Assembly (NCBI GenBank): GCA_003281505.1
Contig: QCBU01000001.1
Location: 62,001-126,000, forward strand
Source of the DNA: Prochlorococcus sp. AG-347-J14
GTDB lineage: Bacteria; Cyanobacteriota; Cyanobacteriia; PCC-6307; Cyanobiaceae
Length of the DNA stretch: 64,000 bases
Direction of reading: 5' to 3'
Shown here: piece after piece, positions 1 through 64,000 of the stretch
How the letters are laid out: every line of letters begins with the position of its first letter
Position numbering within the stretch: the stretch's first letter is position 1
Notes under the pieces: generated by a model
Told to the model about the DNA's origin: nothing
Database searches by the model: none
The model's input: only the letters and a program-made list of their open reading frames with translations
Translations under genes and position numbers: made by a program

Positions 1-614
1 CCATTTATTAATTCCCCTAAGTTATGAGGTGGAATATTAGTTGCCATTCCTACTGCTATTCCAGATGATCCGTTTAGAAGTAGTTGTGGGATTCTAGCAG
101 GTAAAACTGTAGGCTCTTGTTGAGAACCGTCAAAATTATCGGCGAAATCTACAGTTTCAGATTCAATATCCTCTAGTAAACTTTCATCTGTAAGAGACTG
201 TAAACGAGATTCTGTATATCTCATTGCGGCTGGAGGGTCATTATCAACAGAACCAAAGTTTCCATGACCATCTATGAGTGGCATCCTCATAGAGAAATCC
301 TGTGCCATCCTAACCAAAGCATCATAAACAGCTGTATCGCCATGAGGGTGGTATTTACCAAGTACTTCTCCAACAACTCTTGCACATTTTCTATATGGTC
401 TACCGCTAGTCAAACCAAGTTCATACATTGCATAAAGAATTCTTCTATGAACAGGTTTTAATCCATCTCTTGCATCTGGGAGAGCACGACCAACTATAAC
501 GCTCATTGCATACTCAAGGTATGAACGAGACATCTCATTTCTTAAGTCAGTCTGAATAATTCGGTCGTTATCTTCGCTTAATCCTGAGTTATCAGAATCT
601 AAAATATCAGACAT
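1..614 (-). CDS. gyrA: DNA gyrase subunit A, N-terminal part (cut by window edge)
   Basis: Catalytic subunit of the type II topoisomerase that introduces negative supercoils. The minus-strand frame starts at ATG (612-614) with MSDILDSD and runs off the window start, so only about 204 N-terminal residues are visible. Seen: the conserved segment [19 protein letters not shown], then [44 protein letters not shown] and [10 protein letters not shown], which holds the active-site tyrosine. These order and match GyrA closely; ParC is possible in principle, but cyanobacteria of this type normally have only gyrase. It is divergent from the guaB-type gene, with a 168-base spacer between them. Confidence 0.95.
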
Positions 615-782
615 ACAAAAATCCTTTTTTTAATAATAATCGCTGATTGTCATAATGAATAAAAAAAAAGAATTATTTAATTCTCAAATACTCACATTTA
701 CACATAAAATCAAAATAAAACCTGTTGTTTTTGAATAAACCTTGGCTTATTACCCCTTTAGTTGTTAATTTATTCAAAATAA

Positions 783-1958
783 ATGATAAATTCCGTGAAT
801 ATTGAACTTGGTTTAAATAAAAAAGTCAGAAGGGCTTATGGCATCGACGAAATAGCTTTAGTCCCTGGTAAAAGAACACTTGATTACGATTTGACTGATC
901 CTTCTTGGTCAATAGGTGATATCAAAAGAGAAGTCCCGATCGTAGCTAGTGCCATGGACAGTGTTGTCGATGTCAATACGGCTGTAGAACTTACAAAATT
1001 AGGTTCCATAGGTGTTATTAATATGGAGGGCATACAAACAAGATATGAAAATCCTGATGAAATATTAATCCAAATAGCATCAGTCGGGAAGAATGATTTC
1101 GTTCCGTTAATGCAGAAGATATACAGTGAACCCGTTAAGGAAGGATTGATTTTACAAAGAATAAATGAGGTCAAAGAAAGAGGAGGTATCGCTGCTTTTA
1201 GTGGGACTCCTCAAGCTGCTATTAAGTTTAGAGAAACACTAAATAATTCCAAAATAGATTTATTTTTTCTTCAAGGAACAGTTGTTTCAACTGAACATAT
1301 CGGTATGGAAGGCAAGGAAACATTAAATATTAAAGATCTTTGTCAATCTATGAATGTCCCAGTTGTAGCAGGAAATTGTGTTACTTACGAAGTCGCAAGA
1401 CTTCTCATGGATGCTGGAGTTGCAGGATTAATGGTTGGGATAGGACCTGGAGCGGCATGTACATCAAGAGGAGTGTTGGGGATTGGAATCCCACAAGCAA
1501 CTGCAATAGCTGATTGTAGCGCGGCAAGAAATGATTTCTTTAAAGAAAGTGGTCGTTATATTCCTATTATTGGTGATGGAGGAATTGTGACGGGCGGAGA
1601 TATCTGCAAATGTTTAGCATGTGGAGCAGATGCTGTAATGATTGGATCCCCAATAGCTAAATCCTCAAATGCTCCAGGTAAAGGATTTCACTGGGGTATG
1701 GCTACTCCAAGCCCTGTATTGCCAAGGGGCACAAGAATTGAAGTTGGTTCTACAGGATCCTTAGAAAGAATAATTAAAGGCCCTGCTTTACTTGATGATG
1801 GTACACATAACTTATTAGGAGCCATTAGAACTTCTATGAGTACTCTTGGGGCAAGAAATATAAAAGAAATGCAAGAAGTTGAAATAGTTATTGCTCCATC
1901 GCTTCTTACAGAGGGTAAGGTTTATCAAAAAGCTCAGCAGCTTGGGATGGGTAAGTAA
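783..1958 (+). CDS. guaB3: GuaB3-type IMP dehydrogenase/GMP reductase family protein
   Basis: A 391-residue TIM-barrel protein of the IMPDH/GMPR family. Seen: the nucleotide-binding and catalytic loop GPGAACTSRGVLGIG with the nucleophile Cys at residue 226, the phosphate-binding segment GDGGIVTGGDICKCLACGADAV and an N-terminal ALVPGKRTLDY. It lacks the CBS pair of normal IMPDH and is shorter than the usual 480-500 residues, which fits the GuaB3 class of actinobacteria and cyanobacteria. Cyanobacterial GuaB3 has been described as a GMP reductase, so the reaction here (GMP to IMP versus IMP to XMP) should not be assumed from the name. ATG start at 783. Yfr1 and trxA follow downstream. Confidence 0.88.
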   Translation: MINSVNIELGLNKKVRRAYGIDEIALVPGKRTLDYDLTDPSWSIGDIKREVPIVASAMDSVVDVNTAVELTKLGSIGVINMEGIQTRYENPDEILIQIASVGKNDFVPLMQKIYSEPVKEGLILQRINEVKERGGIAAFSGTPQAAIKFRETLNNSKIDLFFLQGTVVSTEHIGMEGKETLNIKDLCQSMNVPVVAGNCVTYEVARLLMDAGVAGLMVGIGPGAACTSRGVLGIGIPQATAIADCSAARNDFFKESGRYIPIIGDGGIVTGGDICKCLACGADAVMIGSPIAKSSNAPGKGFHWGMATPSPVLPRGTRIEVGSTGSLERIIKGPALLDDGTHNLLGAIRTSMSTLGARNIKEMQEVEIVIAPSLLTEGKVYQKAQQLGMGK

Positions 1959-2041
1959 TTCAATTAAAGAAAATTATAAAACCTTTGTGAATTAAGTATT
2001 AAATTGAAAAATTTTCTAATTTGGAGTTATTATTAAATGAT

Positions 2042-2097
2042 GGGGGAAACCCCATACTCCTCACACACTAAATCGCCCGATTAATCGGGCTTTTTTT
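2042..2097 (+). ncRNA. yfr1: Yfr1 small regulatory RNA
   Basis: A short RNA of about 56 nt. Seen: a 5' hairpin (GGGG, AAA, CCCC), a single-stranded stretch containing ACTCCTCACAC (2056-2066), then a perfect GCCCGA/TCGGGC hairpin followed by seven T. Known: cyanobacterial Yfr1 has exactly this hairpin, unpaired ACUCCUCACAC, terminator layout and lies between guaB and trxA in Prochlorococcus; it represses outer-membrane porin-type mRNAs by pairing. A TATTAAAT-like -10 element lies just upstream (about 2029-2037). Confidence 0.93.
2075..2097 (+). terminator. Rho-independent terminator of Yfr1
   Basis: Perfect 6-bp stem GCCCGA/TCGGGC (2075-2080 and 2085-2090), loop TTAA, followed by seven T. It forms the 3' end of Yfr1 and would also stop read-through from guaB3. 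Confidence 0.92.
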
Positions 2098-2187
2098 GAA
2101 ATTTTGTTACTTATATTATTTTATCTGTAATGAAATCATCACTTCAAAGAATTGCCTGCTAAATTTTCAAAAAGGAATACTTAAATT

Positions 2188-2511
2188 ATGTCATCAGCTC
2201 CAGCCGTAACTGATTCTTCATTTGACAAGGATGTACTGCAAAGTGATCTACCAGTATTGGTTGATTTTTGGGCACCATGGTGCGGTCCATGTAGGATGGT
2301 CGCTCCAGTTGTAGAAGAAATCTCAAAAGACTTTGAAGGGAAAATTAAAGTTTTTAAATTAAACACAGATGAGAATCCAAATGTAGCCAGTCAATATGGA
2401 ATTAGAAGTATTCCTACATTAATGATCTTTAAAGGAGGGCAAAAGGTTGATACCGTTGTTGGTGCCGTTCCAAAAGCAACTCTTTCGAGCACTTTAACTA
2501 AGCATTTATAA
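2188..2511 (+). CDS. trxA: Thioredoxin
   Basis: A 107-residue cytosolic protein-disulfide reductase. Seen: the active site [13 protein letters not shown] with redox cysteines 32 and 35, DFWA before it, and the cis-Pro segment [12 protein letters not shown]; the length is standard for the m-type. The neutral-to-acidic N-terminus lacks a signal peptide. It presumably receives electrons from ferredoxin- or NADPH-thioredoxin reductase. hisH follows after 11 bases, so co-transcription is likely. Confidence 0.96.
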
Positions 2512-2522
2512 ACTTAAAAGCT

Positions 2523-3140
2523 TTGCATAAAATTGGACTAATAGACTATGGAATGGGTAATATTCATTCTGTAACAAAATCTCTAGAAAGTCTTGGAGAA
2601 GAAATTATATTAATTAAAAACTTTAATGATTCAAATCTTTGTAAGGCGATAATACTTCCTGGAGTTGGAGCATTCGATCCAGCTATGAATAATCTCATAA
2701 ATACTGATTTAATAACTGATTTGAAAAGTTGGATTAAAAGTGGGAAGTCCTTTTTTGGGATATGCTTAGGTCTCCAACTCCTTTTTGAATCTAGTGATGA
2801 AGGAAAAGTTCAAGGGCTGGGAATTTTAAAAGGAAAAATACAAAAAATACCCAATATTGTTAACCAAAGAATCCCACACATGGGTTGGTGCAAACTTTTA
2901 CCCACCAAAAAAAATACTTTATTTGGGATTGAAGAATTAAATAATTGGGTCTATTTTGTACATTCATATCATGCAATCCCAGATGACATAAATATTATTG
3001 CAGCTCAGGTTGATTATGGCTCTGAAAAATTAACTGCAATGATTGAGAATGATAATTTATTGGCCTGTCAATTTCATCCGGAAAAATCTGGCAAAACCGG
3101 TGAAAAACTTTTGAGAAGATGGCTGAGTAATATTCAATAA
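2523..3140 (+). CDS. hisH: Imidazole glycerol phosphate synthase, glutaminase subunit
   Basis: Class I glutamine amidotransferase subunit that feeds ammonia to HisF in histidine biosynthesis. Seen: oxyanion/nucleophile segment FFGICLGLQLLFES with Cys81, and the catalytic His185 and Glu187 in CQFHPEKSG; IDYGMGN at the N-terminus is typical of HisH. 205 residues is a normal length. The start is TTG at 2523, only 11 bases after the trxA stop; no ATG in frame would retain the first strand (HKIGLIDYG). Confidence 0.95.
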   Translation: MHKIGLIDYGMGNIHSVTKSLESLGEEIILIKNFNDSNLCKAIILPGVGAFDPAMNNLINTDLITDLKSWIKSGKSFFGICLGLQLLFESSDEGKVQGLGILKGKIQKIPNIVNQRIPHMGWCKLLPTKKNTLFGIEELNNWVYFVHSYHAIPDDINIIAAQVDYGSEKLTAMIENDNLLACQFHPEKSGKTGEKLLRRWLSNIQ

Positions 3141-3153
3141 CGGATGCTTGGGG

Positions 3154-3753
3154 ATGAAGACTAACTTAAGATTAATTGGTGGCAAAAAACTCCAAAGTCC
3201 AAATAATTCTTATACCAGACCTACAACTTTGAGAGTAAGAGAGGCCATATTTAATATATTGAACAATAGAGTTGAAAATAGTAACTGGTTAGATTTATTT
3301 AGTGGAACAGGAGCCATATCTTGCGAAGCCTATAACCATGGGGCAAACAAAATACTTGCAATTGAAAAAAATAAAATCAACTCAAAAATTTGCTTAGAAA
3401 ATTTACTCTCGTTGGAGAACATAGAGAATAGGAGAAATGATATCGAAGTTATTTGTAAAGACGTTTTGAAATGGACAAAATCAAATTATGATAGAAACTT
3501 ATCATCTAGAAATATGGATTTAAACAAATTAAAATTTGATTTTGTTTATCTAGATCCTCCCTACGATGTTAATTTCCATGAATTAGTTTTAAATCAATTA
3601 TTCAATTGTAATTTTTTAAAAAAAGATTCAATAGTTATTTGTGAACATTCTCCAAACCTATTTATTAAAAAAAGTACTTTGTGGGAAACTATAGATGTAA
3701 GAAATTACGGGCAATCAAGATTAACATTTTTAATCAATGTCCAGCATCCCTGA
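3154..3753 (+). CDS. rsmD: 16S rRNA (guanine966-N2)-methyltransferase, RsmD family
   Basis: SAM-dependent methyltransferase acting on 16S rRNA during 30S assembly. Seen (numbering from ATG 3154): N-terminal [12 protein letters not shown] and the [15 protein letters not shown] signature, SAM motif [14 protein letters not shown] (46-59), and the N6/N2-methylase motif DPPY (134-137). An in-frame TTG at 3148 is possible, but ATG at 3154 is preferred because it keeps the full RsmD fold. Its last 24 bases overlap petG on the opposite strand. Confidence 0.9.
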
Positions 3754-3849
3754 ACCTCTTCTGTATTGATTCCATGCACTTACGAATAATCCAAGAAGAG
3801 TTATTGGAACTAAACCTAAAACAATTCCACATAGAAGAGGCTCGATCAT
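3730..3849 (-). CDS. petG: Cytochrome b6f complex subunit PetG
   Basis: A 39-residue single-span thylakoid protein of the cytochrome b6f complex (subunit 5), needed for its assembly or stability. Seen: [15 protein letters not shown] followed by the rest of one membrane helix and a polar tail ending [12 protein letters not shown], which matches PetG end to end. The frame stays open upstream to 3972, but the PetG start at 3849 is clear from the conserved MIEPLL terminus. The 3' end overlaps rsmD by 24 bases (tail to tail). Confidence 0.95.
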
Positions 3850-3904
3850 TTTTTTGCCTTTTTTAAATTTCTTATTCACAATTGTTACATAGAGATTATT
3901 TTTT

Positions 3905-4291
3905 GTGTCAACATCTTCATCAACTGCAGCAGAAAGAGACTTTAAAAGAGAATTCTTAAAAATTGTTTTCATTGCATTTGGAGTTTTATTGATTTGTTTT
4001 TCAATATTTTTCGTAAATAATCATGAAAATAATAAATATATTATTGAAACTCTTAAGCTTAATGGTTCTGCTGAGGAAGGAGATGCTCTTTTTAAGATGA
4101 ATTGTGTTGGATGTCATGGAATTACAGCAAGAGGATTAGTGGGCCCAGACTTACACTCGATAACTAAACGTTTGAATGATAAAGAGATAATAAAACAAGT
4201 TACTGGAGGCCTTACTCCTCCTATGCCAAGTTTTGAAATTGATCCTGTAAATATGTCCAATTTATTAAATTATCTTCATAGCCTTGAATGA
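3905..4291 (+). CDS. Membrane-anchored class I cytochrome c (CytM-like)
   Basis: A 128-residue electron carrier with one heme c. Seen: an N-terminal membrane anchor (about residues 19-37), heme attachment motif CVGCH (67-71) and a likely axial Met107 in PPMPSF. The anchored, short cytochrome with this spacing resembles cyanobacterial cytochrome cM; the precise class is inferred. Start GTG at 3905; the divergent petG starts 55 bases upstream, so the two photosynthetic electron-transport genes share a promoter region. The stop overlaps the start of the next gene by 4 bases (translational coupling). Confidence 0.8.
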
Positions 4292-5037
4292 TTTTGGGAA
4301 AAAATTTTTCTAATTTAAAAGTAATATTAGTTGAACCAAAAGGCACTTTAAATGTAGGGAGCGTTGCCAGATTATGCTCCAACTTTGAAGTGGATGAATT
4401 AAGAATTGTTTCTCCGAAATGCGATATATTTTCTCTAGAAGCAAAAAAAATGGCCCTTAAAGGTCATAAATTTCTTGAAAATTGTAAGATTTTTGATGAT
4501 CTTCAAAAAGCAATTTTTGACTGTGATTTAGTTCTAGCATCTTGTGGAAGGATTGATGTAAATCAAAATTCATTTTTTGGATCCTCTGAAGATATATTTG
4601 ATTGGACTTTATCCTTTAAAAAGATCAATAATTTAGCAATTATATTTGGAAGAGAAGATAGAGGTTTAACTAACAGTGAATTGCTTCTGGCAAATAAAAC
4701 TTTTAATATCCCAACTTCTCAGAATAATCCTTCATTAAATCTTTCTCACGCAGTTTCAATAGCTTTGTATGAGTTAAATAAGTCCTCAAAAAGAAACTTT
4801 GATCAAGAGCTAAAAGTTTTTAATCTTGCATCATCAAAACAAATTCATGATTCGTTTTTGGAAATAGAGGAATTACTTTTGAAGGTTGGATATCTTTTAA
4901 AGCATACTTCTAAGGCAAAAATTAGTAAATTTAAGAATTTTATTTTGGGGGCAAATACATCAAAGCACGAAATAAATGTTTTAAGAGGAATTGTCCATCA
5001 AATAAACTGGTTTTTGAACAATTCAAAAAGAAACTAG
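4288..5037 (+). CDS. trmJ: TrmJ-like tRNA/rRNA 2'-O-methyltransferase (SPOUT family)
   Basis: A knotted SPOUT-class enzyme that methylates a ribose 2'-OH, by family probably position 32 of tRNA. Seen: motif 1 LVEPKGTLNVGSVARLC (14-30) with Asn22 and Arg28, motif 2 IFGREDRGLTNSEL (119-131) and motif 3 NPSLNLSHAV (147-156). At 249 residues it matches the TrmJ length (about 245). ATG at 4288 overlaps the upstream cytochrome stop, so it is the second gene of an operon. Confidence 0.85.
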   Translation: MILGKNFSNLKVILVEPKGTLNVGSVARLCSNFEVDELRIVSPKCDIFSLEAKKMALKGHKFLENCKIFDDLQKAIFDCDLVLASCGRIDVNQNSFFGSSEDIFDWTLSFKKINNLAIIFGREDRGLTNSELLLANKTFNIPTSQNNPSLNLSHAVSIALYELNKSSKRNFDQELKVFNLASSKQIHDSFLEIEELLLKVGYLLKHTSKAKISKFKNFILGANTSKHEINVLRGIVHQINWFLNNSKRN

Positions 5038-5159
5038 CTACATAAATAATTACGTTAGATTTTATTTCTTTGTAGTTTTAATTTGAAAGGGATATTTACT
5101 AAAAACATTTTCTGAAGTAGCATCTATTGATTATTTGAATATTTAAGAAAACTAAAACT

Positions 5160-6248
5160 GTGCCTACAACAAAGAAAAGAAGAGTTTTCCCATTTACAGC
5201 TGTAATTGGTCAAGAAGAAATGAAATTAGCCCTCTTGTTAAATGTTATTGATCCCAGAATTGGAGGTGTGATGATAATGGGTGATAGAGGGACTGGAAAG
5301 TCTACTACAATCAGAGCCTTAGCTGATTTGTTGCCTGCGATCGATGTTGTTAAAGACGATCCATATAATAGTTCTTTAGTCGATCCTGATTTACAAAGTA
5401 AAGAAGTTTTGGAAAAAATTACTCAAGGAGAAAATCTAGAGAGTATTCAAAAACAAGTACCTATGGTTGACTTACCTTTAGGGGCTACTGAAGACAGACT
5501 TTGTGGAACCATTGATATAGAGAAGGCTTTGAGTGAGGGTGTTAAGGCATTTGAACCAGGGTTATTAGCAAAAGCTAATAGGGGTTTATTATATGTTGAT
5601 GAAGTGAATTTGCTTGATGATCATTTAGTCGATGTACTTTTAGATTCGGCTGCTTCAGGATGGAATACAGTTGAAAGAGAGGGAGTATCAGTTCGACACC
5701 CTGCTAGATTTGTCCTTATTGGTTCAGGCAATCCGGAAGAAGGTGAGTTAAGGCCTCAACTATTAGATAGATTTGGAATGAGTGTTGAGGTTAAGACAGT
5801 TAGAGATGCTGAATTAAGAGTTCAAGTTGTGGATCAAAGAACTTCTTTTGACGATAATCCTGATGAGTTTTCATTGAGCGTTGAGAAACAACAGGATGAA
5901 CTTCAACAAAAGGTTATTAAAGCACAAGAAATATTAAATTCTGTTCAAATGGACGATGACCTAAGATTAAATATTTCTGCAATTTGCGGAGAACTAGATG
6001 TTGATGGTTTACGTGGAGATATTGTTACAAATCGATCGGCAAGAGCAATTGCAGCCTTTGAGGGCAGAACTGAAGTTCAAGAAGATGATATAGCAAGAGT
6101 TATTTCTTGTTCTTTAAGACATAGACTTAGAAAAGATCCCTTAGAACAAGTTGATTCAGGTGAAAGAGTTATTCAAGCTTTTTGTAAAGTATTTGATTTA
6201 GATGAAAAAGAAAATCTTTCAAAATTTCAATTATCTGCTGAAGCATAA
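5160..6248 (+). CDS. chlI: Magnesium chelatase ATPase subunit ChlI
   Basis: AAA+ motor of magnesium chelatase, which works with ChlD and ChlH to insert Mg2+ into protoporphyrin IX, the first committed step to chlorophyll. Seen: [19 protein letters not shown] near the N-terminus, Walker [10 protein letters not shown] (41-49), Walker [11 protein letters not shown] (143-152), and sensor/arginine-finger regions [19 protein letters not shown] and NRSARAIAA. 362 residues is the usual length. GTG start at 5160. ruvC follows after 5 bases. Confidence 0.97.
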
Positions 6249-6253
6249 TAACA

Positions 6254-6727
6254 GTGAGAATAATTGGGATTGACCCTGGATTAGCTAGAGTTGGTTATGG
6301 AATAATTGAGATAGAAAATGAAAGAAAGATATTATTAGATTGTGGTGTTATTGAGACAGGTAAAGATAAAAAAGAAGAAGATAGACTTTATGAGATATTC
6401 CATGATCTAAATGAATTAATAAATCATTGGAAACCAACTGTAGCGGCAGTAGAAAAATTTTTTTTTTATAGGTCAAGTACTACCATTAGTGTGGTGCAGG
6501 CCAGAGGTGTAATTATGATGGTATTGGCCTCTAAAAAAATTGATGTTAGTGAGTACTCACCTGCTCAGATAAAATTAACAATTGCTGGGTCTGGAAAGGC
6601 ATCTAAGAAAGATATTCTTGATGCTGTTATGTATAACTTAGATCTTGACAAACCTCCAAAACCTGATGATTCAGCAGATGCATTGGCTATAGCACTCACA
6701 AAACTAAATGAGGATGGCTTTAACTGA
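6254..6727 (+). CDS. ruvC: Holliday junction resolvase RuvC
   Basis: Endonuclease that resolves Holliday junctions made by RuvAB. Seen: [13 protein letters not shown] with Asp7, VAAVEKFFF with Glu67, and the C-terminal acidic group in [13 protein letters not shown] (about 136-146), the canonical RNase H-like catalytic set. 157 residues is standard. GTG start at 6254, 5 bases after chlI, and 9 bases before the next gene. Confidence 0.95.
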
Positions 6728-6736
6728 AAATTTAAT

Positions 6737-7294
6737 ATGACGATCTTTGAAAATAAAAAATTGGAGAGGGATAGGTTTAGAAAACTAAGAGATGGGATTA
6801 TTCTTAATCAAAGAGAAAATGTAGAAAAAAATGTAAGATTATATATAGATTCATTAATTAAGGGATATAAAAATATTGGTTATATAGCCATATATTGGCC
6901 TCTAAAAAATGAAGTTGATATAAGAAGTCTTAAGAAAAAATTTACCTTAGCTTTGCCTAGATGTGAAGGTAAAAAAGGGTTGTTATTTTATCCATGGGAC
7001 GAAAAACCTCTTACCAAAGACTCTGAGGGGATACTAAGTCCAAATAACTCTTCCCCATTAAGTCATTTGCAGATAAGTATGATATTTGTGCCATGTCTTT
7101 CCGTTGATAAAAATTTAACAAGATTAGGTTATGGAGGAGGTTATTTTGATAAATTAAGGAGAGATAATGCTTGGAGAAATGTTCCATGCATTGGAGTCTT
7201 AACCTCTAATTGTGTAAGTACGGTTCCATTAACCAGAGCTGAGTGGGATATTCCTTTATCGGGCTTTATCACAGAAAAAGAAATATTTGTATAA
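6737..7294 (+). CDS. 5-formyltetrahydrofolate cyclo-ligase
   Basis: Converts 5-formyl-THF plus ATP to 5,10-methenyl-THF in the folate one-carbon pool. Seen: N-terminal RDRFRKLR (the usual K/R-rich start), YWPLKNEVDI, and the family signature VPCLSVDKNLTRLGYGGGYFDKL. The 185-residue length is normal. It is ATG-started, 9 bases after ruvC, and continues the chlI-ruvC transcription unit. Confidence 0.9.
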   Translation: MTIFENKKLERDRFRKLRDGIILNQRENVEKNVRLYIDSLIKGYKNIGYIAIYWPLKNEVDIRSLKKKFTLALPRCEGKKGLLFYPWDEKPLTKDSEGILSPNNSSPLSHLQISMIFVPCLSVDKNLTRLGYGGGYFDKLRRDNAWRNVPCIGVLTSNCVSTVPLTRAEWDIPLSGFITEKEIFV

Positions 7295-7332
7295 TAGGAA
7301 ATTCATAAAGTGATTAATTTATAGTTTTAAAA

Positions 7333-7752
7333 ATGGAAAATCAGGAAAAATTCAATAATTTATCAAGATTAGTAGAAAAGTTGAAGAAATCAGATGATCC
7401 AAAAAGAAAATATGAATACATTTTATGGTTAGGTAAAAAATTGAAAGAACCAGATAATGAAATCCTTGTTGAAGAAAACAAAGTTAAGGGATGCGTTTCA
7501 GAAGTTTTTGTTAAGGCAAATATTAAAGACGGCAAATTATTTTGGGAAGGTTATTCTGATGCCCTAATAACCAAGGGTTTACTAGCATTTTTAATTACTG
7601 GGTTAAATGAATTAACACCAAATGAGGTTATTAAAATAGATAAGAAATTTATTGAAGATACTGGTTTGAGATCAAGCTTAACTCCTTCTCGGTCAAATGG
7701 TTTTTTAAACATATTGTTGAAAATGCAGTCTCAAGCAAATCAATTTTTGTAG
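7333..7752 (+). CDS. sufE: SufE-like cysteine desulfuration protein
   Basis: Sulfur acceptor that activates the SufS cysteine desulfurase and passes persulfide to the SufBCD scaffold for Fe-S assembly. Seen: VKGCVSEVFVKA with the acceptor Cys54, and upstream EYILWLGKKL. 139 residues, no extra domain. No suf genes lie in the window beside it. Confidence 0.9.
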   Translation: MENQEKFNNLSRLVEKLKKSDDPKRKYEYILWLGKKLKEPDNEILVEENKVKGCVSEVFVKANIKDGKLFWEGYSDALITKGLLAFLITGLNELTPNEVIKIDKKFIEDTGLRSSLTPSRSNGFLNILLKMQSQANQFL

Positions 7753-7796
7753 GCCTAATAATATAAAATTAAACTCAAAGTTAAAAGAGATAAAAA

Positions 7797-9098
7797 ATGA
7801 GAAAATGCAAAATTGGCATTATAGGTTTTGGAACTGTAGGTTCAGGGATTTATAAAATATTGAGTTCTGAAGCTGATACTCATCCAATTCTAAAAGAAAT
7901 AGAAATTGCAAAAATAGCAGTTAGAGATCTTAATAAAAAAAGGGATATTGAGCTAGATAAAAGTTTATTAACTGATGATCCGTTTAAATTAATTAATGAC
8001 CCCTCTATAGATGTAATTATTGAAGTAATGGGTGGGGTTGATTTGGCGAAAGATATTATTTTGCAGTCATTGAAATTAGGTAAATCTGTTGTTACAGCAA
8101 ATAAAGCAGTCATTGCAAGATATGGAGAAGAAATTTATAAAACTGCATCTAAAGAAGGACTTTATGTATTGTCAGAGGCGGCAGTTTGCGGGGGGATTCC
8201 TATCATTGAACCCTTAAAAAGATCATTAAAAAGTAACAGCATAAAAAAAATGGTTGGAATAATAAATGGCACAACAAATTTTATTCTTTCAAAGATGACA
8301 AATGAAAAAGCTGATTACAAGGAGACCTTAAAATTGGCTCAAAGACTTGGGTATGCAGAATTTGATCCAACTGCAGATGTTGAGGGCCATGATGCAGCTG
8401 ATAAGATTTCAATTCTTAGTGAACTTGCATTTGGAGGGAAAATTAAAAGAGAAGAGATTCATTCAGAGGGCATTAGTAAAATTAATCTAAAGGATATCGA
8501 ATATGCCAATAAATTAGGGTTTGAAATAAAGCTTTTAGCGTTCTCCGAAAGGGGACAAATTAATAGTAATGATTCACTCGCTTTAAATATTTGGGTAGGA
8601 CCTTCTTTGATTCCAAAATCTCATCCATTGTCAACAGTGAAGGGAGTTAATAATGCCTTATTGATTGAGGCTGATCCTCTCGGAGAAATAATGTTATACG
8701 GACCAGGTGCAGGGAGTGGCCCAACTGCAGCATCAGTAGTATCAGATATATTAAATCTGCATGCTGCCTCAGTAAAAAATAATAATTCAATCGATCCATT
8801 ATTATCTTTTGATTTCTGGAGAAACTGCCACATAATAAGTTCTTCACGAATAAATAAAAAAAATTACCTTAGAATTATTTGTCTTGATAGTCCAGGTGTC
8901 ATAGGAAAGATTGGAGATATTTTTGGAAAGAATAATGTATCAATTGAATCAATTGTTCAACTTGATGCTAGTGAGGACAAAGCTGAAATTGTCGTTATTA
9001 CTCATGAGGTGAATAATGGAGATTTTGAGAGATCGAAAGATGAAATAAATTCGCTAAAAGAAGTCAAAAATATTGCAAGTCAATTAAGTTGTATTTAA
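7797..9098 (+). CDS. hom: Homoserine dehydrogenase with C-terminal ACT domain
   Basis: NAD(P)-dependent reduction of aspartate semialdehyde to homoserine, the branch point to threonine and methionine. Seen: Rossmann motif IGFGTVGSGIY (9-19), TANKAVIARYG, the catalytic region GGIPIIEPLKRSL followed by GIINGTTNFIL, and RLGYAEFDPTADVEGHDAADK. An ACT domain occupies about residues 355-433 (LDSPGVIGKIGDIFGKNNVS), which in this family gives threonine feedback control. 433 residues is standard for the monofunctional enzyme. Confidence 0.95.
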   Translation: MRKCKIGIIGFGTVGSGIYKILSSEADTHPILKEIEIAKIAVRDLNKKRDIELDKSLLTDDPFKLINDPSIDVIIEVMGGVDLAKDIILQSLKLGKSVVTANKAVIARYGEEIYKTASKEGLYVLSEAAVCGGIPIIEPLKRSLKSNSIKKMVGIINGTTNFILSKMTNEKADYKETLKLAQRLGYAEFDPTADVEGHDAADKISILSELAFGGKIKREEIHSEGISKINLKDIEYANKLGFEIKLLAFSERGQINSNDSLALNIWVGPSLIPKSHPLSTVKGVNNALLIEADPLGEIMLYGPGAGSGPTAASVVSDILNLHAASVKNNNSIDPLLSFDFWRNCHIISSSRINKKNYLRIICLDSPGVIGKIGDIFGKNNVSIESIVQLDASEDKAEIVVITHEVNNGDFERSKDEINSLKEVKNIASQLSCI

Positions 9099-9168
9099 AA
9101 AAATAGTTTGCAAATTTCTTTATAGCTTGGTAAACCGAAGAAAGTAAGTGTTTGGTTTTAGCACCTTA

Positions 9169-9420
9169 ATGATTCATTCAAAACTATTAGATAATAATAA
9201 TGAAAATAATAATTATATTTTTTCTGATAACCTTTATAAAGGTGCTTGTGTAAAAATTAAAAATAGCAATAAGACTTTTCAAGTAATTGGTTTAAATAGA
9301 AGTAAAGAAATTTGTTGGGTGAGAGAGTGGCCTTTTGCTTGTAATTCAAAAAAAACATTTGTTTTAGAAATTAGCCAAATAACCTTACAAATTTTCTGCT
9401 CAAATAATTCTTCAGAATAA
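9169..9420 (+). CDS. Small conserved-looking protein of unknown function
   Basis: About 83 residues from ATG 9169; an in-frame GTG at 9148 would add seven. I do not recognise the family. Seen: an Asn-rich N-terminus, then a compact beta-rich core (GACVKIKNSNKTFQVIGL, ICWVREWPFA) ending in a short tail, with two Cys; no membrane segment. The core looks like a small SH3/KOW-like barrel but this is only an impression. It sits 17 bases before the ABC binding-protein gene. Confidence 0.6.
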   Translation: MIHSKLLDNNNENNNYIFSDNLYKGACVKIKNSNKTFQVIGLNRSKEICWVREWPFACNSKKTFVLEISQITLQIFCSNNSSE

Positions 9421-9437
9421 TTAAGAACTTAGGAAAT

Positions 9438-11009
9438 ATGAAAAAAAAAATTGTTTTATCAATATTTATAATTTTAATTTCTTTTTTACAGAATTCTTGC
9501 GACTCAAAAAGAATATCTAAAAAGATCATAGTAGCAAGTTCTGGAAAAATTGAATCTTTAGATCCAGCAAGAGCAAATACTCTTAAAGCAATTCAATTAA
9601 TCAGTTCTCTTGGAGACACATTATATGAATTAAATTCTAATGGAGAATTAATACCTGAATTGGCCTCGGAGATGCCAGTTATTTCAAAGGATAGACTTCA
9701 AATAACAATCAATTTAAGAAAGAATGTTTTTTTTCATGATGGAACTGCATTTAACTCAAATGCTATGAAGTTTACCTTTGATAGATTCAAAAAAATTGGA
9801 ACTATGAACTATATTTTAGGAAATAAGATTAAATCAATAGAAACGCCAAGTGAATATTCAGTCATAATAAATTTGAATAAACCATCAAGTTCTTTGAATG
9901 GTTTACTTACATCAGTAAATTTAACTCCAATATCTCCTACATTTTACAAACAATATTCTGATAAGTTTCTAAATGAAAAATTTGTTGGTACCGGCAAGTA
10001 TGTGCTGACCAGTTTTTCTAATGAAGTTCAATCAATTGATCCATATTTGAATTATTGGGGTGAAAAGCCCTTAAATAACGGCGTTAATTTTGTAGGATAT
10101 TCAAACTCATCCTCTCTTTTTGGTGCTTTAAAAAGTAAACAAATTGACGTGCTTTTATCAAATTCAATTGATGATAGTCAGAGAAAAACTTTAAATGATT
10201 TAAGCAAAAATAAACAGTTTAATGAAGGTATTAGCCCTTTCACTGAATTAAGTTTTATAAGCCTCAAAACAAGTTCTTATCCCCTAAGTAATCTTAATTT
10301 AAGACTGGCTTTGGCAAAAAGTCTTAATAGAAAATTGATTAGTGAGAAAGTAAGTTATGGATTAAGGAAGCCATCTAGGTCAATTATTCCTCCAATATTA
10401 AAAAAAGATAATCAAGAACTGTGGCCTAAATATGATTATTTAGAAGCGAGAAGGTTATTGCAAAAAGAAAATTATTGTAATGGAAATATTCTAAAAATAC
10501 CCCTTACTTATAGATCGAATGTACCAGCTGACAAGCTTATTGCTCTGACATGGCAAGAAGAAATTAAAAATTCTTTGAAAGATTGTATTAATATTGAACT
10601 CAATGGGGTTGAATCTACAACAGTTTATAAGAATCTAAGTTTAGGAATTTATACGGCAGTTCTTCTCGATTGGACTGGGGCTTATTCAGATCCAGAGGCT
10701 TATCTTACCCCTCTTTTAAGTTGTAATGAAATAGTTGATGACATATGTAAAAAAGGAGAATCAGTTTACAGCGGTAGTTTTTGGGGATCTAATAAAGTGG
10801 AAAGTTTATTTCTTGAGAGTGAAAAAATAAGTGGAATTAAAAGATTGGAAAAACTTGTTGAAATTGAAAAAATAGCAGCAAGTTCAATACCTTATATTCC
10901 TATTTGGATCTCCTCTCAAAAAGCATGGTCACAAAATAAAATATCAAAACCTATTTTTAATGGCGCAGGAATAATTTCATTGAGTGATCTCGAGTTAATT
11001 AATGAGTAG
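9438..11009 (+). CDS. ABC importer substrate-binding lipoprotein, peptide/nickel (family 5) type
   Basis: Periplasmic binding protein of the DppA/OppA/NikA family, 523 residues. Seen: an N-terminal hydrophobic segment ending LQNSC with a lipid-anchor Cys at 21; IESLDPARANT, LRKNVFFHDGTAFNSNAM and RLALAKSLNRK, which are family signatures; and a C-terminal IPIWISSQKAW. Ligand cannot be told from sequence. It overlaps the permease gene by 8 bases, so they are co-translated. Confidence 0.88.
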   Translation: MKKKIVLSIFIILISFLQNSCDSKRISKKIIVASSGKIESLDPARANTLKAIQLISSLGDTLYELNSNGELIPELASEMPVISKDRLQITINLRKNVFFHDGTAFNSNAMKFTFDRFKKIGTMNYILGNKIKSIETPSEYSVIINLNKPSSSLNGLLTSVNLTPISPTFYKQYSDKFLNEKFVGTGKYVLTSFSNEVQSIDPYLNYWGEKPLNNGVNFVGYSNSSSLFGALKSKQIDVLLSNSIDDSQRKTLNDLSKNKQFNEGISPFTELSFISLKTSSYPLSNLNLRLALAKSLNRKLISEKVSYGLRKPSRSIIPPILKKDNQELWPKYDYLEARRLLQKENYCNGNILKIPLTYRSNVPADKLIALTWQEEIKNSLKDCINIELNGVESTTVYKNLSLGIYTAVLLDWTGAYSDPEAYLTPLLSCNEIVDDICKKGESVYSGSFWGSNKVESLFLESEKISGIKRLEKLVEIEKIAASSIPYIPIWISSQKAWSQNKISKPIFNGAGIISLSDLELINE

Positions 11010-12024
11010 AAATTTAAATAAACTACTAAATTATTCTTTATTAAAAATTTCATTAATACCGATAATATTATGGGTAATTTCTTCATTAGTTTTTATTTTA
11101 TTAAGAGTTGCTCCTGGCGATCCCGTCGATGCCATACTTGGATCTGGTGCAGATGAGGTTTCTAGAGAATTTTTAAGAAATAAATTGGGGCTAAATGAAC
11201 CTTTAATAAATCAATATCTTTCATATATTAAAAATATATTGCACTTAGATTTTGGCCAATCTCTTAGTACCCAAGAGCCAGTCCTTAATATTATTATAAA
11301 GTCATTGCCTGCGAGTCTTGAGCTTGGATTCTTTTCAATATTAAGTGCCATAATAATAGGATTCCCACTGGGATTAATTGGCTTAAGAAATAGAGGGAAA
11401 AAGACTGATTATATTGCGAGAATATTAGGAATTGCTACATATGCGATCCCTCCTTTTTGGGGGGCAATGTTAGCGCAATTATTATTTTGTGTATTTTTTA
11501 ATATTTCCCCAATTGGAGGGAGATTTCCGATATTTCAGCAACAACCCCAAATTACAGGTTTTCTAGTTTTAGATAGTATTCTTTCAAATAATATTATTGC
11601 CTTGAAAGATAGTCTTTATCATCTCGCACTTCCTTCGATTACCCTTGGTTTTTTATTAAGTGGTGTATTCAGCCGCTCATTAAGAGTAAATTTGGATAAG
11701 ACATTAAAAAGTGATTATGTGAATGCTGCTATATGTAGAGGAATATCGAGGAAAAAAATATTTTTAAACCATGCATTGCCGAATGCTCTATTGCCAATTG
11801 TCACAATTTCTGGCTTGACTATGGCCTCTTTAGCAGGAGGTGCCCTGTTGTTCGAGGTGACTTTTTCATGGCCAGGTATAGCTTTAAGATTACATGAAGC
11901 TATTTCTCAAAGAGACTATACCTTGGTTCAAGGAATTGTAATTTTTACCTCTATGCTTATAGTCTCTCTAAATCTATTCGTGGATATTTTAATCGCATAT
12001 TTAGATCCACGAATAGAGTACTAA
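11002..12024 (+). CDS. ABC importer permease, DppB/OppB type
   Basis: Inner-membrane permease of a peptide/nickel-type importer, 340 residues with about six membrane spans. Seen: LRVAPGDPVDAILG (the family's N-terminal RxxPGDP motif), GLIGLRNRGK, and the EAA-type coupling loop YVNAAICRGISRKKIFLNHALPNALLPIV. The usual partner permease (DppC type) and the ATPases are not next to it: the following gene is on the other strand. Its last 4 bases overlap that convergent gene. Confidence 0.9.
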   Translation: MSRNLNKLLNYSLLKISLIPIILWVISSLVFILLRVAPGDPVDAILGSGADEVSREFLRNKLGLNEPLINQYLSYIKNILHLDFGQSLSTQEPVLNIIIKSLPASLELGFFSILSAIIIGFPLGLIGLRNRGKKTDYIARILGIATYAIPPFWGAMLAQLLFCVFFNISPIGGRFPIFQQQPQITGFLVLDSILSNNIIALKDSLYHLALPSITLGFLLSGVFSRSLRVNLDKTLKSDYVNAAICRGISRKKIFLNHALPNALLPIVTISGLTMASLAGGALLFEVTFSWPGIALRLHEAISQRDYTLVQGIVIFTSMLIVSLNLFVDILIAYLDPRIEY

Positions 12025-13571
12025 TTTTCGGAAATTTCCTTTATCGTTTCAAGATCTAAAAGATGGAAATCAAGTCCAAAATCTCTTTGGTTTTTAACTA
12101 CATTAGGGATCTTTTGGTCTTTAATATTTTTTAAAAATTCAACTATATATTTAGTAGATAAATCTTGTACTAATATTGGCTCTGAACCAATAAAAGATTC
12201 ACTTATTTTGAAGAGGTCATTATTTTCTTCATAGCTTTTATTAATTCTTATTGGAGAGAAATGACTTGCTCCTTCAATAATTAGAAATCTATTTGATGGA
12301 TTATTTAAAGCATAAAAAACTCTAAATTGTTCATTGATTAACGGTGTAATAAGGTCATAAGTACCACCTATTAGAAGAGTTGGTGCTTTAATGCCTGTAC
12401 TATTTTCTTTTGGCCATACTAAACTCCCAAATGAATTAAAACCTATTATGGCACTGGCCTTATTAGTGTTATTTTTCTTAGGGAATGGTATTTCGCTTAA
12501 CTGACATTGAAGTAATTTTGATAAATTTGTTACTGCAAAGTCTTTTAATGCCGAATTACATTTTTCCTCTAGTTGATCTGTAGGTCCCTTGCCTTCATAT
12601 AAAAGTGCTATTAAAGCACCAAGTGAATGCCCCATTAAAATATAAGAATTATTAGGTAAACCAAATACTCCATTTTCATGAGCTTTCAATACAGCATCTA
12701 AATCTTTAATTCTATATAAAAAAAAGTCTGCACTTCCTGGTATTGTTTCCTTACCATCAAGTACTTCTATGAATGATTCTAAATTACTTCCTCTATGATC
12801 TATGAATAATATTGGCCAGCCTCTTCTAGCCAATTCGTTACCTATCCATTTAAAATTATTAATTTCTCCTCCAAGTCCTGGCATAAATATTATCAATTCT
12901 TTATCAAAGTTTTTTTTATTGCTTTTCCATATTTCAATTTCAAAAGGTTTCACTCGGTGAGGAGCATAAATTTTTTTATCAATTTTTATTAGATCTTTAG
13001 TTGATTTTTTCTCTATATTTTTAAAGGCATTTTGTTTAGTTCTTTCAAGTTTATTTAATTTGGACAACAGTTCTTGTTGCATTGATAATTCATTTTTCCA
13101 AGATGAAATTATTAAGATTAGATTATCAATATCTAATGAAATTTCTTCTGATGGTAATGCCTTTATGATGTCTAAAGTTGAAACTTCTTTTTTTTGATCT
13201 AATAAATTTTCTATAGTGTTATATATTTCTGTTCCATTATTGTCATTTGGAACTTTAATGCTTTTGCTTAATTCTGTAAGAATTTTACGCCCTATCCAAC
13301 TTCTTAATATTTCTCTATTCAATCCATCTTCTTTGAAAACTGGAAATTCTAAAAATTTTGATAATTCAAAAACTCTTATAAATCCATTTTTTTTTAACCA
13401 ATCTATTAATTCTGTTGAATCATCTTTGTATTTTTCTAATTTTGATAATTGTTCTATAGTAAGAGGGATTTCCATTTCTTCAAACTTAATATTTATCTTT
13501 TCAGCAGCCTTTAAACCATTATTAAAAAATAAACCACAAAAACTAAAAAAAATTATAAAAATGTATTTCAC
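12021..13571 (-). CDS. Secreted alpha/beta hydrolase with DUF1400-like N-terminal domain
   Basis: A 516-residue protein with an N-terminal signal-like segment (about 1-22). Residues 25-170 resemble the DUF1400 domain found in cyanobacterial hydrolases. The C-terminal half is an alpha/beta-hydrolase: FMPGLGGEINNF, FIDHRGSN, the nucleophile elbow GHSLG with Ser316, a probable acid Asp in GGTYDLITP and His in GASHFSPI. Substrate unknown; lipase or esterase activity is an inference. GTG start at 13571, two bases away from the start of the divergent MFS gene. Confidence 0.82.
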   Translation of the reverse strand: MKYIFIIFFSFCGLFFNNGLKAAEKINIKFEEMEIPLTIEQLSKLEKYKDDSTELIDWLKKNGFIRVFELSKFLEFPVFKEDGLNREILRSWIGRKILTELSKSIKVPNDNNGTEIYNTIENLLDQKKEVSTLDIIKALPSEEISLDIDNLILIISSWKNELSMQQELLSKLNKLERTKQNAFKNIEKKSTKDLIKIDKKIYAPHRVKPFEIEIWKSNKKNFDKELIIFMPGLGGEINNFKWIGNELARRGWPILFIDHRGSNLESFIEVLDGKETIPGSADFFLYRIKDLDAVLKAHENGVFGLPNNSYILMGHSLGALIALLYEGKGPTDQLEEKCNSALKDFAVTNLSKLLQCQLSEIPFPKKNNTNKASAIIGFNSFGSLVWPKENSTGIKAPTLLIGGTYDLITPLINEQFRVFYALNNPSNRFLIIEGASHFSPIRINKSYEENNDLFKISESFIGSEPILVQDLSTKYIVEFLKNIKDQKIPNVVKNQRDFGLDFHLLDLETIKEISEN

Positions 13572-13573
13572 TA

Positions 13574-14803
13574 GTGATTAGTCCAAATAGTTTACAAATT
13601 AGCAAAAATTGGTGGATTCAATTTCCTTATCATTTGAGGTTAATAACCAAGATAAGATTTTTCGCTGCATTTGGAGCAGGAGGTGTTATTTATTTAACAT
13701 CACTTATTTTTAATAACCTAGGATTATCGGCGACAGATATTGGCTTGGGATTTACCATTTCAGCAATAATTGGAACAGTAACAAGACTCTTCACAGGTAA
13801 TTATCTTAATAAAACGGGAAAAATACAATTCCCGATAATTACTTCTTCAATACTAAGTATAGCCGCTAGCTTATGCCTCATTTTTTCAAGAGATACTTTT
13901 TTGTACATAATTGGACAATCATTTGTTGGTGCTGCTGCAGGAATATATTGGCCTGCTGCCGAGTTTGGGGTGCCCTATTTTTGTCATCCTATTGAAACAC
14001 GTAAAGCTTATGCCCTTGTTAGAAGTTCGGAGGCTTTAGGAATATTTATAGGGGTATTCTTAGGGGGGTATATGACGAATTTTTTGTATTCCAAATCAAT
14101 ATTTATAAATGATATATTTTGCATGTTAGTTATCACGTATTTAATATCTAGAAATAGTTCTTCTATAAAAAGAAACTTAGAAAATTTTCAAAAAAAATTA
14201 GTAGATCCAATTAATCAGGGACAATTGAAATGGAATAAAAATTCAACAATAATAATTTTATCTATTTTATTGATTACTACTTCTTTAGCCTTGATACAAG
14301 TAACTTTGCCTCTGGATCTTGTTAAAGGTGGAGTATATCGCAATGCATTAAGCAAAGAAATTATTAGTCTTATAATTTCTATTCAGTTAATTTTATTGTT
14401 GTTTTTACAATGGCCTGTCGGTTCTTGGATATCTAAGAAAGAAAGATTATTTGGTTTGAAATTTAGTTTAATAAATTTCACTTTCGCTTCATTTTTATTA
14501 TTTATTTCTAGTTATTTAAATATCCCAGCGTTTTATTTAATTTCTTTGGCATTGATTTTAGTAAGTTTAGGAACTGCTTCATTTCTTCCAACATCAACAG
14601 ATGTCGTTTTCCGAATAGCTCCTTCAAATAAAAAAGGTTTTGCACTTGCTCTATTATCACAATGTTTTGCTATGGGTTATTTTTTGGGACCATTTATTTC
14701 AGGACGCATATTAGATCTATTTGGTTATGCTTCAATAATCTGGCTTTCAATTTCTTGTTGTTGCTTTATTGCCTTTACAATTCTATTTAAGAGATTATTT
14801 TAA
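13574..14803 (+). CDS. Major facilitator superfamily transporter
   Basis: A 409-residue membrane protein with about 12 hydrophobic helices. Seen: GLGFTISAIIGTVTRLFTGNYL, with the MFS loop 2-3 pattern, and QSFVGAAAGIYWPAAEFGV; the second half repeats the architecture. Resembles drug/sugar-efflux MFS members, substrate unknown. The GTG start at 13574 leaves no room for a private leader, because the divergent hydrolase starts at 13571; a downstream start is possible but would remove the soluble N-terminus only. The 3' end overlaps the next, convergent gene by 4 bases. Confidence 0.82.
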   Translation: MISPNSLQISKNWWIQFPYHLRLITKIRFFAAFGAGGVIYLTSLIFNNLGLSATDIGLGFTISAIIGTVTRLFTGNYLNKTGKIQFPIITSSILSIAASLCLIFSRDTFLYIIGQSFVGAAAGIYWPAAEFGVPYFCHPIETRKAYALVRSSEALGIFIGVFLGGYMTNFLYSKSIFINDIFCMLVITYLISRNSSSIKRNLENFQKKLVDPINQGQLKWNKNSTIIILSILLITTSLALIQVTLPLDLVKGGVYRNALSKEIISLIISIQLILLLFLQWPVGSWISKKERLFGLKFSLINFTFASFLLFISSYLNIPAFYLISLALILVSLGTASFLPTSTDVVFRIAPSNKKGFALALLSQCFAMGYFLGPFISGRILDLFGYASIIWLSISCCCFIAFTILFKRLF

Positions 14804-15171
14804 TTAATCTTTTCTAATTCAATAATTCTTCTCTCTCTTAGAAATAAGAAAAAAGGTGCAGAGAATGCGAAGGCTATAAGAAAAGTTCCAATGTATACAA
14901 CCCACATATTCTTCATGTTTAGTTTTTTTGATTCATTTACTATCCATATAAAAATAGCGCTTGCACCTACTAATAAGTCTCTAGAAATTGACTGAGCTGC
15001 AGGGTTTGCATTCGCTAAAGAAATGAAGTTATTTATATCAAAGCTGTTTCCATATTCCCTAGCAAATTCGAAATTTGCCATCATTGGCAGGACGGCTCCC
15101 AAAATTGATAGAAAAAGGTAAAGATAAGATAGTATCTGTTTGTTATCTTTTAAAATGTTTAATGAATTCAC
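14800..15171 (-). CDS. DUF2834-like small membrane protein
   Basis: 123 residues with three hydrophobic segments (about 13-32, 64-80, 89-110). The pattern of a first helix LSILGAVLPM, a soluble part with NANPAAQSISRDLLVGA and a second helix with FIWIVNESKKLNMKN, resembles the DUF2834 family of uncharacterised membrane proteins. Function unknown. Convergent with the MFS gene, 4-base overlap. Confidence 0.72.
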   Translation of the reverse strand: MNSLNILKDNKQILSYLYLFLSILGAVLPMMANFEFAREYGNSFDINNFISLANANPAAQSISRDLLVGASAIFIWIVNESKKLNMKNMWVVYIGTFLIAFAFSAPFFLFLRERRIIELEKIN

Positions 15172-15212
15172 TTGTCAAAAATATTTCTTTTAATAATAGT
15201 ATTTAAAAGCTT

Positions 15213-16082
15213 ATGGTTGTTGAAAAGAATAATAAAGTTGAAGACTATAAATTTAAAAAAGGAAATTTAAATTTTGCCGTAGTTGGTCATGTTGAGTGGA
15301 TAAATTTTTTAAAGGTTGATCGATTACCAAAACCCGGAGTCATTTCTCATTCTGAAAAGTCCCTTGAGTATCCAGCTGGTGGTGGATCTATTATCGCGAA
15401 AATACTTTCTGATTTAACTTTGAATCAAATTCATTTCTTTACGTCATTAGGTAATGATGATTATGGAGATAAGTGTTTCAAGATTCTCTCAAATATGGGA
15501 ATTAAGTTGCATGTAGCTTGGCGTGACAAACCAACTAGAAGAGGATTTAGTTTAATTGACTCTCAAGGTGAAAGAGCAATAACAGTTATTGGAGAAAGGT
15601 TAGCTCCAACTCATAAAGACAATTTAGAATGGAACATTTTAAAAAAAATGGACGGAATTTTTATTACTGCATCTGATTCTGAGATTTTTAAAATGGCTAG
15701 ATCAGCTTCAATACTATGTACAACACCAAGGGTAGGATTAAATACAATTAATAATTCAAATGTTCTTTTAGATGGATTAATAGGCAGTAATCTTGATCCC
15801 GGAGAAGTTTTTTCTTTTTCTGAATTATCGTTAAAACCTAAATATACTATTAAAACCGAGGGAGAGAAGGGAGGAATAATATTCCCAGGAGGAAGATATA
15901 AGGCTCTTAAAAACAAAAAATTAAAGGTTGATTCTTATGGATGTGGTGATTCTTTTGCTGCGGGTATTCTTTATGGAATGGCATCTAAATGGGATATAGA
16001 TAAAAGTTTAAATCTTGCTAAAGTAATGGGAAGAAACGCTAGTGAATTTTTCGGACCATATGCAAATAATGATGAAAAATAA
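15213..16082 (+). CDS. PfkB-family carbohydrate/nucleoside kinase
   Basis: A 289-residue ribokinase-fold kinase. Seen: substrate-binding N-terminal region with EYPAGGGSIIAKILSDL, the Gly-rich sheet FFTSLGNDDYGD, and PfkB signature 2, SYGCGDSFAAGILYG (241-255), containing the catalytic base Asp246. The sugar or nucleoside substrate cannot be named. ATG start; divergent from DUF2834. Confidence 0.87.
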   Translation: MVVEKNNKVEDYKFKKGNLNFAVVGHVEWINFLKVDRLPKPGVISHSEKSLEYPAGGGSIIAKILSDLTLNQIHFFTSLGNDDYGDKCFKILSNMGIKLHVAWRDKPTRRGFSLIDSQGERAITVIGERLAPTHKDNLEWNILKKMDGIFITASDSEIFKMARSASILCTTPRVGLNTINNSNVLLDGLIGSNLDPGEVFSFSELSLKPKYTIKTEGEKGGIIFPGGRYKALKNKKLKVDSYGCGDSFAAGILYGMASKWDIDKSLNLAKVMGRNASEFFGPYANNDEK

Positions 16083-16098
16083 TTGAATTAACACTTAC

Positions 16099-16290
16099 AT
16101 GAGCAATCTAGATAATAAAAATAAAAATCTACTTATAGAAAACATTATTGTTTTCTTCTTATTTACTGTTTTTTTAGTTTTTAATTCTTTAAAAACTTTA
16201 TCTAAAATTTTTACATATGGAATCATAAAAAAAGAAATATTAACTACTAAAAGTAACTTAGGCGTAGATATAAAAATAAAAATTAAATAA
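16099..16290 (+). CDS. Small single-span membrane protein, unknown
   Basis: 63 residues; one hydrophobic helix (about 14-30: IIVFFLFTVFLVF) between polar ends. Not recognised. Its stop codon shares a base with the ATG of the next gene at 16290, indicating a coupled pair. Confidence 0.55.
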   Translation: MSNLDNKNKNLLIENIIVFFLFTVFLVFNSLKTLSKIFTYGIIKKEILTTKSNLGVDIKIKIK

Positions 16291-16643
16291 TGAACATATT
16301 TTTAGTTTTTCTAATTTTAGGAGTTATTATTTTGGGCTACAAAAAAATTAATTCTAAAAAAACAAAGAACTTAAAACTAGATAAATTTAAAAATAAACTA
16401 CAGAGCACGCAAACAAATATTGACAGGATTTTTTTAAGAGAGGAAGAAAAAACCTTTTCAAATCCTAATATAAATATTTATATTGGGGTTTACGACAACG
16501 AAGATAATATAAATAGAAAATCCAATATTCACAGAGCAAGACTTTCAAAATTTAAGAAATCCAAATTAAATGGTGAAATGATATTTCAAGATGATGAACA
16601 AAGAATTTATAAATTTAATAATGGAAAAAAAGTTTACTTATAA
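16290..16643 (+). CDS. Membrane-anchored small protein, unknown
   Basis: 117 residues: a single N-terminal hydrophobic anchor (about 3-15) followed by a Lys/Asn-rich soluble part with FFLREEEKTFSN-type charged stretches and a C-terminal QRIYKFNNGKKVYL. Family not recognised. Translationally coupled to the 63-residue membrane protein upstream; convergent with the pentapeptide gene 9 bases downstream. Confidence 0.55.
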   Translation: MNIFLVFLILGVIILGYKKINSKKTKNLKLDKFKNKLQSTQTNIDRIFLREEEKTFSNPNINIYIGVYDNEDNINRKSNIHRARLSKFKKSKLNGEMIFQDDEQRIYKFNNGKKVYL

Positions 16644-16651
16644 TTCTATTT

Positions 16652-17170
16652 CTAACTGCACTCAAGACTTTCTCTTGTTGAAACTCCTGTTGTCGGATTG
16701 ATCCCATCAGCAATTTCACAAAGATTTCTTTGGTCTTCGCTGTCAAGAATGGCATAAGAAAAATCTGCTCCTTCTATTTGAGCTCCTGCAAAACTGCTAC
16801 CTGAGGCGATCATATTTATTAAAACAGCATTTCTAAGATCTGTTTTTTGAAAATTAACTCGATCAGAAAGAGTATCGGTCAGGTCGATTCCATTTAAATT
16901 AGAACCTTTTAAATCAGATAGTGTTAAAGTTGTCCCATGTAAATCAACATCACTAAAATCGGCATCTCGCGCAACTGCTCCAGCTATAGAAGACAAATGA
17001 AGATCCTCTCCATGGAAATCAAATCCTGTAATATTAGATCTTACGTAACTTGGAACTTCATCTCCTTCGCCCTTAACAGCAACATTTGCTCCGGCAAAAA
17101 CTGGAGAAGATAAAACTAAGAAGTAAAAAGTTATGCATAAAAAATATTTTAAAAAACTAAAAATTTTCAT
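16652..17170 (-). CDS. Exported pentapeptide-repeat protein
   Basis: 172 residues: a signal peptide (about 1-26, ending VFAGANVAV) then a right-handed beta-helix of A(D/N)LXX units (for example [50 protein letters not shown]), and a C-terminal domain with two Cys ([17 protein letters not shown]). By analogy with cyanobacterial relatives it probably resides in the thylakoid lumen or periplasm; role unknown. Confidence 0.82.
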
Positions 17171-17253
17171 ACCAAATAATTTGAATATTTTTATTTTATA
17201 ACAATTAGATAATTTTTAAAATTGATATATATATTTGGAAACCCTTTTTAAAA

Positions 17254-17775
17254 TTATTTAACACTATAAATTTTAAACCTAGGTTCTAGATTGGTTATAC
17301 AATCTAAAAGTTTTTTATTATCTTTGCTATTCGTAACCTTGAATTCAGATTCAACTGAACCGCCTTCATCTCTAATGGCTTGATTTAAAACTATGGAACC
17401 GTTTTCGTCAGAGACTGATCTATGAAAAGTTCCTCTAGGTATCCTTAGAATATATCCACAAGATTCTAATCTAACTTTATAAAAAGGATAATCCCACCCA
17501 AAATTAACAAGAAAAAATGTTCTACCCCCAGAGATAGCTAATAGATTATCTTCTTGATTGTGATGTATGTAAAATTGCCAATTATTAAAGTCTTCTTCAT
17601 CTGGCGGACTAATTGCAGGACCACTATGAATAACTAGATCTCTAAAATTTGATTCATTAATACTAATATCAAAAAATCTAACATCTTTTGTATCGCGAAA
17701 TTTTTCATAGCTTATCAATTCAAACATTTTTGATTTATTTGATTTGATAAGTGGGATTTCTAAACTTGAGTTCAA
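17254..17775 (-). CDS. Cupin-like protein, unknown function
   Basis: 173 residues, no signal or membrane segment. The centre (WQFYIHHNQEDNLLAISGGR and LRIPRGTFHRSVSDENGSIVLNQ) has the strand order and His-containing pattern of a cupin barrel with a weak metal site (His-His and PxGxxHR). The substrate is not predictable. It lies 126 bases downstream of the transglutaminase-type gene on the same strand, so possible membership of that operon is inferred only from position. Confidence 0.55.
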   Translation of the reverse strand: MNSSLEIPLIKSNKSKMFELISYEKFRDTKDVRFFDISINESNFRDLVIHSGPAISPPDEEDFNNWQFYIHHNQEDNLLAISGGRTFFLVNFGWDYPFYKVRLESCGYILRIPRGTFHRSVSDENGSIVLNQAIRDEGGSVESEFKVTNSKDNKKLLDCITNLEPRFKIYSVK

Positions 17776-17900
17776 TTTTCTTTAAAGGTTAAACAAATGA
17801 AAACAGATATATATCTCTAAGAACGTATCAATTAACACTAAAAAAGAAACATATGCTTACTTATCTTTTCTTCTGATTTTAAAAGATTAAAATTTAGTGT

Positions 17901-18758
17901 TTATTTAATTTCAAGAGGTTTGATTTCCCAGGATAAAGTATTTTCTAGATTATTTTTTCCTATAAAGTTTCCTGTAATTACAGAGGTTAAATTAGATTTA
18001 GAAGAGGATACTAATGTTAAATATCTTTCGTCTATTAATCCTTTCCCGCTTGGATCAAAACCTCTCCAACCAGCACCTGGAATGTATAACTCAGCCCAAG
18101 CATGTAAATCTAACTCAGAGGGCAATGGATCTTCAAAATGATAACCACTTACAAATCTACTTGGGATACCAATAGACCTACAAGCTTCAACCATGAGCAT
18201 TGCTAAATCTCTGCATGAACCTATACGTTCTTTAAGTGTTCTGCTCGCTGGCCATGCAGGACCTGTATGTCTTTTTGTATATTTAACCCGATCTTGAATA
18301 ATCTCTATTAATTGATAGGTGAATGATAAGGCGTTATTAAAACTTCCTGCTAATGCTTCTTGGGCAAGTTCAACTGCAGAGGGGTCGTGCTGTCCATTTG
18401 GCATCCAGCCCTCTAATGCCCCTTGTAAATCTCTGTTTATGATACTTCTGCAAAAAGGTAATGTTAGATCTCTATTTTTTACCCCATCAATAATATTTGG
18501 ATGTTTAATGGTCTCAACTTCGCTTGTTGATTCAATAATTAAATTATCTGTTACTCCATTGAATCTAATTCGATTAATCTCTTCTCCACTTGCAGCAAGT
18601 AATGGATAAATAATTTCTGGTTCTGGGGTTATTTTTAATTCAAAATTCTTCAGCTTTTGGAATCCATTTGACCTTGGCTTTATACACAATCTATGCTCGC
18701 CTAATTGAACAGGTTCTTCATATTTATATTCAAGTTTGTGAAGGTATTTAATTCTCAT
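17901..18758 (-). CDS. Transglutaminase-like cysteine protease/amidase
   Basis: 285 residues: a bacterial transglutaminase N-terminal beta domain (RIKYLHKLEYKYEEPV) and a transglutaminase core with catalytic Cys182 (RIGSCRDLAMLMVEACRSIG), His219 (LDLHAWAELYIPGAGW) and Asp235 (FDPSGKG). Known: this family travels with alpha-E and circularly permuted ATP-grasp proteins, and has been predicted to cut or transfer peptide/amide bonds. It is the third gene of that trio here, 11 bases after the alpha-E gene. Confidence 0.88.
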   Translation of the reverse strand: MRIKYLHKLEYKYEEPVQLGEHRLCIKPRSNGFQKLKNFELKITPEPEIIYPLLAASGEEINRIRFNGVTDNLIIESTSEVETIKHPNIIDGVKNRDLTLPFCRSIINRDLQGALEGWMPNGQHDPSAVELAQEALAGSFNNALSFTYQLIEIIQDRVKYTKRHTGPAWPASRTLKERIGSCRDLAMLMVEACRSIGIPSRFVSGYHFEDPLPSELDLHAWAELYIPGAGWRGFDPSGKGLIDERYLTLVSSSKSNLTSVITGNFIGKNNLENTLSWEIKPLEIK

Positions 18759-18769
18759 TAAAAAACTTA

Positions 18770-19711
18770 TTAATTGATAAAGTATTTTTCTTGAATGAGA
18801 TCATTTAATTTATTCAAATCAATTTGCAATGAATCGATTGCCTCATGTAAACCATCATTAATTATATCTTCAATTCTGATATAACTCCACTTTGCTTTGA
18901 GCAAGCCTCTCATGCATTCTAATTCGGAAGGATTTTCAGGAGGAGGAGAGGTATCTATCATCTTAAGAGTATTGCTTATCCCATCAAGACAATATCTTAT
19001 TGATCTCGGAAAAATTGGATCCAGTAAAAGGAATCTTGCAACTGATTCAGGCTTAATAGAATTTTGCTCTGCTTTCCTAAACATTTGATAAGCTCCAGCG
19101 GAACGTAAAAGAGCGATCCATTGCAACTCATCAAGAACACCTCCAAGTTCATCTAGGCTGGGCAGAAGTAAATAATATTTAACATCTAAAATTCTCGATG
19201 TTTTATCAGCTCTCTCAACTAATCTTCCAAGAATGCTAAATCTCCAAGCAAGGTCTTTGCTTAAAGTCGCATCTGTAATTCCATAAAAAAGCTGACATGC
19301 TCTCCTTATTTCACTTAATTGTTCTTGTCTTGGCTTATTCCATATTGCTTCTCCTTCTTGCATATTCCAATATAAAATATTAATTTGCTCCCACATTTCT
19401 GTTGTCAACACGTCTCTTATTTGTCGTGCGTTTTCTCTAGCTAATTGAATACAAGAAATTATGCTGTTTGGATTTAAACGATCTCTTATTAAAAAATTTA
19501 TAACGTCATCAGGCTTTTTTTCTGGGAATCTTTTATCAAAAGATTCTCTGTCGCTTGAAGCATCAATTAACGGGAGCCAAGGTTCTGCACTTCCTGGTGG
19601 ACAATCTAATGACATTGCTTCACTTACTTCCACAAAACGAGATATATTTTCTGCTCGTTCTAAATAACGATTGATCCAATAAAGAGATTCTGCTACACGA
19701 CTTAAAAGCAT
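18770..19711 (-). CDS. Alpha-E domain protein (DUF403)
   Basis: 313 residues, all-alpha. Seen: MLLSRVAESLYWINRYLERAEN-like start (first residues MLLSRVAESLYWINRYLER), characteristic of alpha-E proteins, and repeated helix motifs such as GRLVERADKTSRILDVKYYLLL. No enzyme motif. Known to co-occur with circularly permuted ATP-grasp and transglutaminase genes; it is taken to be a partner or scaffold. The ATP-grasp stop codon lies 1 base before its start. Confidence 0.88.
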   Translation of the reverse strand: MLLSRVAESLYWINRYLERAENISRFVEVSEAMSLDCPPGSAEPWLPLIDASSDRESFDKRFPEKKPDDVINFLIRDRLNPNSIISCIQLARENARQIRDVLTTEMWEQINILYWNMQEGEAIWNKPRQEQLSEIRRACQLFYGITDATLSKDLAWRFSILGRLVERADKTSRILDVKYYLLLPSLDELGGVLDELQWIALLRSAGAYQMFRKAEQNSIKPESVARFLLLDPIFPRSIRYCLDGISNTLKMIDTSPPPENPSELECMRGLLKAKWSYIRIEDIINDGLHEAIDSLQIDLNKLNDLIQEKYFIN

Positions 19712-19712
19712 A

Positions 19713-21155
19713 TTATTTACCTACAACCCATGTATCTTTGCATCCTCCACCTTGAGAAGAGTTTACGACTAATGATCCTTTTTTTAATGCTACCCTCGTA
19801 AGCCCACCTGGACTAACCCATGAATCTTTTCCTCTCAAGATATATGGTCTTAAATCAACATGGCATGGATATAGTTCTCCATCGCATAACGATGGTACAG
19901 TAGATAATTCTAATGTTGGTTGTGCTACGAAATTTCTAGGATTTTTTCTAATTTTATTAGCAAATTCCTCTATTTCACTGCTTGTTGAGTGAGGCCCAAT
20001 TAACATTCCATATCCACCAGCTTCAGCGACAGACTTAACAACAAGTTTTGGTAAATTTTCTAGAACGTATTCCCGATCCTTTTCGTAATGACAAATATAT
20101 GTTTCTACATTTTTAATAATAATTTCTTCATCAAGATAATATTTAATCATTTTTGGAACAAAAGAATAAATCATTTTGTCATCTGCTATTCCAGTCCCAG
20201 GTGCATTTGCTAAAGCAACATGACCTGCCTTGAAAGCATCAAGTAATCCGCTAACACCAAGGCAGGAATCTTTTCTGAAATTAAGAGGATCTAAAAAATC
20301 ATCATCAATTCGTCTGTAAATGACATCTACCCTTTTTAAACCAGAGGTAGTTTTTAAATATACATAATTATCATTACAAATTAAGTCATGACCCTGTACT
20401 AATTGGATGCCCATTTCTTGCGCTAAATAACTATGTTCAAAATATGCACTATTAAAAATTCCAGGAGTTAGTAGAACTATTTTGGGAGTGTCTGTCCAAA
20501 CAGCAAGTTCTTGAAGAGTTTTTAAAAGATATGATGGATATTCATCAATTGGTTTTACTATTCTTCCAGAAAAAAGATTAGGGAAAATATTTTTCATAAC
20601 TAATCTATTTTCTAAAAAATAAGCAACCCCAGAAGGACACCTTAAATTATCTTCTAAAACATGCCAATCTCCTTTTCTGTCCCTTATTAAATCAAGTCCC
20701 GAAATTTGACACCATTTATTTAGTGGAGGTTTGAAACCTATCATTTGAGTTCTCCAACCTTCTGAACTCTCGATTAACTCTCTTGGAATTATTCCATCAT
20801 TAATTATATTTTGAGAATTATAAATATCGTCTAGGAATAAATCAATTGCCTCAAGCCTTTGTTTTAGGCCTTTTTCTAATGTTACCCAATCATCTTTACT
20901 TATTATTCTTGGCAGTGGATCAAAGGGTAATATTCTCTCAGTACCTTTTAAACCAGTATCGTTTAATCTGAAAGTGGCACCATGTCTTAATAATAATTTT
21001 TTTGCTGCAGAATGATTCCTGTTTAACTCTTCAAGACCCATATTATCTAAAGAGGACAGAAGTGGAATTAATATTTCTCTTGCAGAGTTGACGTTATCTT
21101 TAAAGTATTCATCAAAACTATTTTTTGGACGATAGCTTGAAAACATATATTTCAT
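19713..21155 (-). CDS. Circularly permuted ATP-grasp protein (type 2)
   Basis: 480 residues. Seen: the family start SFDEYF, HGATFRLNDTG, FDPLPRIIS, then GWRTQMIGFKPP, LEDNLRCPSGVAYFLENR, and the ATP-grasp core VYRRIDDDFLDPLNF, NAPGTGIADDK and the final HVDLRPYILRGKDSWVSPGGLTRVALKKGS. Known: a predicted amide-ligase of a peptide-synthesising trio (ATP-grasp, alpha-E, transglutaminase). Product unknown. First gene of the trio, with its own promoter region in the 129-base gap to 21285. Confidence 0.9.
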   Translation of the reverse strand: MKYMFSSYRPKNSFDEYFKDNVNSAREILIPLLSSLDNMGLEELNRNHSAAKKLLLRHGATFRLNDTGLKGTERILPFDPLPRIISKDDWVTLEKGLKQRLEAIDLFLDDIYNSQNIINDGIIPRELIESSEGWRTQMIGFKPPLNKWCQISGLDLIRDRKGDWHVLEDNLRCPSGVAYFLENRLVMKNIFPNLFSGRIVKPIDEYPSYLLKTLQELAVWTDTPKIVLLTPGIFNSAYFEHSYLAQEMGIQLVQGHDLICNDNYVYLKTTSGLKRVDVIYRRIDDDFLDPLNFRKDSCLGVSGLLDAFKAGHVALANAPGTGIADDKMIYSFVPKMIKYYLDEEIIIKNVETYICHYEKDREYVLENLPKLVVKSVAEAGGYGMLIGPHSTSSEIEEFANKIRKNPRNFVAQPTLELSTVPSLCDGELYPCHVDLRPYILRGKDSWVSPGGLTRVALKKGSLVVNSSQGGGCKDTWVVGK

Positions 21156-21284
21156 GGTTTAATAACTTTTACTTTAGCTTCAAATCTTTATTCGTATTTA
21201 TGGCTACAAAAAAAAACATCTCCTGACTCGATCTATTTCTTTATTTTGATCATTGAAGTATATTTTTTAAAAATCTAAAAAAGT

Positions 21285-21521
21285 ATGAATTCTAGTAATT
21301 GGCAATTTGTTTTTTTTAGATATTTCGCAAGCTTTCTTTTTATTCTCTCTCACAGTTTGCTGGTTCTTGATCATTTACCTATTGGGGCTGCACTCCATGG
21401 ACTTGGGGAAGTTTTTATTGCGCCTTGGGCGTTTAGGGAAAGAGCTTGGGATCTTGTGGTTATTGCAGTTTTATTTTTCTTCTTCGATATCTGGGGACTT
21501 ATAAACACTCCTTGGAATTAA
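21285..21521 (+). CDS. Small two-span membrane protein, unknown
   Basis: 78 residues with two hydrophobic segments (about 11-30 and 53-70) separated by GAALHGLGEVFIAPWAFRERAWD. Conserved-looking residues (HGLGE, PWAFRER) suggest a real family, but I do not recognise it. Divergent from the ATP-grasp gene. Confidence 0.6.
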   Translation: MNSSNWQFVFFRYFASFLFILSHSLLVLDHLPIGAALHGLGEVFIAPWAFRERAWDLVVIAVLFFFFDIWGLINTPWN

Positions 21522-21552
21522 CTGATATTATTTATTTACTAATTCTGGGAAA

Positions 21553-21786
21553 ATGATATTAAAAATGAAGTTTTATTTTTATCAAATTTTTAAAATAATT
21601 TTTCTTTTGTTACTTTCGAATATTTCCAATTTACATGCACATAATCTAATTAATGGTGGTTGCAAAGGTCATTGTGGACAGAAAGTTAAATCAATAAATA
21701 ATGAAAAAAAATTAAAAAGTTTTGATGATCAAATAAATGTTGAGAGTAAAAATTCATGTTTAAATAAATCTCTTTGTAGAGGTTGA
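21553..21786 (+). CDS. Small exported Cys/His protein, unknown
   Basis: 77 residues: signal peptide (about 1-29, ending SNLHA), then HNLINGGCKGHCGQK with two Cys and two His, and two more Cys near the end (NSCLNKSLCRG). The Cys/His density is consistent with metal or disulfide chemistry outside the cytoplasm, but nothing in it names a function. Lies 31 bases after the previous gene. Confidence 0.55.
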   Translation: MILKMKFYFYQIFKIIFLLLLSNISNLHAHNLINGGCKGHCGQKVKSINNEKKLKSFDDQINVESKNSCLNKSLCRG

Positions 21787-21809
21787 CTTACTGAATTTTT
21801 TAAATAGTT

Positions 21810-22085
21810 TTATGAAATTGTTTCTTTGACAATGATCATTAAAGTGCTATTTGCTTGATAATTTTTATTAGGAGGATTTATTTGATTTTTAATTAAAAAA
21901 ATAAAAGTATATATTAATGGTAAAAGTAATGATGACGCAGCAAATAAAGCAATTATCTGGTTCAATCTAATATATGGTTTTTTTACGAGATCCTCTCCAC
22001 ACAAGCCACAAATCAAAGTACCTTTTGAGGATTGTTTTTGAAATTGATATTTAGGATTGCAATATGGGCAATAATATCGAACCAT
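21810..22085 (-). CDS. Zinc-ribbon membrane protein, unknown
   Basis: 91 residues: an N-terminal zinc ribbon (YYCPYCNPKYQF, then ICGLCGED) with four Cys, then one membrane helix (about 47-68). Unknown function; small ribbon-plus-helix proteins of this kind are common in marine cyanobacteria. Its start lies 56 bases beyond the terminator at 22142-22173. Confidence 0.65.
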   Translation of the reverse strand: MVRYYCPYCNPKYQFQKQSSKGTLICGLCGEDLVKKPYIRLNQIIALFAASSLLLPLIYTFIFLIKNQINPPNKNYQANSTLMIIVKETIS

Positions 22086-22141
22086 TTTTAAATTTTATTG
22101 TTTTAATCATTATCTATAAAAGTAGAAGAAAGTCATCTTAT

Positions 22142-22173
22142 AAAAAAAAGAGGGCTTATTTAAGCCCTCTTTT
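22142..22173 (-). terminator. Strong Rho-independent terminator (minus strand)
   Basis: Ten-bp perfect stem AGAGGGCTTA/TAAGCCCTCT (22149-22158 and 22161-22170) with a two-base loop. On the minus strand it is followed by eight T; on the plus strand the tail is only TTT, so it mainly serves a minus-strand transcript ending here. The next minus-strand gene begins downstream at 22085, so this terminator belongs to a separate RNA. Confidence 0.85.
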
Positions 22174-22268
22174 ATCTCTTACTTATATTTTTTACTGAAG
22201 TTATTAACGCACCTAAATCATGGATCCTTGTCGCTAACTTCTTTTAAGCTAATGCTCACCAAAATTAA

Positions 22269-22358
22269 CTAATTGTCTTTAACTGGGGCAAAAACTCTAG
22301 AATTAAGCTTGTTTCTTAAAGGGCACCTAAACGATGCAGAAGAAGGAAGCTTAGACAT
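22269..22358 (-). CDS. Candidate 29-residue peptide in the 22.1-22.5 kb RNA
   Basis: ATG 22358 to TAG 22269-22271. The peptide begins MSKLPSSASFRCPLRN and ends FAPVKDN; its composition (Ser, Arg, Pro) is unlike random AT-rich translation, which in this genome is rich in Ile, Lys, Asn and Phe. No recognisable family and no good Shine-Dalgarno. Confidence is limited by length. Confidence 0.35.
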   Translation of the reverse strand: MSKLPSSASFRCPLRNKLNSRVFAPVKDN

Positions 22359-22399
22359 TAATAAAAAATAATTGGAGCAGTTAATTAAATTAGTTCGTT

Positions 22400-22432
22400 T
22401 TATTCCGAAATTTCAGGCTGGCTATCGATCAT
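22400..22432 (-). CDS. Candidate 10-residue leader peptide
   Basis: ATG 22432 to TAA 22400-22402, encoding MIDSQPEISE. It is preceded by a full AGGAGG eight bases upstream, which is stronger than most ribosome sites in this window. It could be an upstream leader frame for the 29-codon frame or an incidental match. Confidence 0.35.
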   Translation of the reverse strand: MIDSQPEISE

Positions 22433-22644
22433 TTTGAAAGACCTCCTAGAACTCAACAATATAAAATTAGGAAAATATTTCTCTAAAGACAATCCGTTTT
22501 TATACGCATTGCTTTTTTATTAAAAATGTCCGAAAGTGGTAATCAATCTCGTTAATTTTTTTGAGATATTTTTAGTAAGTTTTGCTTATTTCTTTTGATA
22601 TTTAATTCGACTATCTTGATTTTAAATAATTGAGGAACTCTTTT

Positions 22645-22800
22645 ATGAATCATTCGAAAGAAGTTAGGAAAGCTGATCAATCTAATCCCATAGACGAATA
22701 TTTTCAATGTCTCTCATATTGCGATATTCACCCAAAAGGTATAGATAATGACTGTGAAGTCATCTGTATGGAAAGACATTTAAAAGCTAACTATTGGTAG
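22645..22800 (+). CDS. Small Cys-rich protein, unknown
   Basis: 51 residues: MNHSKEVRKADQ, then FQCLSYCDIHPKGIDNDCEVIC with four Cys and one His inside 23 residues, and a tail with ERHLKANYW. GAGGAA lies ten bases before the ATG. The spacing (C-3-C, then C-3-C) could bind one metal or make two disulfides; no signal peptide. Its position directly before the zinc genes is suggestive but does not prove a role in zinc handling. Confidence 0.6.
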   Translation: MNHSKEVRKADQSNPIDEYFQCLSYCDIHPKGIDNDCEVICMERHLKANYW

Positions 22801-22833
22801 TTTGAATTATTTTATTTTCCTGCTTAAATTCCT

Positions 22834-23892
22834 TCAAAAAGAATTAGTACGAACTTTAAATTTCCAAACATTTACAACACCTTTTGCGTTAACTGCAGCT
22901 AGTGCACAATCATCAGGTCTCCACGAAAGTGCACCCACTAAATCGCCTGCGAATGCAGCCCCAACTGGGTCACCATTACCGTCTTTTTTTAGAAAACTTG
23001 CGACAACAGAACCATCTCTAGATCCGGAAGCTACAAGCATGCCTTTATTTGAAAAGGCTAGGCTAGAAATAGGTTCGGTATGGTGCCATAGCTCTCCCGG
23101 CATAGTTCCCTCGGGACCGTCACCTATAAAGCTCCACACTGTAATTCTTTCACTGCCACTAGTTGCCAGTAACTTTCCACTATCGTCAAAAGAAAGGTGA
23201 CTAGGTTTCCCTGGGTATCCTGTCATTTCAGCATCCATTCCGGTTGATCTTCTCCAAAAATGAACTGAATTGTCTTGACTACCGCAAGCGACTATATCAC
23301 CATCAGGACTTAATTCCATTGAGACTAATGATCCTTGCCATTCGAGCTTTTGATTCGTTTTATTATTTACTATGTCAAAGAATGTTACTCTCCCGTAGCA
23401 GGCTGTAGCTAGCTCATTATTATTTGACCATTTTATTGCACTCACTGTGCTTGGATGATCATCTGATACCCATTTTTCTTCACCAATTTCATTAAAAACA
23501 TATACTTTTTTTGAAGAAGCTGCTGCAAGAAATAAGCCATCATTTGACCACTTAAGATGCTCTACCCAAGCCTTGCCAAGATCGAGAGTTTTAATTACTT
23601 TACCTTCGTGACAATTATATATTTGAATATTTCCATCTTGACCGGAAGTTGCAAAAATCTCTCCTTCTGGATGAATGGACATTGCTAATAGACCAGCAGA
23701 GTGTGTATTTTCTTTTTTCCAAATAATTTTCCCAGTATCTCCTTCAAAGGCAAAAATACCTCCTGCTACATCCCCAACAATGAATAACTTTCCTTTAGTA
23801 GCCCAACCACAAACTATGGCATAATCATTAACTTCAGCTGTCCATCCCTCGTGGAACATGCCTCTTGGGCTAAATGATTCTATATCAGGCAT
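22834..23892 (-). CDS. WD40-repeat protein of the zinc locus
   Basis: 352 residues forming about seven WD40 blades (for example GKIIWKKENTHSAGLLAMS, GEIFATSGQDGNIQIYNC, GDIVACGSQDNSVHFWRR, GMLVASGSRDGSVVASFL). No enzyme motif or membrane segment: a predicted protein-binding propeller in the cytoplasm. It overlaps the 3' end of the COG0523 GTPase gene by 13 bases, so the two are co-translated; it is probably a partner of that GTPase or of its zinc clients. Confidence 0.85.
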   Translation of the reverse strand: MPDIESFSPRGMFHEGWTAEVNDYAIVCGWATKGKLFIVGDVAGGIFAFEGDTGKIIWKKENTHSAGLLAMSIHPEGEIFATSGQDGNIQIYNCHEGKVIKTLDLGKAWVEHLKWSNDGLFLAAASSKKVYVFNEIGEEKWVSDDHPSTVSAIKWSNNNELATACYGRVTFFDIVNNKTNQKLEWQGSLVSMELSPDGDIVACGSQDNSVHFWRRSTGMDAEMTGYPGKPSHLSFDDSGKLLATSGSERITVWSFIGDGPEGTMPGELWHHTEPISSLAFSNKGMLVASGSRDGSVVASFLKKDGNGDPVGAAFAGDLVGALSWRPDDCALAAVNAKGVVNVWKFKVRTNSF

Positions 23893-25235
23893 TTTTCAAA
23901 ACCTTCTTTCATCTCTTTCTCGTCCAAATTTCTACCTATAAAAACAAGTTGGTTTCTACGAGGTTCGTTACCCCATTCCTTATCAGGTTGCGCTGTAAAT
24001 AACATATGTACCCCTTGGAAAACTATTCTCTGTGGGTTGCCTGAGTAGCTAATGAAACCTTTAGTTCTAAATATATCCACCCCTTTTTCAGAAAGAAGTC
24101 TGCCCAACCAAGTATTAAGTTTTTCTGGATCAACATCTCCAAATCGTTCAATTGCAATGGACGTTACTTCATCATCGTGCTCGTGCTCGGCTTGCCAGAA
24201 TCTTTCAATATTAAATGGGATCTCTTTTGAATTATTGTCTTCACTTTTAATGATTTTCAGATTGAATTCTTCAGCAGTGTGCTGTGTATATAAACCTATC
24301 TTTGATCCCTTTTCGATATTTAATATGAATGATTTATTTCCTTTATCCTCCAATTTAAGTTTTATATGTTCTCCAAATGGAATGATATTCCCAGGTTCTA
24401 AGCTTTTAGCTTTTTCTGCATAAAGTCTTACGCAGGATTCAGCACCATCTTTAAGTTCTTCTTCACTCTCATCTTGATTAGCGAAAGCTACTAATGACAT
24501 TTCTGGATCGGGACCTTCTTCTAGCATTAATTCATATTTACCTGCAGCAAGGTCGTAAACACCTGTCCATTCAAAAGGATATTCTGGTTCAAGAAATGTT
24601 GGTCTGCGTTTAAGGATTTGATCGAGATCAAATGCACTTAGATTTAGGACTGTTTCGATTGGTACTTGGGCATTCTCGGCTCTAATGATTCGAGTCATTC
24701 GGTTCATATCTCTCAATCTCGATTCAAGAGTATCTAGTGCATCATCGGAGACTAAATCAGTTTTATTAAGGACAAGAACATCTGCAAACGCAACTTGTTC
24801 TGAACTTTCATCACTTCTTCCTAGCTGCTGATCAATATGAGCAGCATCAACTAAAGTTACAATTCCATCAAGAGTAAATTCAGAACTAATTTCTTCATCC
24901 ATGAAAAATGTCTGCGCGACTGGCCCAGGATCTGCTAATCCGGTCGTTTCTACTAAAACATAGTCAAACTTATCTCTTCTTTTCATAAGGTTGCCAAGGA
25001 CTCTTATTAAATCACCGCGAACAGTACAACAAATGCACCCGTTTGACATTTCAAACACTTCTTCATCGGCATTAATTACGAGTCCTTGATCTATCCCTAC
25101 TTCACCGTATTCATTCTCAATTACGGCTATTCTTTTCCCGTGCTCTTCGCTTAGTATTCTATTAAGTAAAGTAGTTTTTCCTGAACCAAGAAATCCAGTG
25201 AGAATAGTAACTGGAACTTTATCTTTGATGCTCAT
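23880..25235 (-). CDS. COG0523 (CobW/ZNG-like) GTPase with extra inserted domain
   Basis: 451-residue metal-chaperone GTPase. Seen: Walker A GFLGSGKTT (14-22), ENEYGEVGIDQ, the COG0523 metal motif GCICC (66-70), VETTGLADPGPV, NKTD (157-160) and a CobW C-terminal domain (about 357-448). Between GTPase and CobW_C lies an extra 110-residue stretch (about 221-330, FEWTGVYDLAAGKYE to TQHTAEEFNLK) followed by HEHDDE (351-356). The stretch matches one inside ZnuA. Known: Zur-regulated COG0523 proteins deliver zinc under starvation; here that role is inferred from the neighbourhood and the candidate Zur box upstream. Confidence 0.9.
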   Translation of the reverse strand: MSIKDKVPVTILTGFLGSGKTTLLNRILSEEHGKRIAVIENEYGEVGIDQGLVINADEEVFEMSNGCICCTVRGDLIRVLGNLMKRRDKFDYVLVETTGLADPGPVAQTFFMDEEISSEFTLDGIVTLVDAAHIDQQLGRSDESSEQVAFADVLVLNKTDLVSDDALDTLESRLRDMNRMTRIIRAENAQVPIETVLNLSAFDLDQILKRRPTFLEPEYPFEWTGVYDLAAGKYELMLEEGPDPEMSLVAFANQDESEEELKDGAESCVRLYAEKAKSLEPGNIIPFGEHIKLKLEDKGNKSFILNIEKGSKIGLYTQHTAEEFNLKIIKSEDNNSKEIPFNIERFWQAEHEHDDEVTSIAIERFGDVDPEKLNTWLGRLLSEKGVDIFRTKGFISYSGNPQRIVFQGVHMLFTAQPDKEWGNEPRRNQLVFIGRNLDEKEMKEGFEKCLI

Positions 25236-25285
25236 TTAATGATTTTTACCAAATAAACAATAGTTTAATAATAGTAATAATAAGA

Positions 25286-25304
25286 AATGAAAACCGTTTT
25301 TATT
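25286..25304 (-). promoter_or_regulatory. Candidate Zur box upstream of the COG0523 GTPase gene
   Basis: 9-1-9 inverted repeat AATGAAAAC-C-GTTTTTATT; 8 of 9 half-site positions pair. It lies 51 bases upstream of the GTPase start and has the same architecture as the site before znuA/znuC. Assignment to Zur is inferred from architecture and neighbours. Confidence 0.5.
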
Positions 25305-25312
25305 AGAAAAAT

Positions 25313-26854
25313 TTAATCTGAAAGTTTGTACCATTCAGACTCAAGATTGGAGCCAGATTCTTTATCACAGCTTCCACCTAATGAATCAACAATTGTACAA
25401 GTGTTGTGTACGGCTACTGAAACCGTATTACCATCCATCATCAATCCATCAACGAATATTTGATTAGAAGCTAAAGGAACTGAACTTTGTCTACTTAAGT
25501 TCCTTAATAACTTAGATGCTGGAATTTGTTCAGGAAATATTGCCTGAACTTTCTCTTCATCTAACATTTTTAAAGTAGAACTTATGTTGTCTGGCCTTAA
25601 GCTTGAGGAGTCTCCAAGAAAGTCAAGTAAACTAATGGTTTCAAAACCAAATGCATCTCCGTAGTATTCCATTGCTTTGTGTTTAGAGACAATTACTCTG
25701 TTTTCCTCAGGAATAGAGCTTACTTGTTCGACGATCCAACTATCTAAGCCTTCTAAGAGAGAATCAGCTTTTTCGAATCTTTCATTAATTAGTTTTCTGT
25801 CACCTCTATTAAAAACTGAAATTTCTTTCTTTAAACTTTTGCTTATAAGATCTCCCATTTTTATGATGTTATGTGGATCATGCCATACATGTGGATCTAG
25901 ACCTCCATGGTCATGATGGTGATGCCCCTCTCCTTCGTCTGGAACTTGTGCTATTGGTTCTACATCACTATTTGAAACGTCTTTAAAAAAGTGTTGAGTT
26001 GCTTCAAACTCAAATGGCATGTGTTCAGTAAAAAATATATATTCACCATCTTCTTTGATATCCACGTTAAAAACAGTACTTTCTTTTCTTTGATCAAAGT
26101 TAAGAACAAAAGCTTTATTACTTGCTATCAAAGTTCCATCATTTTTTCTGCTTATTGAGTCTTTAGATCCTAATAATTCTTTGGCTAAATCTTCAGACCC
26201 TTCTATGTCATTAGATTTGAGAATCACCATCTTCATTGCAGGATCTGCATATTCGCCATCGACTTTTTCAAATGACCATTTGTATGAACCCTTAGAAAGC
26301 TGGAATTTACCTGCCCATTCGAAAGCACCCTCAGCATGATCATCATGACCTCCATGATCAGAATGATCATCATGACCTCCATGATCAGAATGATCATCTA
26401 CCTTAGCTGAATGTTCAGCATGATCGTCATGTCCGCCATGGTCTGAGTGGTCATCGTGACCTTCATGATCAGAATGATCATCTACGTCTATTGCACTAAC
26501 ACCTACAACAACAGTATTCTTTTTACTTTCCCAATTTCTCATACTTGGAGTCATTTCTTTGCCAAGAGTGAATACTTTGTCTGCGCTATTTAGTAATTGA
26601 GCTTGTCTTGGATTGATCTTTAAGTCATGAACATCCTGTTTTCTATCTACTAAGCATGTAACTTCGTCAGATGGTAACGCAATTGATTTAACTAAATCAC
26701 AAACTAGTGGTTCTACTGCTACGTATGACTTCCCTTTAGCCATTACATCCTGCCCAAAACCAGAAAATATAATCGTTCCAGCGATTACGGAATTTTTAAT
26801 AATTGACTTACTTGAACATGTTTTATTTGATAAAAGTCTTTTAAAAATTGACAT
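25313..26854 (-). CDS. znuA: Zinc ABC transporter binding protein ZnuA, with enlarged insert
   Basis: Periplasmic zinc-binding protein, 513 residues against the usual 300-350. Seen: signal peptide (1-39), YVAVEPLVCDLVKSIA, VHDLKINPRQAQLLNSADKVF, a His/Asp-rich tract of DDHSDHGGH units (about 124-174), an extra 105-residue domain (178-282, FEWAGKFQLSKGSYK to FTEHMPFEFE), a second HHHHDHGG (311-318), LDPHVWHDPHNI (319-330) and the C-terminal half with SKHKAMEYYGDAFGFE and FPEQIPASK. The extra domain is shared with the neighbouring GTPase. Divergent from znuC across a 137-base spacer with a Zur-like palindrome. Confidence 0.93.
   Translation of the reverse strand: MSIFKRLLSNKTCSSKSIIKNSVIAGTIIFSGFGQDVMAKGKSYVAVEPLVCDLVKSIALPSDEVTCLVDRKQDVHDLKINPRQAQLLNSADKVFTLGKEMTPSMRNWESKKNTVVVGVSAIDVDDHSDHEGHDDHSDHGGHDDHAEHSAKVDDHSDHGGHDDHSDHGGHDDHAEGAFEWAGKFQLSKGSYKWSFEKVDGEYADPAMKMVILKSNDIEGSEDLAKELLGSKDSISRKNDGTLIASNKAFVLNFDQRKESTVFNVDIKEDGEYIFFTEHMPFEFEATQHFFKDVSNSDVEPIAQVPDEGEGHHHHDHGGLDPHVWHDPHNIIKMGDLISKSLKKEISVFNRGDRKLINERFEKADSLLEGLDSWIVEQVSSIPEENRVIVSKHKAMEYYGDAFGFETISLLDFLGDSSSLRPDNISSTLKMLDEEKVQAIFPEQIPASKLLRNLSRQSSVPLASNQIFVDGLMMDGNTVSVAVHNTCTIVDSLGGSCDKESGSNLESEWYKLSD
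26333..26485 (-). repeat. His/Asp-rich tandem repeats inside znuA
   Basis: Imperfect repeats of about 21 bases encoding DDHSDHG/GHDDHxx units (ZnuA residues 124-174). The two copies of GATCATCATGACCTCCATGA are identical at the DNA level, indicating recent duplication. In ZnuA proteins this loop binds extra zinc. Confidence 0.85.
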
Positions 26855-26876
26855 AAAAAATTATTAAATACTTAAA

Positions 26877-26895
26877 AATGATAATCATTTTCATT
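26877..26895 (+). promoter_or_regulatory. Candidate Zur box between znuA and znuC
   Basis: 9-1-9 inverted repeat AATGATAAT-C-ATTTTCATT; 8 of 9 pairs. It is 23 bases from the znuA start and about 97 bases before znuC, so it could control both. TGATAAT resembles known cyanobacterial Fur/Zur half-sites. Confidence 0.65.
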
Positions 26896-26991
26896 ACACC
26901 TGACAAGAAAAAGTATCAAATGTTATGAAAATAATACGCAGCTTGTATTATTGGTAAGCTTGTAAAGTGACTTTTTCATGAAGATTAATTA

Positions 26992-27762
26992 ATGGCTACT
27001 TTAGTCGCTGAAAATTTAACATTTGCATACACAGAAAAAAGTAAGCCAGCTTTAAATAAGGTATCGGTTGAGATTAAACCTGGAACTCTAACAGCGCTAG
27101 TAGGTCCAAATGGTGCCGGTAAATCCACTCTTTTGAGGATATTGCAAGGACAAAATACTCCAGATAAAGGCGAAATAAAAATTGACGGTGAAAATTTATA
27201 TAGATCTAGAGCTCTAGTGGCACTTATGCCTCAAAGAAGTTCTATGAATTGGAAGTTTCCCATTACAGTTGAAAAATTGGTATCTCTTGGTCAAATAAAG
27301 TATTCAAAATCAAGAAGTAATAACCCCTTTCAAATCAAGGCTCTTCTAGAATATCCTAATTCTTGGATTAATAAATGTTGTGAATTAGAAGCGACAATGC
27401 AAAGAGTAGGAATTGCTAATTTGGCTAATAGAAGACTCGATTCTCTTTCAGGAGGACAGCAACAAAGAGCTCTATTAGCAAAAACTCTTATGTCCCCTGC
27501 AAAAATATTTCTTTTGGATGAACCTTGTGCGGCATTGGATCCCCCCGCAAAAGAGGACTTCCTGAAAATTGTTCGCCAACTCGCAGATGCGGGACTTTCT
27601 TTGCTAGTAAGTAGCCATGATTGGGGCGAGTCTCTAAATAACTACGATCAAGTAATCGTTCTTGATAAAAGTGTTTTAGCAGTTGGTAGTCCTGATCAAA
27701 TAAAAGATAAATTAGATGCGATTAACATAAGCTCTATAAAAGAAAGTAATTTCTGTGATTAG
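26992..27762 (+). CDS. znuC: Zinc ABC transporter ATPase
   Basis: 256-residue ABC ATPase. Seen: Walker A GPNGAGKST, Q-loop MPQRSSMNWKFP, signature LSGGQQQRALLAKTL, Walker B FLLDEPCAALD and the H-switch SSHDW. The segment SMNWKFPITVEKLVSLGQ is typical of manganese/zinc-type importers. Together with znuA and znuB it forms the zinc uptake system; its 3' end faces zur 13 bases away, and znuB follows beyond zur. Confidence 0.93.
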   Translation: MATLVAENLTFAYTEKSKPALNKVSVEIKPGTLTALVGPNGAGKSTLLRILQGQNTPDKGEIKIDGENLYRSRALVALMPQRSSMNWKFPITVEKLVSLGQIKYSKSRSNNPFQIKALLEYPNSWINKCCELEATMQRVGIANLANRRLDSLSGGQQQRALLAKTLMSPAKIFLLDEPCAALDPPAKEDFLKIVRQLADAGLSLLVSSHDWGESLNNYDQVIVLDKSVLAVGSPDQIKDKLDAINISSIKESNFCD

Positions 27763-27775
27763 AAAATGTTCCTTC

Positions 27776-28210
27776 TTAATTTTGAGCTTGATAACAGTTT
27801 TGGCAAAGGCCGAAATATTCGAGTGTATGAAACAAAAGTTGAAACTTTCTTGGATTTTTTTTAGGGGCATGAATATTTTTAACAGGACAGCCTTCCATTT
27901 TCGACGTCTCTCCGCATTGAACGCAGGTCAAATGATGAATATCTCTTTCTACGGGAGTGTAAAGAACCTCTCCTGTTGGGAGATGTCTGGAACGAATTAA
28001 TCCATGCTTTATCAAGATTTGCAGATTTCTATAAACAGTGGTCAACCCCATAGATTTGCCTTTTGTGATCAACTGCCTATGCAATTCTTGACCGCTCAAT
28101 TCATCCTCGCATTTATTAAGTTCTTCAAGAAGTTGTTCTTGTCTTTTGGTAATGTCAGACTTAGTTACCATTGTTTCCAAAATCTTTTTTTGTCTCGTAT
28201 TTTTGATCAT
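27776..28210 (-). CDS. zur: Fur-family zinc regulator, probable Zur
   Basis: 144 residues (or 131 if starting at the internal Met14). Seen: a winged-helix DNA-binding domain (TKRQEQLLEEL, SGQELHRQLITKGKSMGLTTVYRNLQIL) and a dimerisation domain with the metal ligands DIHHLTCVQCGET and the C-terminal pair GLCQNC (structural zinc). It is a Fur paralogue; its position inside the znu cluster makes Zur the best call. It is transcribed against znuC and znuB. Confidence 0.88.
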   Translation of the reverse strand: MIKNTRQKKILETMVTKSDITKRQEQLLEELNKCEDELSGQELHRQLITKGKSMGLTTVYRNLQILIKHGLIRSRHLPTGEVLYTPVERDIHHLTCVQCGETSKMEGCPVKNIHAPKKNPRKFQLLFHTLEYFGLCQNCYQAQN

Positions 28211-28227
28211 ACCGAATCTTTCGAATA

Positions 28228-29013
28228 ATGTCTTTTATTAATAACAACTGGTGGTTGGTTCCATTAATAATAACTATATTTTCCGGGATCTTATGCCCAG
28301 CTATGGGAACTGTATTAATCACCCATAAGAGATTATTACAAGTTAATTTAATCTCTCATTGTGTTTTGCCTGGACTTGCTCTCGCATTAGCGCTTGGAAT
28401 TCACCCCTCAATTGGTGGTGTTATAAGTGGTCTTCTGGGCTCAGTAATTGCTGAAAGTTTAACTAATAGAAAAAGTGAAAATTATGAAGCAGTTATGAAT
28501 ACTATTCTCGCTGGAATGCTTGGGTTTGGGGTCCTTATAATCCCTTTACTCGGAATAAGGATTGATTTGGAGGCAGTATTATTTGGCGATTTATTGACAG
28601 CAAATTTTGGAGATTTACTTAGAACAATAATTGCTTTTTTAGTATTTATATTTTTAATGACTTTTGGATATGAAAAGGTAGTTTATGTTGGATTAGATCC
28701 AGAAGGTGCATCCGCAAGTGGTATAAACGTTTCATTATTAAATCTTGCTTTGAGTTTTACAACGGCATTAGTAATTGTTAGTTCAATGTCAGCAGTGGGA
28801 GTAATTCTTGTAATTGCTCTTCTTTCTACGCCAACTTTGTTAGGGCTAAATAAGGCTCATAGTTTAAGAATTGCAATGATGAGGTCTTCATTTTTTGGAT
28901 TATGTATCTCACTTCTTGGATTTATTCTCTCTATAGTCTTTAATCTTTCGCCTGGACCTGCAATTAGCGTTATTTGTGTTGCGTCTCTTTTAATTCCTAA
29001 GCTTCGCAAATAA
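28228..29013 (+). CDS. znuB: Zinc ABC transporter permease
   Basis: 261-residue inner-membrane permease (ABC-3 family) with about eight hydrophobic segments. Seen: LITHKRLLQVNLISHCVLPGLALALALG, FGYEKVVYVGLDPEGASASGI and the C-terminal ALLSTPTLLG. The start lies 17 bases from the zur start on the other strand, so zur and znuB probably share a compact control region. Confidence 0.92.
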   Translation: MSFINNNWWLVPLIITIFSGILCPAMGTVLITHKRLLQVNLISHCVLPGLALALALGIHPSIGGVISGLLGSVIAESLTNRKSENYEAVMNTILAGMLGFGVLIIPLLGIRIDLEAVLFGDLLTANFGDLLRTIIAFLVFIFLMTFGYEKVVYVGLDPEGASASGINVSLLNLALSFTTALVIVSSMSAVGVILVIALLSTPTLLGLNKAHSLRIAMMRSSFFGLCISLLGFILSIVFNLSPGPAISVICVASLLIPKLRK

Positions 29014-29160
29014 TTAAATCTTAAATGTCCAATCGGAATTTAATGCTTGAGCTTCTGGATTGTTTTTTAAAGCTACTTCCATAGCTTCTTTTTTATTATT
29101 AGCTATAACAACTTCATCAAATTCCTTTCCATTTTTTTTGAGACTTACTTTGAAACGCAT
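29014..29160 (-). CDS. 48-residue protein, unknown
   Basis: ATG 29160 to TAA 29014. MRFKVSLKKNGKEFDEVVIA then ANNKKEAMEVALKNNPEAQ: a strand-strand-helix pattern typical of a small folded alpha/beta protein rather than a chance frame. No known family recognised. Abuts the znuB stop. Confidence 0.6.
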   Translation of the reverse strand: MRFKVSLKKNGKEFDEVVIANNKKEAMEVALKNNPEAQALNSDWTFKI

Positions 29161-29243
29161 AAAAATTATTTAATTAATCAAAAGTTAACCACTAAGCAAC
29201 TAGATTTAAATACTTTTAAAAGTTAATTGATGAAATAGAAACT

Positions 29244-29492
29244 TTAGTTATTCTGAAGTTTTTCAACTACAGATTCTTTCTCAATCTTAGCTACATCCTG
29301 TAATCCATTAGCATCAAACCAAGGAGCGTTTTCCCAATTAAATCCTTCCCCAAAAGTATTATCGGGAGCAGCTACGTACCAGTGACATGACGAATCGGGA
29401 ACATCTACAGCACATTTTGACCAGTCAGCTTCCCATTGTGGAACTTGTACCCACATTACAGATGCTAATAAAAAAGAAAAAATAAAATTCAT
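29244..29492 (-). CDS. Small exported protein, unknown
   Basis: 82 residues: a short signal peptide (about 1-15), then WVQVPQWEADWSKCAVDVPDS with two Cys (C27 and C36) and many Trp. Conserved-looking but not recognised. Confidence 0.6.
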   Translation of the reverse strand: MNFIFSFLLASVMWVQVPQWEADWSKCAVDVPDSSCHWYVAAPDNTFGEGFNWENAPWFDANGLQDVAKIEKESVVEKLQNN

Positions 29493-29501
29493 AATTATCG
29501 T

Positions 29502-29645
29502 TTAGCAAAATTTTGAAAGATTTTTTTCACATTCTTTATTTCTTATCTTCCAATAATTTTCAAGTATTTGATATTTATGCTTATTTTTAAATTGACTTAA
29601 ATGAATATTATTCTGATTAAGAACTGAAGTGTTTTTGATTTTCAT
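29502..29645 (-). CDS. 47-residue basic protein, unknown
   Basis: ATG 29645 to TAA 29502. Lys/Asn-rich with ILENYWKIRNKECEKNLS; one potential helix. Nine bases from the neighbouring minus-strand gene, so possibly in the same operon. Function unknown. Confidence 0.45.
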   Translation of the reverse strand: MKIKNTSVLNQNNIHLSQFKNKHKYQILENYWKIRNKECEKNLSKFC

Positions 29646-29722
29646 GACTCAGGCTGTCAATATAGATCATATTTAAGACACTTTATAGATTTTTTGAAGT
29701 GAATTTATACTTAATTTTTGTC

Positions 29723-29857
29723 CTACTTTTGTGTAGGTAAGTATTTTTCGGGATTATTTTCAATATAAGTAAGCGAATATTTGACAACACCCACTATTAC
29801 TGAAAAAAGAGCAATTGCCGAAATAATAAAAATGATTTTTTTGTAAATGATTTTCAT
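29723..29857 (-). CDS. 44-residue single-span membrane protein, unknown
   Basis: ATG 29857 to TAG 29723. MKIIYKKIIFIISAIALFSV then a short outer tail (ENNPEKYLPTQK). One membrane helix. Function unknown. Confidence 0.5.
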   Translation of the reverse strand: MKIIYKKIIFIISAIALFSVIVGVVKYSLTYIENNPEKYLPTQK

Positions 29858-29941
29858 GAATTTTTTATGTTTTTGATCTTTTTTTCATCAACGTCCAATT
29901 TCTCTGAAAGATTTAAATAATTAGTAATTTATACTGTAGCC

Positions 29942-30051
29942 TTTTAAATTACCTACGGAGTAGATTAAATACATCAGAAACTCCTCACACACTTTTTTCT
30001 GATAACTTTAAAAGTACTCGGCCGCAAAGTTTGAGTACTTTCTGTATTTTT
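29942..30051 (+). ncRNA. yfr2: Yfr2-family small RNA
   Basis: About 100-nt RNA. Seen: -10-like TATACT (29930-29935); a hairpin ATCAGAAA/TTTCTGAT whose loop contains ACTCCTCACACAC; then a second hairpin AAAGTACTC/GAGTACTTT. Known: Yfr2-5 RNAs of Prochlorococcus have a 5' stem-loop displaying a CCUCACAC-type loop, followed by a second stem-loop. Which member this is cannot be told. Ends are estimated. Confidence 0.7.
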
Positions 30052-30076
30052 TGAGATGTGACAGTTAAAATAGAGG

Positions 30077-30222
30077 TCTATTAAGCATTACATATTTTGA
30101 ATTTAAGTGTGATATTAAGTTTGTGTGTAGGAGGAATTGATTTATTTCAGTGGAAACAAGGAAACACTTGATATAAATTAATTTTAAAAGATCTCTCTTT
30201 GAGGGGTCTTTTTTTTTTTTTG
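30077..30222 (+). ncRNA. Candidate second RNA downstream of Yfr2
   Basis: No long gene. Seen: TAAAAT (30066-30071) as a possible -10, the segment GTGTGTAGGAGG (30123-30134), an inverted GGAAAC/GAAACACTT-like region and a strong terminator. GTGTGTAGGAGG can pair with CTCCTCACACAC of Yfr1/Yfr2 over 11 bp with one bulge, covering the AGGAGG. No convincing reading frame follows. The start is a guess. Confidence 0.4.
30190..30221 (+). terminator. Rho-independent terminator
   Basis: GATCTCTC/GAGGGGTC stem (30190-30197 and 30201-30208, two G-U pairs), loop TTT, followed by 13 T. It ends the RNA candidate starting near 30077, or read-through from Yfr2. Confidence 0.85.
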
Positions 30223-30349
30223 CATTATTAGAAATAAATATTAAATTTTGAATATAAAAACATATATGCTTTCTTCCAAAATAATTAGTTCCTCATTACA
30301 AATTAGTAATTTAATTCGTTAGATTATGAGTCGTTAAATTCTTCTGTTA

Positions 30350-30733
30350 ATGCGAATACTTTTTTTAACAATTTTAATTTGTTCAACATTTCTTTTTCCT
30401 TCTTCATCCTTTGCCTCACATATAGAACTAAAACCTTGTGTAGAGATTGCTCATTGTGTACGAGAAGAATGGGAGGTAAACAATATTGAGAAACCTTTTG
30501 AAGAGATTAAAACATTTATCGAAAACACTCCAAGAACTGAGATTGTAGAAATTGATGGCGATTATCTTCATGCTGAGGCAACCAGTAAATGGATGAAGTA
30601 TGTAGACGACTTAGAAGTATCCTTTCTACCTGAATCAAAAATCTTATTAATAAGATCAGAATCAAGAGTTGGAGAAAGTGATTTGGGAGTGAATCAAAAA
30701 AGAGTTGATTTACTAAAATCTAAAATGTTTTAA
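30350..30733 (+). CDS. DUF1499-like exported protein
   Basis: 127 residues: signal peptide (about 1-22), then ELKPCVEIAHCVREEWEV, FIENTPRTEIVEIDGDYLHAEATSKWMKYVDDLEVSFLPES, and a C-terminal LLIRSESRVGESDLGVNQKRVDLL. This last region, with RSxSRxGxxDxGxNxxR, is the hallmark of DUF1499. Function of the family unknown; periplasmic or lumenal location inferred. ATG at 30350. Confidence 0.82.
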   Translation: MRILFLTILICSTFLFPSSSFASHIELKPCVEIAHCVREEWEVNNIEKPFEEIKTFIENTPRTEIVEIDGDYLHAEATSKWMKYVDDLEVSFLPESKILLIRSESRVGESDLGVNQKRVDLLKSKMF

Positions 30734-30871
30734 GATAAAAAGAAAAAAAAATAATTTATTTTTATTGTTTTTTGTATAACTTTTCCATTTTTAAAAAAAA
30801 TTAGCAGATAAAAAAGTGATAATTGTCATCATGCCTGATAATGGCAAATTTATTAGATTTTCTATGAAAAG

Positions 30872-31156
30872 ATGATCATAAATTTTATATATTTATTGTT
30901 ATCTAGTTTTGTTTTTTTCTGGTTTTATATAAATATTAAAAAAAGTGGAGTTAAATGGATAATCAAAGGTCTTTTGCAAATTGGAATATTGGTATTATTT
31001 ATTGGAGGGTTTTTCAAAATATTTTTCACCTTACCCCCTAATTTATTTATAAAAATATTTTTTCTTTTTATTTATACATGGTGCACTGTTGGAATAAATG
31101 TAAATTTCATGATCCCTTTGATTACTTTGATTGACCAAAAAATAGTAAAAAAATAA
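30872..31156 (+). CDS. Small membrane protein with three helices, unknown
   Basis: 94 residues, hydrophobic segments about 2-20, 33-50 and 58-80. No recognised family. ATG start with AT-rich upstream. Confidence 0.55.
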   Translation: MIINFIYLLLSSFVFFWFYINIKKSGVKWIIKGLLQIGILVLFIGGFFKIFFTLPPNLFIKIFFLFIYTWCTVGINVNFMIPLITLIDQKIVKK

Positions 31157-31231
31157 AACTAAAATATGCCTTAATTCTCAGTACAAAAATAAATCTATTT
31201 CCTTTATCTGCAATATTAAAATTTATAGGAT

Positions 31232-31342
31232 TTATTTTTTTCTTTTTGAAAGTCTTTTCCTTGTATACCTAGTCTTTAATGCCAAATCTGTCGTTATACA
31301 TATTCCAAATAAAAGAATGATTATTCCAATAAAGTATTTCAA
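31232..31342 (-). CDS. Candidate 36-residue membrane peptide
   Basis: TTG 31342 to TAA 31232. KYFIGIIILLFGICITT is one membrane helix, followed by a strongly basic tail (RYTRKRLSKRKK). The positive-inside pattern is sensible for a real tail-anchored peptide, but the non-ATG start makes it tentative. Confidence 0.35.
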   Translation of the reverse strand: MKYFIGIIILLFGICITTDLALKTRYTRKRLSKRKK

Positions 31343-31372
31343 TATTTTTTATGTAATTACTATGTTTGAGAT

Positions 31373-31780
31373 TTATTCATGAAGCCAACTAATTTTAATA
31401 TCTATTTCTTGAGATAAATTTCTTGTAACTGGACATTCTTTGGAAGCTTTTTTCAAAAAATCAATAGTTTCATTAGAAGTGCTTTCTGGTATAAAAATAT
31501 CTATTATTAGTTCTTTTATCTTCCTCTCGCTATTTTGTGTCATTACTTTTTCAATATTTAAATATATACCTTTCAAATCAAATCCTTTCGATTTGGCTTT
31601 GATTGCCATGATGGTTAGCAGGCAAGTTCCTAGAGATGTTGCTAATAAATCAGTTGGGGAAAAACTTTCACCTTTACCGCAGTGATCTAAAGGCGCATCA
31701 GTTCTAATAAGACTTCCAGATTGTAGATGAATAGCCTCACAGTTTAAATTTCCTAAATAAGAACATTTAACTTTAGTCAT
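31373..31780 (-). CDS. OsmC/Ohr-family protein
   Basis: 135-residue peroxide-reducing family protein. Seen: SPTDLLATSLGTCLLTIMAI with Cys53 and KECPVTRNLS with Cys116, the two redox cysteines. Ohr/OsmC proteins reduce organic hydroperoxides via these thiols and lipoyl partners. The subgroup is closer to YhfA/OsmC than Ohr, by eye. Confidence 0.88.
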   Translation of the reverse strand: MTKVKCSYLGNLNCEAIHLQSGSLIRTDAPLDHCGKGESFSPTDLLATSLGTCLLTIMAIKAKSKGFDLKGIYLNIEKVMTQNSERKIKELIIDIFIPESTSNETIDFLKKASKECPVTRNLSQEIDIKISWLHE

Positions 31781-31907
31781 TTTAAAAAAATTAAATTAGG
31801 AAAATATTATTAATAAAAAATTATGGAACATCACAAGATTATTGATGAGAAATTTTTATTTGCATATTAGTGGAGTATTAAGCAAATTCATCATTCAAGT
31901 TTTGAAA

Positions 31908-32150
31908 TCAGTTTTTATATCCATATTCCTCTAAGCAATACTCAATTAATTCAATTGATTTATTAAGAGTTCTTTTATTTTTATTTTCTAGATCGAAACA
32001 TTCATTTAAAACACGTATAGATTCATTTAAGAATGATTCTTCTTTATTTTTTATATCTTTAACTTGATTTATATAAATTAATTTTTTAATCCCAATTAGG
32101 GAAAATATGATTATTGATATTGTAAAAATTGCTATTTTGAATTTATTCAT
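31908..32150 (-). CDS. Small membrane-anchored protein, unknown
   Basis: 80 residues: one N-terminal helix (about 6-21) and a charged, helical soluble part with Cys52 and Cys72 (NECFDLENKN, IEYCLEEYG). Not recognised. Confidence 0.55.
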   Translation of the reverse strand: MNKFKIAIFTISIIIFSLIGIKKLIYINQVKDIKNKEESFLNESIRVLNECFDLENKNKRTLNKSIELIEYCLEEYGYKN

Positions 32151-32214
32151 ACAATTAGTTAATACAAATATTTTAATTTACTTAATATCTGAAAACTTTA
32201 CATAGCTTATAGAA

Positions 32215-32316
32215 CTAAGTAATTACATATGTAGCTGCTGTTATTGCTATGGCAGTAATTGAAATGAAGATGTATGGAACAACCTTTAAAGGTATATATA
32301 GATTATTTTTAGACAT
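32215..32316 (-). CDS. 33-residue single-span membrane peptide
   Basis: ATG 32316 to TAG 32215. MSKNNLYIPLKVVPYIFISITA, ending AATYVIT: one membrane helix with a short cytoplasmic start. Its size resembles small photosynthetic-complex subunits, but it matches none I can name. Confidence 0.45.
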   Translation of the reverse strand: MSKNNLYIPLKVVPYIFISITAIAITAATYVIT

Positions 32317-32431
32317 AACTAGAACCTTTATACAAATAATTACACTCCCTTTAAATTTTATAAGTCTTCAAATATACAAATTAATTTTCTTTGTATAAAT
32401 TCAATCCTTTTAAAGATGAACAAATTTATAT

Positions 32432-32638
32432 TCATTGGATTTTCATTAAATAAAGTATCTCTAAATCTTGTCTTGAGTCCGATATTTTTCTTTTTAAAAA
32501 GATTAATTCTTCTTGGCTCATTTTTGATTCTTTTATAATCAATTCTGCTTGCTCAATAGCATGTTCTATATTTTTAATTTTAATTTCTCTTATTGAGGGA
32601 TCATCTTTACATGCTTTTTTAGTATTTGCATCTAACAT
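32432..32638 (-). CDS. Small coiled-coil protein, unknown
   Basis: 68 residues, charged and helical (KNIEHAIEQAELIIKESKMS, KRKISDSRQDLEIL), likely two antiparallel helices; one Cys near the N-terminus. Not recognised. Confidence 0.55.
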   Translation of the reverse strand: MLDANTKKACKDDPSIREIKIKNIEHAIEQAELIIKESKMSQEELIFLKRKISDSRQDLEILYLMKIQ

Positions 32639-32696
32639 ATGTAGGAAAAAATCACCTTGAATATAATCTAATTTAAAACTTCATTATGCTACAACC

Positions 32697-32782
32697 GCAA
32701 ATTTAATTAAAATAAATTATTATCAAGTCAGGAACTTTAACCTTAGCTAACCCTCTCTTCAATTGATCGAGTGGGTTTTTTT
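32697..32782 (+). ncRNA. Candidate small RNA ending in a terminator
   Basis: Between a minus-strand gene (start 32638) and the plus gene at 32817. Seen: TATGCT (32686-32691) as a possible extended -10, then about 50 unstructured bases, then a hairpin AACCC-t-CTC / GAG-t-GGGTT (32749-32757 with 32769-32777; one T-T mismatch) followed by TTTTT. No plus-strand gene lies upstream to be terminated, so an independent short RNA of about 86 nt is likely. Confidence 0.5.
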
Positions 32783-32816
32783 ATGGTGTAATATACTCCT
32801 AGCATTTACTATTAAT

Positions 32817-33191
32817 TTGGAAGATTCAAAACTTAATCCTGAGGAAAATAATTCAATCGAATCTTCCCCCAATTTGAATGAAGACAATAAAGATCTTAAT
32901 GAGGGGAATAAAAAAGAAAAAAATGTTAAGGCATTTACAGAATTTCTAGAGAAAGCAAGTAATCAAGATTCTTCAGAAGAAAAAGTAAAACTTGATTCTG
33001 GGCAACAAAAACTAAAAATTGACAAATCACTTTTTAAAAGATTTCTTAATAATGGATTTGATGGCATTTCAACTAATCCAAACTATAAAATGTTGGCATT
33101 ATTAATAGTCCTTTTAATTAATCTGTCTCTATTTTTTGTAATTGGCAATATTGGTAAAGCGTTTTTAAGAAATGCAGGAATTATGGGTTAA
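32817..33191 (+). CDS. Acidic protein with C-terminal membrane helix, unknown
   Basis: About 124 residues from TTG 32817; the frame is open from TTG 32763, but that earlier start lies inside the terminator hairpin. TATACT just before 32800 supports the later start. Seen: Glu/Asn/Lys-rich N-terminal half, then KAFTEFLEKAS and a C-terminal helix (LALLIVLLINLSLFFVI). Not recognised; resembles the 53-residue protein that follows. Confidence 0.5.
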   Translation: MEDSKLNPEENNSIESSPNLNEDNKDLNEGNKKEKNVKAFTEFLEKASNQDSSEEKVKLDSGQQKLKIDKSLFKRFLNNGFDGISTNPNYKMLALLIVLLINLSLFFVIGNIGKAFLRNAGIMG

Positions 33192-33287
33192 AAATTATTT
33201 ATTTCTTTTTGGATATTCATCTTTACAATTTTGATTCTTCAAATGAAACTGTGATATTTTCTTGTCAAATTAATATTTAAATAAAAT

Positions 33288-33449
33288 TTGGATAATAAAG
33301 AGCCAGAAAATCCAGTAGTTTATCTTTCTAATTTAGTCAAGAAATTAGATGTAAAAAACAGAAATGGTTTAGTAGCCTTAGCAATAGTAAACCTTTTAGT
33401 GATTCTTTTATTTAAATTTTATTTGAAAGGATCTGGATTATTATCTTGA
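33288..33449 (+). CDS. 53-residue membrane protein, unknown
   Basis: TTG 33288 to TGA 33447-33449: MDNKEPENPVVYLSNLVKKLD, then KNRNGLVALAIVNLLVIL and a short tail. One membrane helix. Like its upstream neighbour it has a charged N-terminus and a helix starting N/G-L-V-A-L. Confidence 0.5.
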   Translation: MDNKEPENPVVYLSNLVKKLDVKNRNGLVALAIVNLLVILLFKFYLKGSGLLS

Positions 33450-33483
33450 ATTTAACTGCTGGTATTATTATTCAGTGTTTTAA

Positions 33484-34254
33484 TTAATCATTAGAGATTG
33501 AATTTGAATTCAACAAGGAAATTGAAGGCCTAATATAAATAAAAATAGACCCATACATATCCTGCATAATTCTCATTTCATCGTCTAAGTATATAATTGA
33601 AACCTGGCAATTTGGCGATTCTTTATTCCATGGTAACTTATTCCATACCTCTTTAACTGGATACCATCTATCCATAAGTAATTCACTAAAAAATGGAATC
33701 TTATTAAGTCCATCAACTTTGGAAACTTTTGTCTTTTGTAAGTTCATATCAAGTAAATTATTTCTTAAAACTAAATCACTTGCTAGGGTTATTACTCTTC
33801 CACCAAAAGTAGGCAATAGTTTGAACCAACCTAAGATAGGAATTGTTGTGAGCCCAAATATTGTAGTGTCAAAAGTAGATATAAATTCTTTTTTGTCAAA
33901 ATCAATCTTTTGAGCAATTCTCCCAATAGTTGATATGCCAAAGGATCCTACTTGCAATTGATGTAATTTAAAAAAAAGATTACTTCTAAATTCATCATTT
34001 AATGCCTTTTCAATAGCAAGGAAGAAAGGAGAACTTCGAAATAATTCAACATTAGAAAAAATTAATTCCCACTCTCCAGACAATAATTTTTCTGATATTT
34101 CAAAACTAAAGTCTTTAAGAGCATCAATTAATTCATCCATTTCATTAGCTTTTTCTTCATACATAGGAGAAATTAATTTATTTAATCTTTGCCCTCTATC
34201 TGTAACGGCAGCTATTTTGTATATATTTGACTTTATCTCTCCAATTTCTTTCAT
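33484..34254 (-). CDS. PAP/fibrillin-family protein
   Basis: 256 residues. Seen: the lipocalin-like plastid-lipid-associated fold with LLSGEWELIFSNVELFRSSPFF, a central beta region (LQVGSFGISTIGRIAQKIDF) and the C-terminal DDEMRIMQDMYGSIFIYIR. In plants and cyanobacteria these proteins bind thylakoid or carotenoid-rich lipids; the specific ligand here is unknown. Minus strand, well isolated. Confidence 0.82.
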   Translation of the reverse strand: MKEIGEIKSNIYKIAAVTDRGQRLNKLISPMYEEKANEMDELIDALKDFSFEISEKLLSGEWELIFSNVELFRSSPFFLAIEKALNDEFRSNLFFKLHQLQVGSFGISTIGRIAQKIDFDKKEFISTFDTTIFGLTTIPILGWFKLLPTFGGRVITLASDLVLRNNLLDMNLQKTKVSKVDGLNKIPFFSELLMDRWYPVKEVWNKLPWNKESPNCQVSIIYLDDEMRIMQDMYGSIFIYIRPSISLLNSNSISND

Positions 34255-34339
34255 AACTCTAATACTAGAAATTCTAATTCATCTTAGGAATTTAATTTGA
34301 TGTTGATGGTAATTTTAATAATGCTGGTAATAAAATCAA

Positions 34340-34522
34340 TTAATATTCTCCCCACCTTTTACCAATATCAAAACCCCATTCAGTGGTTAATTTAATTACT
34401 TCATCATGATTCTTGCATTTTAAAAGAGATAACTTTTTACTAGGATTATTTTTTATTAGCTCAGCAATTTGATTAAGTTGCTCAATTTTTTTTAGAAAAT
34501 TACTTAGATCTTTATCTGACAT
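34340..34522 (-). CDS. Nif11-like domain protein
   Basis: 60 residues from ATG 34522. MSDKDLSNFLKKIEQLNQIAE, then NNPSKKLSLLKCKNHDEVIKLTTEWGFDIGKRW. The L..FL.K......L......A...(D)...L....G(F/Y)... spacing is typical of Nif11 domains, which in cyanobacteria form leaders of RiPP precursors or free small proteins. There is no core peptide after the domain, so a free Nif11 protein is the better reading. The frame extends upstream to 34600, but a small ORF ends five bases before 34522. Confidence 0.65.
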   Translation of the reverse strand: MSDKDLSNFLKKIEQLNQIAELIKNNPSKKLSLLKCKNHDEVIKLTTEWGFDIGKRWGEY

Positions 34523-34526
34523 TGAT

Positions 34527-34634
34527 CTAGGAAGTAAATTTTTGATCATAAGTGAATATGTAATAAAGAACCCAGGCAACGCCAATAAGAAGAATTGCAA
34601 TCATTATATTTACTGACCAAACTACTTCTAGCAT
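34527..34634 (-). CDS. 35-residue single-span membrane peptide
   Basis: ATG 34634 to TAG 34527: MLEVVWSVNIMIAILLIGVA, then WVLYYIFTYDQKFTS. One helix. It ends 4 bases before the Nif11-like start, so the two form an operon. Confidence 0.5.
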   Translation of the reverse strand: MLEVVWSVNIMIAILLIGVAWVLYYIFTYDQKFTS

Positions 34635-34760
34635 GAAATTTTTTTTTTATATTTTTAATATATCCGAAATTTAAATTAAATTAACCGTTAATAATTTAAA
34701 TCTAGAACAATACACTACTACTACTAGGTATATAGAATAGTTATAAATAGTTTAAAAAAT

Positions 34761-34940
34761 ATGGGAGAAGCTAAGAGAAGGGAAGAGTTAGGCCTACCAC
34801 CTAGAGAAAAGAAAAAGGAAAAACAAACATCAAAAAATCAACTAAACAAAATTTTAAATAAATATCCTTATTTACCTTTCATTTTAGGTTTTTCATTACT
34901 AACAATATTGATTATCGATTTAGTTAATTACTACAAATAG
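34761..34940 (+). CDS. DUF2839-like small membrane protein
   Basis: 59 residues: MGEAKRREELGLPPREKKKEKQ-type basic start (first residues MGEAKRREELGLPPREK) and a C-terminal membrane helix (PFILGFSLLTILIIDLV). The MGEAKRR start is characteristic of a cyanobacterial DUF2839 family of unknown function. Confidence 0.65.
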   Translation: MGEAKRREELGLPPREKKKEKQTSKNQLNKILNKYPYLPFILGFSLLTILIIDLVNYYK

Positions 34941-34972
34941 ATATATAAAAAGGGGATACTTTTAGCAGAAGA

Positions 34973-34996
34973 GAAGATTATCTTCGCAATTGCGAA
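34973..34996. promoter_or_regulatory. Overlapping palindromes upstream of the 35025 gene
   Basis: GAAGAT-T-ATCTTC (34973-34985) overlaps TTCGCAATTGCGAA (34983-34996), a 14-bp perfect palindrome with far higher GC than its surroundings. No T-run follows, so an operator or an RNA switch in the leader of the downstream gene is more likely than a terminator. The two hairpins are mutually exclusive because they share TTC. Confidence 0.4.
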
Positions 34997-35024
34997 ATTA
35001 TTTTTCCATAATAAAATAAAACCT

Positions 35025-35210
35025 ATGAAACCGATTCACACCTCATGCGCCTTAATTTTAGGGGTACTAACTTTGTTTTCAATATCTAATGCAAATGCAG
35101 GTGGCTGCAACTCTCATACTGAGAAGAATGCAGAAATTGAATGCTTATATGATGATAAAAAATGTATAGAAGCGAAAGAAAAAGAATCACTATACAAAGC
35201 TGAGGCCTAA
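35025..35210 (+). CDS. Small exported Cys-containing protein
   Basis: 61 residues: signal peptide (about 1-25, ending NANA), then GGCNSHTEKNAEIECLYDDKKC with three Cys. The GGC.SH start resembles that of the 21553 gene. Stop adjacent to the ATG of the next gene (35211). Confidence 0.6.
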   Translation: MKPIHTSCALILGVLTLFSISNANAGGCNSHTEKNAEIECLYDDKKCIEAKEKESLYKAEA

Positions 35211-35513
35211 ATGTTCGATAATCTTGGAACTGCTCTAGTACAGGCATTAGGCTTCTTTGCTGTTTTTGGTTTTTTTATATATCAAACTTTATTCGCAGAT
35301 AGCAAACCCAAAAATTCAAAATCAAATCCTAAAAAAACAACGATTTCCAACAAGAAAGAGTCAATTAAAAAAGAACCTAAAAAAGGCTTATTTAACAGAA
35401 AATCTAAACCTGTTGAAGAGAATTTAACAGTCCAAAAAAGGGGATTATTTGGGAGAAAAAAAGAAGTTATTAAAGAAGAGATTAAACCAAAGAAAAAAGG
35501 TTGGTTTAAATAG
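35211..35513 (+). CDS. Membrane protein with repetitive basic tail, unknown
   Basis: 100 residues: one N-terminal helix (about 8-30) and a cytoplasmic Lys-rich tail with three KKGLF/KRGLFGRK/KKGWFK repeats. The repeats could bind acidic protein or membrane surfaces. Adjacent to the 61-residue exported gene, so co-transcribed. Confidence 0.55.
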   Translation: MFDNLGTALVQALGFFAVFGFFIYQTLFADSKPKNSKSNPKKTTISNKKESIKKEPKKGLFNRKSKPVEENLTVQKRGLFGRKKEVIKEEIKPKKKGWFK

Positions 35514-35597
35514 GTAAAGGTACTTAAACTCTTTTTTGATATCTTTTATACAAAAACTTTTTTTAGTAACTTTATAATTTTAATATTAAATATTAAA

Positions 35598-35732
35598 ATG
35601 AACCATAGAGAAATTACAAAAAAATATAGCGAGTTACTTAACAAGGCCGAGTTTGCTACTGGCCGTAAGGAGGTTGTAGGTCTTTTAAAAAAAGCTGCCA
35701 AATTGAAATCTCAGATTGAAATCAATTATTAG
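35598..35732 (+). CDS. 44-residue helical protein, unknown
   Basis: ATG 35598 to TAG 35730. MNHREITKKYSELLNKAEFATGRKEVVGLLKKAAKLKSQIE: one or two amphipathic helices with positive charges, suggestive of a nucleic-acid or membrane contact. No known family. Confidence 0.55.
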   Translation: MNHREITKKYSELLNKAEFATGRKEVVGLLKKAAKLKSQIEINY

Positions 35733-35817
35733 ATCTTAAAATTAGTTTAATTCTAAATGTAAAAAATTTTTTTAAATAAGTTTTTACATGAGATAATCTG
35801 CATAGATTATTTCTCTT

Positions 35818-35997
35818 ATGAATAAAAAAGGTTATACAACCGAAAGCGGTGGTAGACAAAATGGTTTTGCAATTGAACCAGAAATTAACCCCATATCAGA
35901 AGGGGAATCAAAGAAATCTATATTTTTATTTATTGGAATATTATTACCTTTTTTAATAGGCGGTTTTTATTATTTAAGGACTCTGAATATATTCTGA
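35818..35997 (+). CDS. ssl1498-family light-harvesting-like membrane protein
   Basis: 59 residues. Seen: N-terminal GYTTESGGRQNGFAIEPE, which matches the (Y)TTxxGGRxNxxAxEP signature of the ssl1498 family, and one membrane helix at the end (IFLFIGILLPFLIGGF). The family relates to small light-harvesting-like proteins of cyanobacteria; function not established. Confidence 0.65.
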   Translation: MNKKGYTTESGGRQNGFAIEPEINPISEGESKKSIFLFIGILLPFLIGGFYYLRTLNIF

Positions 35998-36001
35998 TAT
36001 T

Positions 36002-36181
36002 TTATAAGCCATTTTTAGCAATATATTCTTCTGAGCTAACTATATCTTGCATTAAGCTCTCTGATGAAGGATTAAATCCATTTTGCTCTAAAAAAGATTT
36101 AACCTTTTCAAATTTTTGCTGAATTTTTTTTGTATATGGAGTTGTCATCAAATAATCATCTTTTTCTGTTGAATAGTTCAT
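36002..36181 (-). CDS. 59-residue protein, unknown
   Basis: ATG 36181 to TAA 36002. MNYSTEKDDYLMTTPYTKKIQQ then a helix (KFEKVKSFLEQNGFNPS) and SLMQDIVSSEEYIAKNGL. Compact soluble small protein. Not recognised. Confidence 0.5.
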   Translation of the reverse strand: MNYSTEKDDYLMTTPYTKKIQQKFEKVKSFLEQNGFNPSSESLMQDIVSSEEYIAKNGL

Positions 36182-36317
36182 TTGATTAACGGATTACTTT
36201 TACAATTAAATTTTGCAAAATATGCTACGGCTAGTGAAGTTATAAATATTACATAAATAATTTAATAGTAATAAATACTTATAAATTGTTTGTGTGAGGT
36301 CGATATTGATTGATTTT

Positions 36318-36605
36318 TTAAAGAGTACTTATAGTAACTAGTTCCATTAAATTTCTGGACCGCAGATATTTTTGAAATACTTCAGAATAAAATGCTTTTT
36401 TAGCAGCAAATTTTGATTCGAATTCAATTACTAATCCAAGCTGCCCTCCATCCCATTCATTTGAGGTTGATTCTTGTATTAAATCTCTTTTAACTATTAC
36501 TCCTCCCACAGATTTAATCCAAGGCAATACTGTCCTTATATATTCCAGAAATAAATCAGCATTTGGAATTGAAATTTTCTTTAGCCAATAGCTCTTTGTC
36601 ATCAA
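36318..36605 (-). CDS. DUF1330-like small protein
   Basis: 95 residues with an alpha-beta ferredoxin-like layout: MTKSYWLKKISIPNADLFLEYI, GGVIVKRDL, WDGGQLGLVIEFESKFAAKKAFYSEVFQKYLRSR. The order and the conserved VIEF.S...A..FY....Y...R pattern fit DUF1330. Function unknown. Confidence 0.7.
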   Translation of the reverse strand: MMTKSYWLKKISIPNADLFLEYIRTVLPWIKSVGGVIVKRDLIQESTSNEWDGGQLGLVIEFESKFAAKKAFYSEVFQKYLRSRNLMELVTISTL

Positions 36606-36681
36606 ATCAAGATATTCTGGGTAGAATATAGCACATGGAGGTAAGTATTTATCCTTAGCTATATACTGCAGCGTTTATTAA

Positions 36682-37224
36682 ATGGAAAACGAAAATGATT
36701 TATTAAATTTACTTCTTAAATCTCCAAATTCAGACAGTATACCTAATATTGCCGAACAACTTGAAATTGATCATAATTTTTCCTTCACCAAAGATAGAAA
36801 TGATTTGGAGGGTGTTTGGGAGCTTAGGTGGAGTAGTTCTAATAGTCCTTTTTTAAAATATTCTCCTTTTATTGATAACCTTCAAATTCTTGACCCCTTA
36901 AATTTAAATGGTCTTAATTTACTTAAACCTAGAGGAATAAAATCAATTATTGGTACTGGCATTTTAATAAGACTTAATTACATAAATGAAAAAAAAATTG
37001 GGGTCAAATTTACACATGCTGGTGTTATTGGTCCTAAATTTGGAAGAAAAAATATAAAGGCTATGAAAGAAATAAATAATGAACAATTAGGGTGGTTAGA
37101 GATAACTTATTTAAGTAATAAGCTTAGAATCTGTAGAGGTGATAAAGGAACTTTATTTGTTTTAAGAAAAATAAATTCACCGACTTTATTCAAGAATTTC
37201 AAGGAATTTATTAAAATCTATTAA
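36682..37224 (+). CDS. PAP/fibrillin-like protein (short)
   Basis: 180 residues. Seen: RNDLEGVWELRWSSSNSPFL, HAGVIGPKFG and LEITYLSNKLRICRGDKGTLFVLRK, matching the PAP_fibrillin pattern (LxGxWxLxxS...LxxxYLDxxLRIxRGxxGxLFVL). A second, longer member of the family is at 33484; both probably bind thylakoid lipids or pigments. ATG start. Confidence 0.8.
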   Translation: MENENDLLNLLLKSPNSDSIPNIAEQLEIDHNFSFTKDRNDLEGVWELRWSSSNSPFLKYSPFIDNLQILDPLNLNGLNLLKPRGIKSIIGTGILIRLNYINEKKIGVKFTHAGVIGPKFGRKNIKAMKEINNEQLGWLEITYLSNKLRICRGDKGTLFVLRKINSPTLFKNFKEFIKIY

Positions 37225-37233
37225 AAATAGAAA

Positions 37234-37527
37234 TTAATTCTTTATCCAAATAGACTTTAATACGAAATAAATTGGTAAATATTTAAATGATTCTTTAGGT
37301 ATTTCATAACTTAAGAACTTTAATGCTTCTTCTAGCCAGTAACCAATATCAAATCCTAAAAGAATTTTTTCTAAAACAAACCAAAATTCTTTATCAAATA
37401 TAATTCTGAAGTTTAAGTAAATATATTCCCAATGAAAGGTATTCCAATATTGAGTTAAAAATGAGGATAAAATAAGCCATAGTGATATAAATAGAAAACT
37501 TTTAAGAAATTTATAAAATTTTTTCAT
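37234..37527 (-). CDS. Small hydrophobic protein, unknown
   Basis: 97 residues with one clear membrane helix (about 9-25) and aromatic-rich remainder (YWNTFHWEYIYLNFRI). Not recognised. Convergent with the fibrillin gene. Confidence 0.5.
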   Translation of the reverse strand: MKKFYKFLKSFLFISLWLILSSFLTQYWNTFHWEYIYLNFRIIFDKEFWFVLEKILLGFDIGYWLEEALKFLSYEIPKESFKYLPIYFVLKSIWIKN

Positions 37528-37658
37528 ATACCAGCAACTGTCTTATTTAATTTCAAATATCTCTTATTATTAGTTGGATCAAATTTTATTTCCATTAAAT
37601 ATATTCAAAAAGATATAAAAATATTGAGAAAATAATAAATTTTCGTGGCATTAATAAT

Positions 37659-37784
37659 CTATTCTTCTTTTTTTAGATTCTGTGCCTTTAGATTTTTATT
37701 CTTAAGAAAAAATCCTAAAAACAGAAAAGCAGAATATATTAGTAAACTTATGCCAAAAATTAAAATTATCTTTGAAATATTCAT
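37659..37784 (-). CDS. 41-residue single-span membrane peptide
   Basis: ATG 37784 to TAG 37659: MNISKIILIFGISLLIYSAF, FLGFFLKNKNLKAQ. Single helix. Unknown. Confidence 0.45.
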   Translation of the reverse strand: MNISKIILIFGISLLIYSAFLFLGFFLKNKNLKAQNLKKEE

Positions 37785-37899
37785 AAATGATTTTTTTATA
37801 AATTAAAGCATTTTTGCAAAGTTTTATCTATAGGAATGATTTTTTATTTATCACGATAACGAGCTTCAATTATTAAGCTAATAATATTATTTAAATCAT

Positions 37900-38304
37900 A
37901 TGCAAGTAGCTTTTGCCTGGAGCCTTTGTCTATCAGTTGGTGTTGTTTTATTATCAATTATTCCATTAACTATAGGGCGAGTTAAAGCGGGATATTCTGT
38001 TGAAAATATGTCTGCTCCAAGGGCTTTATTCGATGAATTACCTTCTTTTGGAAAAAGAGCAGTTTGGTGTCATCAAAATTGTTGGGAAAGTATTTCTCTA
38101 CATGCACCCGCATGTCTTCTTTGTTTGATTACTTTAACTGACTCTAATATTGCAATAATTGCAGCATTGATTCATCCTATTTTTCGTTTTTTATATATTG
38201 GTGCATATGTATTTAATATTCCAACAGCTAGAGGTTTAATGTGGGCCTCAGGAATTTTTACAACACTTTTGCTTTACAAAGAAGGCTTAACACAATTGAT
38301 ATAA
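37900..38304 (+). CDS. MAPEG-family membrane protein
   Basis: 134 residues with four hydrophobic segments. Seen: the MAPEG pattern (NMSAPRALFDELPSFGKRAVWCHQNCWESISLHAPACLL in shorter pieces: GKRAVWCHQN and HPIFRFLYIGAYVFN). The family includes glutathione S-transferases/peroxidases of membrane lipids and many of unknown role. ATG start; catalytic assignment not possible. Confidence 0.78.
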   Translation: MQVAFAWSLCLSVGVVLLSIIPLTIGRVKAGYSVENMSAPRALFDELPSFGKRAVWCHQNCWESISLHAPACLLCLITLTDSNIAIIAALIHPIFRFLYIGAYVFNIPTARGLMWASGIFTTLLLYKEGLTQLI

Positions 38305-38309
38305 ACTAT

Positions 38310-39179
38310 TTAAACAATAAACTTTTCTAAATTTTTTAATTGATATTCATTGATTAGTTCCACTTTATTCGATTTTGCTAGTTGATGAGCAGACTTTGTA
38401 AAGCCAGATTTTGAGACTATTATTGCATGTGTGCCTTTCCAAAATAATTTACCAGCTGAAATCTCCTGAACTGCCTTATTTCCAATAGCTTTTTCATGAT
38501 CTTTGCATTGAATACATATTCTCAAATCATTTATTGATGCAATTAAGTCAACCCCTTGATCTCCTGTATTAGGGGTTTCTTTTACTTCCCAGCCATTTTG
38601 TTTGAGAATTTCCATACAATGATTTTCAAATCTAATACCTTTTTTGTAGTTTTCCTTGTTTTTACTTGAGTAGTTTTTTTCTATTAGGCTTAAGCATGAT
38701 TTCTCTATTTGACTTGCTATGAATACAAACCAATCTTCAGTCTCGAGCTTTCTAATAGATCCAATTATCTCATCATCAATAGTAGGATTTTCATTACAAT
38801 AAGACCTCCACTTTTCGAAAAATAATTCCATACTGCCAAATTTTTTTAAAATTACTTTTTCCCAGAAGTATGGGATACCCTCTTTAAATCGCTTGGATCC
38901 ATTAAATATATTTTTCTCAATGGCTTTTTCATCGAGAGGTGGATTGCCAATCCATTTTTTATAATCCTCGTTACCGTAAGCATCTATTTCCCTTAATCTG
39001 ATCCTCTCCTCTAACAAATTGTATTTGTTTTGTTCTATTAAAATATTAATTGTTTGAATAAAGAAATTGGAATTTAAAGCATTATTTAATTTAAACTTTT
39101 TCTTTTTAATTTGATAATCTCTTACAATTACAAAAATTAAAAAAATGATAAAAATAATTAAAATAAAAAAATTTTTCAT
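38310..39179 (-). CDS. Membrane-anchored Mrr-like restriction-type nuclease
   Basis: 289 residues: one N-terminal membrane helix (4-20), a helical middle and a C-terminal Mrr_cat-type nuclease. Seen: FENHCMEILKQNGWEV with Glu185, TGDQGVDLIASI with Asp211 and IQCKDHEK with Q224-x-K226, the PD-(D/E)xK set. Then AVQEISAGKLFWKGTHAIIVSKSG. Known Mrr-like enzymes cut modified DNA; a membrane-anchored form in a phage-exposed genome suggests a defence or uptake role, but no partner methylase is nearby. Followed by an 83-residue gene. Confidence 0.85.
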   Translation of the reverse strand: MKNFFILIIFIIFLIFVIVRDYQIKKKKFKLNNALNSNFFIQTINILIEQNKYNLLEERIRLREIDAYGNEDYKKWIGNPPLDEKAIEKNIFNGSKRFKEGIPYFWEKVILKKFGSMELFFEKWRSYCNENPTIDDEIIGSIRKLETEDWFVFIASQIEKSCLSLIEKNYSSKNKENYKKGIRFENHCMEILKQNGWEVKETPNTGDQGVDLIASINDLRICIQCKDHEKAIGNKAVQEISAGKLFWKGTHAIIVSKSGFTKSAHQLAKSNKVELINEYQLKNLEKFIV

Positions 39180-39199
39180 TAAGGAGTTTTATTTTCGAT

Positions 39200-39451
39200 C
39201 TAAAAAGTTTTTGTTTTTCTAATAACAAAATTATTTTTTGTTATTACTGAAGATTCATTTACCTCAAACCCATTAATTGCTGATATTTCTCCTTTTATGC
39301 CTTCTAATGTTAATTGCTCGATAATGCCTTTTATTACTTCATCCTCGACCAATTTCCTGTCAATTCTTTCAGGTGTAATATCAGTAAGCCATTTTGAGGT
39401 CTTTTTTTTTACAACCTCTGTAGGATTAGTTATTTTTAAGTAAATAGCCAT
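39200..39451 (-). CDS. 83-residue protein, unknown
   Basis: MAIYLKITNPTEVVKKKTSK, then VEDEVIKGIIEQLTLEGIKGEISAI and NFVIRKTKTF: beta strands around one helix, no membrane segment. It lies 20 bases upstream of the Mrr-like gene on the same strand; a functional link is possible. Not recognised. Confidence 0.5.
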   Translation of the reverse strand: MAIYLKITNPTEVVKKKTSKWLTDITPERIDRKLVEDEVIKGIIEQLTLEGIKGEISAINGFEVNESSVITKNNFVIRKTKTF

Positions 39452-39491
39452 TTTTTAAGTCTTTCAGATGAATTATAAGCATTAAATCTTC

Positions 39492-39689
39492 CTAACTTTT
39501 ATTATTGTCATTACTTTCCCACTCAAGAAATTGAAAAACAAAAATTGCAAAGATAGAGAAAAATACTATAAACAATCCTAACCACCCTATGAATTTGTGC
39601 TCTGTAAAAAGATTAGTAAGCATTGATTTTTCTTGATATCTTGATTCCATTTCATATTGATAAGAATCAATTACTTGAAATATATTCAT
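39492..39689 (-). CDS. Small single-span membrane protein, unknown
   Basis: 65 residues with one helix (about 35-53: WLGLFIVFFSIFAIFVFQF). The start may be at the internal Met14 instead. The EHKFIGWLGLF pattern recalls tail segments of chlorophyll-binding-like small proteins, but the chlorophyll motif is absent. Confidence 0.5.
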   Translation of the reverse strand: MNIFQVIDSYQYEMESRYQEKSMLTNLFTEHKFIGWLGLFIVFFSIFAIFVFQFLEWESNDNNKS

Positions 39690-39731
39690 AATTAATAATT
39701 TAATAAAACGTTCAATTAGCGGATAATAATT

Positions 39732-40151
39732 TCAACCGTTTAATTTACTAAAGGCTTCCGATAGGAAATCTGGTCTTTTCCTTATTATAGAAAAATTCAG
39801 TTTATTTATTAAGACTAAATTGACTTCAGCAATCGTTAAGATTTGATTTTTCTTGTTAAGAAATTTTGAAATTACATTAATCCTAGGACTTTTATCAACA
39901 TAGAATTCGCTCTCGATTAATATTTTTTCACCAAGAAATAATGGAGATTTATATTTTATTGAAGTATTGATTAAAGGTAAATCTAAGCCATTTTTAGTTA
40001 ATTCGAAATAACATATACCTACTTCAGAAAGTGCATTTATTCTGCTTTCTTCAAGCCAATTAAAATATTTACCGTGCCACATTACGCCTGCGTGATCTGC
40101 ATGTTGAGGTAAAACAATTTTTTCTATTTTCCAAACTGGTTTTGTGTTCAT
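39732..40151 (-). CDS. Hotdog-fold acyl-CoA thioesterase (4HBT/DHNA-CoA type)
   Basis: 139 residues. Seen: VLPQHADHAGVMWHGKYFNWLEESRINAL, which contains the 4HBT active-site pattern (the strict Asp is in ADHAGVMWH), and the hotdog helix followed by strands. In cyanobacteria this clade includes 1,4-dihydroxy-2-naphthoyl-CoA hydrolase of phylloquinone synthesis; that is a possibility, not a demonstrated role. Confidence 0.8.
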   Translation of the reverse strand: MNTKPVWKIEKIVLPQHADHAGVMWHGKYFNWLEESRINALSEVGICYFELTKNGLDLPLINTSIKYKSPLFLGEKILIESEFYVDKSPRINVISKFLNKKNQILTIAEVNLVLINKLNFSIIRKRPDFLSEAFSKLNG

Positions 40152-40257
40152 CTTTAATCTAAAAAATATTTTTGTTCAATAAAAAAAACTTTTTTTGATA
40201 TTGTAGATTAATTATGTTTATTAACATAAGAATCATCAAAACTATATTTATAAAGTT

Positions 40258-40494
40258 ATGTTTAATCGTAAGAATAGAAGTAGAAAAATGAAGAAGATTT
40301 TTCAATGGGAAGAATATTTAAATTGGAAAAATATGTCAAAGGAACAGAAATTAAATTTCAAGAGGGCGTGCCTTTTCCCCTTTCTAGTCTATATAGTTTA
40401 CGTTTTTCTTAATCAGTACTCATTGGCAATTCTTTTGTTACTAAGTCTTTATTTTTTAATTAGATTTAAAAATAGAAATAAGTTGGGAAGATGA
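40258..40494 (+). CDS. Small membrane protein, unknown
   Basis: 78 residues with a basic start (FNRKNRSRKMKK) and a hydrophobic pair (about 40-67). An internal ATG (Met11) may be the true start. Not recognised. Confidence 0.5.
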   Translation: MFNRKNRSRKMKKIFQWEEYLNWKNMSKEQKLNFKRACLFPFLVYIVYVFLNQYSLAILLLLSLYFLIRFKNRNKLGR

Positions 40495-40595
40495 ATATTC
40501 TATTTATTTGATTTATTTAGATTTGTTTTAAATTTATCTATTTTTTCTAAATAACTTTATTGGCATATGAAAATAGTATTAGATAAATTTTTTTT

Positions 40596-40832
40596 ATGAA
40601 AAGAATTATTTTGTTTTTATGTGTACTAGTTTTTTCAATATTTTCTAATACGAATAATTTATTTGCAAAAGAAGTTGAAAATAACTTTAAAGAGAATATT
40701 TCAAATGAAATTGAAGAAATTAAGCCTGATAATAAAAAAAATAATATTTCTAATTCTTCAGCAGAAGATATTTTTGGTGATGAACAAACTTTTCCATTCG
40801 TTGCAGGTTTAGGGAAAAATGCAGCCCATTGA
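40596..40832 (+). CDS. Small exported acidic protein, unknown
   Basis: 78 residues: signal peptide (about 1-24, ending NLFA), then a Glu/Asn-rich stretch and a C-terminal SAEDIFGDEQTFPFVAGLGKNA. The conserved-looking tail is the likely functional part. Overlaps nothing on the plus strand; a 23-codon frame follows before 40877. Confidence 0.5.
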   Translation: MKRIILFLCVLVFSIFSNTNNLFAKEVENNFKENISNEIEEIKPDNKKNNISNSSAEDIFGDEQTFPFVAGLGKNAAH

Positions 40833-40876
40833 TTTTAAGGCTCTTGATTATCTAGAAAAAGATTTTTTTAATACTA

Positions 40877-41041
40877 ATGAAAGGTCTTAGGGTTCTAGAG
40901 CTTTCTGAAGCACTTAATGTCGATAGCATCGACATATTAGCTGTTTGTACAATTCTAAAAATAAAAGCCACATCTAGATTAAGCATACTTTCATTTGAAG
41001 AATGTAAAAAAATAACTGATTACTATGAAATTAATAATTAG
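40877..41041 (+). CDS. 54-residue helical protein, IF2 N-domain-like
   Basis: ATG 40877 to TAG 41039. LRVLELSEALNVDSIDILAVCTILKIKATSRLSILSFEECKKITDYYE resembles the small helical IF2N domain (in pieces: LRVLELSEALNV, DILAVCTILKIKA, LSFEECKKI). The IF2N domain is normally the N-terminus of bacterial IF-2; a free copy could bind nucleic acid. Call is tentative. Confidence 0.5.
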   Translation: MKGLRVLELSEALNVDSIDILAVCTILKIKATSRLSILSFEECKKITDYYEINN

Positions 41042-41064
41042 ATTTTTTTATATAAATATATTTG

Positions 41065-41319
41065 TTATTTAATCTCTTTAATCATTGATACTAAAGTTGA
41101 GTGAATTTCTTCTTCAGATATTTCATTTTTAAAATTTATAATTGCTGACTGACCATCGTAATTGATTTTTATATAACTGTTATTAATTTCTTCCATATAA
41201 GCATTCTCAAATCTTGATATCTTTCCATAATGAATAAGATATTTGTGAACAGAATCAATGTGATCATTGTTCATATGATCACAAACTCTTTTACTTGTTT
41301 CTTTACTAATAATTTTCAT
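41065..41319 (-). CDS. DUF2470-family protein
   Basis: 84 residues. Seen: VCDHMNNDHIDSVHKYLIHYG, the HMNxDHxxxxxxY pattern of DUF2470 with a His-rich ligand-like set (His15, His20). The domain is usually the C-terminal part of heme-utilisation/pyridoxamine-oxidase-like proteins; stand-alone copies are common in cyanobacteria. Heme or chlorophyll-intermediate binding is inferred only. Confidence 0.82.
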   Translation of the reverse strand: MKIISKETSKRVCDHMNNDHIDSVHKYLIHYGKISRFENAYMEEINNSYIKINYDGQSAIINFKNEISEEEIHSTLVSMIKEIK

Positions 41320-41337
41320 TAAAAAAATAAATTTGTT

Positions 41338-42345
41338 TTAAGCTAATGTATTTTTTTCATTATTCAAAGTTTTAATCATTTTAATTATTAAATTTTTAAC
41401 TTCATTTTTATCAACAGCTCTCACCAAGTTATTTCTCAAATTTGATGCTCCTTTAAAGTCTTTACATGTCCATGAGATATGTTTCCTTGCAATTAGCAAG
41501 CCGTGATCTCCTTTTTCTTTTATTAATTCATCAAGATGCTCAATAATTAAATATAATTTTTCCTCTGTGTTTGGTTCTTTAAAATTTTTATTTTCTCTAA
41601 TGGCATAATCTATCTCTCCTATTTTCCATGGGGATCCTAAAATTCCCCTTCCAATCATTACACCATCAGCATTTGTTTTTTTTAAACAATTAAGAGCGTC
41701 ATCTGGATTTTTGATGTCTCCATTAGCAATTACTGGAATTTCCAACAACTTTTTAAGTCTCCCGATCATTTCCCAATCTGACTTGCCTGAAAAACCCTGT
41801 TTTCTAGTTCTTCCATGAAGTGTGATCATCGTTGCCCCCGCTTCTTGAAGTTTAAATAAGAAATCCTCTATATTTTCTTCTTTATTATCCCATCCTAGTC
41901 GTGTTTTTACTGTAACTGGAACCCTAACTGCTTTCACAACATTTTTGACTAATTCTATAGCAAGTTTTCGGTCTTTAATTAGGGCACTGCCTCCTCCTTT
42001 CTTTGCAATTTTTTTTACTGGACATCCCATATTTATATCAATTAAGAATGCTCCAGAGTCCTCCGCTTGTTTCGCGGCTTCAGAAACAGCATATGGCCTA
42101 TTATCAAATATTTGTACTCCAGTTGGACCTTCTTCTAAATTTATTTGATTGATTTTTTGGGTCCCAAATCCTTTTTTAAGACTTGTGGCATTTATCATTT
42201 CTGTAAAAAGTAAAGAATTTGGAGCCCATTTACGTACAAGTCGCCTAAAAATGTTATCTGTAACTCCTGCTAATGGCGATAGCATGACCTTACTCTTAAT
42301 TATCCTGTTAATTCCCCTTCCTTTTAGCTTTATATTTGAAGACAT
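41338..42345 (-). CDS. dus: tRNA-dihydrouridine synthase (DusB-like)
   Basis: 335-residue FMN TIM barrel that reduces uridine to dihydrouridine in tRNA. Seen: VMLSPLAGVTDNIFRRLV, the catalytic loop INMGCPVKKIAKKGGGSAL with Cys108, TLHGRTRKQGFSGKSDWEMI and VIANGDIKNPDDAL with GVMIGRGILGSPW. All Dus motifs are present in order. Subfamily A, B or C not decided; layout fits DusB best. Confidence 0.93.
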   Translation of the reverse strand: MSSNIKLKGRGINRIIKSKVMLSPLAGVTDNIFRRLVRKWAPNSLLFTEMINATSLKKGFGTQKINQINLEEGPTGVQIFDNRPYAVSEAAKQAEDSGAFLIDINMGCPVKKIAKKGGGSALIKDRKLAIELVKNVVKAVRVPVTVKTRLGWDNKEENIEDFLFKLQEAGATMITLHGRTRKQGFSGKSDWEMIGRLKKLLEIPVIANGDIKNPDDALNCLKKTNADGVMIGRGILGSPWKIGEIDYAIRENKNFKEPNTEEKLYLIIEHLDELIKEKGDHGLLIARKHISWTCKDFKGASNLRNNLVRAVDKNEVKNLIIKMIKTLNNEKNTLA

Positions 42346-42472
42346 ATAATTTTAAATTTATTTAATGTTTCTTTATTATAAATTCAGATGTTGAGCTGAT
42401 TTTATATTTTTTATTTATTTCTTAATTTTTAATAAGTGCTTTTACTTAAATAGGCCTAATTGATAAATTTTT

Positions 42473-42907
42473 TTGCTAGTTTATGTTGAGTTTAAATTTA
42501 AAAAGGAAATTTTTTTGTTTATATTAATATCTATTTTTCTCCCAATAATTATTTTTATTGCGCCAATAAATGTAAAAGCTATTCAAGGTAATTTAGATTT
42601 ATCAAGTGCTCAAACTTCTGTAGGCAAAAGATTTGCTAAAGTTTTTTGTGATGCTAAGAGGGAAGGATTAGATTCTGATTTTGCTAGTGAATATGCTTTG
42701 AATAATACATATTTAAAATTTGTAGCATTTCCAGACGATGACGAATATTTGGATAATTTATGGAATTTCACTCATAACAATATATTAGATAATTGTGGTG
42801 AATTTGTAGATATAAATGATTTAAAAGATCTAGAAATTTTTTTTAAAGAAGAAGGTTTAATTGCATCAAATAGGGAACTCTATTTACCAACGTTTGAGAA
42901 TAATTAG
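42473..42907 (+). CDS. Exported protein with two conserved Cys, unknown (paralogue of 61668)
   Basis: 144 residues from TTG 42473: a long hydrophobic leader (about 12-36), then SVGKRFAKVFCDAKREGLDSDFASEYALNNT and LDNCGEFVDINDLKDLE. The pattern F.K..C.A...GL..D.A...A, then ..(N/D)(D/N)CG, recurs in the protein at 61668, so both belong to one family. The two Cys could form a disulfide outside the cytoplasm. Not recognised. Confidence 0.6.
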   Translation: MLVYVEFKFKKEIFLFILISIFLPIIIFIAPINVKAIQGNLDLSSAQTSVGKRFAKVFCDAKREGLDSDFASEYALNNTYLKFVAFPDDDEYLDNLWNFTHNNILDNCGEFVDINDLKDLEIFFKEEGLIASNRELYLPTFENN

Positions 42908-42954
42908 ATTAAATTTTTAGTATGTACTAAAATATAAATAGAATATGAAATTTT

Positions 42955-43536
42955 ATGAAACTATTAGGTTTAAATTCACCTGAAATATTCATAATTCTAG
43001 TAATTTTGATATCGATTTTAGGTCCAAAAAGAATTGAAAAAGGTTTCTTATTATTTAAAAAACTATTGAAATTCCTCTTAAGTAAAGATGAAGATCAAAG
43101 CTTATCAAATTCAAAAGTAAAATCAGAGGAACCAGAAGAAAGTGAAATTAAAGAAGAAATAGTAGAGGCAGAAGTTAAATCAGAGGAACCAGAAGAAAGT
43201 GAAATTAAAGAAGAAATAGTAGAGGCAGAAGTTAAATCAGAGGAACCAGAAGAAAGTGAAATTAAAGAAGAAATAGTAGAGGCAGAAGTTAAATCAGAGG
43301 AACCAGAAGAAAGTGAAATTAAAGAAGAAATAGTAGAGGCAGAAGTTAAATCAGAGGAACCAGAAGAAAGTGAAATTAAAGAAGAAATAGTAGAGGCAGA
43401 AGTTAAATCAGAGGAACCAGAAGAAAGTGAAATTAAAGAAGAAATAGTAGAGGCAGAAGTAAAATCAATTAAACCTAAAAAAAGAACTGTTAAAGATGAA
43501 ATAAAAGAAGTAGAAGTTGATTCTGGTAATAAATAA
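42955..43536 (+). CDS. TatA/TatB-like protein with six 19-residue repeats
   Basis: 193 residues. Seen: N-terminal membrane helix with the Tat hinge pattern (LNSPEIFIILVILISILGPKRIEKG), resembling TatA/B/Hcf106, an amphipathic Lys-rich helix, then six acidic repeats KSEEPEESEIKEEIVEAEV (about 56-169) and a KPKKRTVKDE end. Known TatA has no such tail; TatB tails are often long but not periodic. Whether it works in export or is only TatA-like is unclear. Confidence 0.72.
   Translation: MKLLGLNSPEIFIILVILISILGPKRIEKGFLLFKKLLKFLLSKDEDQSLSNSKVKSEEPEESEIKEEIVEAEVKSEEPEESEIKEEIVEAEVKSEEPEESEIKEEIVEAEVKSEEPEESEIKEEIVEAEVKSEEPEESEIKEEIVEAEVKSEEPEESEIKEEIVEAEVKSIKPKKRTVKDEIKEVEVDSGNK
43120..43461 (+). 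repeat. Six tandem 57-bp repeats in the TatA-like gene
   Basis: Exactly six in-frame copies (6 x 57 = 342 bases), each starting AAATCAGAGGAACCAGAAG. Copies are essentially identical at the DNA level; only the last base of the final copy differs (GAAGTA instead of GAAGTT). The near-identity points to recent expansion. Confidence 0.97.
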
Positions 43537-43573
43537 AATTTTAAATTAAATTATAAAATACTAGAAATGCTTG

Positions 43574-43604
43574 AATCCTAAAAAATAGGATATTTTTTAG
43601 GATT
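43574..43604. terminator. Long bidirectional hairpin between convergent genes
   Basis: Perfect 14-bp stem AATCCTAAAAAATA/TATTTTTTAGGATT with loop GGA, between the TatA-like gene (plus) and glutathione peroxidase (minus). No long T-run beyond the stem, but the A/T-rich stem base can serve as a terminator for both. Confidence 0.65.
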
Positions 43605-43663
43605 ATTAGTTATTTTAAAATTTGATAAAAAAGGTTTTTATTTTAATTTGAATTATAAAGTCG

Positions 43664-44143
43664 TTATGAATCTAAAGCTACCTCAATAGCTGCTATTAAG
43701 TTTTCATCAAAAGGTTTAACGCCTGGCTTGAATCTTGCAATTACTTTACTATCTTTTCCTATAAGAAACTTTTCGAAATTCCATTCAACATCTCCTTCAG
43801 GTTCAACTTTGTTAAGGGTTGTGTATGGTTCTGTGGTATTGCCTTTGGCATGAACTTTTTCATAGATTTCAAACTTAACGCCATATTTTGTTGTGCAAAA
43901 ATCTTTTATTTCTGAAAGAGAGTCTGGTTCTTGTTTCCCAAAATCATTACAAGGGAATGCAAGTATTCTTAGGCCTTTGCTTGAATATAAATCATGTAGC
44001 TTTTGAAGATCCTCATACTGAGCAGTATTTCCGCAATAACTAGCTACATTAACAACTAAAATTACTTCCCCTGAATATTCACCTAGTTTTATGGATGATC
44101 CGTCCGCGGAAAGAACAGTAGTATTTTGTACGTCAACTTGCAT
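43664..44143 (-). CDS. Glutathione peroxidase-like thiol peroxidase
   Basis: 159 residues. Seen: VVNVASYCGNTAQYEDLQKLH with the peroxidatic Cys37 (in place of selenocysteine), FPCNDFGKQEP with the catalytic Gln71 and a possible resolving Cys65, and VEWNFEKFLIG with the active-site Trp-Asn. Family enzymes reduce lipid and hydrogen peroxides with thioredoxin or glutathione; thioredoxin is common for Cys-type members. ATG at 44143. Confidence 0.93.
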   Translation of the reverse strand: MQVDVQNTTVLSADGSSIKLGEYSGEVILVVNVASYCGNTAQYEDLQKLHDLYSSKGLRILAFPCNDFGKQEPDSLSEIKDFCTTKYGVKFEIYEKVHAKGNTTEPYTTLNKVEPEGDVEWNFEKFLIGKDSKVIARFKPGVKPFDENLIAAIEVALDS

Positions 44144-44288
44144 GTCTAAAAAAATTCACCCTTTGAAGATAGCATTGTATAGCCTTTATTGTGTTTAATT
44201 TATATGGTGGTTTTAGTTATTTCTTTTATAAGTTTTAATTTTTCATTTATTTAACCCTTTATAATATATATTATTAATCAGTTTAAAT

Positions 44289-44531
44289 TTGGACCCTTTA
44301 GACCCACTTACTGAAATTATTAATTCCGGTCAAGGTTTTTCACCTGCAATTATTTTAGAAAGAATTATTTGGGGAATGATTGGAATCTTTTTTTTAGGAG
44401 CAATTTCAAGATCAATAACTAATGGCATGCGAATTCATAATTGGTTTGGTGGAAAATTTTTATTTAGTTATTCTAAAAAAAAAAAAAAGACAGATGATAC
44501 ATCTTCACAATCCTCTGGTGATGAAGAATAA
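44289..44531 (+). CDS. Small membrane protein with Lys/Ser tail, unknown
   Basis: 80 residues from TTG 44289: LDPLTEIINSGQGFSP, one helix (about 23-41) and a cytoplasmic tail KKKKKTDDTSSQSSGDEE. 11 bases before purT, so possibly co-transcribed. Not recognised. Confidence 0.5.
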   Translation: MDPLDPLTEIINSGQGFSPAIILERIIWGMIGIFFLGAISRSITNGMRIHNWFGGKFLFSYSKKKKKTDDTSSQSSGDEE

Positions 44532-44542
44532 GTCTTATAAAT

Positions 44543-45718
44543 ATGAAAGATCCAATTTTTTCTAAACAAAGAATTTTATTGCTTGGTAGTGGCGAGCTTG
44601 GAAAAGAATTAGTAATAGAATCCAAAAGATTAGGATTAGAAGTTATTGCAATTGATCGATATGAAAAAGCACCTGCAATGCAAGTCGCTGATTATTCAAG
44701 AGTAATTGATATGGGAAATAAAAAAATTCTAAAAAATGTTATAAAAGAACTTAATCCTGACTATGTTGTCCCAGAAATAGAGGCACTTTCAATTGAGGCC
44801 CTAAAAGAACTAGAGGATGAAGGATATAATATTGTTCCAAACGCCAGAACTGTAGAAATAACAATGAATAGAGATAAAATTAGAGACTTAGCATCTAAAG
44901 ATTTAAAAATAAAAACTGCAAAGTATGATTATATTTTTGAATTTGATGATTTAGAAAAAAAAGCAGATGAAATTGGATTTCCACTTTTACTTAAGCCTTT
45001 AATGAGCTCTTCAGGAAAGGGACAGAGTTTTGTTAAAACAAAAAATGATTTACAAAATGCTTGGAAACAGGCACAAGCAAATTCAAGAGGAAAGGTTAAA
45101 GGTGTAATTATTGAAGAATTCATTAATTTTGATTTTGAGTTTACTCTTTTAACTGTAAGAAAAGAAAGTGGTGAAAATATTTATTGTTTACCTATTGGAC
45201 ATCTTCAATCTAATGGAGACTATCAATGTAGTTGGCAGCCTTTAGAGATCAACGAGTCCTTAATTATTGAAGCAAAGAGAATGACAAGAAAAATATTAAA
45301 TAACCTTAATGGCGCTGGATTATACGGAGTAGAATTTTTTATAAAAGGAAGTGAGGTTATATTTTCAGAATTATCTCCAAGACCACACGACACCGGTATG
45401 GTTACATTAGTTAGTCAAAATATTAATGAATTTGAATTACATTTAAGGGCTTTTTTAAATTTACCAATACCGCATATAGATCTAATAGAACCATCTGCAA
45501 CAAGAGTTATACTTTCTAATCAAGAGTCTATAGATCCTATTTATGAGGGTCTTAATGAAGCATTAGAATTTCAAAAGACTAAAGTGCTCATATTTGGAAA
45601 ACCAGTTTCCAGAAAAGGCAGAAGAATGGGTGTTGTTCTCTCATCCAATTCCGATATTAATTTGGCTAGAAAAAATGCAGATGAAGCTGCTCTTAAAATA
45701 AAAGTCAGAAATAAATAA
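44543..45718 (+). CDS. purT: Formate-dependent phosphoribosylglycinamide formyltransferase
   Basis: ATP-grasp enzyme that makes formyl-GAR from GAR, formate and ATP in purine synthesis. Seen: ILLLGSGELGKELVIESKRLG, the GAR-binding YEKAPAMQVADYSRVIDM, VPEIEALSIEAL, the ATP-binding PLLLKPLMSSSGKGQS, EFINFDFEFTLLTVR and the metal-binding GVEFFIKGSEVIFSELSPRPHDTGMVTL. 391 residues is normal. Does not need folate, unlike PurN. Confidence 0.95.
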   Translation: MKDPIFSKQRILLLGSGELGKELVIESKRLGLEVIAIDRYEKAPAMQVADYSRVIDMGNKKILKNVIKELNPDYVVPEIEALSIEALKELEDEGYNIVPNARTVEITMNRDKIRDLASKDLKIKTAKYDYIFEFDDLEKKADEIGFPLLLKPLMSSSGKGQSFVKTKNDLQNAWKQAQANSRGKVKGVIIEEFINFDFEFTLLTVRKESGENIYCLPIGHLQSNGDYQCSWQPLEINESLIIEAKRMTRKILNNLNGAGLYGVEFFIKGSEVIFSELSPRPHDTGMVTLVSQNINEFELHLRAFLNLPIPHIDLIEPSATRVILSNQESIDPIYEGLNEALEFQKTKVLIFGKPVSRKGRRMGVVLSSNSDINLARKNADEAALKIKVRNK

Positions 45719-45811
45719 ATATTAAATAAAAATAACGAAAAAAATACTTATTTCCTTTGTTTTTGTTCTCAGTTTCTCTGGGTAATATTTGAGTATGTTC
45801 TCTCTCTCTCA

Positions 45812-46006
45812 ATGATAGAAAATTATAAAGGTTGGGAAATAACTTTAAATTGGGATAATAAATATTATCTCAAAACGGAAACTACTAAAGATAATTTTTT
45901 TAATCAAAAGGAAAAATGGATTGGTGTCCACTTAAATGGTGAAAAAATATATGGTTCTTCTCTAAAAGAAATTAGGCATATTATTGATTATCCTAGTTTA
46001 CATTAA
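45812..46006 (+). CDS. 64-residue protein, unknown
   Basis: MIENYKGWEITLNWDNKYYL and WIGVHLNGEKIYGSSLKEIRHIID: a beta hairpin then helix. The YKGWEI.....KYYA start occurs in small uncharacterised cyanobacterial proteins. No function known. A CT repeat (TCTCTCTCTC) precedes the ATG. Confidence 0.55.
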   Translation: MIENYKGWEITLNWDNKYYLKTETTKDNFFNQKEKWIGVHLNGEKIYGSSLKEIRHIIDYPSLH

Positions 46007-46027
46007 AAGTAGGTTAAAAGATTTTTT

Positions 46028-46189
46028 TTAATTATCCTGATTATTTTCATTATCTTCAATTAGTTCATTAGCAAGTTTTCTTAAATCTCCCTTAATTGAA
46101 ACCCATGTAAATGCAATTATAAAGATTGAAGCAGATATTGCAACAGTGATTTTTTCGATAGGGGACATTCCAAGTGCAATAGCAAACAT
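46028..46189 (-). CDS. 53-residue single-span membrane protein
   Basis: ATG 46189 to TAA 46028: MFAIALGMSPIEKITVAISA, then a helix (SASIFIIAFTWVSI) and an acidic tail. Not recognised. Confidence 0.5.
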   Translation of the reverse strand: MFAIALGMSPIEKITVAISASIFIIAFTWVSIKGDLRKLANELIEDNENNQDN

Positions 46190-46354
46190 TTCAAATTAAA
46201 TACTAATTTTTTATTATATTGAATTTTTTGAAATAGTTAAAATCAAACTTGTTTTTGCAATGATACTTAATTATTCAAAATATAATAAATTAAATTTAAA
46301 TTACTTATTTTATTTATTGTTTCTGATTTGAATTTTATTCAGTAAAATTTAATT

Positions 46355-46576
46355 ATGGAAAAAAAAAAGTGCCCCCAATGTAAAAATTTAATTTTAAAAA
46401 CTTCTCCAACTTGTTTATATTGTGGCAGACCTAATAAATTTATAACCAAGGAATATGTAGATAAAAAGTGGAATAAAGATAATTATAAAAATGTATTTGA
46501 TTATATTTTTATAAATAAGTATCTTGTATTTATTTTATTATTAATATTTACATTTGTTTTTATTATATTTAATTAA
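46355..46576 (+). CDS. Zinc-ribbon membrane protein, unknown
   Basis: 73 residues: KCPQCKNLILKTSPTCLYCGRP (four-Cys zinc ribbon at about 6-25) and a C-terminal membrane helix (52-71). Analogous in layout to the 21810 gene. Unknown. Confidence 0.62.
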   Translation: MEKKKCPQCKNLILKTSPTCLYCGRPNKFITKEYVDKKWNKDNYKNVFDYIFINKYLVFILLLIFTFVFIIFN

Positions 46577-46590
46577 ATATCATCAATAAG

Positions 46591-49197
46591 TTACTCTATT
46601 ATTGCATCTAATACTTCTTTAGTATTTGTTGATAGTTTATTTTTTTTAATCTGCTTTATTACTTCTATCATATTACTTTTGTAAGGTTCTGAATAATAAC
46701 TGTATCTACTAAATACTTTCACAAAACGGGAAATAATGATTGGATTTAATTTATCAAAGTCAATTATCTTTTTTGCAATATATTTATAACCAGAACCATC
46801 CATTGCATGAAAAGTACTATTTCTTGTTACGAAAGTATTTAATATAGCTCTTAAAGTATTTGGTGATTTTAAATCAAAAAATTTATTTTCAAATAATTTT
46901 TCAATGCTGCTTGTTTTCCCATCATTTTCTATAGATGCATTGAATGAGAACCAACTATCCAAAACGACACTATTATTTTTCCATTTATTGAAGAATATAT
47001 TTGAAATAATTTTTCTTTCAGGACAATTAATTCTACTGAAAGAATTCAATGCAGCTTTTGCTAGCGTCATCGATTTACTATCGACATAATTAATAATTTT
47101 TCTTTTTATTTCCGTGTCATCACTGTGTAAGAGAAGTTTCCAAATAGTTTCGATTAGTTTTCTTTCATTTTTACCATCTGGCCACACTTTATCTAGACTT
47201 TTCTCTATTTCTAGGAGCTTAAAATATAATTCTTTTTTTAATTTTGTACCGAATAAATAATTTAATTCGTCAACAATTTTATATATTTTTAAAGGTTCTA
47301 TATTTTCCATCTCTGATTCAATTTCAGCAAATGTTGGAATACTTAGTAATTCGGATAAAAGAGATAAATTAATATCTTTATTTTTTATAAATGATATTAA
47401 GGTGCTTATTAACTTATTTTCTATTTTATGATCTACTTTTTCATCTAATCTAGACAAAATAATTTTTTTATAAAAAGCTTTTATTGTATTTGATAGTGTA
47501 AAAAAATCTTTTTCATATTTTAAGATTAAAAATTTCTCATCCAAGGTAGTGTCTGATTCCCACTCAACTGGTGAAGAGAATTCGCGAAAATAAGTTACTA
47601 AAGGAATTTGGAGGTTAGATCTCACTTTCTTAAAAATAAATTCTTGTTTTTTTGTTTTTAAAATAAATGTTTTTTCTATAGTTTTATTTTCACTGCAAAA
47701 GATAGCCATATTTATGGGAATTATTAGAGGTAAATCATTATATGGGTTCTTCTTAATTGGATTACTTTGAGAGGCTTGAATTGTAAGTTTTTCTTCTGTT
47801 TGATCCCAGATTCTCTTGAATTCAACTTTTGGTGTTCCATTTTGCTTGTACCAGACTTTAAATTCTTTAGGATCGATTTCCTTATTGTGCTCTAGAATTT
47901 TATCGACAAATTGATCTATTGTCGCGGCCTTCCCATCATATGTTGAGATGTAATTACTAAATCCTTTGTAGAAATTTTCATCTTTTACAAGCTTATTAAG
48001 CATCCTAATTATTTCTGATCCTTTTTCGTATATCGTGGTCGTATAGAAATTGTCTATTTCTTGATATTTTTCTGGCATTACAGGATGCGATGTTGGACCA
48101 GAATCCTCTCTAAATTGATTTCTTTTAAGAAATTTTGCATCCTCAAGTCTCTTGATTTCATGATTATGAAGGTCTGCAGTGAATTGTTGATCTCTGAATA
48201 CTGTTAAACCCTCTTTTAGAGATAATTGAAACCAATCCCTACAAGTCACTCTATTACCCGTCCAATTATGGAAGTATTCATGGGCGATAACGCCCTCTAT
48301 TCTTTCTAATTCTTCATCAGTTGTTGTTTCAGAATTAGCGAGTATTAGTTTTGAGTTGAAAATATTGAGACTTTTATTTTCCATTGCTCCCATATTAAAG
48401 TGCCTTACTGCAACAATATTGAACATTGACAAATCATATTCAAGGTTATATTTGTCCTCGTCCCATCGCATAGATTTCTTTAAGGAACTTATTGCATGTT
48501 GAACATATTTTTCATCGCCATTCTCAACATAAATGTTTATTTTGACTTTTTTATTTGATTTTGTTATGAAATTGTCTTTTACACAATTAAGTTTCCCTGC
48601 TACCAATGCAAATAGATATGAGGGTTTAGGATATGGGTCCGCCCATATTATTTCATGTCGATTGTTTGTAAGATTATTTTCTTCTACGACGTTGCCATTT
48701 GATAATAAGACAGGATAATCATTCTTGTCTGCCTCAATTCTCACGGTGTATTTGCTAAGAATATCAGGCCTATCAGAGTGAAAACTTATCCTTCTAAATC
48801 CCTCTGCCTCACATTGCGTAGTTATAATTCCATTGCTTTCATACATTCCTAAAAGGGATGTATTTTCCTTCGGTTTAATTATTCCTTCTATTTTTAATAA
48901 AAAATTATCTTTATTTATATCTTTAATTTTTAAGTTGTTTTTTTGTTGTTTGTAGTATTCCTCTTTTAGTAGTAAGTCATCTATAAATATTTTTTTTATT
49001 AATATATCAGTACCATCAAGAATAAGATTTCTGGCATTCTTATTTTTTTTTATTAATTTTAGTTTCGTTGTAACATTAACAGCGTTTTTCTTAATTACAA
49101 AGTCTAAAAAAATTTCTGGAATTTCATAATCAAAAACTTTGTAATCTTCAAGTTTTACATATTTTGAAATACTTGTTTGTTTTTTTGGATTGTTCAT
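46591..49197 (-). CDS. pepN: Aminopeptidase N
   Basis: 868-residue M1 zinc metallopeptidase that trims N-terminal residues of peptides in the cytoplasm. Seen: the exopeptidase motif GAMEN (270-274), zinc motif HEYFH (306-310) with the third ligand Glu329 in LSLKEGL, RDQQF, and the catalytic Tyr region TTTIYEKGSEIIRML. The alpha-helical C-terminal domain is complete. ATG at 49197; isolated. Confidence 0.96.
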   Translation of the reverse strand: MNNPKKQTSISKYVKLEDYKVFDYEIPEIFLDFVIKKNAVNVTTKLKLIKKNKNARNLILDGTDILIKKIFIDDLLLKEEYYKQQKNNLKIKDINKDNFLLKIEGIIKPKENTSLLGMYESNGIITTQCEAEGFRRISFHSDRPDILSKYTVRIEADKNDYPVLLSNGNVVEENNLTNNRHEIIWADPYPKPSYLFALVAGKLNCVKDNFITKSNKKVKINIYVENGDEKYVQHAISSLKKSMRWDEDKYNLEYDLSMFNIVAVRHFNMGAMENKSLNIFNSKLILANSETTTDEELERIEGVIAHEYFHNWTGNRVTCRDWFQLSLKEGLTVFRDQQFTADLHNHEIKRLEDAKFLKRNQFREDSGPTSHPVMPEKYQEIDNFYTTTIYEKGSEIIRMLNKLVKDENFYKGFSNYISTYDGKAATIDQFVDKILEHNKEIDPKEFKVWYKQNGTPKVEFKRIWDQTEEKLTIQASQSNPIKKNPYNDLPLIIPINMAIFCSENKTIEKTFILKTKKQEFIFKKVRSNLQIPLVTYFREFSSPVEWESDTTLDEKFLILKYEKDFFTLSNTIKAFYKKIILSRLDEKVDHKIENKLISTLISFIKNKDINLSLLSELLSIPTFAEIESEMENIEPLKIYKIVDELNYLFGTKLKKELYFKLLEIEKSLDKVWPDGKNERKLIETIWKLLLHSDDTEIKRKIINYVDSKSMTLAKAALNSFSRINCPERKIISNIFFNKWKNNSVVLDSWFSFNASIENDGKTSSIEKLFENKFFDLKSPNTLRAILNTFVTRNSTFHAMDGSGYKYIAKKIIDFDKLNPIIISRFVKVFSRYSYYSEPYKSNMIEVIKQIKKNKLSTNTKEVLDAIIE

Positions 49198-49247
49198 CTC
49201 TACAAAGAATTTCGGAAGTTAAATAATCTAGAATACTTATTTTGAAA

Positions 49248-49613
49248 TTATAAGTTAGAACTTTTATCTTCCGATTGACATAAATGTGCTTTAACTTTTC
49301 CAGAAGGAAGTAGTTCGTATAAAGAAGGATTATTAATATCAGGTGTCCCGTCCTTATTAAATTGGTACCTCCAGTCCCATTTTTTATCTGTAAAGGAAAT
49401 ATAATCTTTTCTTAGAGAGTATGGAAGCATAAGGTTTTTTTTATTCCAATTAATATTTATAAATGCTCCTGGCTTTAACTCAGATATCTTTTCTACTATG
49501 GAAAAGTCACCATTAATATTATTTCTCACCACAAGCTCAAGCTTTGAGTTTTCGCATACATAGTTACTGTTTAAAGCTAATAAAATTATTGAGGTAATAA
49601 GAAATGAATGAAT
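49248..49613 (-). CDS. Exported protein of unknown function, probable ATT start
   Basis: About 121 residues if started at ATT (49611-49613). The first conventional start in frame is GTG 49532, which would begin in the middle of the mature protein. Upstream of it, still in frame, lies a clean signal peptide (HSFLITSIILLALNSNYVCE) and AGGAG eight bases before the ATT. The mature part is ELVVRNNINGDFSIVEKISE, NINWNKKNLMLPYSLRKD, LPSGKVKAHLCQSEDKSS. I do not recognise the family. Either a rare AUU start or a point change of ATG. Confidence 0.6.
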   Translation of the reverse strand: MHSFLITSIILLALNSNYVCENSKLELVVRNNINGDFSIVEKISELKPGAFININWNKKNLMLPYSLRKDYISFTDKKWDWRYQFNKDGTPDINNPSLYELLPSGKVKAHLCQSEDKSSNL

Positions 49614-49685
49614 TTTTTGAGCTCCTTTTATGATAGATGTAATTTAAAGCCAAATGACCAATTAATTGATCTTATTTGAATCAAT

Positions 49686-50402
49686 TTAAATCATAATAGA
49701 TTGGTTACTTTCTAGATCTATAAGATTACAATTTAATTCCTCTTCATAATCCTGAACTGAAATAAAATTATTTAAAAAACCTGAATATTTTGCATCTCCG
49801 CCCACGGTACTTGAAAGAATGAATTTTGGGCTAAATTTGTTAATCAATTTAGGTATTACATCAGCACCTTTTACAAAAGAACCTACTAGAGGTAATTCTA
49901 AATTTTTTGTAGGAGTAATGACTGCATCAAGATTTTGTTTGTTTAAATTTTCATCAAGATATCCATGGGGTTCAATATAAAACCCATTATCTTGTTCGTC
50001 TTTAACAATATATCCGTTTTCTATTTGTGGTACTGGAGCTCCAGCAGTGGCTTCAAAACTTAAATTAAATTGATTAGTCTTTTCAGTTGGCTTGAGCATT
50101 TTTATTGAACTAAAACCAATTTTTTCTAATGTTTCAATAGCACTTTTAGGGCAAATTATAGGAATATCCTTTCTGAACATTTCTAATGTTGGCACGTGAC
50201 AGTGATCAGGCAAACCTTGGGTTAATAAAATAATATCTATTTCATTATCTAGTAAAATTTCTTCTTCTAATGATCCTTTAAAAAACCATGCACCTGGGGG
50301 AAATATTAAATCTCCTTTGAGCCAAGGATCAATAATTAAATTGGTTTTTTTAAATTTTATAAGCCAACCATTTGATCCAAGGTAGGTCGCTTCAAAAGCC
50401 AT
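49686..50402 (-). CDS. MBL-fold (metallo-beta-lactamase-like) hydrolase
   Basis: 238 residues. Seen: YLGSNGWLIKFKKTNLIIDPWL (the metal-domain entry strand), DIILLTQGLPDHCHVPTLEMF in the motif position where classical members have HxHxDH (here only D-H and H are kept), and later PLVGSFVKGADV. UlaG-like layout. The reduced ligand set makes metal number and activity uncertain. Confidence 0.72.
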   Translation of the reverse strand: MAFEATYLGSNGWLIKFKKTNLIIDPWLKGDLIFPPGAWFFKGSLEEEILLDNEIDIILLTQGLPDHCHVPTLEMFRKDIPIICPKSAIETLEKIGFSSIKMLKPTEKTNQFNLSFEATAGAPVPQIENGYIVKDEQDNGFYIEPHGYLDENLNKQNLDAVITPTKNLELPLVGSFVKGADVIPKLINKFSPKFILSSTVGGDAKYSGFLNNFISVQDYEEELNCNLIDLESNQSIMI

Positions 50403-50468
50403 TATTATTAAATTGTTTTAATAGACTATAAAGTAATTTTAACTTTATTGAGAAATTACTTATTTGGA

Positions 50469-50771
50469 TTAGTTTGCTTCATTTAAAATTTGAAATGACT
50501 TTCTTTTTAGATTAAATATTAAAACTTGGTTATCTTTACAACTAATTTTAAAATCTTCTTTTTCCAGCATTTGAATTGGGATTAGAGCTAATCCTCCTGT
50601 TCCTGAAAATATGATTGGCATTGTGTTATTTTTCGTCCCATTCATTTTTTGTAAGTCAATAGCTTGAGAAACTATTTTTCTGGCTTTGTCAAATCCGTAA
50701 TCTTCTATTAATTCAGACCATAAAAAGTTAACTGATTCATATTTCGAAAACTCAATTTGTACTGTTTTCAT
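50469..50771 (-). CDS. 100-residue protein, unknown
   Basis: MKTVQIEFSKYESVNFLWSE, IEDYGFDKARKIVSQAIDLQK, then PIIFSGTGGLALIPIQMLEKED: a helix-rich soluble protein with a Gly-rich loop. Not recognised; 67 bases downstream of the start of the MBL gene, same strand. Confidence 0.5.
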   Translation of the reverse strand: MKTVQIEFSKYESVNFLWSELIEDYGFDKARKIVSQAIDLQKMNGTKNNTMPIIFSGTGGLALIPIQMLEKEDFKISCKDNQVLIFNLKRKSFQILNEAN

Positions 50772-50815
50772 TTAAAAGTATTAGATATATAGCGATAAAT
50801 AGATAAAAATAAAAT

Positions 50816-51001
50816 TTAATTACTATTTTTAAACCTATCCATGACTAGTTGTAACATATCCACTACATCTCCATCGGTTAAGTTTAAATCCTTCTTTAAA
50901 TCATTGCAAGTTAAATTCATTTCAAGTGCTGCTTCAGCCATATGATTAACTTTTTGGTTATCACCACCCAATGAAATAAAGGGATTGAAGTTTTCTATCA
51001 T
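50816..51001 (-). CDS. 61-residue helical protein, unknown
   Basis: MIENFNPFISLGGDNQKVNHMAE then KDLNLTDGDVVDMLQLVMDRF: two or three helices, acidic. Not recognised; 45 bases from the next gene. Confidence 0.5.
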   Translation of the reverse strand: MIENFNPFISLGGDNQKVNHMAEAALEMNLTCNDLKKDLNLTDGDVVDMLQLVMDRFKNSN

Positions 51002-51109
51002 TTAATACTTGTTGTTACCTCCTAGTTCTAGCTAAGAAATAATCAATTATCATTTATTGATACAGAAGCTTATAAATATGTTATTTAATATTCAGAAAGT
51101 TTTTATTTT

Positions 51110-51490
51110 TTAAACCAGAGAAATTGATATGCCTTTTGATATCAATGCGAATCTTCTGGCTCTGACTAGAAAAGGAAATATCAAATTAGTTCGTTTATTT
51201 GATTTAAACACTTTAGAGAGTAACAATAGTAAACTACTCGAGGGATTATTTATCTGTTTACAAATAGTATTAATTGCATCTGCCCCATGGAAGATATCTT
51301 CGTTTTTCAGAAGAATAGCTCCTTTATCTAGGTCATAACCTTTATCTAAGAGGGATTTAATTAGATTTAAATTTTTACGACCATCAATAATTTTAATATT
51401 ATTTATCTTGCTTTTGATTTCTAAGAGCTCTGCAAAATGGTTACAGAATGGGCATTCTCCATCATAAATAAAGGTGAAGTTGGAAGTCAT
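51110..51490 (-). CDS. DCC-family thiol-disulfide oxidoreductase-like protein
   Basis: 126 residues. Seen: FIYDGECPFCNHFAELL with Cys13 and Cys16 (the DxxCxxC signature of DUF393), and IIDGRKNLNLIK. Predicted redox protein with thioredoxin-like fold; substrate unknown. Divergent from the small gene at 51691. Confidence 0.85.
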   Translation of the reverse strand: MTSNFTFIYDGECPFCNHFAELLEIKSKINNIKIIDGRKNLNLIKSLLDKGYDLDKGAILLKNEDIFHGADAINTICKQINNPSSSLLLLLSKVFKSNKRTNLIFPFLVRARRFALISKGISISLV

Positions 51491-51690
51491 TAGAGAAAAG
51501 CAGTTTAATAGTATTAGAGAATTTCAACAAAATAGTAGTGTTTCGATAATAAAACAAAAAATAAAAATTTTGTGGATTTCTTATAAAGAGTTAGCTAAAA
51601 GATTCTCATAATTACAAAGAAATGTCTCAATAAAGGTATATTTTCCATAAAAATCTGTATGCTTACTCGGAGATATTATGTTTTTAAATC

Positions 51691-51828
51691 ATGAATTTAT
51701 TAGCTTCTTTTGCTTTAGGTGGTTTCAATCCTTGGGCAGCAGGCTTTGGAATTGGATCTTTAGTCCTTTTTGGTCTTGTCGGTCTTGTTGCTGGTCCTAA
51801 CCTCAAGAATTTTGACCCTGATGCATAA
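51691..51828 (+). CDS. 45-residue single-span membrane protein
   Basis: ATG 51691 to TAA 51826: MNLLASFALGGFNPWAAGFG, then a Leu/Gly-rich helix (SLVLFGLVGLVAG) and PNLKNFDPDA. A strong terminator follows immediately, which suggests a monocistronic, well-expressed gene. Size and helix resemble small photosystem or b6f subunits, but none matches by name. Confidence 0.6.
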   Translation: MNLLASFALGGFNPWAAGFGIGSLVLFGLVGLVAGPNLKNFDPDA

Positions 51829-51855
51829 ATCTTCTTATTTAATATAAATTTTAAG

Positions 51856-51877
51856 AGACTCATTTGAGTCTTTTTTT
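51856..51877 (+). terminator. Rho-independent terminator
   Basis: AGACTC/GAGTCT stem (51856-51861 and 51866-51871), loop ATTT, followed by six T. Lies 28 bases after the 45-residue membrane gene. Confidence 0.85.
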
Positions 51878-51933
51878 ATGCGGTTTTTTAAATTTATTTT
51901 TAGAATTAGATAACATTATATTCTGCCAAAGAA

Positions 51934-52203
51934 ATGTTATTGAATCCTTTTTATCCCTTTACTTTTTTGAAAATCTCTTCTCTAAAAGCCACTATTGTTT
52001 TTTTATCAATACTTTTAATTAAATCAAATTTGCTTAGATTAAAAGGGGGGCTCATAGGTGGTCTTTTTGCCTTGATACTGATATCAGGAATTTTTGCCTC
52101 TAGTACAATAGCTTTAGGATCTTTATTTTATGCCTATCGATTAAAGAAGAAATCTAATCCTGATGATAATCAAATGCAGGACTTAGAAACAGTTAACGTC
52201 TAA
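51934..52203 (+). CDS. Small membrane protein, unknown
   Basis: 89 residues with two or three hydrophobic segments (about 17-30, 36-56, 58-72) and an acidic tail (NPDDNQMQDLETVNV). Not recognised. Confidence 0.5.
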   Translation: MLLNPFYPFTFLKISSLKATIVFLSILLIKSNLLRLKGGLIGGLFALILISGIFASSTIALGSLFYAYRLKKKSNPDDNQMQDLETVNV

Positions 52204-52235
52204 GATATTTTGTTAATCAAATTCAATTAGATATC

Positions 52236-52352
52236 TTAAAAGGGAGTTCCAGGGACAAAATGCAAGACTAAAAACCCAAAACCGGCAGCAAATACAATAG
52301 ATACTGCGATGATAAGTAGGCCTGATGCCATCCCCCCTTCTTTAAATGCCAT
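52236..52352 (-). CDS. 38-residue single-span membrane peptide
   Basis: ATG 52352 to TAA 52236: MAFKEGGMASGLLIIAVSIV, then FAAGFGFLVLHFVPGTPF. A membrane helix with a conserved-looking end. The spacing and C-terminal PGTPF recall cytochrome or photosystem low-mass subunits. Not recognised by name. Confidence 0.55.
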   Translation of the reverse strand: MAFKEGGMASGLLIIAVSIVFAAGFGFLVLHFVPGTPF

Positions 52353-52422
52353 ATGGTTAGTTATTTTTAGATTAATAATAGGACATATTAGTTCCCAGGT
52401 AATAGTTCTAATTACTCAAATA

Positions 52423-52599
52423 TCATCCAAATTTATTATTGATGGTGAATAAAAGTAAAAAAATGGAAGTTAGTGAGATGACAAAACCAAATATTATTAA
52501 TGGTTTAGATTTAACGTTTTTATCTTCTTTGGGGCTATTTTTAGAAGAAACTAAGGTGTTATTTTTTTTAGAGAGAAGATTTGGAAAAGGTTTAATCAC
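52423..52599 (-). CDS. 58-residue membrane-anchored protein, unknown
   Basis: GTG 52599 to TGA 52423: VIKPFPNLLSKKNNTLVSSK, then a Lys-rich stretch and a C-terminal membrane helix (LIIFGFVISLTSIFLLLF). Chosen over the overlapping plus-strand frame because it has a coherent basic-then-hydrophobic architecture. Follows the DUF3303 gene 23 bases after its stop. Confidence 0.5.
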   Translation of the reverse strand: MIKPFPNLLSKKNNTLVSSKNSPKEDKNVKSKPLIIFGFVISLTSIFLLLFTINNKFG

Positions 52600-52622
52600 G
52601 ATAAATTTGAGATCTAAGCTAA

Positions 52623-52940
52623 TTACCCTAAAGTTTTAAATAAATCTTTATGGTAATCAACAATATTTTGACAACTTATTACGGGTGTAAATTCCATATG
52701 TATGCCAAATTTAGCTCTCCATGGAGCAAAATGCGCAAAAATTTCTTTATCACTATGTGCTTTACATAAACAAACTACCCTACCTTCCCCTGGAGCATGC
52801 ACTCTAAATAACATCTCAAATTTCTCTGTTTTATCAGATTTAGCAATTTCACCATTATCCCAGGCCTCCACAAATAATTGATAAGCTTTTACTTGATTCT
52901 CAATATCTGGGAATTGGCAGTCAGCAAGAAATAATTGCAT
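52623..52940 (-). CDS. DUF3303-family protein
   Basis: 105 residues. Seen: MQLFLADCQFPDIENQVKAY, FVEAWDNGEIAKSD, FRVHAPGEGRVVCLCKAHSDKEIFAHFAPWRAKFG in pieces (RVHAPGEGRVVCLCKA; FAHFAPWRAKFGIHM). This alpha/beta layout, with the FAPWR..F motif, is typical of DUF3303 of marine cyanobacteria. No known function. Confidence 0.75.
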   Translation of the reverse strand: MQLFLADCQFPDIENQVKAYQLFVEAWDNGEIAKSDKTEKFEMLFRVHAPGEGRVVCLCKAHSDKEIFAHFAPWRAKFGIHMEFTPVISCQNIVDYHKDLFKTLG

Positions 52941-53031
52941 TGGAGTATTCTTAAGTTTTTACTTATTATTGCTCAAATTGTTATTTATTAAAAGTACTGT
53001 TTGAATTTGAAGATTAGAAAAATTTATTTTC

Positions 53032-53181
53032 CTAAATAAAGTGAGAGGAGAGGGTCTCAAGAAACTTTCCAATATCCTTTTTATATAAACTATCTGTGAT
53101 TTTTAAAGAGAATAATTCATAATCATTTATATCTTTTTTTTTGTCAAACTTAACATTCCCCTTTAATGAAATATTTTTCAT
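53032..53181 (-). CDS. 49-residue protein, unknown
   Basis: ATG 53181 to TAG 53032: MKNISLKGNVKFDKKKDIND then a helix (YELFSLKITDSLYKKDIG) ending FLETLSSHFI. Soluble. Not recognised. Confidence 0.45.
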   Translation of the reverse strand: MKNISLKGNVKFDKKKDINDYELFSLKITDSLYKKDIGKFLETLSSHFI

Positions 53182-53300
53182 GATTGTATTGATCACTATT
53201 TAAAATTTAAACAAATTTATTTAAAAGGCAAATTTCTTTACATTATTTTTTTAATAAGAGAAATTTCTTATGGAATTAGGAAATAACTAATTTTTTTAAT

Positions 53301-53624
53301 TTAAGAATTAATTAATTTTCCAATAATATATAAAAAAACATTAGTTAAAGAAAAAATTACAGTTAATAGAGATGCAATAACCGGCATTAAATTGAACCAT
53401 AACTGCGAAGTTGTCATTTTTGAATCAATAGGTAGAAAATTGGTTCTTTTTTTTATTCTTATTTGCAACCAGAAAACAGATAATGGATAAATAATTCTTG
53501 AAAAAGTAATTAATTTAGAAGGTAAAATACCATTTTTTGAATAAAGTATGAATCCTGAAAAAAAGTATAATGTCCAAATTAGAACTCTTTGAATTAAGAT
53601 TAATTTCTTGCTTTTGCTAGCCAC
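53301..53624 (-). CDS. Small membrane protein, unknown
   Basis: 107 residues with about three helices (about 10-27, 40-53, 79-101) and basic loops. Not recognised. It starts 6 bases after the GNAT stop, so the two share a transcript. Confidence 0.55.
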   Translation of the reverse strand: MASKSKKLILIQRVLIWTLYFFSGFILYSKNGILPSKLITFSRIIYPLSVFWLQIRIKKRTNFLPIDSKMTTSQLWFNLMPVIASLLTVIFSLTNVFLYIIGKLINS

Positions 53625-53630
53625 TATTAA

Positions 53631-54107
53631 TTAATTAACTTTTATATTTTTAGTCATTTTATATCTTTCAAAAAAAATGTTATTTATAATTACTTTTTCT
53701 TTACGTATAATTTCCCATTCATTTTTAAGAAATAATTCATAGCTTATTAGGCTTGCTTCAGTTGAAAGAGAATCTAAACCTTCTTTTTTAGCTTCATCTT
53801 CTAATTTATGAAGCAACTTTGAGCCGCAACCTTTTCTTTGGAATTTTCCTTTACAGTAAAATAATGCAATTCTGTCGATGGGATATCTTGTGGCAAATGC
53901 AATAATTATTCCTTTTTTACTGAGAAGCCATCCTTTCCCCTTAGTTATTGACTTATCAAAATTTGGATTATTCCAAGCTTGGCTTGACCAAGCCCTTTTT
54001 TGCGCTTGACTATAAATTTTTTCATCTAAAGATTGAATAGAATCAAAATAAACCTTCTTTAATTCCAGTTGATCTTTAATAGTAATTTGTCTTAAATTCA
54101 TAAACAA
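53631..54107 (-). CDS. GNAT-family N-acetyltransferase
   Basis: 158 residues. Seen: the acetyl-CoA-binding segment RIALFYCKGKFQRKGCGSKLLHKLEDEAKKEGLD, with the QrxGxGxxLL pattern, and downstream TEASLISYELFLKNEWE. Substrate unknown. Start ATG 54107, or Met3 at 54101. It is divergent from the S51 peptidase with 14 bases between the starts. Confidence 0.85.
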   Translation of the reverse strand: MFMNLRQITIKDQLELKKVYFDSIQSLDEKIYSQAQKRAWSSQAWNNPNFDKSITKGKGWLLSKKGIIIAFATRYPIDRIALFYCKGKFQRKGCGSKLLHKLEDEAKKEGLDSLSTEASLISYELFLKNEWEIIRKEKVIINNIFFERYKMTKNIKVN

Positions 54108-54121
54108 ATCTTCTATTTAGT

Positions 54122-54802
54122 ATGCATAGTAAAAATATAGTCGCAATTGGTGGAGGAGGGTTTGGACGTTCTTTAGGCTCTCTTGAAATTGAAAAATATA
54201 TAATTTCATTAATTAATAAAAAAAGACCAAAAATTTGCTTTATTCCAACAGCATCTGGTGATAGTAGTTTGTACAAACTAAATTTTTATAGAGCATTTTC
54301 CAAACTTGATTGTATAACAAGTCATATTGATTTTTTCTCTAGAACAGAAAACTTAGAAGAAAAAGTTTTAACTCAAGATATCATTTATGTTGGCGGAGGA
54401 AATACAAAAAGTATGTTAGGTGTCTGGAAAGAATGGAATTTGCATGAAATTTTGCGTGATGGTTATGAGAAAGGAATAGTAATGAGTGGTGTAAGTGCTG
54501 GAGCTATTTGTTGGTTTGAAAGAGGTATCACTGATTCTTATGCTGAAGAATTAGCTATAATAGATTGCCTGGGAATGGTTAAAGGAACTGCTTGCCCGCA
54601 TTTCGATGAAGAAAAAGAGAGGGAACCTTATGTTAATGATGTTATAAATAGAGAAATTATTAAATCTTGTATTTGTATAGATGGAAATTGTGCTTTGCAT
54701 GTCAAAAATAATATTGATTATTCCTCTATAGATTTTGGTAATGGAAAAAAGTGTTTTAGAGTTTTTAAGGAAAATAGTACTTTAAAGAAAGAAATCTTAT
54801 AG
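54122..54802 (+). CDS. Peptidase E-like S51 peptidase
   Basis: 226 residues. Seen: IVAIGGGGFGR at the start, IYVGGGNTKSMLGVWKE, and the nucleophile elbow GVSAGAICWFERG with Ser125 of the S51 family (PepE/cyanophycinase). The His of the catalytic dyad may be in TACPHFDEE. Dipeptidase or a cyanophycinase-like role; the genus lacks cyanophycin, so an Asp-dipeptidase role is more plausible. Confidence 0.87.
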   Translation: MHSKNIVAIGGGGFGRSLGSLEIEKYIISLINKKRPKICFIPTASGDSSLYKLNFYRAFSKLDCITSHIDFFSRTENLEEKVLTQDIIYVGGGNTKSMLGVWKEWNLHEILRDGYEKGIVMSGVSAGAICWFERGITDSYAEELAIIDCLGMVKGTACPHFDEEKEREPYVNDVINREIIKSCICIDGNCALHVKNNIDYSSIDFGNGKKCFRVFKENSTLKKEIL

Positions 54803-54822
54803 AAAGAAAATATATATGTATT

Positions 54823-55227
54823 TTAGATTTCTTCATTTTTGGAGATTGAAGTAAATTCAATTCCTTTGTATTTTATGAAAGATGCAGTCCATACTTCTTT
54901 TGATAGATTGCCAAGGTATTTTAGAAACTGTTGTGTATCTCCGTCTCTTATCCATTCAGATTTAATGAATGGAAGCTCTTTCTGCATTCTTTTAGGATGC
55001 ATATGAACCAGTAGCAAACCTTTATCTTCTGAAACCCTTTTTAAAGCACCTTCATCACTTCTTTGAAACACTCTCATTAGAAGATTTAAAATTACCTCTT
55101 CTCCAAGTTTCTTGAAATTTTCTGATTCCTCTATATTGTCTTTAATTTCTTTACCTCCAAGAGGCATTGCTCTTACTAAGTTTTGCTCTATTAAAGCTAT
55201 TGCAATTAGATAATCTTGGCTAGCCAT
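54823..55227 (-). CDS. 134-residue protein, unknown
   Basis: All-helical soluble protein: ALIEQNLVRAMPLGGKEIKDN, NLLMRVFQRSDEGALKRVSEDKG and IKSEWIRDGDTQQFLKYLG. No motif I recognise. Convergent with the S51 gene. Confidence 0.5.
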   Translation of the reverse strand: MASQDYLIAIALIEQNLVRAMPLGGKEIKDNIEESENFKKLGEEVILNLLMRVFQRSDEGALKRVSEDKGLLLVHMHPKRMQKELPFIKSEWIRDGDTQQFLKYLGNLSKEVWTASFIKYKGIEFTSISKNEEI

Positions 55228-55395
55228 ATTCTAAAATAATACTTTTTTGATATTCTAACCTCTCGAGTTCATGAAAATCTTTCATGGATTAAATATCTAA
55301 GATATTAAGAAAGTAAATAATTTATTAAATATTTTCCTATACAATTTATCCTTTGTTTTTTTCTTATATTAGTTAGTAAAATAAATGAAATTTTT

Positions 55396-55629
55396 ATGCG
55401 GTTTTTTTTGTTCCTATTTTTAGGGATTTTTGCAGGTCTTTATTTATCATGGCCTGGTTTATTAATACCAGCAAATTGGAAGTGTTTTAATGAAATTATT
55501 ACAAAATCTGCAGAAGATAAAATATCTTTAAAAGCTGTATTGGAAATTTCCCCCAGTTATTTGCTAAAGGGTAAGAATAAAAAAACGTCTTCAAAAATAA
55601 GAATCGTAGCAGATGCGTGTTTTCGTTAA
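55396..55629 (+). CDS. Small membrane-anchored protein, unknown
   Basis: 77 residues: one hydrophobic N-terminal helix (about 2-20) followed by SWPGLLIPANWKCFNEIITKS and a basic end with Cys75. It may precede the MTHFR-like gene in a transcription unit. Not recognised. Confidence 0.5.
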   Translation: MRFFLFLFLGIFAGLYLSWPGLLIPANWKCFNEIITKSAEDKISLKAVLEISPSYLLKGKNKKTSSKIRIVADACFR

Positions 55630-55661
55630 TATATTACATGATTAAATTTGAATACTAAATA

Positions 55662-56465
55662 ATGAACAATAATATAAGATTTGAATTGTCTTTTAAAAAT
55701 ATTTTTCAGTTAGAAAATAAACTTAATTTTTGCAAATTAAATGATATAAAAAATATCAATATTCCATGTAAAGGACTTATTAAGAAGGAATTATATAATT
55801 CAACTATTAAGTATATATCTAAAAACTTCAATGAATTTAATGTGACCTATCACTATAGTCTTTATCATCAATATTCAAAAAATAAAGTCAACTCTTATAA
55901 GGATTTCTTAGATTTTGTTAAAAATTCTCACATTAATAGAAACTATGAAATTTTGCTTGTGTCAGGATCAAATAAGAAAAAAAACTTTGACTCAGTTGAT
56001 GTATTAGCTTATTTAAAAAAAGAAAAAAATTTAAAAGTAAAATTAGGTATAGCTTACAATCCATACTTGAAAAAATATTATAATATTTATTCAGAAAGAG
56101 AAAGGTTTGAAAAAAAATTTTCGACCGGATTAATAAATTCGATTTGGTTTCAATATGGCACAGATATTAAAGTTCTTCAGAATGAGTTAACTTATCTCAA
56201 GAAAACAGCAAAAGATGAAAAACTAAATCTTTTTGGAAGTTTATTTATTCCTTCTAAACAATTTATAGCGCGGTTTAAATTCCGTCCTTGGAAAGAGGTA
56301 TATATATCAGAAAAGTTTTTATATACTTTAGATGATTTTTTTGATTTCACTAAAGATTTAGTTAGTTTTTATAAAAATAATAATATTACTCCTGTAATTG
56401 AATCTGATTTTTCATCATCAGAGAAACTTGCATCTGTTTATAGTTTTTTAGAAAATGAAAGATAA
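55662..56465 (+). CDS. Divergent methylenetetrahydrofolate reductase-like protein
   Basis: 267 residues, close to bacterial MetF (about 290) but diverged. Seen in order: YEILLVSGSNKKKNFDSVDV (MetF-like strand and loop), KVKLGIAYNPYL, which matches the FxIGVAxNPY region, and RFEKKFSTGLINSIWFQYGTD, in the position of the RLxxKxxAGAxFxxTQxxFD segment. Known MetF binds FAD and reduces methylene-THF. The early catalytic-Glu region is not recognisable, so the activity is uncertain. Confidence 0.6.
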   Translation: MNNNIRFELSFKNIFQLENKLNFCKLNDIKNINIPCKGLIKKELYNSTIKYISKNFNEFNVTYHYSLYHQYSKNKVNSYKDFLDFVKNSHINRNYEILLVSGSNKKKNFDSVDVLAYLKKEKNLKVKLGIAYNPYLKKYYNIYSERERFEKKFSTGLINSIWFQYGTDIKVLQNELTYLKKTAKDEKLNLFGSLFIPSKQFIARFKFRPWKEVYISEKFLYTLDDFFDFTKDLVSFYKNNNITPVIESDFSSSEKLASVYSFLENER

Positions 56466-56485
56466 TTTCAGTCAATATTAAAGCT

Positions 56486-57643
56486 ATGAAAAGTGTTGTT
56501 ACATATGATTTATTAATAATAGGTGGAGGTATATCTGCGTGTGTTTTCGCTTCGAAGTATTTGAAAAATAATATTACAAAAAAAGTTGGATTAATTGAAA
56601 TTGGTCGTGGACTTGGAGGGAGATCAAGTACAAGAATAAGCAAAAGATATAAAGGTTGGAAACTAAACCATGGGTCTCCAAATTTCAATATATCTAACAG
56701 CAATAATAATCTTATATTAAAAAGATATATTGATGAATTACTGGAAAATAAATTTATAAAAATTGACGACTCAGGCATATTTTTTCTAAATGAAGATTCT
56801 AATTTAGAAACCAAAAAAAAATCCCAATTTTCTTGCGGTATTAATTATCTATCTCTAGATTCTATGAGTGAATTATCGAAAATGATAATTCACTCTAATA
56901 ATTCAAAAGAGAAAATTGATTTTTTCTTTGAAACTTTAATAGTTGATATGAAGTTTAATGATAAGGAATGGTTAATAACATCAAAAAATGGCGACAAATT
57001 TAAGTCTAAATATCTAATTTGTTCAACTAATTTGTTGTTGCATAAGAGGTCTTTAAAAATATTAAAAGTAGATCAAATTCCATTAAGAAAAGCTATTCCC
57101 TTTAATAAAGATAAAAAAATAGATTTACTATTGAAATTTTTAGAAGAACAAACATTTATTCCTAGGTTAACTTTTTTAATTTATACAAATGAAAATTATG
57201 GTTATAAAGATTATTATTCTAAAAAACAAAGGTATTTTTATTTAAATAATAATTTAGAAAAAAAATATAGATTTGAAAGAATTATTTTTCAGCTGCAAGA
57301 TAATAATAAATTAGGAATTGTAATACATTCAAAAAACGAAGATTTAATTAATGCTTATATAAGAAGTAAAGATGAAGAAGTTTTTAAACAAAAAATAATT
57401 ACAAATTTCAATCAACTTTTTGAAAATAATTCTGTAGTAAATCAATTAACTTTTGATGAAAAAATTTCTATTATGAAATGGAGAGCTTCACAGCCCTCTG
57501 GAATTGCAGTACCATTATCTTTGCAATTTAGTAGAAAATATAGAATTGGATTTTGTGGAGACTGGTTTGAAGGAGATGGATTTGGCAGAATTGAAGGCTC
57601 AATTTTAAGTGCTTTAATATTAGAGAAGAAATTTAAGACTTAA
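56486..57643 (+). CDS. Renalase-like FAD-dependent amine oxidase
   Basis: 385 residues. Seen: the dinucleotide-binding motif LLIIGGGISACVFASKYL, EIGRGLGGRSSTRIS (the second FAD contact), HGSPNFNI and the C-terminal IGFCGDWFEGDGFGRIEGSILSALIL, which matches the renalase/NAD(P)-binding amine oxidase type. In those enzymes it oxidises dihydro-NAD(P) isomers or amines. Substrate is not known here. Follows the MTHFR-like gene by 20 bases. Confidence 0.8.
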   Translation: MKSVVTYDLLIIGGGISACVFASKYLKNNITKKVGLIEIGRGLGGRSSTRISKRYKGWKLNHGSPNFNISNSNNNLILKRYIDELLENKFIKIDDSGIFFLNEDSNLETKKKSQFSCGINYLSLDSMSELSKMIIHSNNSKEKIDFFFETLIVDMKFNDKEWLITSKNGDKFKSKYLICSTNLLLHKRSLKILKVDQIPLRKAIPFNKDKKIDLLLKFLEEQTFIPRLTFLIYTNENYGYKDYYSKKQRYFYLNNNLEKKYRFERIIFQLQDNNKLGIVIHSKNEDLINAYIRSKDEEVFKQKIITNFNQLFENNSVVNQLTFDEKISIMKWRASQPSGIAVPLSLQFSRKYRIGFCGDWFEGDGFGRIEGSILSALILEKKFKT

Positions 57644-58235
57644 TTAAATATTTTTTCAGAATTTTATCTACATCAGTGTTTTTTTTAATAATGAATTTAT
57701 TTGTATTATTTTTTATGATATTCGGTTTGAATTTTTCGTAATAAATACTCCATGATTTTAAGAAATCATTCTCAGCTTGTTTTTTATCTTTTCCCCTTTC
57801 TTTTATATCTCTTTGGATAACTCTTTTCATGCACTCATTTTTTTTAGTTTTTATTTCTAAAAAAATAAAATCCTTATTATTTAAAGTGGTTGAGAATTCT
57901 TTAGCAAATATACCCTCAACAATTAAAAAACTAATATTATTTGTTTCGTTAAAGATATTTTGAATTGTTCTCTTTTCGAAATTATAATAACGATTACAGA
58001 TTGAAATTCCATTCTTATAAATAAAATCAAAATCTTTTTTGAATAGTTTTTTATTAAAACTAATACTTCTATCAAAAAAACCTGCTACAAATTTTGGTAG
58101 TAATTTACTTATTAACCCTGTCTTGTAGTAATTGTCGGTACTTAACGCAATTCCATTTTTATTTTTTTTAATTATTTGATTTGTTAAAGTTGTTTTCCCG
58201 CTTCCGGAAGGTCCACTTATAAATATAAGCTTCAT
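57633..58235 (-). CDS. P-loop kinase of uridine kinase type
   Basis: 200 residues. Seen: FISGPSGSGKTTLTNQII (P-loop), STDNYYKTG (uridine kinase-type substrate loop), FLIVEGIFAKEFS and CMKRVIQRDIKERGK (lid). Resembles uridine kinase/phosphoribulokinase, though shorter; substrate not fixed. Overlaps the renalase-like gene by 11 bases at the 3' ends. Confidence 0.75.
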   Translation of the reverse strand: MKLIFISGPSGSGKTTLTNQIIKKNKNGIALSTDNYYKTGLISKLLPKFVAGFFDRSISFNKKLFKKDFDFIYKNGISICNRYYNFEKRTIQNIFNETNNISFLIVEGIFAKEFSTTLNNKDFIFLEIKTKKNECMKRVIQRDIKERGKDKKQAENDFLKSWSIYYEKFKPNIIKNNTNKFIIKKNTDVDKILKKYLIKS

Positions 58236-58343
58236 TTTTATGATCTATTCTTTAGTAAGATTTTAACTTTACTATTAATAAATACCTTCAAATTTTGAAT
58301 ATAAAAACTATTTTTTTAGTTTTAAAAATAATTTAGAATACCT

Positions 58344-58365
58344 TGCAAGCGCTCTTAAGCTTGCA
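58344..58365. other. Stem-loop TGCAAGC/GCTTGCA in an intergenic gap
   Basis: Perfect 7-bp stem (58344-58350 with 58359-58365), loop GCTCTTAA, in the 264-base gap 58236-58499. GC-rich relative to the AT-rich flanks and without a T-run. Nothing else is visible in this gap. Confidence 0.4.
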
Positions 58366-58499
58366 TAATTATTAAATGTGTGTCTTTATATAATTGTAAA
58401 TAAATTATTTTTATTCAATTAATTATTGTCTTGTTATTTATTCCTCTGGAATTTGATAATATTAAATTGAAGAGTTAATTTTATTACTTATATATTGCA

Positions 58500-58847
58500 A
58501 TGATTTCTAAATTTCTCAGCAAACTAAAATCAATTTTATTTAAAAGTGCAGTAACTCCTGAAACTCCTTTAAAGAAAGAAAAAAAAGCAGCAAAGCCTGT
58601 AAAAACAAAAACAAAAACAAAAACAAAAGCAAAAACAAAAGCAAAAACAAAAACTAAAGCGGTAAATTCTAAGAAAAATATTGAAACTTTGACTACACTT
58701 CCAGGTGTTGGAGCTAAAAGCGCAAAAGCTTTGTATGAGGCTGGATTTAAAACAACAAAGGCAGTTATTGCTGCTGATGAAAAGGATCTTCTTGCTGTGT
58801 CAGGAGTAGGAATAAATCTTGTTAAGAAGCTTAAAAAGCTTAAATAG
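58500..58847 (+). CDS. Helix-hairpin-helix protein with Lys/Thr tail
   Basis: 115 residues: a short amphipathic start, a Lys-Thr/Lys-Ala tail (about residues 35-54), and one helix-hairpin-helix domain (about 62-115). Seen: LPGVGAKSAKALYEAGFKTTKAV and SGVGINLVKKLKKL, the two HhH motifs. HhH binds the DNA backbone without sequence preference; the tail resembles histone H1-like or DNA-condensing tails. A nucleoid-associated or repair-accessory role is inferred. Confidence 0.72.
   Translation: MISKFLSKLKSILFKSAVTPETPLKKEKKAAKPVKTKTKTKTKAKTKAKTKTKAVNSKKNIETLTTLPGVGAKSAKALYEAGFKTTKAVIAADEKDLLAVSGVGINLVKKLKKLK
58601..58660 (+). repeat. AAAACA/AAAGCA hexamer repeats encoding Lys-Thr/Lys-Ala
   Basis: About ten in-frame hexamers (AAAACA, AAAGCA variants) encoding the K-T/K-A tail of the HhH protein. 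Simple-sequence repeats like this can change length by slippage. Confidence 0.85.
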
Positions 58848-58917
58848 CTAAATTTTTTTAAACCTTTGTAAGAAATAATAATATTAAAATTTATACAAAC
58901 TTTTAAGATCTAGGCAA

Positions 58918-59094
58918 TTATCTTCTTCTTGCTTTTCTTCTCTGTTGCAATTTTCTTTTGTATTTTTCAATAGGGGTTTCATGATGCCTAAGTCTTTTTA
59001 AATCTGCAAAAATTCCTGATTTAGACACTTGTCGCTTAAATCTTCTAAGGGCAGATTCAATTCCCTCATTCTCTCCTACTGTAACTTGTGTCAA
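58918..59094 (-). CDS. rpsU: 30S ribosomal protein S21
   Basis: 58-residue basic ribosomal protein needed for mRNA-30S binding. Seen: [39 protein letters not shown] and [18 protein letters not shown], matching S21 end to end. TTG start 59094 (no ATG or GTG in frame). Not linked to dnaG or rpoD here. Confidence 0.95.
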
Positions 59095-59180
59095 AATTTT
59101 CTAAATAAAAACTATTCTAGCACTTTAACAGATATATTTTAAACTTAAAACTTCTACTTGTATGTTGACGGTTTATTTGG

Positions 59181-59639
59181 CTAGTTTTCAGCCCACTCAA
59201 CAAATCTTTTTTTATTACTTTTTATATCTTGTAATGATTCAAAATAATATTTTTCCCAATTATTTTTAGGCAGTCCAAGAAATAACATTAGGTTTAATGG
59301 GTATTGATTGCTATCAGCACAATTTCTAAAATCATCCCTAAATAAAAAGATTTGCTTTTTTAATGCAATTGCGATACCTAATTCAATCATTACACCTTCA
59401 TCTGGTGGATTTCCATTGACAATTGCAAAAATACAATCACATTCTTTTAAATCAAGGAAATTACTTCTTGCAACTTCATATGCCCACTCACTTTTTTGTT
59501 TTGTTAATTGTTTTGCTCTCTCAAAAGGTTCAAATACTTCTACATTTAGATCATTGAAGATTTCAATAAATTCATGTAAGAGGGTTTTAGTTTGTTTTGA
59601 AAATCCATATGGATTAGCCAAATATAATTTCTTTCTCAA
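59181..59639 (-). CDS. Nucleoside 2-deoxyribosyltransferase-like protein
   Basis: 152 residues. Seen: YLANPYGFSKQTKTLLHEFI at the start, ARSNFLDLKECDCIFAIVNGNPPDEGVMIELGIAIALKK (in pieces: NFLDLKECDCIFAIVNG and DEGVMIELGIA), with the conserved Glu. This family transfers deoxyribose between bases in nucleotide salvage and is also found in phages. It overlaps the upstream phosphoribosyltransferase by 4 bases. Confidence 0.87.
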   Translation of the reverse strand: MRKKLYLANPYGFSKQTKTLLHEFIEIFNDLNVEVFEPFERAKQLTKQKSEWAYEVARSNFLDLKECDCIFAIVNGNPPDEGVMIELGIAIALKKQIFLFRDDFRNCADSNQYPLNLMLFLGLPKNNWEKYYFESLQDIKSNKKRFVEWAEN

Positions 59640-60031
59640 CTTAAACCTCTATTTTTGATGTATTCTTCGCGGTCATTGTTTGAATTTAAAGTATTTTCCC
59701 AAGGGAAAACAATCCATTGACTTTTTTTTGTTACATGTACTGTATTCCACCATGTAGGTTTAATTTTACTGAATAAAACAAAAAACATTGCTCCTTCAAT
59801 ATTCTTGAAGGTCGTCAATGTAAGGCCTGTTTCATAAACATCATCTACTATTAGTGAATTTTTTGTTGGTTCAGAAATTAATTCAATTTTTAATTTATGG
59901 CTTAGTGCTACAGCAAGACATAATCCACCACGAGGAACTCCATATATTCCAGAAAATTCCCTAAACCTACATTTATTAGCTATTTGTTCTACGCTCTTAT
60001 CAAATTCGTTCCAAGTAAAATAACTTATCAT
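59636..60031 (-). CDS. Phosphoribosyltransferase (purine/pyrimidine salvage type)
   Basis: 131 residues from ATG 60031 (MISYFTWNEFDKSV); a longer frame to 60076 is less likely because it would overlap the 3' end of the upstream gene by 44 bases. Seen: GIYGVPRGGLCLAVALS, the PRPP-binding loop LIVDDVYETGLTLTT (the VDDVxxTG pattern) and the C-terminal WIVFPWENT. Probably salvages a base or works with the deoxyribosyltransferase downstream. Confidence 0.83.
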   Translation of the reverse strand: MISYFTWNEFDKSVEQIANKCRFREFSGIYGVPRGGLCLAVALSHKLKIELISEPTKNSLIVDDVYETGLTLTTFKNIEGAMFFVLFSKIKPTWWNTVHVTKKSQWIVFPWENTLNSNNDREEYIKNRGLS

Positions 60032-60032
60032 G

Positions 60033-60218
60033 TTAATTTTCGTTTTTTTCTGTTGTAGGAGCATAATTTGAAGCAATTACACTTAAAAGTGCTACTACTT
60101 GCTCATTAGGACAATTAGTATTTTTTTTTAAATTTTCACATTCATTTTTTATCTTGGTGTATGTATCCTCAACTATCCCGTTCATTTGATCGATACTAAA
60201 AGAATATGGTTTATTCAT
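60033..60218 (-). CDS. 61-residue soluble protein, unknown
   Basis: MNKPYSFSIDQMNGIVEDTY, then a helix (TKIKNECENLKKNTNCPNEQ) and ending ASNYAPTTEKNEN. The ATG 60218 is preferred over an upstream start at 60302, which would overlap the next gene. Its stop lies 1 base before the phosphoribosyltransferase start. Confidence 0.55.
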   Translation of the reverse strand: MNKPYSFSIDQMNGIVEDTYTKIKNECENLKKNTNCPNEQVVALLSVIASNYAPTTEKNEN

Positions 60219-60292
60219 TTTTAAATTATTAGTTATTATATTTTTACTTAAATATCCAAAGAAGTAAATATTTTTAGTATTTAAAGATAGAA

Positions 60293-60796
60293 TTATTCCC
60301 ACATGGGGTCATTTAATTTTTCATTTTTGAGTGAAGAAGGAACATAAGTATGTAAAGTTTCAATTTTTATAGCCCATTTTTTAGACTTTCCCTTTAAACT
60401 TTCGCTTTCTATTAGGTTTGTTAGGGGAATTCTTTTTCTAACTTTAAGAAGTCCTAAACAAGCTTCCCAGGCTTCATGATTTTTATAAATATTTAACCAA
60501 AAATCAAAAATATTTTCCAAGATTTCTAAAGGGATATCAAATGGAATCCCCATTGAGGGTCTTGCAATTAAATAATTTTTGTTTCTTAGTTCATTTAATA
60601 AATTATTTACGTTTAAATTAATAGCTAAAAGAATGTCTTTTGCTGATTCCTTACCTATTAATTCTTTTCTATGGCAATCTAAAAGAATTTCATCCTCAAG
60701 GATATTTTCATCGCAATTTTTTATTCCCACAAGCCAAAACCCTTCTCCATTATTCACACCACTAGCAAGAAATAGATATTGAGGTGAATTCTCCAA
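60293..60796 (-). CDS. 167-residue protein, unknown
   Basis: QYLFLASGVNNGEGFWLVGIKN, ILLDCHRKELIGKESAKDILLA, ENIFDFWLNIYKNHEAWEACLGLLKVRKRIPLTNLI: an alpha/beta protein. Not recognised. First gene of the four-gene minus run that ends with the deoxyribosyltransferase. Confidence 0.55.
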   Translation of the reverse strand: MENSPQYLFLASGVNNGEGFWLVGIKNCDENILEDEILLDCHRKELIGKESAKDILLAINLNVNNLLNELRNKNYLIARPSMGIPFDIPLEILENIFDFWLNIYKNHEAWEACLGLLKVRKRIPLTNLIESESLKGKSKKWAIKIETLHTYVPSSLKNEKLNDPMWE

Positions 60797-60920
60797 GATT
60801 TCAAATTATTTTTTCCATTTTTAACATTTTTTGCATGATATGAAAATAATTTAGCTGTGCAATTAACAATATGAAGTTCTCGTAAAAAAAATTTTATTGT
60901 TATAGTTATATTTTTAGGAT

Positions 60921-61034
60921 ATGTTTGATTTAAGAGAACTAAAACTAATGTTTTTAGATCCTACTGATTTAATAATTAATAATATAAATAAATATCTTTA
61001 TAGTAATAAAGCAATTAAATTTATTTTTTCTTAG
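60921..61034 (+). CDS. Candidate 37-residue peptide
   Basis: ATG 60921 to TAG 61032: MFDLRELKLMFLDPTDLIIN. AT-rich codons and a 14-base overlap with the minus-strand gene at 61021 make it doubtful. Confidence 0.25.
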   Translation: MFDLRELKLMFLDPTDLIINNINKYLYSNKAIKFIFS

Positions 61035-61248
61035 GAAATAATTTTCCTATTTTCTCCTTTTGCAAATACTCCTTTTTAGTTCTTATTTTTTTATCTTCTA
61101 AGGATTCTTTATTAGTACTTACAGCATAAATAATATAAAAAATCATGCCAGTAAATATTAACCCTACAAAAATTATGAATATTCCTATAGGTTCATTAGG
61201 ACTAAATATTTTAAGATCTAAAGCTGTATTTAGGGAAATTATCATCAA
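61021..61248 (-). CDS. Small membrane protein, unknown
   Basis: 75 residues: one clear helix (about 21-43, IGIFIIFVGLIFTGMIF) and a Lys-rich cytoplasmic tail (KKEYLQKEKIGKLFPKKK). Not recognised. Confidence 0.55.
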   Translation of the reverse strand: MMIISLNTALDLKIFSPNEPIGIFIIFVGLIFTGMIFYIIYAVSTNKESLEDKKIRTKKEYLQKEKIGKLFPKKK

Positions 61249-61281
61249 TAAACTAATTCCTTAAATAAATTCTATGGAAAT

Positions 61282-61515
61282 CTAATTGATTTCCTCGTAT
61301 CCAAAAAAGGTTGCATTGTCTGAATTTTTATACCCATTAGCGGCTTCCTGTGGATTTTGACTGTCAATTTTTCTTGCTTTAGCATGAATCATGTTGAATG
61401 GGAAAATTACAGCTCCTACAAAAAAATGAAGAATTAAGAAATCTGAAGGTAATCCATTTGTCCAATCAGGAAAAAATAGCAATGTCATCAATGATTCGTA
61501 CATATTTGTAGTCAA
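61282..61515 (-). CDS. Small membrane protein, unknown
   Basis: 77 residues with one hydrophobic helix (about 24-42, LPSDFLILHFFVGAVIFPF) and a polar tail (ARKIDSQNPQEAANG). The HFFVGA stretch recalls chlorophyll-binding antenna helices, but no other antenna motif is present. Confidence 0.5.
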   Translation of the reverse strand: MTTNMYESLMTLLFFPDWTNGLPSDFLILHFFVGAVIFPFNMIHAKARKIDSQNPQEAANGYKNSDNATFFGYEEIN

Positions 61516-61667
61516 ATAAACCTCTGACTATTATTACTGAACTTATCGCAATACTTTTAATTATTAATAAATTGAAATTTAATTTCCTTTTAATATTTAT
61601 CAGATTTAATTGAAAAGACAATTTTAAAATACTATTATGTTATTTATAAACTATTGATTAGTAGCTG

Positions 61668-62069
61668 TTGTTAAAATTATTTTTTGTCTTACTTTTATTT
61701 ATAATTTTTCAATTAAAACCTGCAATAGGTTTAGCTTTTGATACGTCCGATCCTAGTGTTAGTTTGCTACAAAATAGGATCTCTAATAATTTCTCTAAGA
61801 AATATTGCAATGCTATCCAAAATGGTCTTTCTAAAGATGAAGCAATGAAATCAGCTATTGTAAAAACTGAAAACATTATATCTTTCTCTTACAATCCTCA
61901 GAAAAAGTGGATTGAGAAAAGTGACTTGGCAAATCAAATTTCATTGCAAGTAGTAAATGATTGTGGATGGTCATTTGGATTAATTGGAAAGGAGGGGATT
62001 GATTATTTTAAATCATATTTTCTAGAAATTTACGAAAAAACTACTCCTGACAAAAATTTTTCAAGATAG
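61668..62069 (+). CDS. Exported protein with conserved Cys, unknown (paralogue of 42473)
   Basis: 133 residues from TTG 61668: signal peptide (about 1-23), then RISNNFSKKYCNAIQNGLSKDEAMKSAIVKT and VNDCGWSFGLIGKEGID. Shares the F.K..C.A...GL..D.A...A and DCG pattern with the 42473 protein. Function not known; periplasmic or lumenal location inferred. Confidence 0.6.
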   Translation: MLKLFFVLLLFIIFQLKPAIGLAFDTSDPSVSLLQNRISNNFSKKYCNAIQNGLSKDEAMKSAIVKTENIISFSYNPQKKWIEKSDLANQISLQVVNDCGWSFGLIGKEGIDYFKSYFLEIYEKTTPDKNFSR

Positions 62070-62075
62070 ACTAAG

Positions 62076-62267
62076 TTGATGAATAATATTTCAGACAAAT
62101 TAGTACTGATTATAATTTTGATTACTATCCTTTTTGTATTTGGATTGATTTTTTCAATAAAGTCTCCGGAGAGAAAGGTTATAGATTCACCAATAATGTG
62201 GAAAGATGATTATTCTAATATCTCAATTTTTAAGAAAAATAATATAAATTCAGAAAGAATAATTTAA
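62076..62267 (+). CDS. Small single-span membrane protein, unknown
   Basis: 63 residues from TTG 62076 or 62 from the following ATG (62079). One helix (about 9-27) and a polar tail with MWKDDYSNISIFKKN. Follows the exported gene by 6 bases, so likely co-transcribed. Confidence 0.5.
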   Translation: MMNNISDKLVLIIILITILFVFGLIFSIKSPERKVIDSPIMWKDDYSNISIFKKNNINSERII

Positions 62268-62354
62268 TAAAAACATTGCTTAATAAAATAAAGGATCCAA
62301 ATCATGGATATACAAAAATATTTTTCGAATCTCAATAAATTTATCAATCGTTGT

Positions 62355-62696
62355 TTAATTTAAGTAGTTCAAAAGAACTGACGCTAGTTTTAAATCATCA
62401 TTAAACCATGCTCGTATCGCCATGGCTCTTCGAGGATCATAAAAATTTTGTTTTCGGTACCAACTAAGAACTTCTGAATCTGATTTCTTCCCATTACATG
62501 ACAAACAACATGGTACGCAATTACTTGTACTGCTAATCCCCCCTTTTGACATTGGGTGAAGGTGGTCAAGTGATTCTGAGGGTTTACCGCAATAAATACA
62601 TTTATAATTAGTAAGTTTATTAAGTGAATCTCTCCAATTTTTATTACTTGTCTTGGGACAAAACTGATCAAGGTAAATTGCATCTTGTATATGCAT
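62355..62696 (-). CDS. HNH endonuclease
   Basis: 113 residues. Seen: YKCIYCGKPSESLDHLHPMSKGGISSTSNCVPCCLSCNGKKSD, in pieces (CIYCGKPSESLDHLHPMSKG; NCVPCCLSCNGKK), the two CxxC zinc pairs and the catalytic Asp-His pair of the HNH fold. Stand-alone HNH nucleases of this type are common in cyanobacteria; target unknown. A free-standing mobile nuclease is possible, but no intron borders are visible. Confidence 0.87.
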   Translation of the reverse strand: MHIQDAIYLDQFCPKTSNKNWRDSLNKLTNYKCIYCGKPSESLDHLHPMSKGGISSTSNCVPCCLSCNGKKSDSEVLSWYRKQNFYDPRRAMAIRAWFNDDLKLASVLLNYLN

Positions 62697-62741
62697 AAGA
62701 TTCTTGATAATTTTTCTGATGATAACAGTTTTTTTTAAAGT

Positions 62742-62831
62742 ATGATTGAAAAAGATAAGATAAGACTTCCTAAAGCAAATGTTTCTTATGAAAATAAGAA
62801 TTTTAAATTATTAATACAAAGGGCAATTTAA
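62742..62831 (+). CDS. Candidate 29-residue peptide
   Basis: ATG 62742 to TAA 62829: MIEKDKIRLPKANVSYENKN, ending LIQRAI. No membrane helix. Only 5 bases before the next gene; could be a short leader. Tentative. Confidence 0.3.
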   Translation: MIEKDKIRLPKANVSYENKNFKLLIQRAI

Positions 62832-62836
62832 AATTA

Positions 62837-63649
62837 ATGCTTTATTTATTAACAATATTATTAGGAGATTTTGATCATTCTTTAATTAAAAGTATTTATA
62901 TCTTTCTGATATCCTTTTTTTCTAATACGTTCTCAGCGATTTCTGGAGGAGGAGCAGGATTATTACAATTACCTGCATTGATTCTATCTGGAGTTCCTTA
63001 TTATCAGGCTCTGGCTAGTCATAAACTAGCAACAGTAGCACTAGGAATAGGGGGTTCCTTAAGAAATTACAAATCTTTAGGTAATGATATAAGTGTTGCT
63101 AGGCAAATTTTAATTTCTGGATTACCAGGAGTAATTTTGGGCGCTTCTGTAGTTGAATATATATCAGAAAAATATTTGTACTTAATTTTAGGAATAATAT
63201 CCATATTACTAGCTTTTTACTCATACCTTAGACCAGATTTAGGTTTATCATCTGGTAATAAAAAGCTTAATTTTGTTCATGAAATTAGATTTTTAATTTT
63301 TATTTTTCTTATAGGTATATTAAATGGTTCTATTTCTTCAGGAACTGGATTGCTTGTAACAATACTATTAGTAAAAACTTTTGAAATGGATTTTCTTCGA
63401 GCCATAAGTATGACATTTTTTACTGTTGGGATTTTTTGGAATTTTGTTGGAGCAGTATTTTTGGCAAGAATAGGATCGGTTCCATTAAATTTATTGGTAG
63501 TTTTAATAATTGGTTCCTTTTTAGGAGGATTTTTCGGAGCTCACTTGTCAAAATTAAATGGGAATATACTTATTAAGAAAACTTTCATAACAGTTTGTAT
63601 TTTGGTTGGCATTAGCTTATTGATTAAATCATTAAAAAGCTTTTTATAA
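62837..63649 (+). CDS. TauE/SafE (TSUP) family membrane carrier
   Basis: 270 residues with about eight hydrophobic segments. Seen: SAISGGGAGLLQLPALILSGVP and ASHKLATVALGIGGSLRN, typical of the TSUP family that moves sulfite, sulfoacetate or related organosulfur anions, and the second-half repeat GSISSGTGLLVTILLVKTF. Substrate unknown. Confidence 0.88.
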   Translation: MLYLLTILLGDFDHSLIKSIYIFLISFFSNTFSAISGGGAGLLQLPALILSGVPYYQALASHKLATVALGIGGSLRNYKSLGNDISVARQILISGLPGVILGASVVEYISEKYLYLILGIISILLAFYSYLRPDLGLSSGNKKLNFVHEIRFLIFIFLIGILNGSISSGTGLLVTILLVKTFEMDFLRAISMTFFTVGIFWNFVGAVFLARIGSVPLNLLVVLIIGSFLGGFFGAHLSKLNGNILIKKTFITVCILVGISLLIKSLKSFL

Positions 63650-63800
63650 AATTATTGGAGGAAAGCAGTACATTTTGGTAAAAAATTTCAAAGCAGGATG
63701 ATTAATGAAAAAATAAATTAATTATTATCTTTATTCTTTATCAAATGAGTGAATTAATTAATCGTTTATTTAATGATACTTTTAGGCCTTATTTAAAAAC

Positions 63801-63829
63801 AAAAAAAAAGGCCTCACATATGTGTGGCC
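63801..63829 (-). terminator. Rho-independent terminator (minus strand)
   Basis: 20-bp near-perfect palindrome GGCCTCACATATGTGTGGCC (63810-63829), followed on the minus strand by nine T. The RNA it ends runs from about 63950 or beyond, on the minus strand. The stem overlaps the stop codon of a 33-codon frame. Confidence 0.87.
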
Positions 63830-63915
63830 GGGTGATGGGGAACCTTATTTTTAAACCAATTTCTCAAAAATTGCAACCCCCTATCTGTAGCGCAAACTTT
63901 ACCTTTCTCATACAC
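63814..63915 (-). CDS. Candidate 33-residue peptide reading into a terminator
   Basis: GTG 63915 to TGA 63814: VYEKGKVCATDRGLQFLRNW, FKNKVPHHPATHM. The composition (Cys, Arg, Trp, Pro, His) is unlike chance AT-rich frames. Its last codons sit in the terminator stem. I recall that Prochlorococcus Yfr6 was reported with a short frame of similar size, but I cannot confirm identity. Possibly the RNA is a dual-function or short-mRNA gene. Confidence 0.45.
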   Translation of the reverse strand: MYEKGKVCATDRGLQFLRNWFKNKVPHHPATHM

Positions 63916-64000
63916 TATAGATAGTGTTTTTATGAATTTCTTATATGTAAATTTTAAAAATTCTAAAAAATTTTTTAATTTTTAGGTTAATGAGCAAAAA

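Follow-up and report, generated by a model that had tools for sequence, protein, structure and literature searches.

A domain shared by ZnuA and a COG0523 GTPase in a Prochlorococcus zinc locus, with a possible role in holding metal

The window analysed here, a stretch of 64,000 nucleotides from Prochlorococcus sp. AG-347-J14, contains a zinc-uptake locus from a genus that ranks, by abundance, among the leading oceanic photoautotrophs (PMC9337993). On the minus strand znuA is followed by the gene of a COG0523 (CobW-type) GTPase and a WD40 gene, while an ABC ATPase (plus strand), a Fur-family regulator (minus strand) and a permease (plus strand) are encoded on its other side.

22834..23892, minus strand: WD40 protein (Pfam), overlapping the GTPase gene; a frequent partner of this GTPase group
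23880..25235, minus strand: COG0523 (CobW-type) GTPase, 451 residues (PF02492, 2.3e-61; PF07683, 3.5e-25)
25313..26854, minus strand: ZnuA zinc-binding protein, 513 residues (PF01297, 1.1e-41, in two stretches)
26992..27762, plus strand: ABC ATPase, ZnuC by its place (PF00005, 5.4e-31)
27776..28210, minus strand: Fur-family regulator, Zur by its place (PF01475, 1.8e-19)
28228..29013, plus strand: ABC-3 family permease, ZnuB by its place (PF00950, 2.3e-42)

ZnuA scores 143.6 bits against PF01297 (cut-off 29), and an identical protein (100%) is present in Prochlorococcus strain MIT 9107 (locus L003). The regulator is named Zur because of the place of its gene; among the NCBIfam models, PerR and Fur outscore Zur, all of them below their cut-offs. 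The GTPase contains the cobW domain at residues 8–184 and CobW_C at residues 358–450 (Pfam), and the CxCC motif named for COG0523 GTPases (PMC2770081) occurs as CICC at residue 67. The WD40-linked COG0523 group is already known: subfamily 5 was described as CobW-type GTPases whose genes adjoin WD40 genes and znuABC, with Zur sites predicted for some (PMC2770081, Haas et al. 2009), and the window GTPase, with WD40 and znuABC genes alongside, shares both the GTPase type and these neighbours. In the account of subfamily 5 drawn on here (PMC2770081) no inserted domain is mentioned, and it is in such a domain, hereafter the module, that the present GTPase differs. A second copy lies in ZnuA; the limits of both are those of the profiles.

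24252..24575, minus strand: module copy in the GTPase, residues 221–328, between the G domain and CobW_C
25991..26323, minus strand: module copy in ZnuA, residues 178–288, within the His-rich loop ahead of the DPHVW motif

That ZnuA and the GTPase have a domain of about 110 residues in common, placed in the latter between the G domain and CobW_C, was the core of the original prediction, and the homology is real. BLASTP of the two segments gives a short alignment (46 columns, 17 identical, E 4e-6), and, used as a query at E≤10 against the organism’s own genome (~87% complete), the ZnuA segment returned only itself and that of the GTPase (E 0.0098, query residues 1–109 of 126). Across the family, ZnuA modules match GTPase-length frames with single-sequence E-values down to 2.3e-6, and the reverse search reaches 8.3e-6. 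Comparison of a profile of 18 cyanobacterial GTPase modules with one of 8 cyanobacterial ZnuA modules results in a probability of 98.58 (score 87, 101 columns), against 0.21 for the reversed alignment and at most 3.11 (score at most 18.7) for 50 column shuffles, and these controls rule out chance similarity.

The domain itself is in none of the domain libraries examined, and close relatives of both proteins are without it, which bears out the expectation that it is not normal for either family. Over both segments Pfam gave no match except the edge of one ZnuA stretch starting at residue 280, and no covering match to the module was found in Pfam, NCBIfam or PDB sequences; the top-ranking hit among PDB sequences, to a designed protein (E 0.004), was put down to composition. 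A Pfam scan of 11 modules at E≤10, in which the HMMER filters drop most weak matches, returned four stray families, each in one member and none of them ZinT. Neither did searches of the open-licence PubMed Central literature turn up the module in print. A match to ZrgA (NF047873; E 1e-6, 28.6 bits against a cut-off of 185) covers ZnuA residues 86–179, including the His-rich stretch, and ends where the module begins, so the module is left uncovered. In AdcA a ZnuA is fused to a C-terminal ZinT, and this second domain may feed zinc; the ZnuA described here is likewise a zinc-binding protein with a second domain, but one without a ZinT match in the 11-module scan.

Six residues (E2, G12, D27, H111, E115 and F116, by alignment column) are invariant in all 36 non-redundant copies of the module, and the one copy that has lost W3 keeps all six. 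Four of them, E2, D27, H111 and E115, could be metal ligands. AlphaFold2 models of the two modules are of middling to low confidence: that of the ZnuA module (pLDDT 75, pTM 0.67) was built from a mixed alignment and is thus not independent of the GTPase rows, whereas that of the GTPase module (pLDDT 63, pTM 0.54) was built from GTPase rows alone and is independent of the ZnuA rows. Both models run three strands, a helix and four strands, with one or two short extra pieces each, and their secondary-structure states agree at 92 of 121 aligned residues as against at most 70 for circular shifts, in keeping with the single fold that had been predicted. Foldseek with the ZnuA module model found nothing below E 0.001 in either the PDB or BFVD, and VIA-align, the only method by which the GTPase module model was compared, gave Z of at most 5.5 and 6.1 for the two models. 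The weak fold matches are generic jelly rolls, sugar-binding modules included. GOLD jelly rolls, which we take to be those of SEC14L/SPF, p24 and GPR180, are weakly similar to both models (Z 4.7–5.7, best 5.5 and 5.7; rmsd 3.0–4.4, identity 5–15%); the broad jelly-roll arrangement appears common to them, while the Z is too low to show kinship. CBM35 and fungal adhesin domains also appear among the weak matches, as might be expected of an envelope or glycan-binding jelly roll that tethers its protein and has no metal role, but one main host is a cytosolic-type GTPase, and every host that can be assigned to a Pfam family is either a ZnuA or a COG0523 protein, so we consider a glycan-binding role highly improbable.

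The module is not a private pair of the two neighbours. It is present in 23 of 292 genomes of the cyanobacterial phylum sample (E≤0.01), and in the family of the window a match was found in 39 of 151 genomes (E≤1), two of which are not credible (E about 0.5). In this family 30 genomes have the module in ZnuA, and 30 of 30 also have it in a GTPase-length frame; seven genomes have it in a GTPase-length frame alone, part of the frames in this count having been identified by sequence. The best 80 of 308 loci from a scan of genome contigs are all titled Prochlorococcus or Synechococcaceae, and occurrence outside cyanobacteria is known from plasmid records. Searching 72,556 of these with a GTPase module (L139) returned 12 records at E≤1, 11 of them covering at least 80% of the query. 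They include COG0523 GTPases of Paraburkholderia and Pantoea agglomerans, whose genes are followed by a WD40 gene, and a stretch of Pantoea soli that has no annotation. Halorubrum, two Haloarcula and Halorientalis have the module in ZnuA-type proteins, and other haloarchaeal copies are in short proteins made up entirely of the module with a lipoprotein-like start and His-rich ends. The remaining hosts are a 303-residue Alicyclobacillus (Bacillota) membrane protein beside cation-transport genes and Alkalihalophilus, where a broken copy gives a weaker match (E 0.3). Neither Pfam nor NCBIfam has a match to the Alicyclobacillus protein, which is labelled a putative transporter from its hydrophobic segments, its neighbours and an H-x4-D-H motif, which we take to be that of nickel/cobalt permeases. 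Genes for cobalamin, cobalt transport or urease stand beside some haloarchaeal copies, so zinc is not necessarily the metal, which may differ between hosts. Phage records and viral contigs contained no module match, and phage carriage was rejected on that ground; a near-identity DNA search of a neighbouring stretch against phage records gave no match either.

Among related cyanobacterial GTPases, taken as the 27 best-scoring loci after the three picocyanobacterial ones (61–65% identity over the G domain), 25 are without the module (frames of 323–381 residues). In five that were aligned the junction is clean, ...NFLG being followed directly by EDAHEHDD where module-bearing proteins have ...TFLEPEYP, the module and ...AEHEHDD. 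The two that bear the module (G245 and G233) come from distant genomes of the phylum. A GTPase tree of 15 module and 30 module-less rows, from which two duplicate rows were dropped and outside which stand Paraburkholderia (a shorter frame without CICC) and L175, requires two changes; the bootstrap is not settled, with one change in 53% of trees, and the GTPase lineage has probably seen one or two gains or losses of the module.

A WD40 gene lies within the short flanks of 25 of the 27 loci. This neighbour, together with the weak likeness of both models to GOLD-type jelly rolls, folds that often dock proteins, could point to a docking module that binds a protein bringing or taking metal (a chaperone, the WD40 partner or a transporter), its invariant residues being structural or interfacial. 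However, loci without the module retain the WD40 neighbour, and no common partner gene is seen in the annotated neighbourhoods of module loci. The module also occurs in cytosolic GTPase, periplasmic, secreted archaeal and membrane proteins (compartments inferred from families and sequences), which makes the common partner once suggested for ZnuA and the GTPase less likely. We therefore regard docking as unlikely; a metal-binding role would fit these hosts better than a common partner.

For ZnuA, three genomes (L188–L190) have a module-less protein in the same gene cluster. In a tree of the ZnuA body (43 rows from 46 loci, L232–L234 not included) these are sister to the module-bearing Prochlorococcus proteins (100/100), and the haloarchaeal ones, on a long branch, stand elsewhere. 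The tree needs two changes, and since the module-bearing lineages lie apart in it, parsimony would place at least two gains in ZnuA, one in Prochlorococcus and one in haloarchaea. The original prediction had the module copied between the two neighbouring genes, an idea favoured by their closeness (27 of 30 family genomes have the two copies within 5 kb of each other). In the module tree, however, the Prochlorococcus ZnuA copies join the haloarchaeal copies (96/87), away from the GTPase copies, and their mean identity is 0.33 to haloarchaeal ZnuA modules as against 0.26 to cyanobacterial GTPase modules. Constraining them to group with the GTPase copies of picocyanobacteria gives a tree that is rejected at an AU p of 0.046, which is borderline and involves long branches. 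Recent copying is thus disfavoured rather than firmly excluded: there was probably no recent passage of the module between the two neighbours, and copying from one to the other within picocyanobacteria appears very unlikely.

The body, DPHVW motif and His-rich loop of the window ZnuA are those of its family (PF01297); what is added is a domain of 111 residues within the loop, with His-rich sequence on both sides.

26324..26482, minus strand: His-rich stretch of ZnuA, residues 125–177, 15 His, directly before the module
25907..25924, minus strand: HHHHDH of ZnuA, residues 311–316, between the module and DPHVW (residues 320–324)

The module had been thought to replace the loop around the His-rich region of ZnuA, but it is instead inserted within that region, with 53 residues containing 15 His before and HHHHDH after. 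Alignment puts the insertion at the loop ahead of DPHVW in both ZnuA lineages, Prochlorococcus and haloarchaeal, and in another cyanobacterial ZnuA (L224) the same loop contains a His-rich stretch. The haloarchaeal COG0523 proteins encoded beside module ZnuAs are without the module, but have His-rich residues before CobW_C. Among 96 distinct module ZnuAs (at least 440 residues, without unknown residues), three contain two modules in tandem (G067, G173 and G182) and are probably one lineage. The 60 residues before the modules hold 1 His in these three, compared with a mean of 13.5 (range 3–17) in the 93 single-module proteins, most of which are near-copies. As the His-rich stretch is gone from the two-module proteins, the second module might stand in for it. 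One further two-module ZnuA (G078, 873 residues) contains a run of unknown residues, and was taken as an assembly artefact and excluded. Across its hosts, the module replaces or flanks His-rich stretches. Its position, preceding DPHVW in ZnuA and the HEHDDEV that opens CobW_C in the GTPase, would also suit a gate or sensor that folds on the host’s metal entrance and opens or closes by zinc or nucleotide state. The module stands alone, though, in a small lipoprotein-like protein where there is nothing to gate, and we think such a function quite unlikely.

The locus also contains a candidate regulatory site.

26879..26893, no strand assigned: Zur-box-like near-palindrome TGATAATCATTTTCA between znuA and znuC, 25 bases ahead of the znuA start

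By the general Zur-box consensus this site has one mismatch, and 0 of 200 shuffles of the upstream region are as good. Sites with at most three mismatches occur in 16 of 27 regions upstream of znuA or GTPase genes, and the other 11, with four mismatches (one region), five (six) or six to seven (four), are without a good Zur box. A single mismatch is found before znuA in the window, L198 and L205, and before the GTPase gene in L191, L193 and L201 (0–1 of 200 shuffles as good). Before the GTPase gene there are two mismatches in L200, three in L187, L190, L199, L204 and L206, and at least five in L188, L189, L192 and L194–L197 as well as in L202 and L203, where the GTPase follows znuA; in the window, where it does so too, the best upstream site has four. 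Before znuA, one to three mismatches are found in the window, L188, L198, L199, L200, L203 and L205, and six in L202. The per-gene shuffles preserve base composition only, and some three-mismatch sites are weak, being equalled by up to 20 of 200 shuffles; gene starts outside the window are those of stop-to-stop frames. A scan of the whole window gave three sites, a count that is not significant (35 of 100 shuffles reach three), and the site before znuA is retained because of its place and the per-gene control. With znuABC genes as neighbours and Zur-box-like sites upstream, the module does co-occur with zinc loci, as foreseen. For comparison, Zur represses a znu cluster in Synechococcus WH8102 in which two uncharacterised genes adjoin znuA (PMC9337993). 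ZepA is a Zur-controlled zinc protein of cyanobacteria with a beta-sandwich domain and a histidine site, but it is described as an exoprotein with PEP-CTERM and reported absent from Archaea (PMC10957091), and in these respects it would differ.

Our preferred reading, to which we give a probability of roughly one half, is that the module is a beta-sandwich of about 110 residues that would hold a transition metal, zinc in these loci, and feed or buffer the adjacent site of its host. We favour it because the four possible ligands are invariant, the hosts are of metal families and His-rich stretches are replaced or flanked; metal binding, the identity of the ligands and the hand-over are all read from these residues and their context. 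The module sits in a loop that in metal proteins is often home to a His-rich stretch, and would hold one ion, probably on the candidate ligands E2, D27, H111 and E115. Outside, in ZnuA, this ion would be passed to, or buffered for, the DPHVW site, and inside, in the GTPase, the CICC/CobW_C side would be served in the same way.

If so, evolution has probably plugged the same metal-handling part into proteins several times. A wider and more tentative picture, which we consider possible but doubtful, is of an ancient ion-holding domain that does the work of the His-rich loop in folded form. It would have been traded among ABC-importer zinc proteins, cytosolic G3E metallochaperones, metal transporters of the membrane and surface lipoproteins of archaea, and would give the cell matching zinc relays inside and outside the membrane. 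To our knowledge, neither the route by which zinc, when extremely scarce, travels from its uptake protein to a chaperone in the cytosol nor the role of the His-rich loops in ZnuA and COG0523 proteins is settled. A folded domain that sits at this loop in several unrelated metal families, and is absent from close relatives, offers natural pairs with and without it, and such pairs make the role of the loop testable.

The ZnuAs of three loci (L087, L141 and L205, from genomes G067, G173 and G182) carry two modules in tandem, and the His-rich stretch upstream of the modules is missing from these proteins. A 'double ZnuA' frame of 873 residues in genome G078 (locus L091, G078:C1:1355361-1358705), with a run of unknown residues inside it, is probably an assembly artefact. 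L205 also has a circularly permuted ATP-grasp gene near its znu cluster, as does the window, where the gene (19713-21155) lies downstream of the WD40 gene and on the same strand.

In the Haloarcula halophila plasmid record NZ_CP119561.1 (loci L146 and L147) the genes of the 58-65 kb stretch recur at the record's end, with znuA there divided over two frames; this end repeat is perhaps an uncut circular overlap. The module gene of an Alkalihalophilus pseudofirmus plasmid (L152:3400-4500) is broken, its pieces spread over different frames.

The Alicyclobacillus membrane protein (L143:5794-6705), which belongs to no known family, holds the module in a loop and contains an H-x4-D-H motif like that of nickel/cobalt permeases. 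Immediately upstream of the module GTPase of genome G245 is a permease-like frame (L195:6897-7739), presumably of the nickel/cobalt type as judged by motif. In a further haloarchaeal locus (L150:117-6426) a urease operon is directly followed by the gene for a module-bearing lipoprotein-like protein, a position that hints at nickel.
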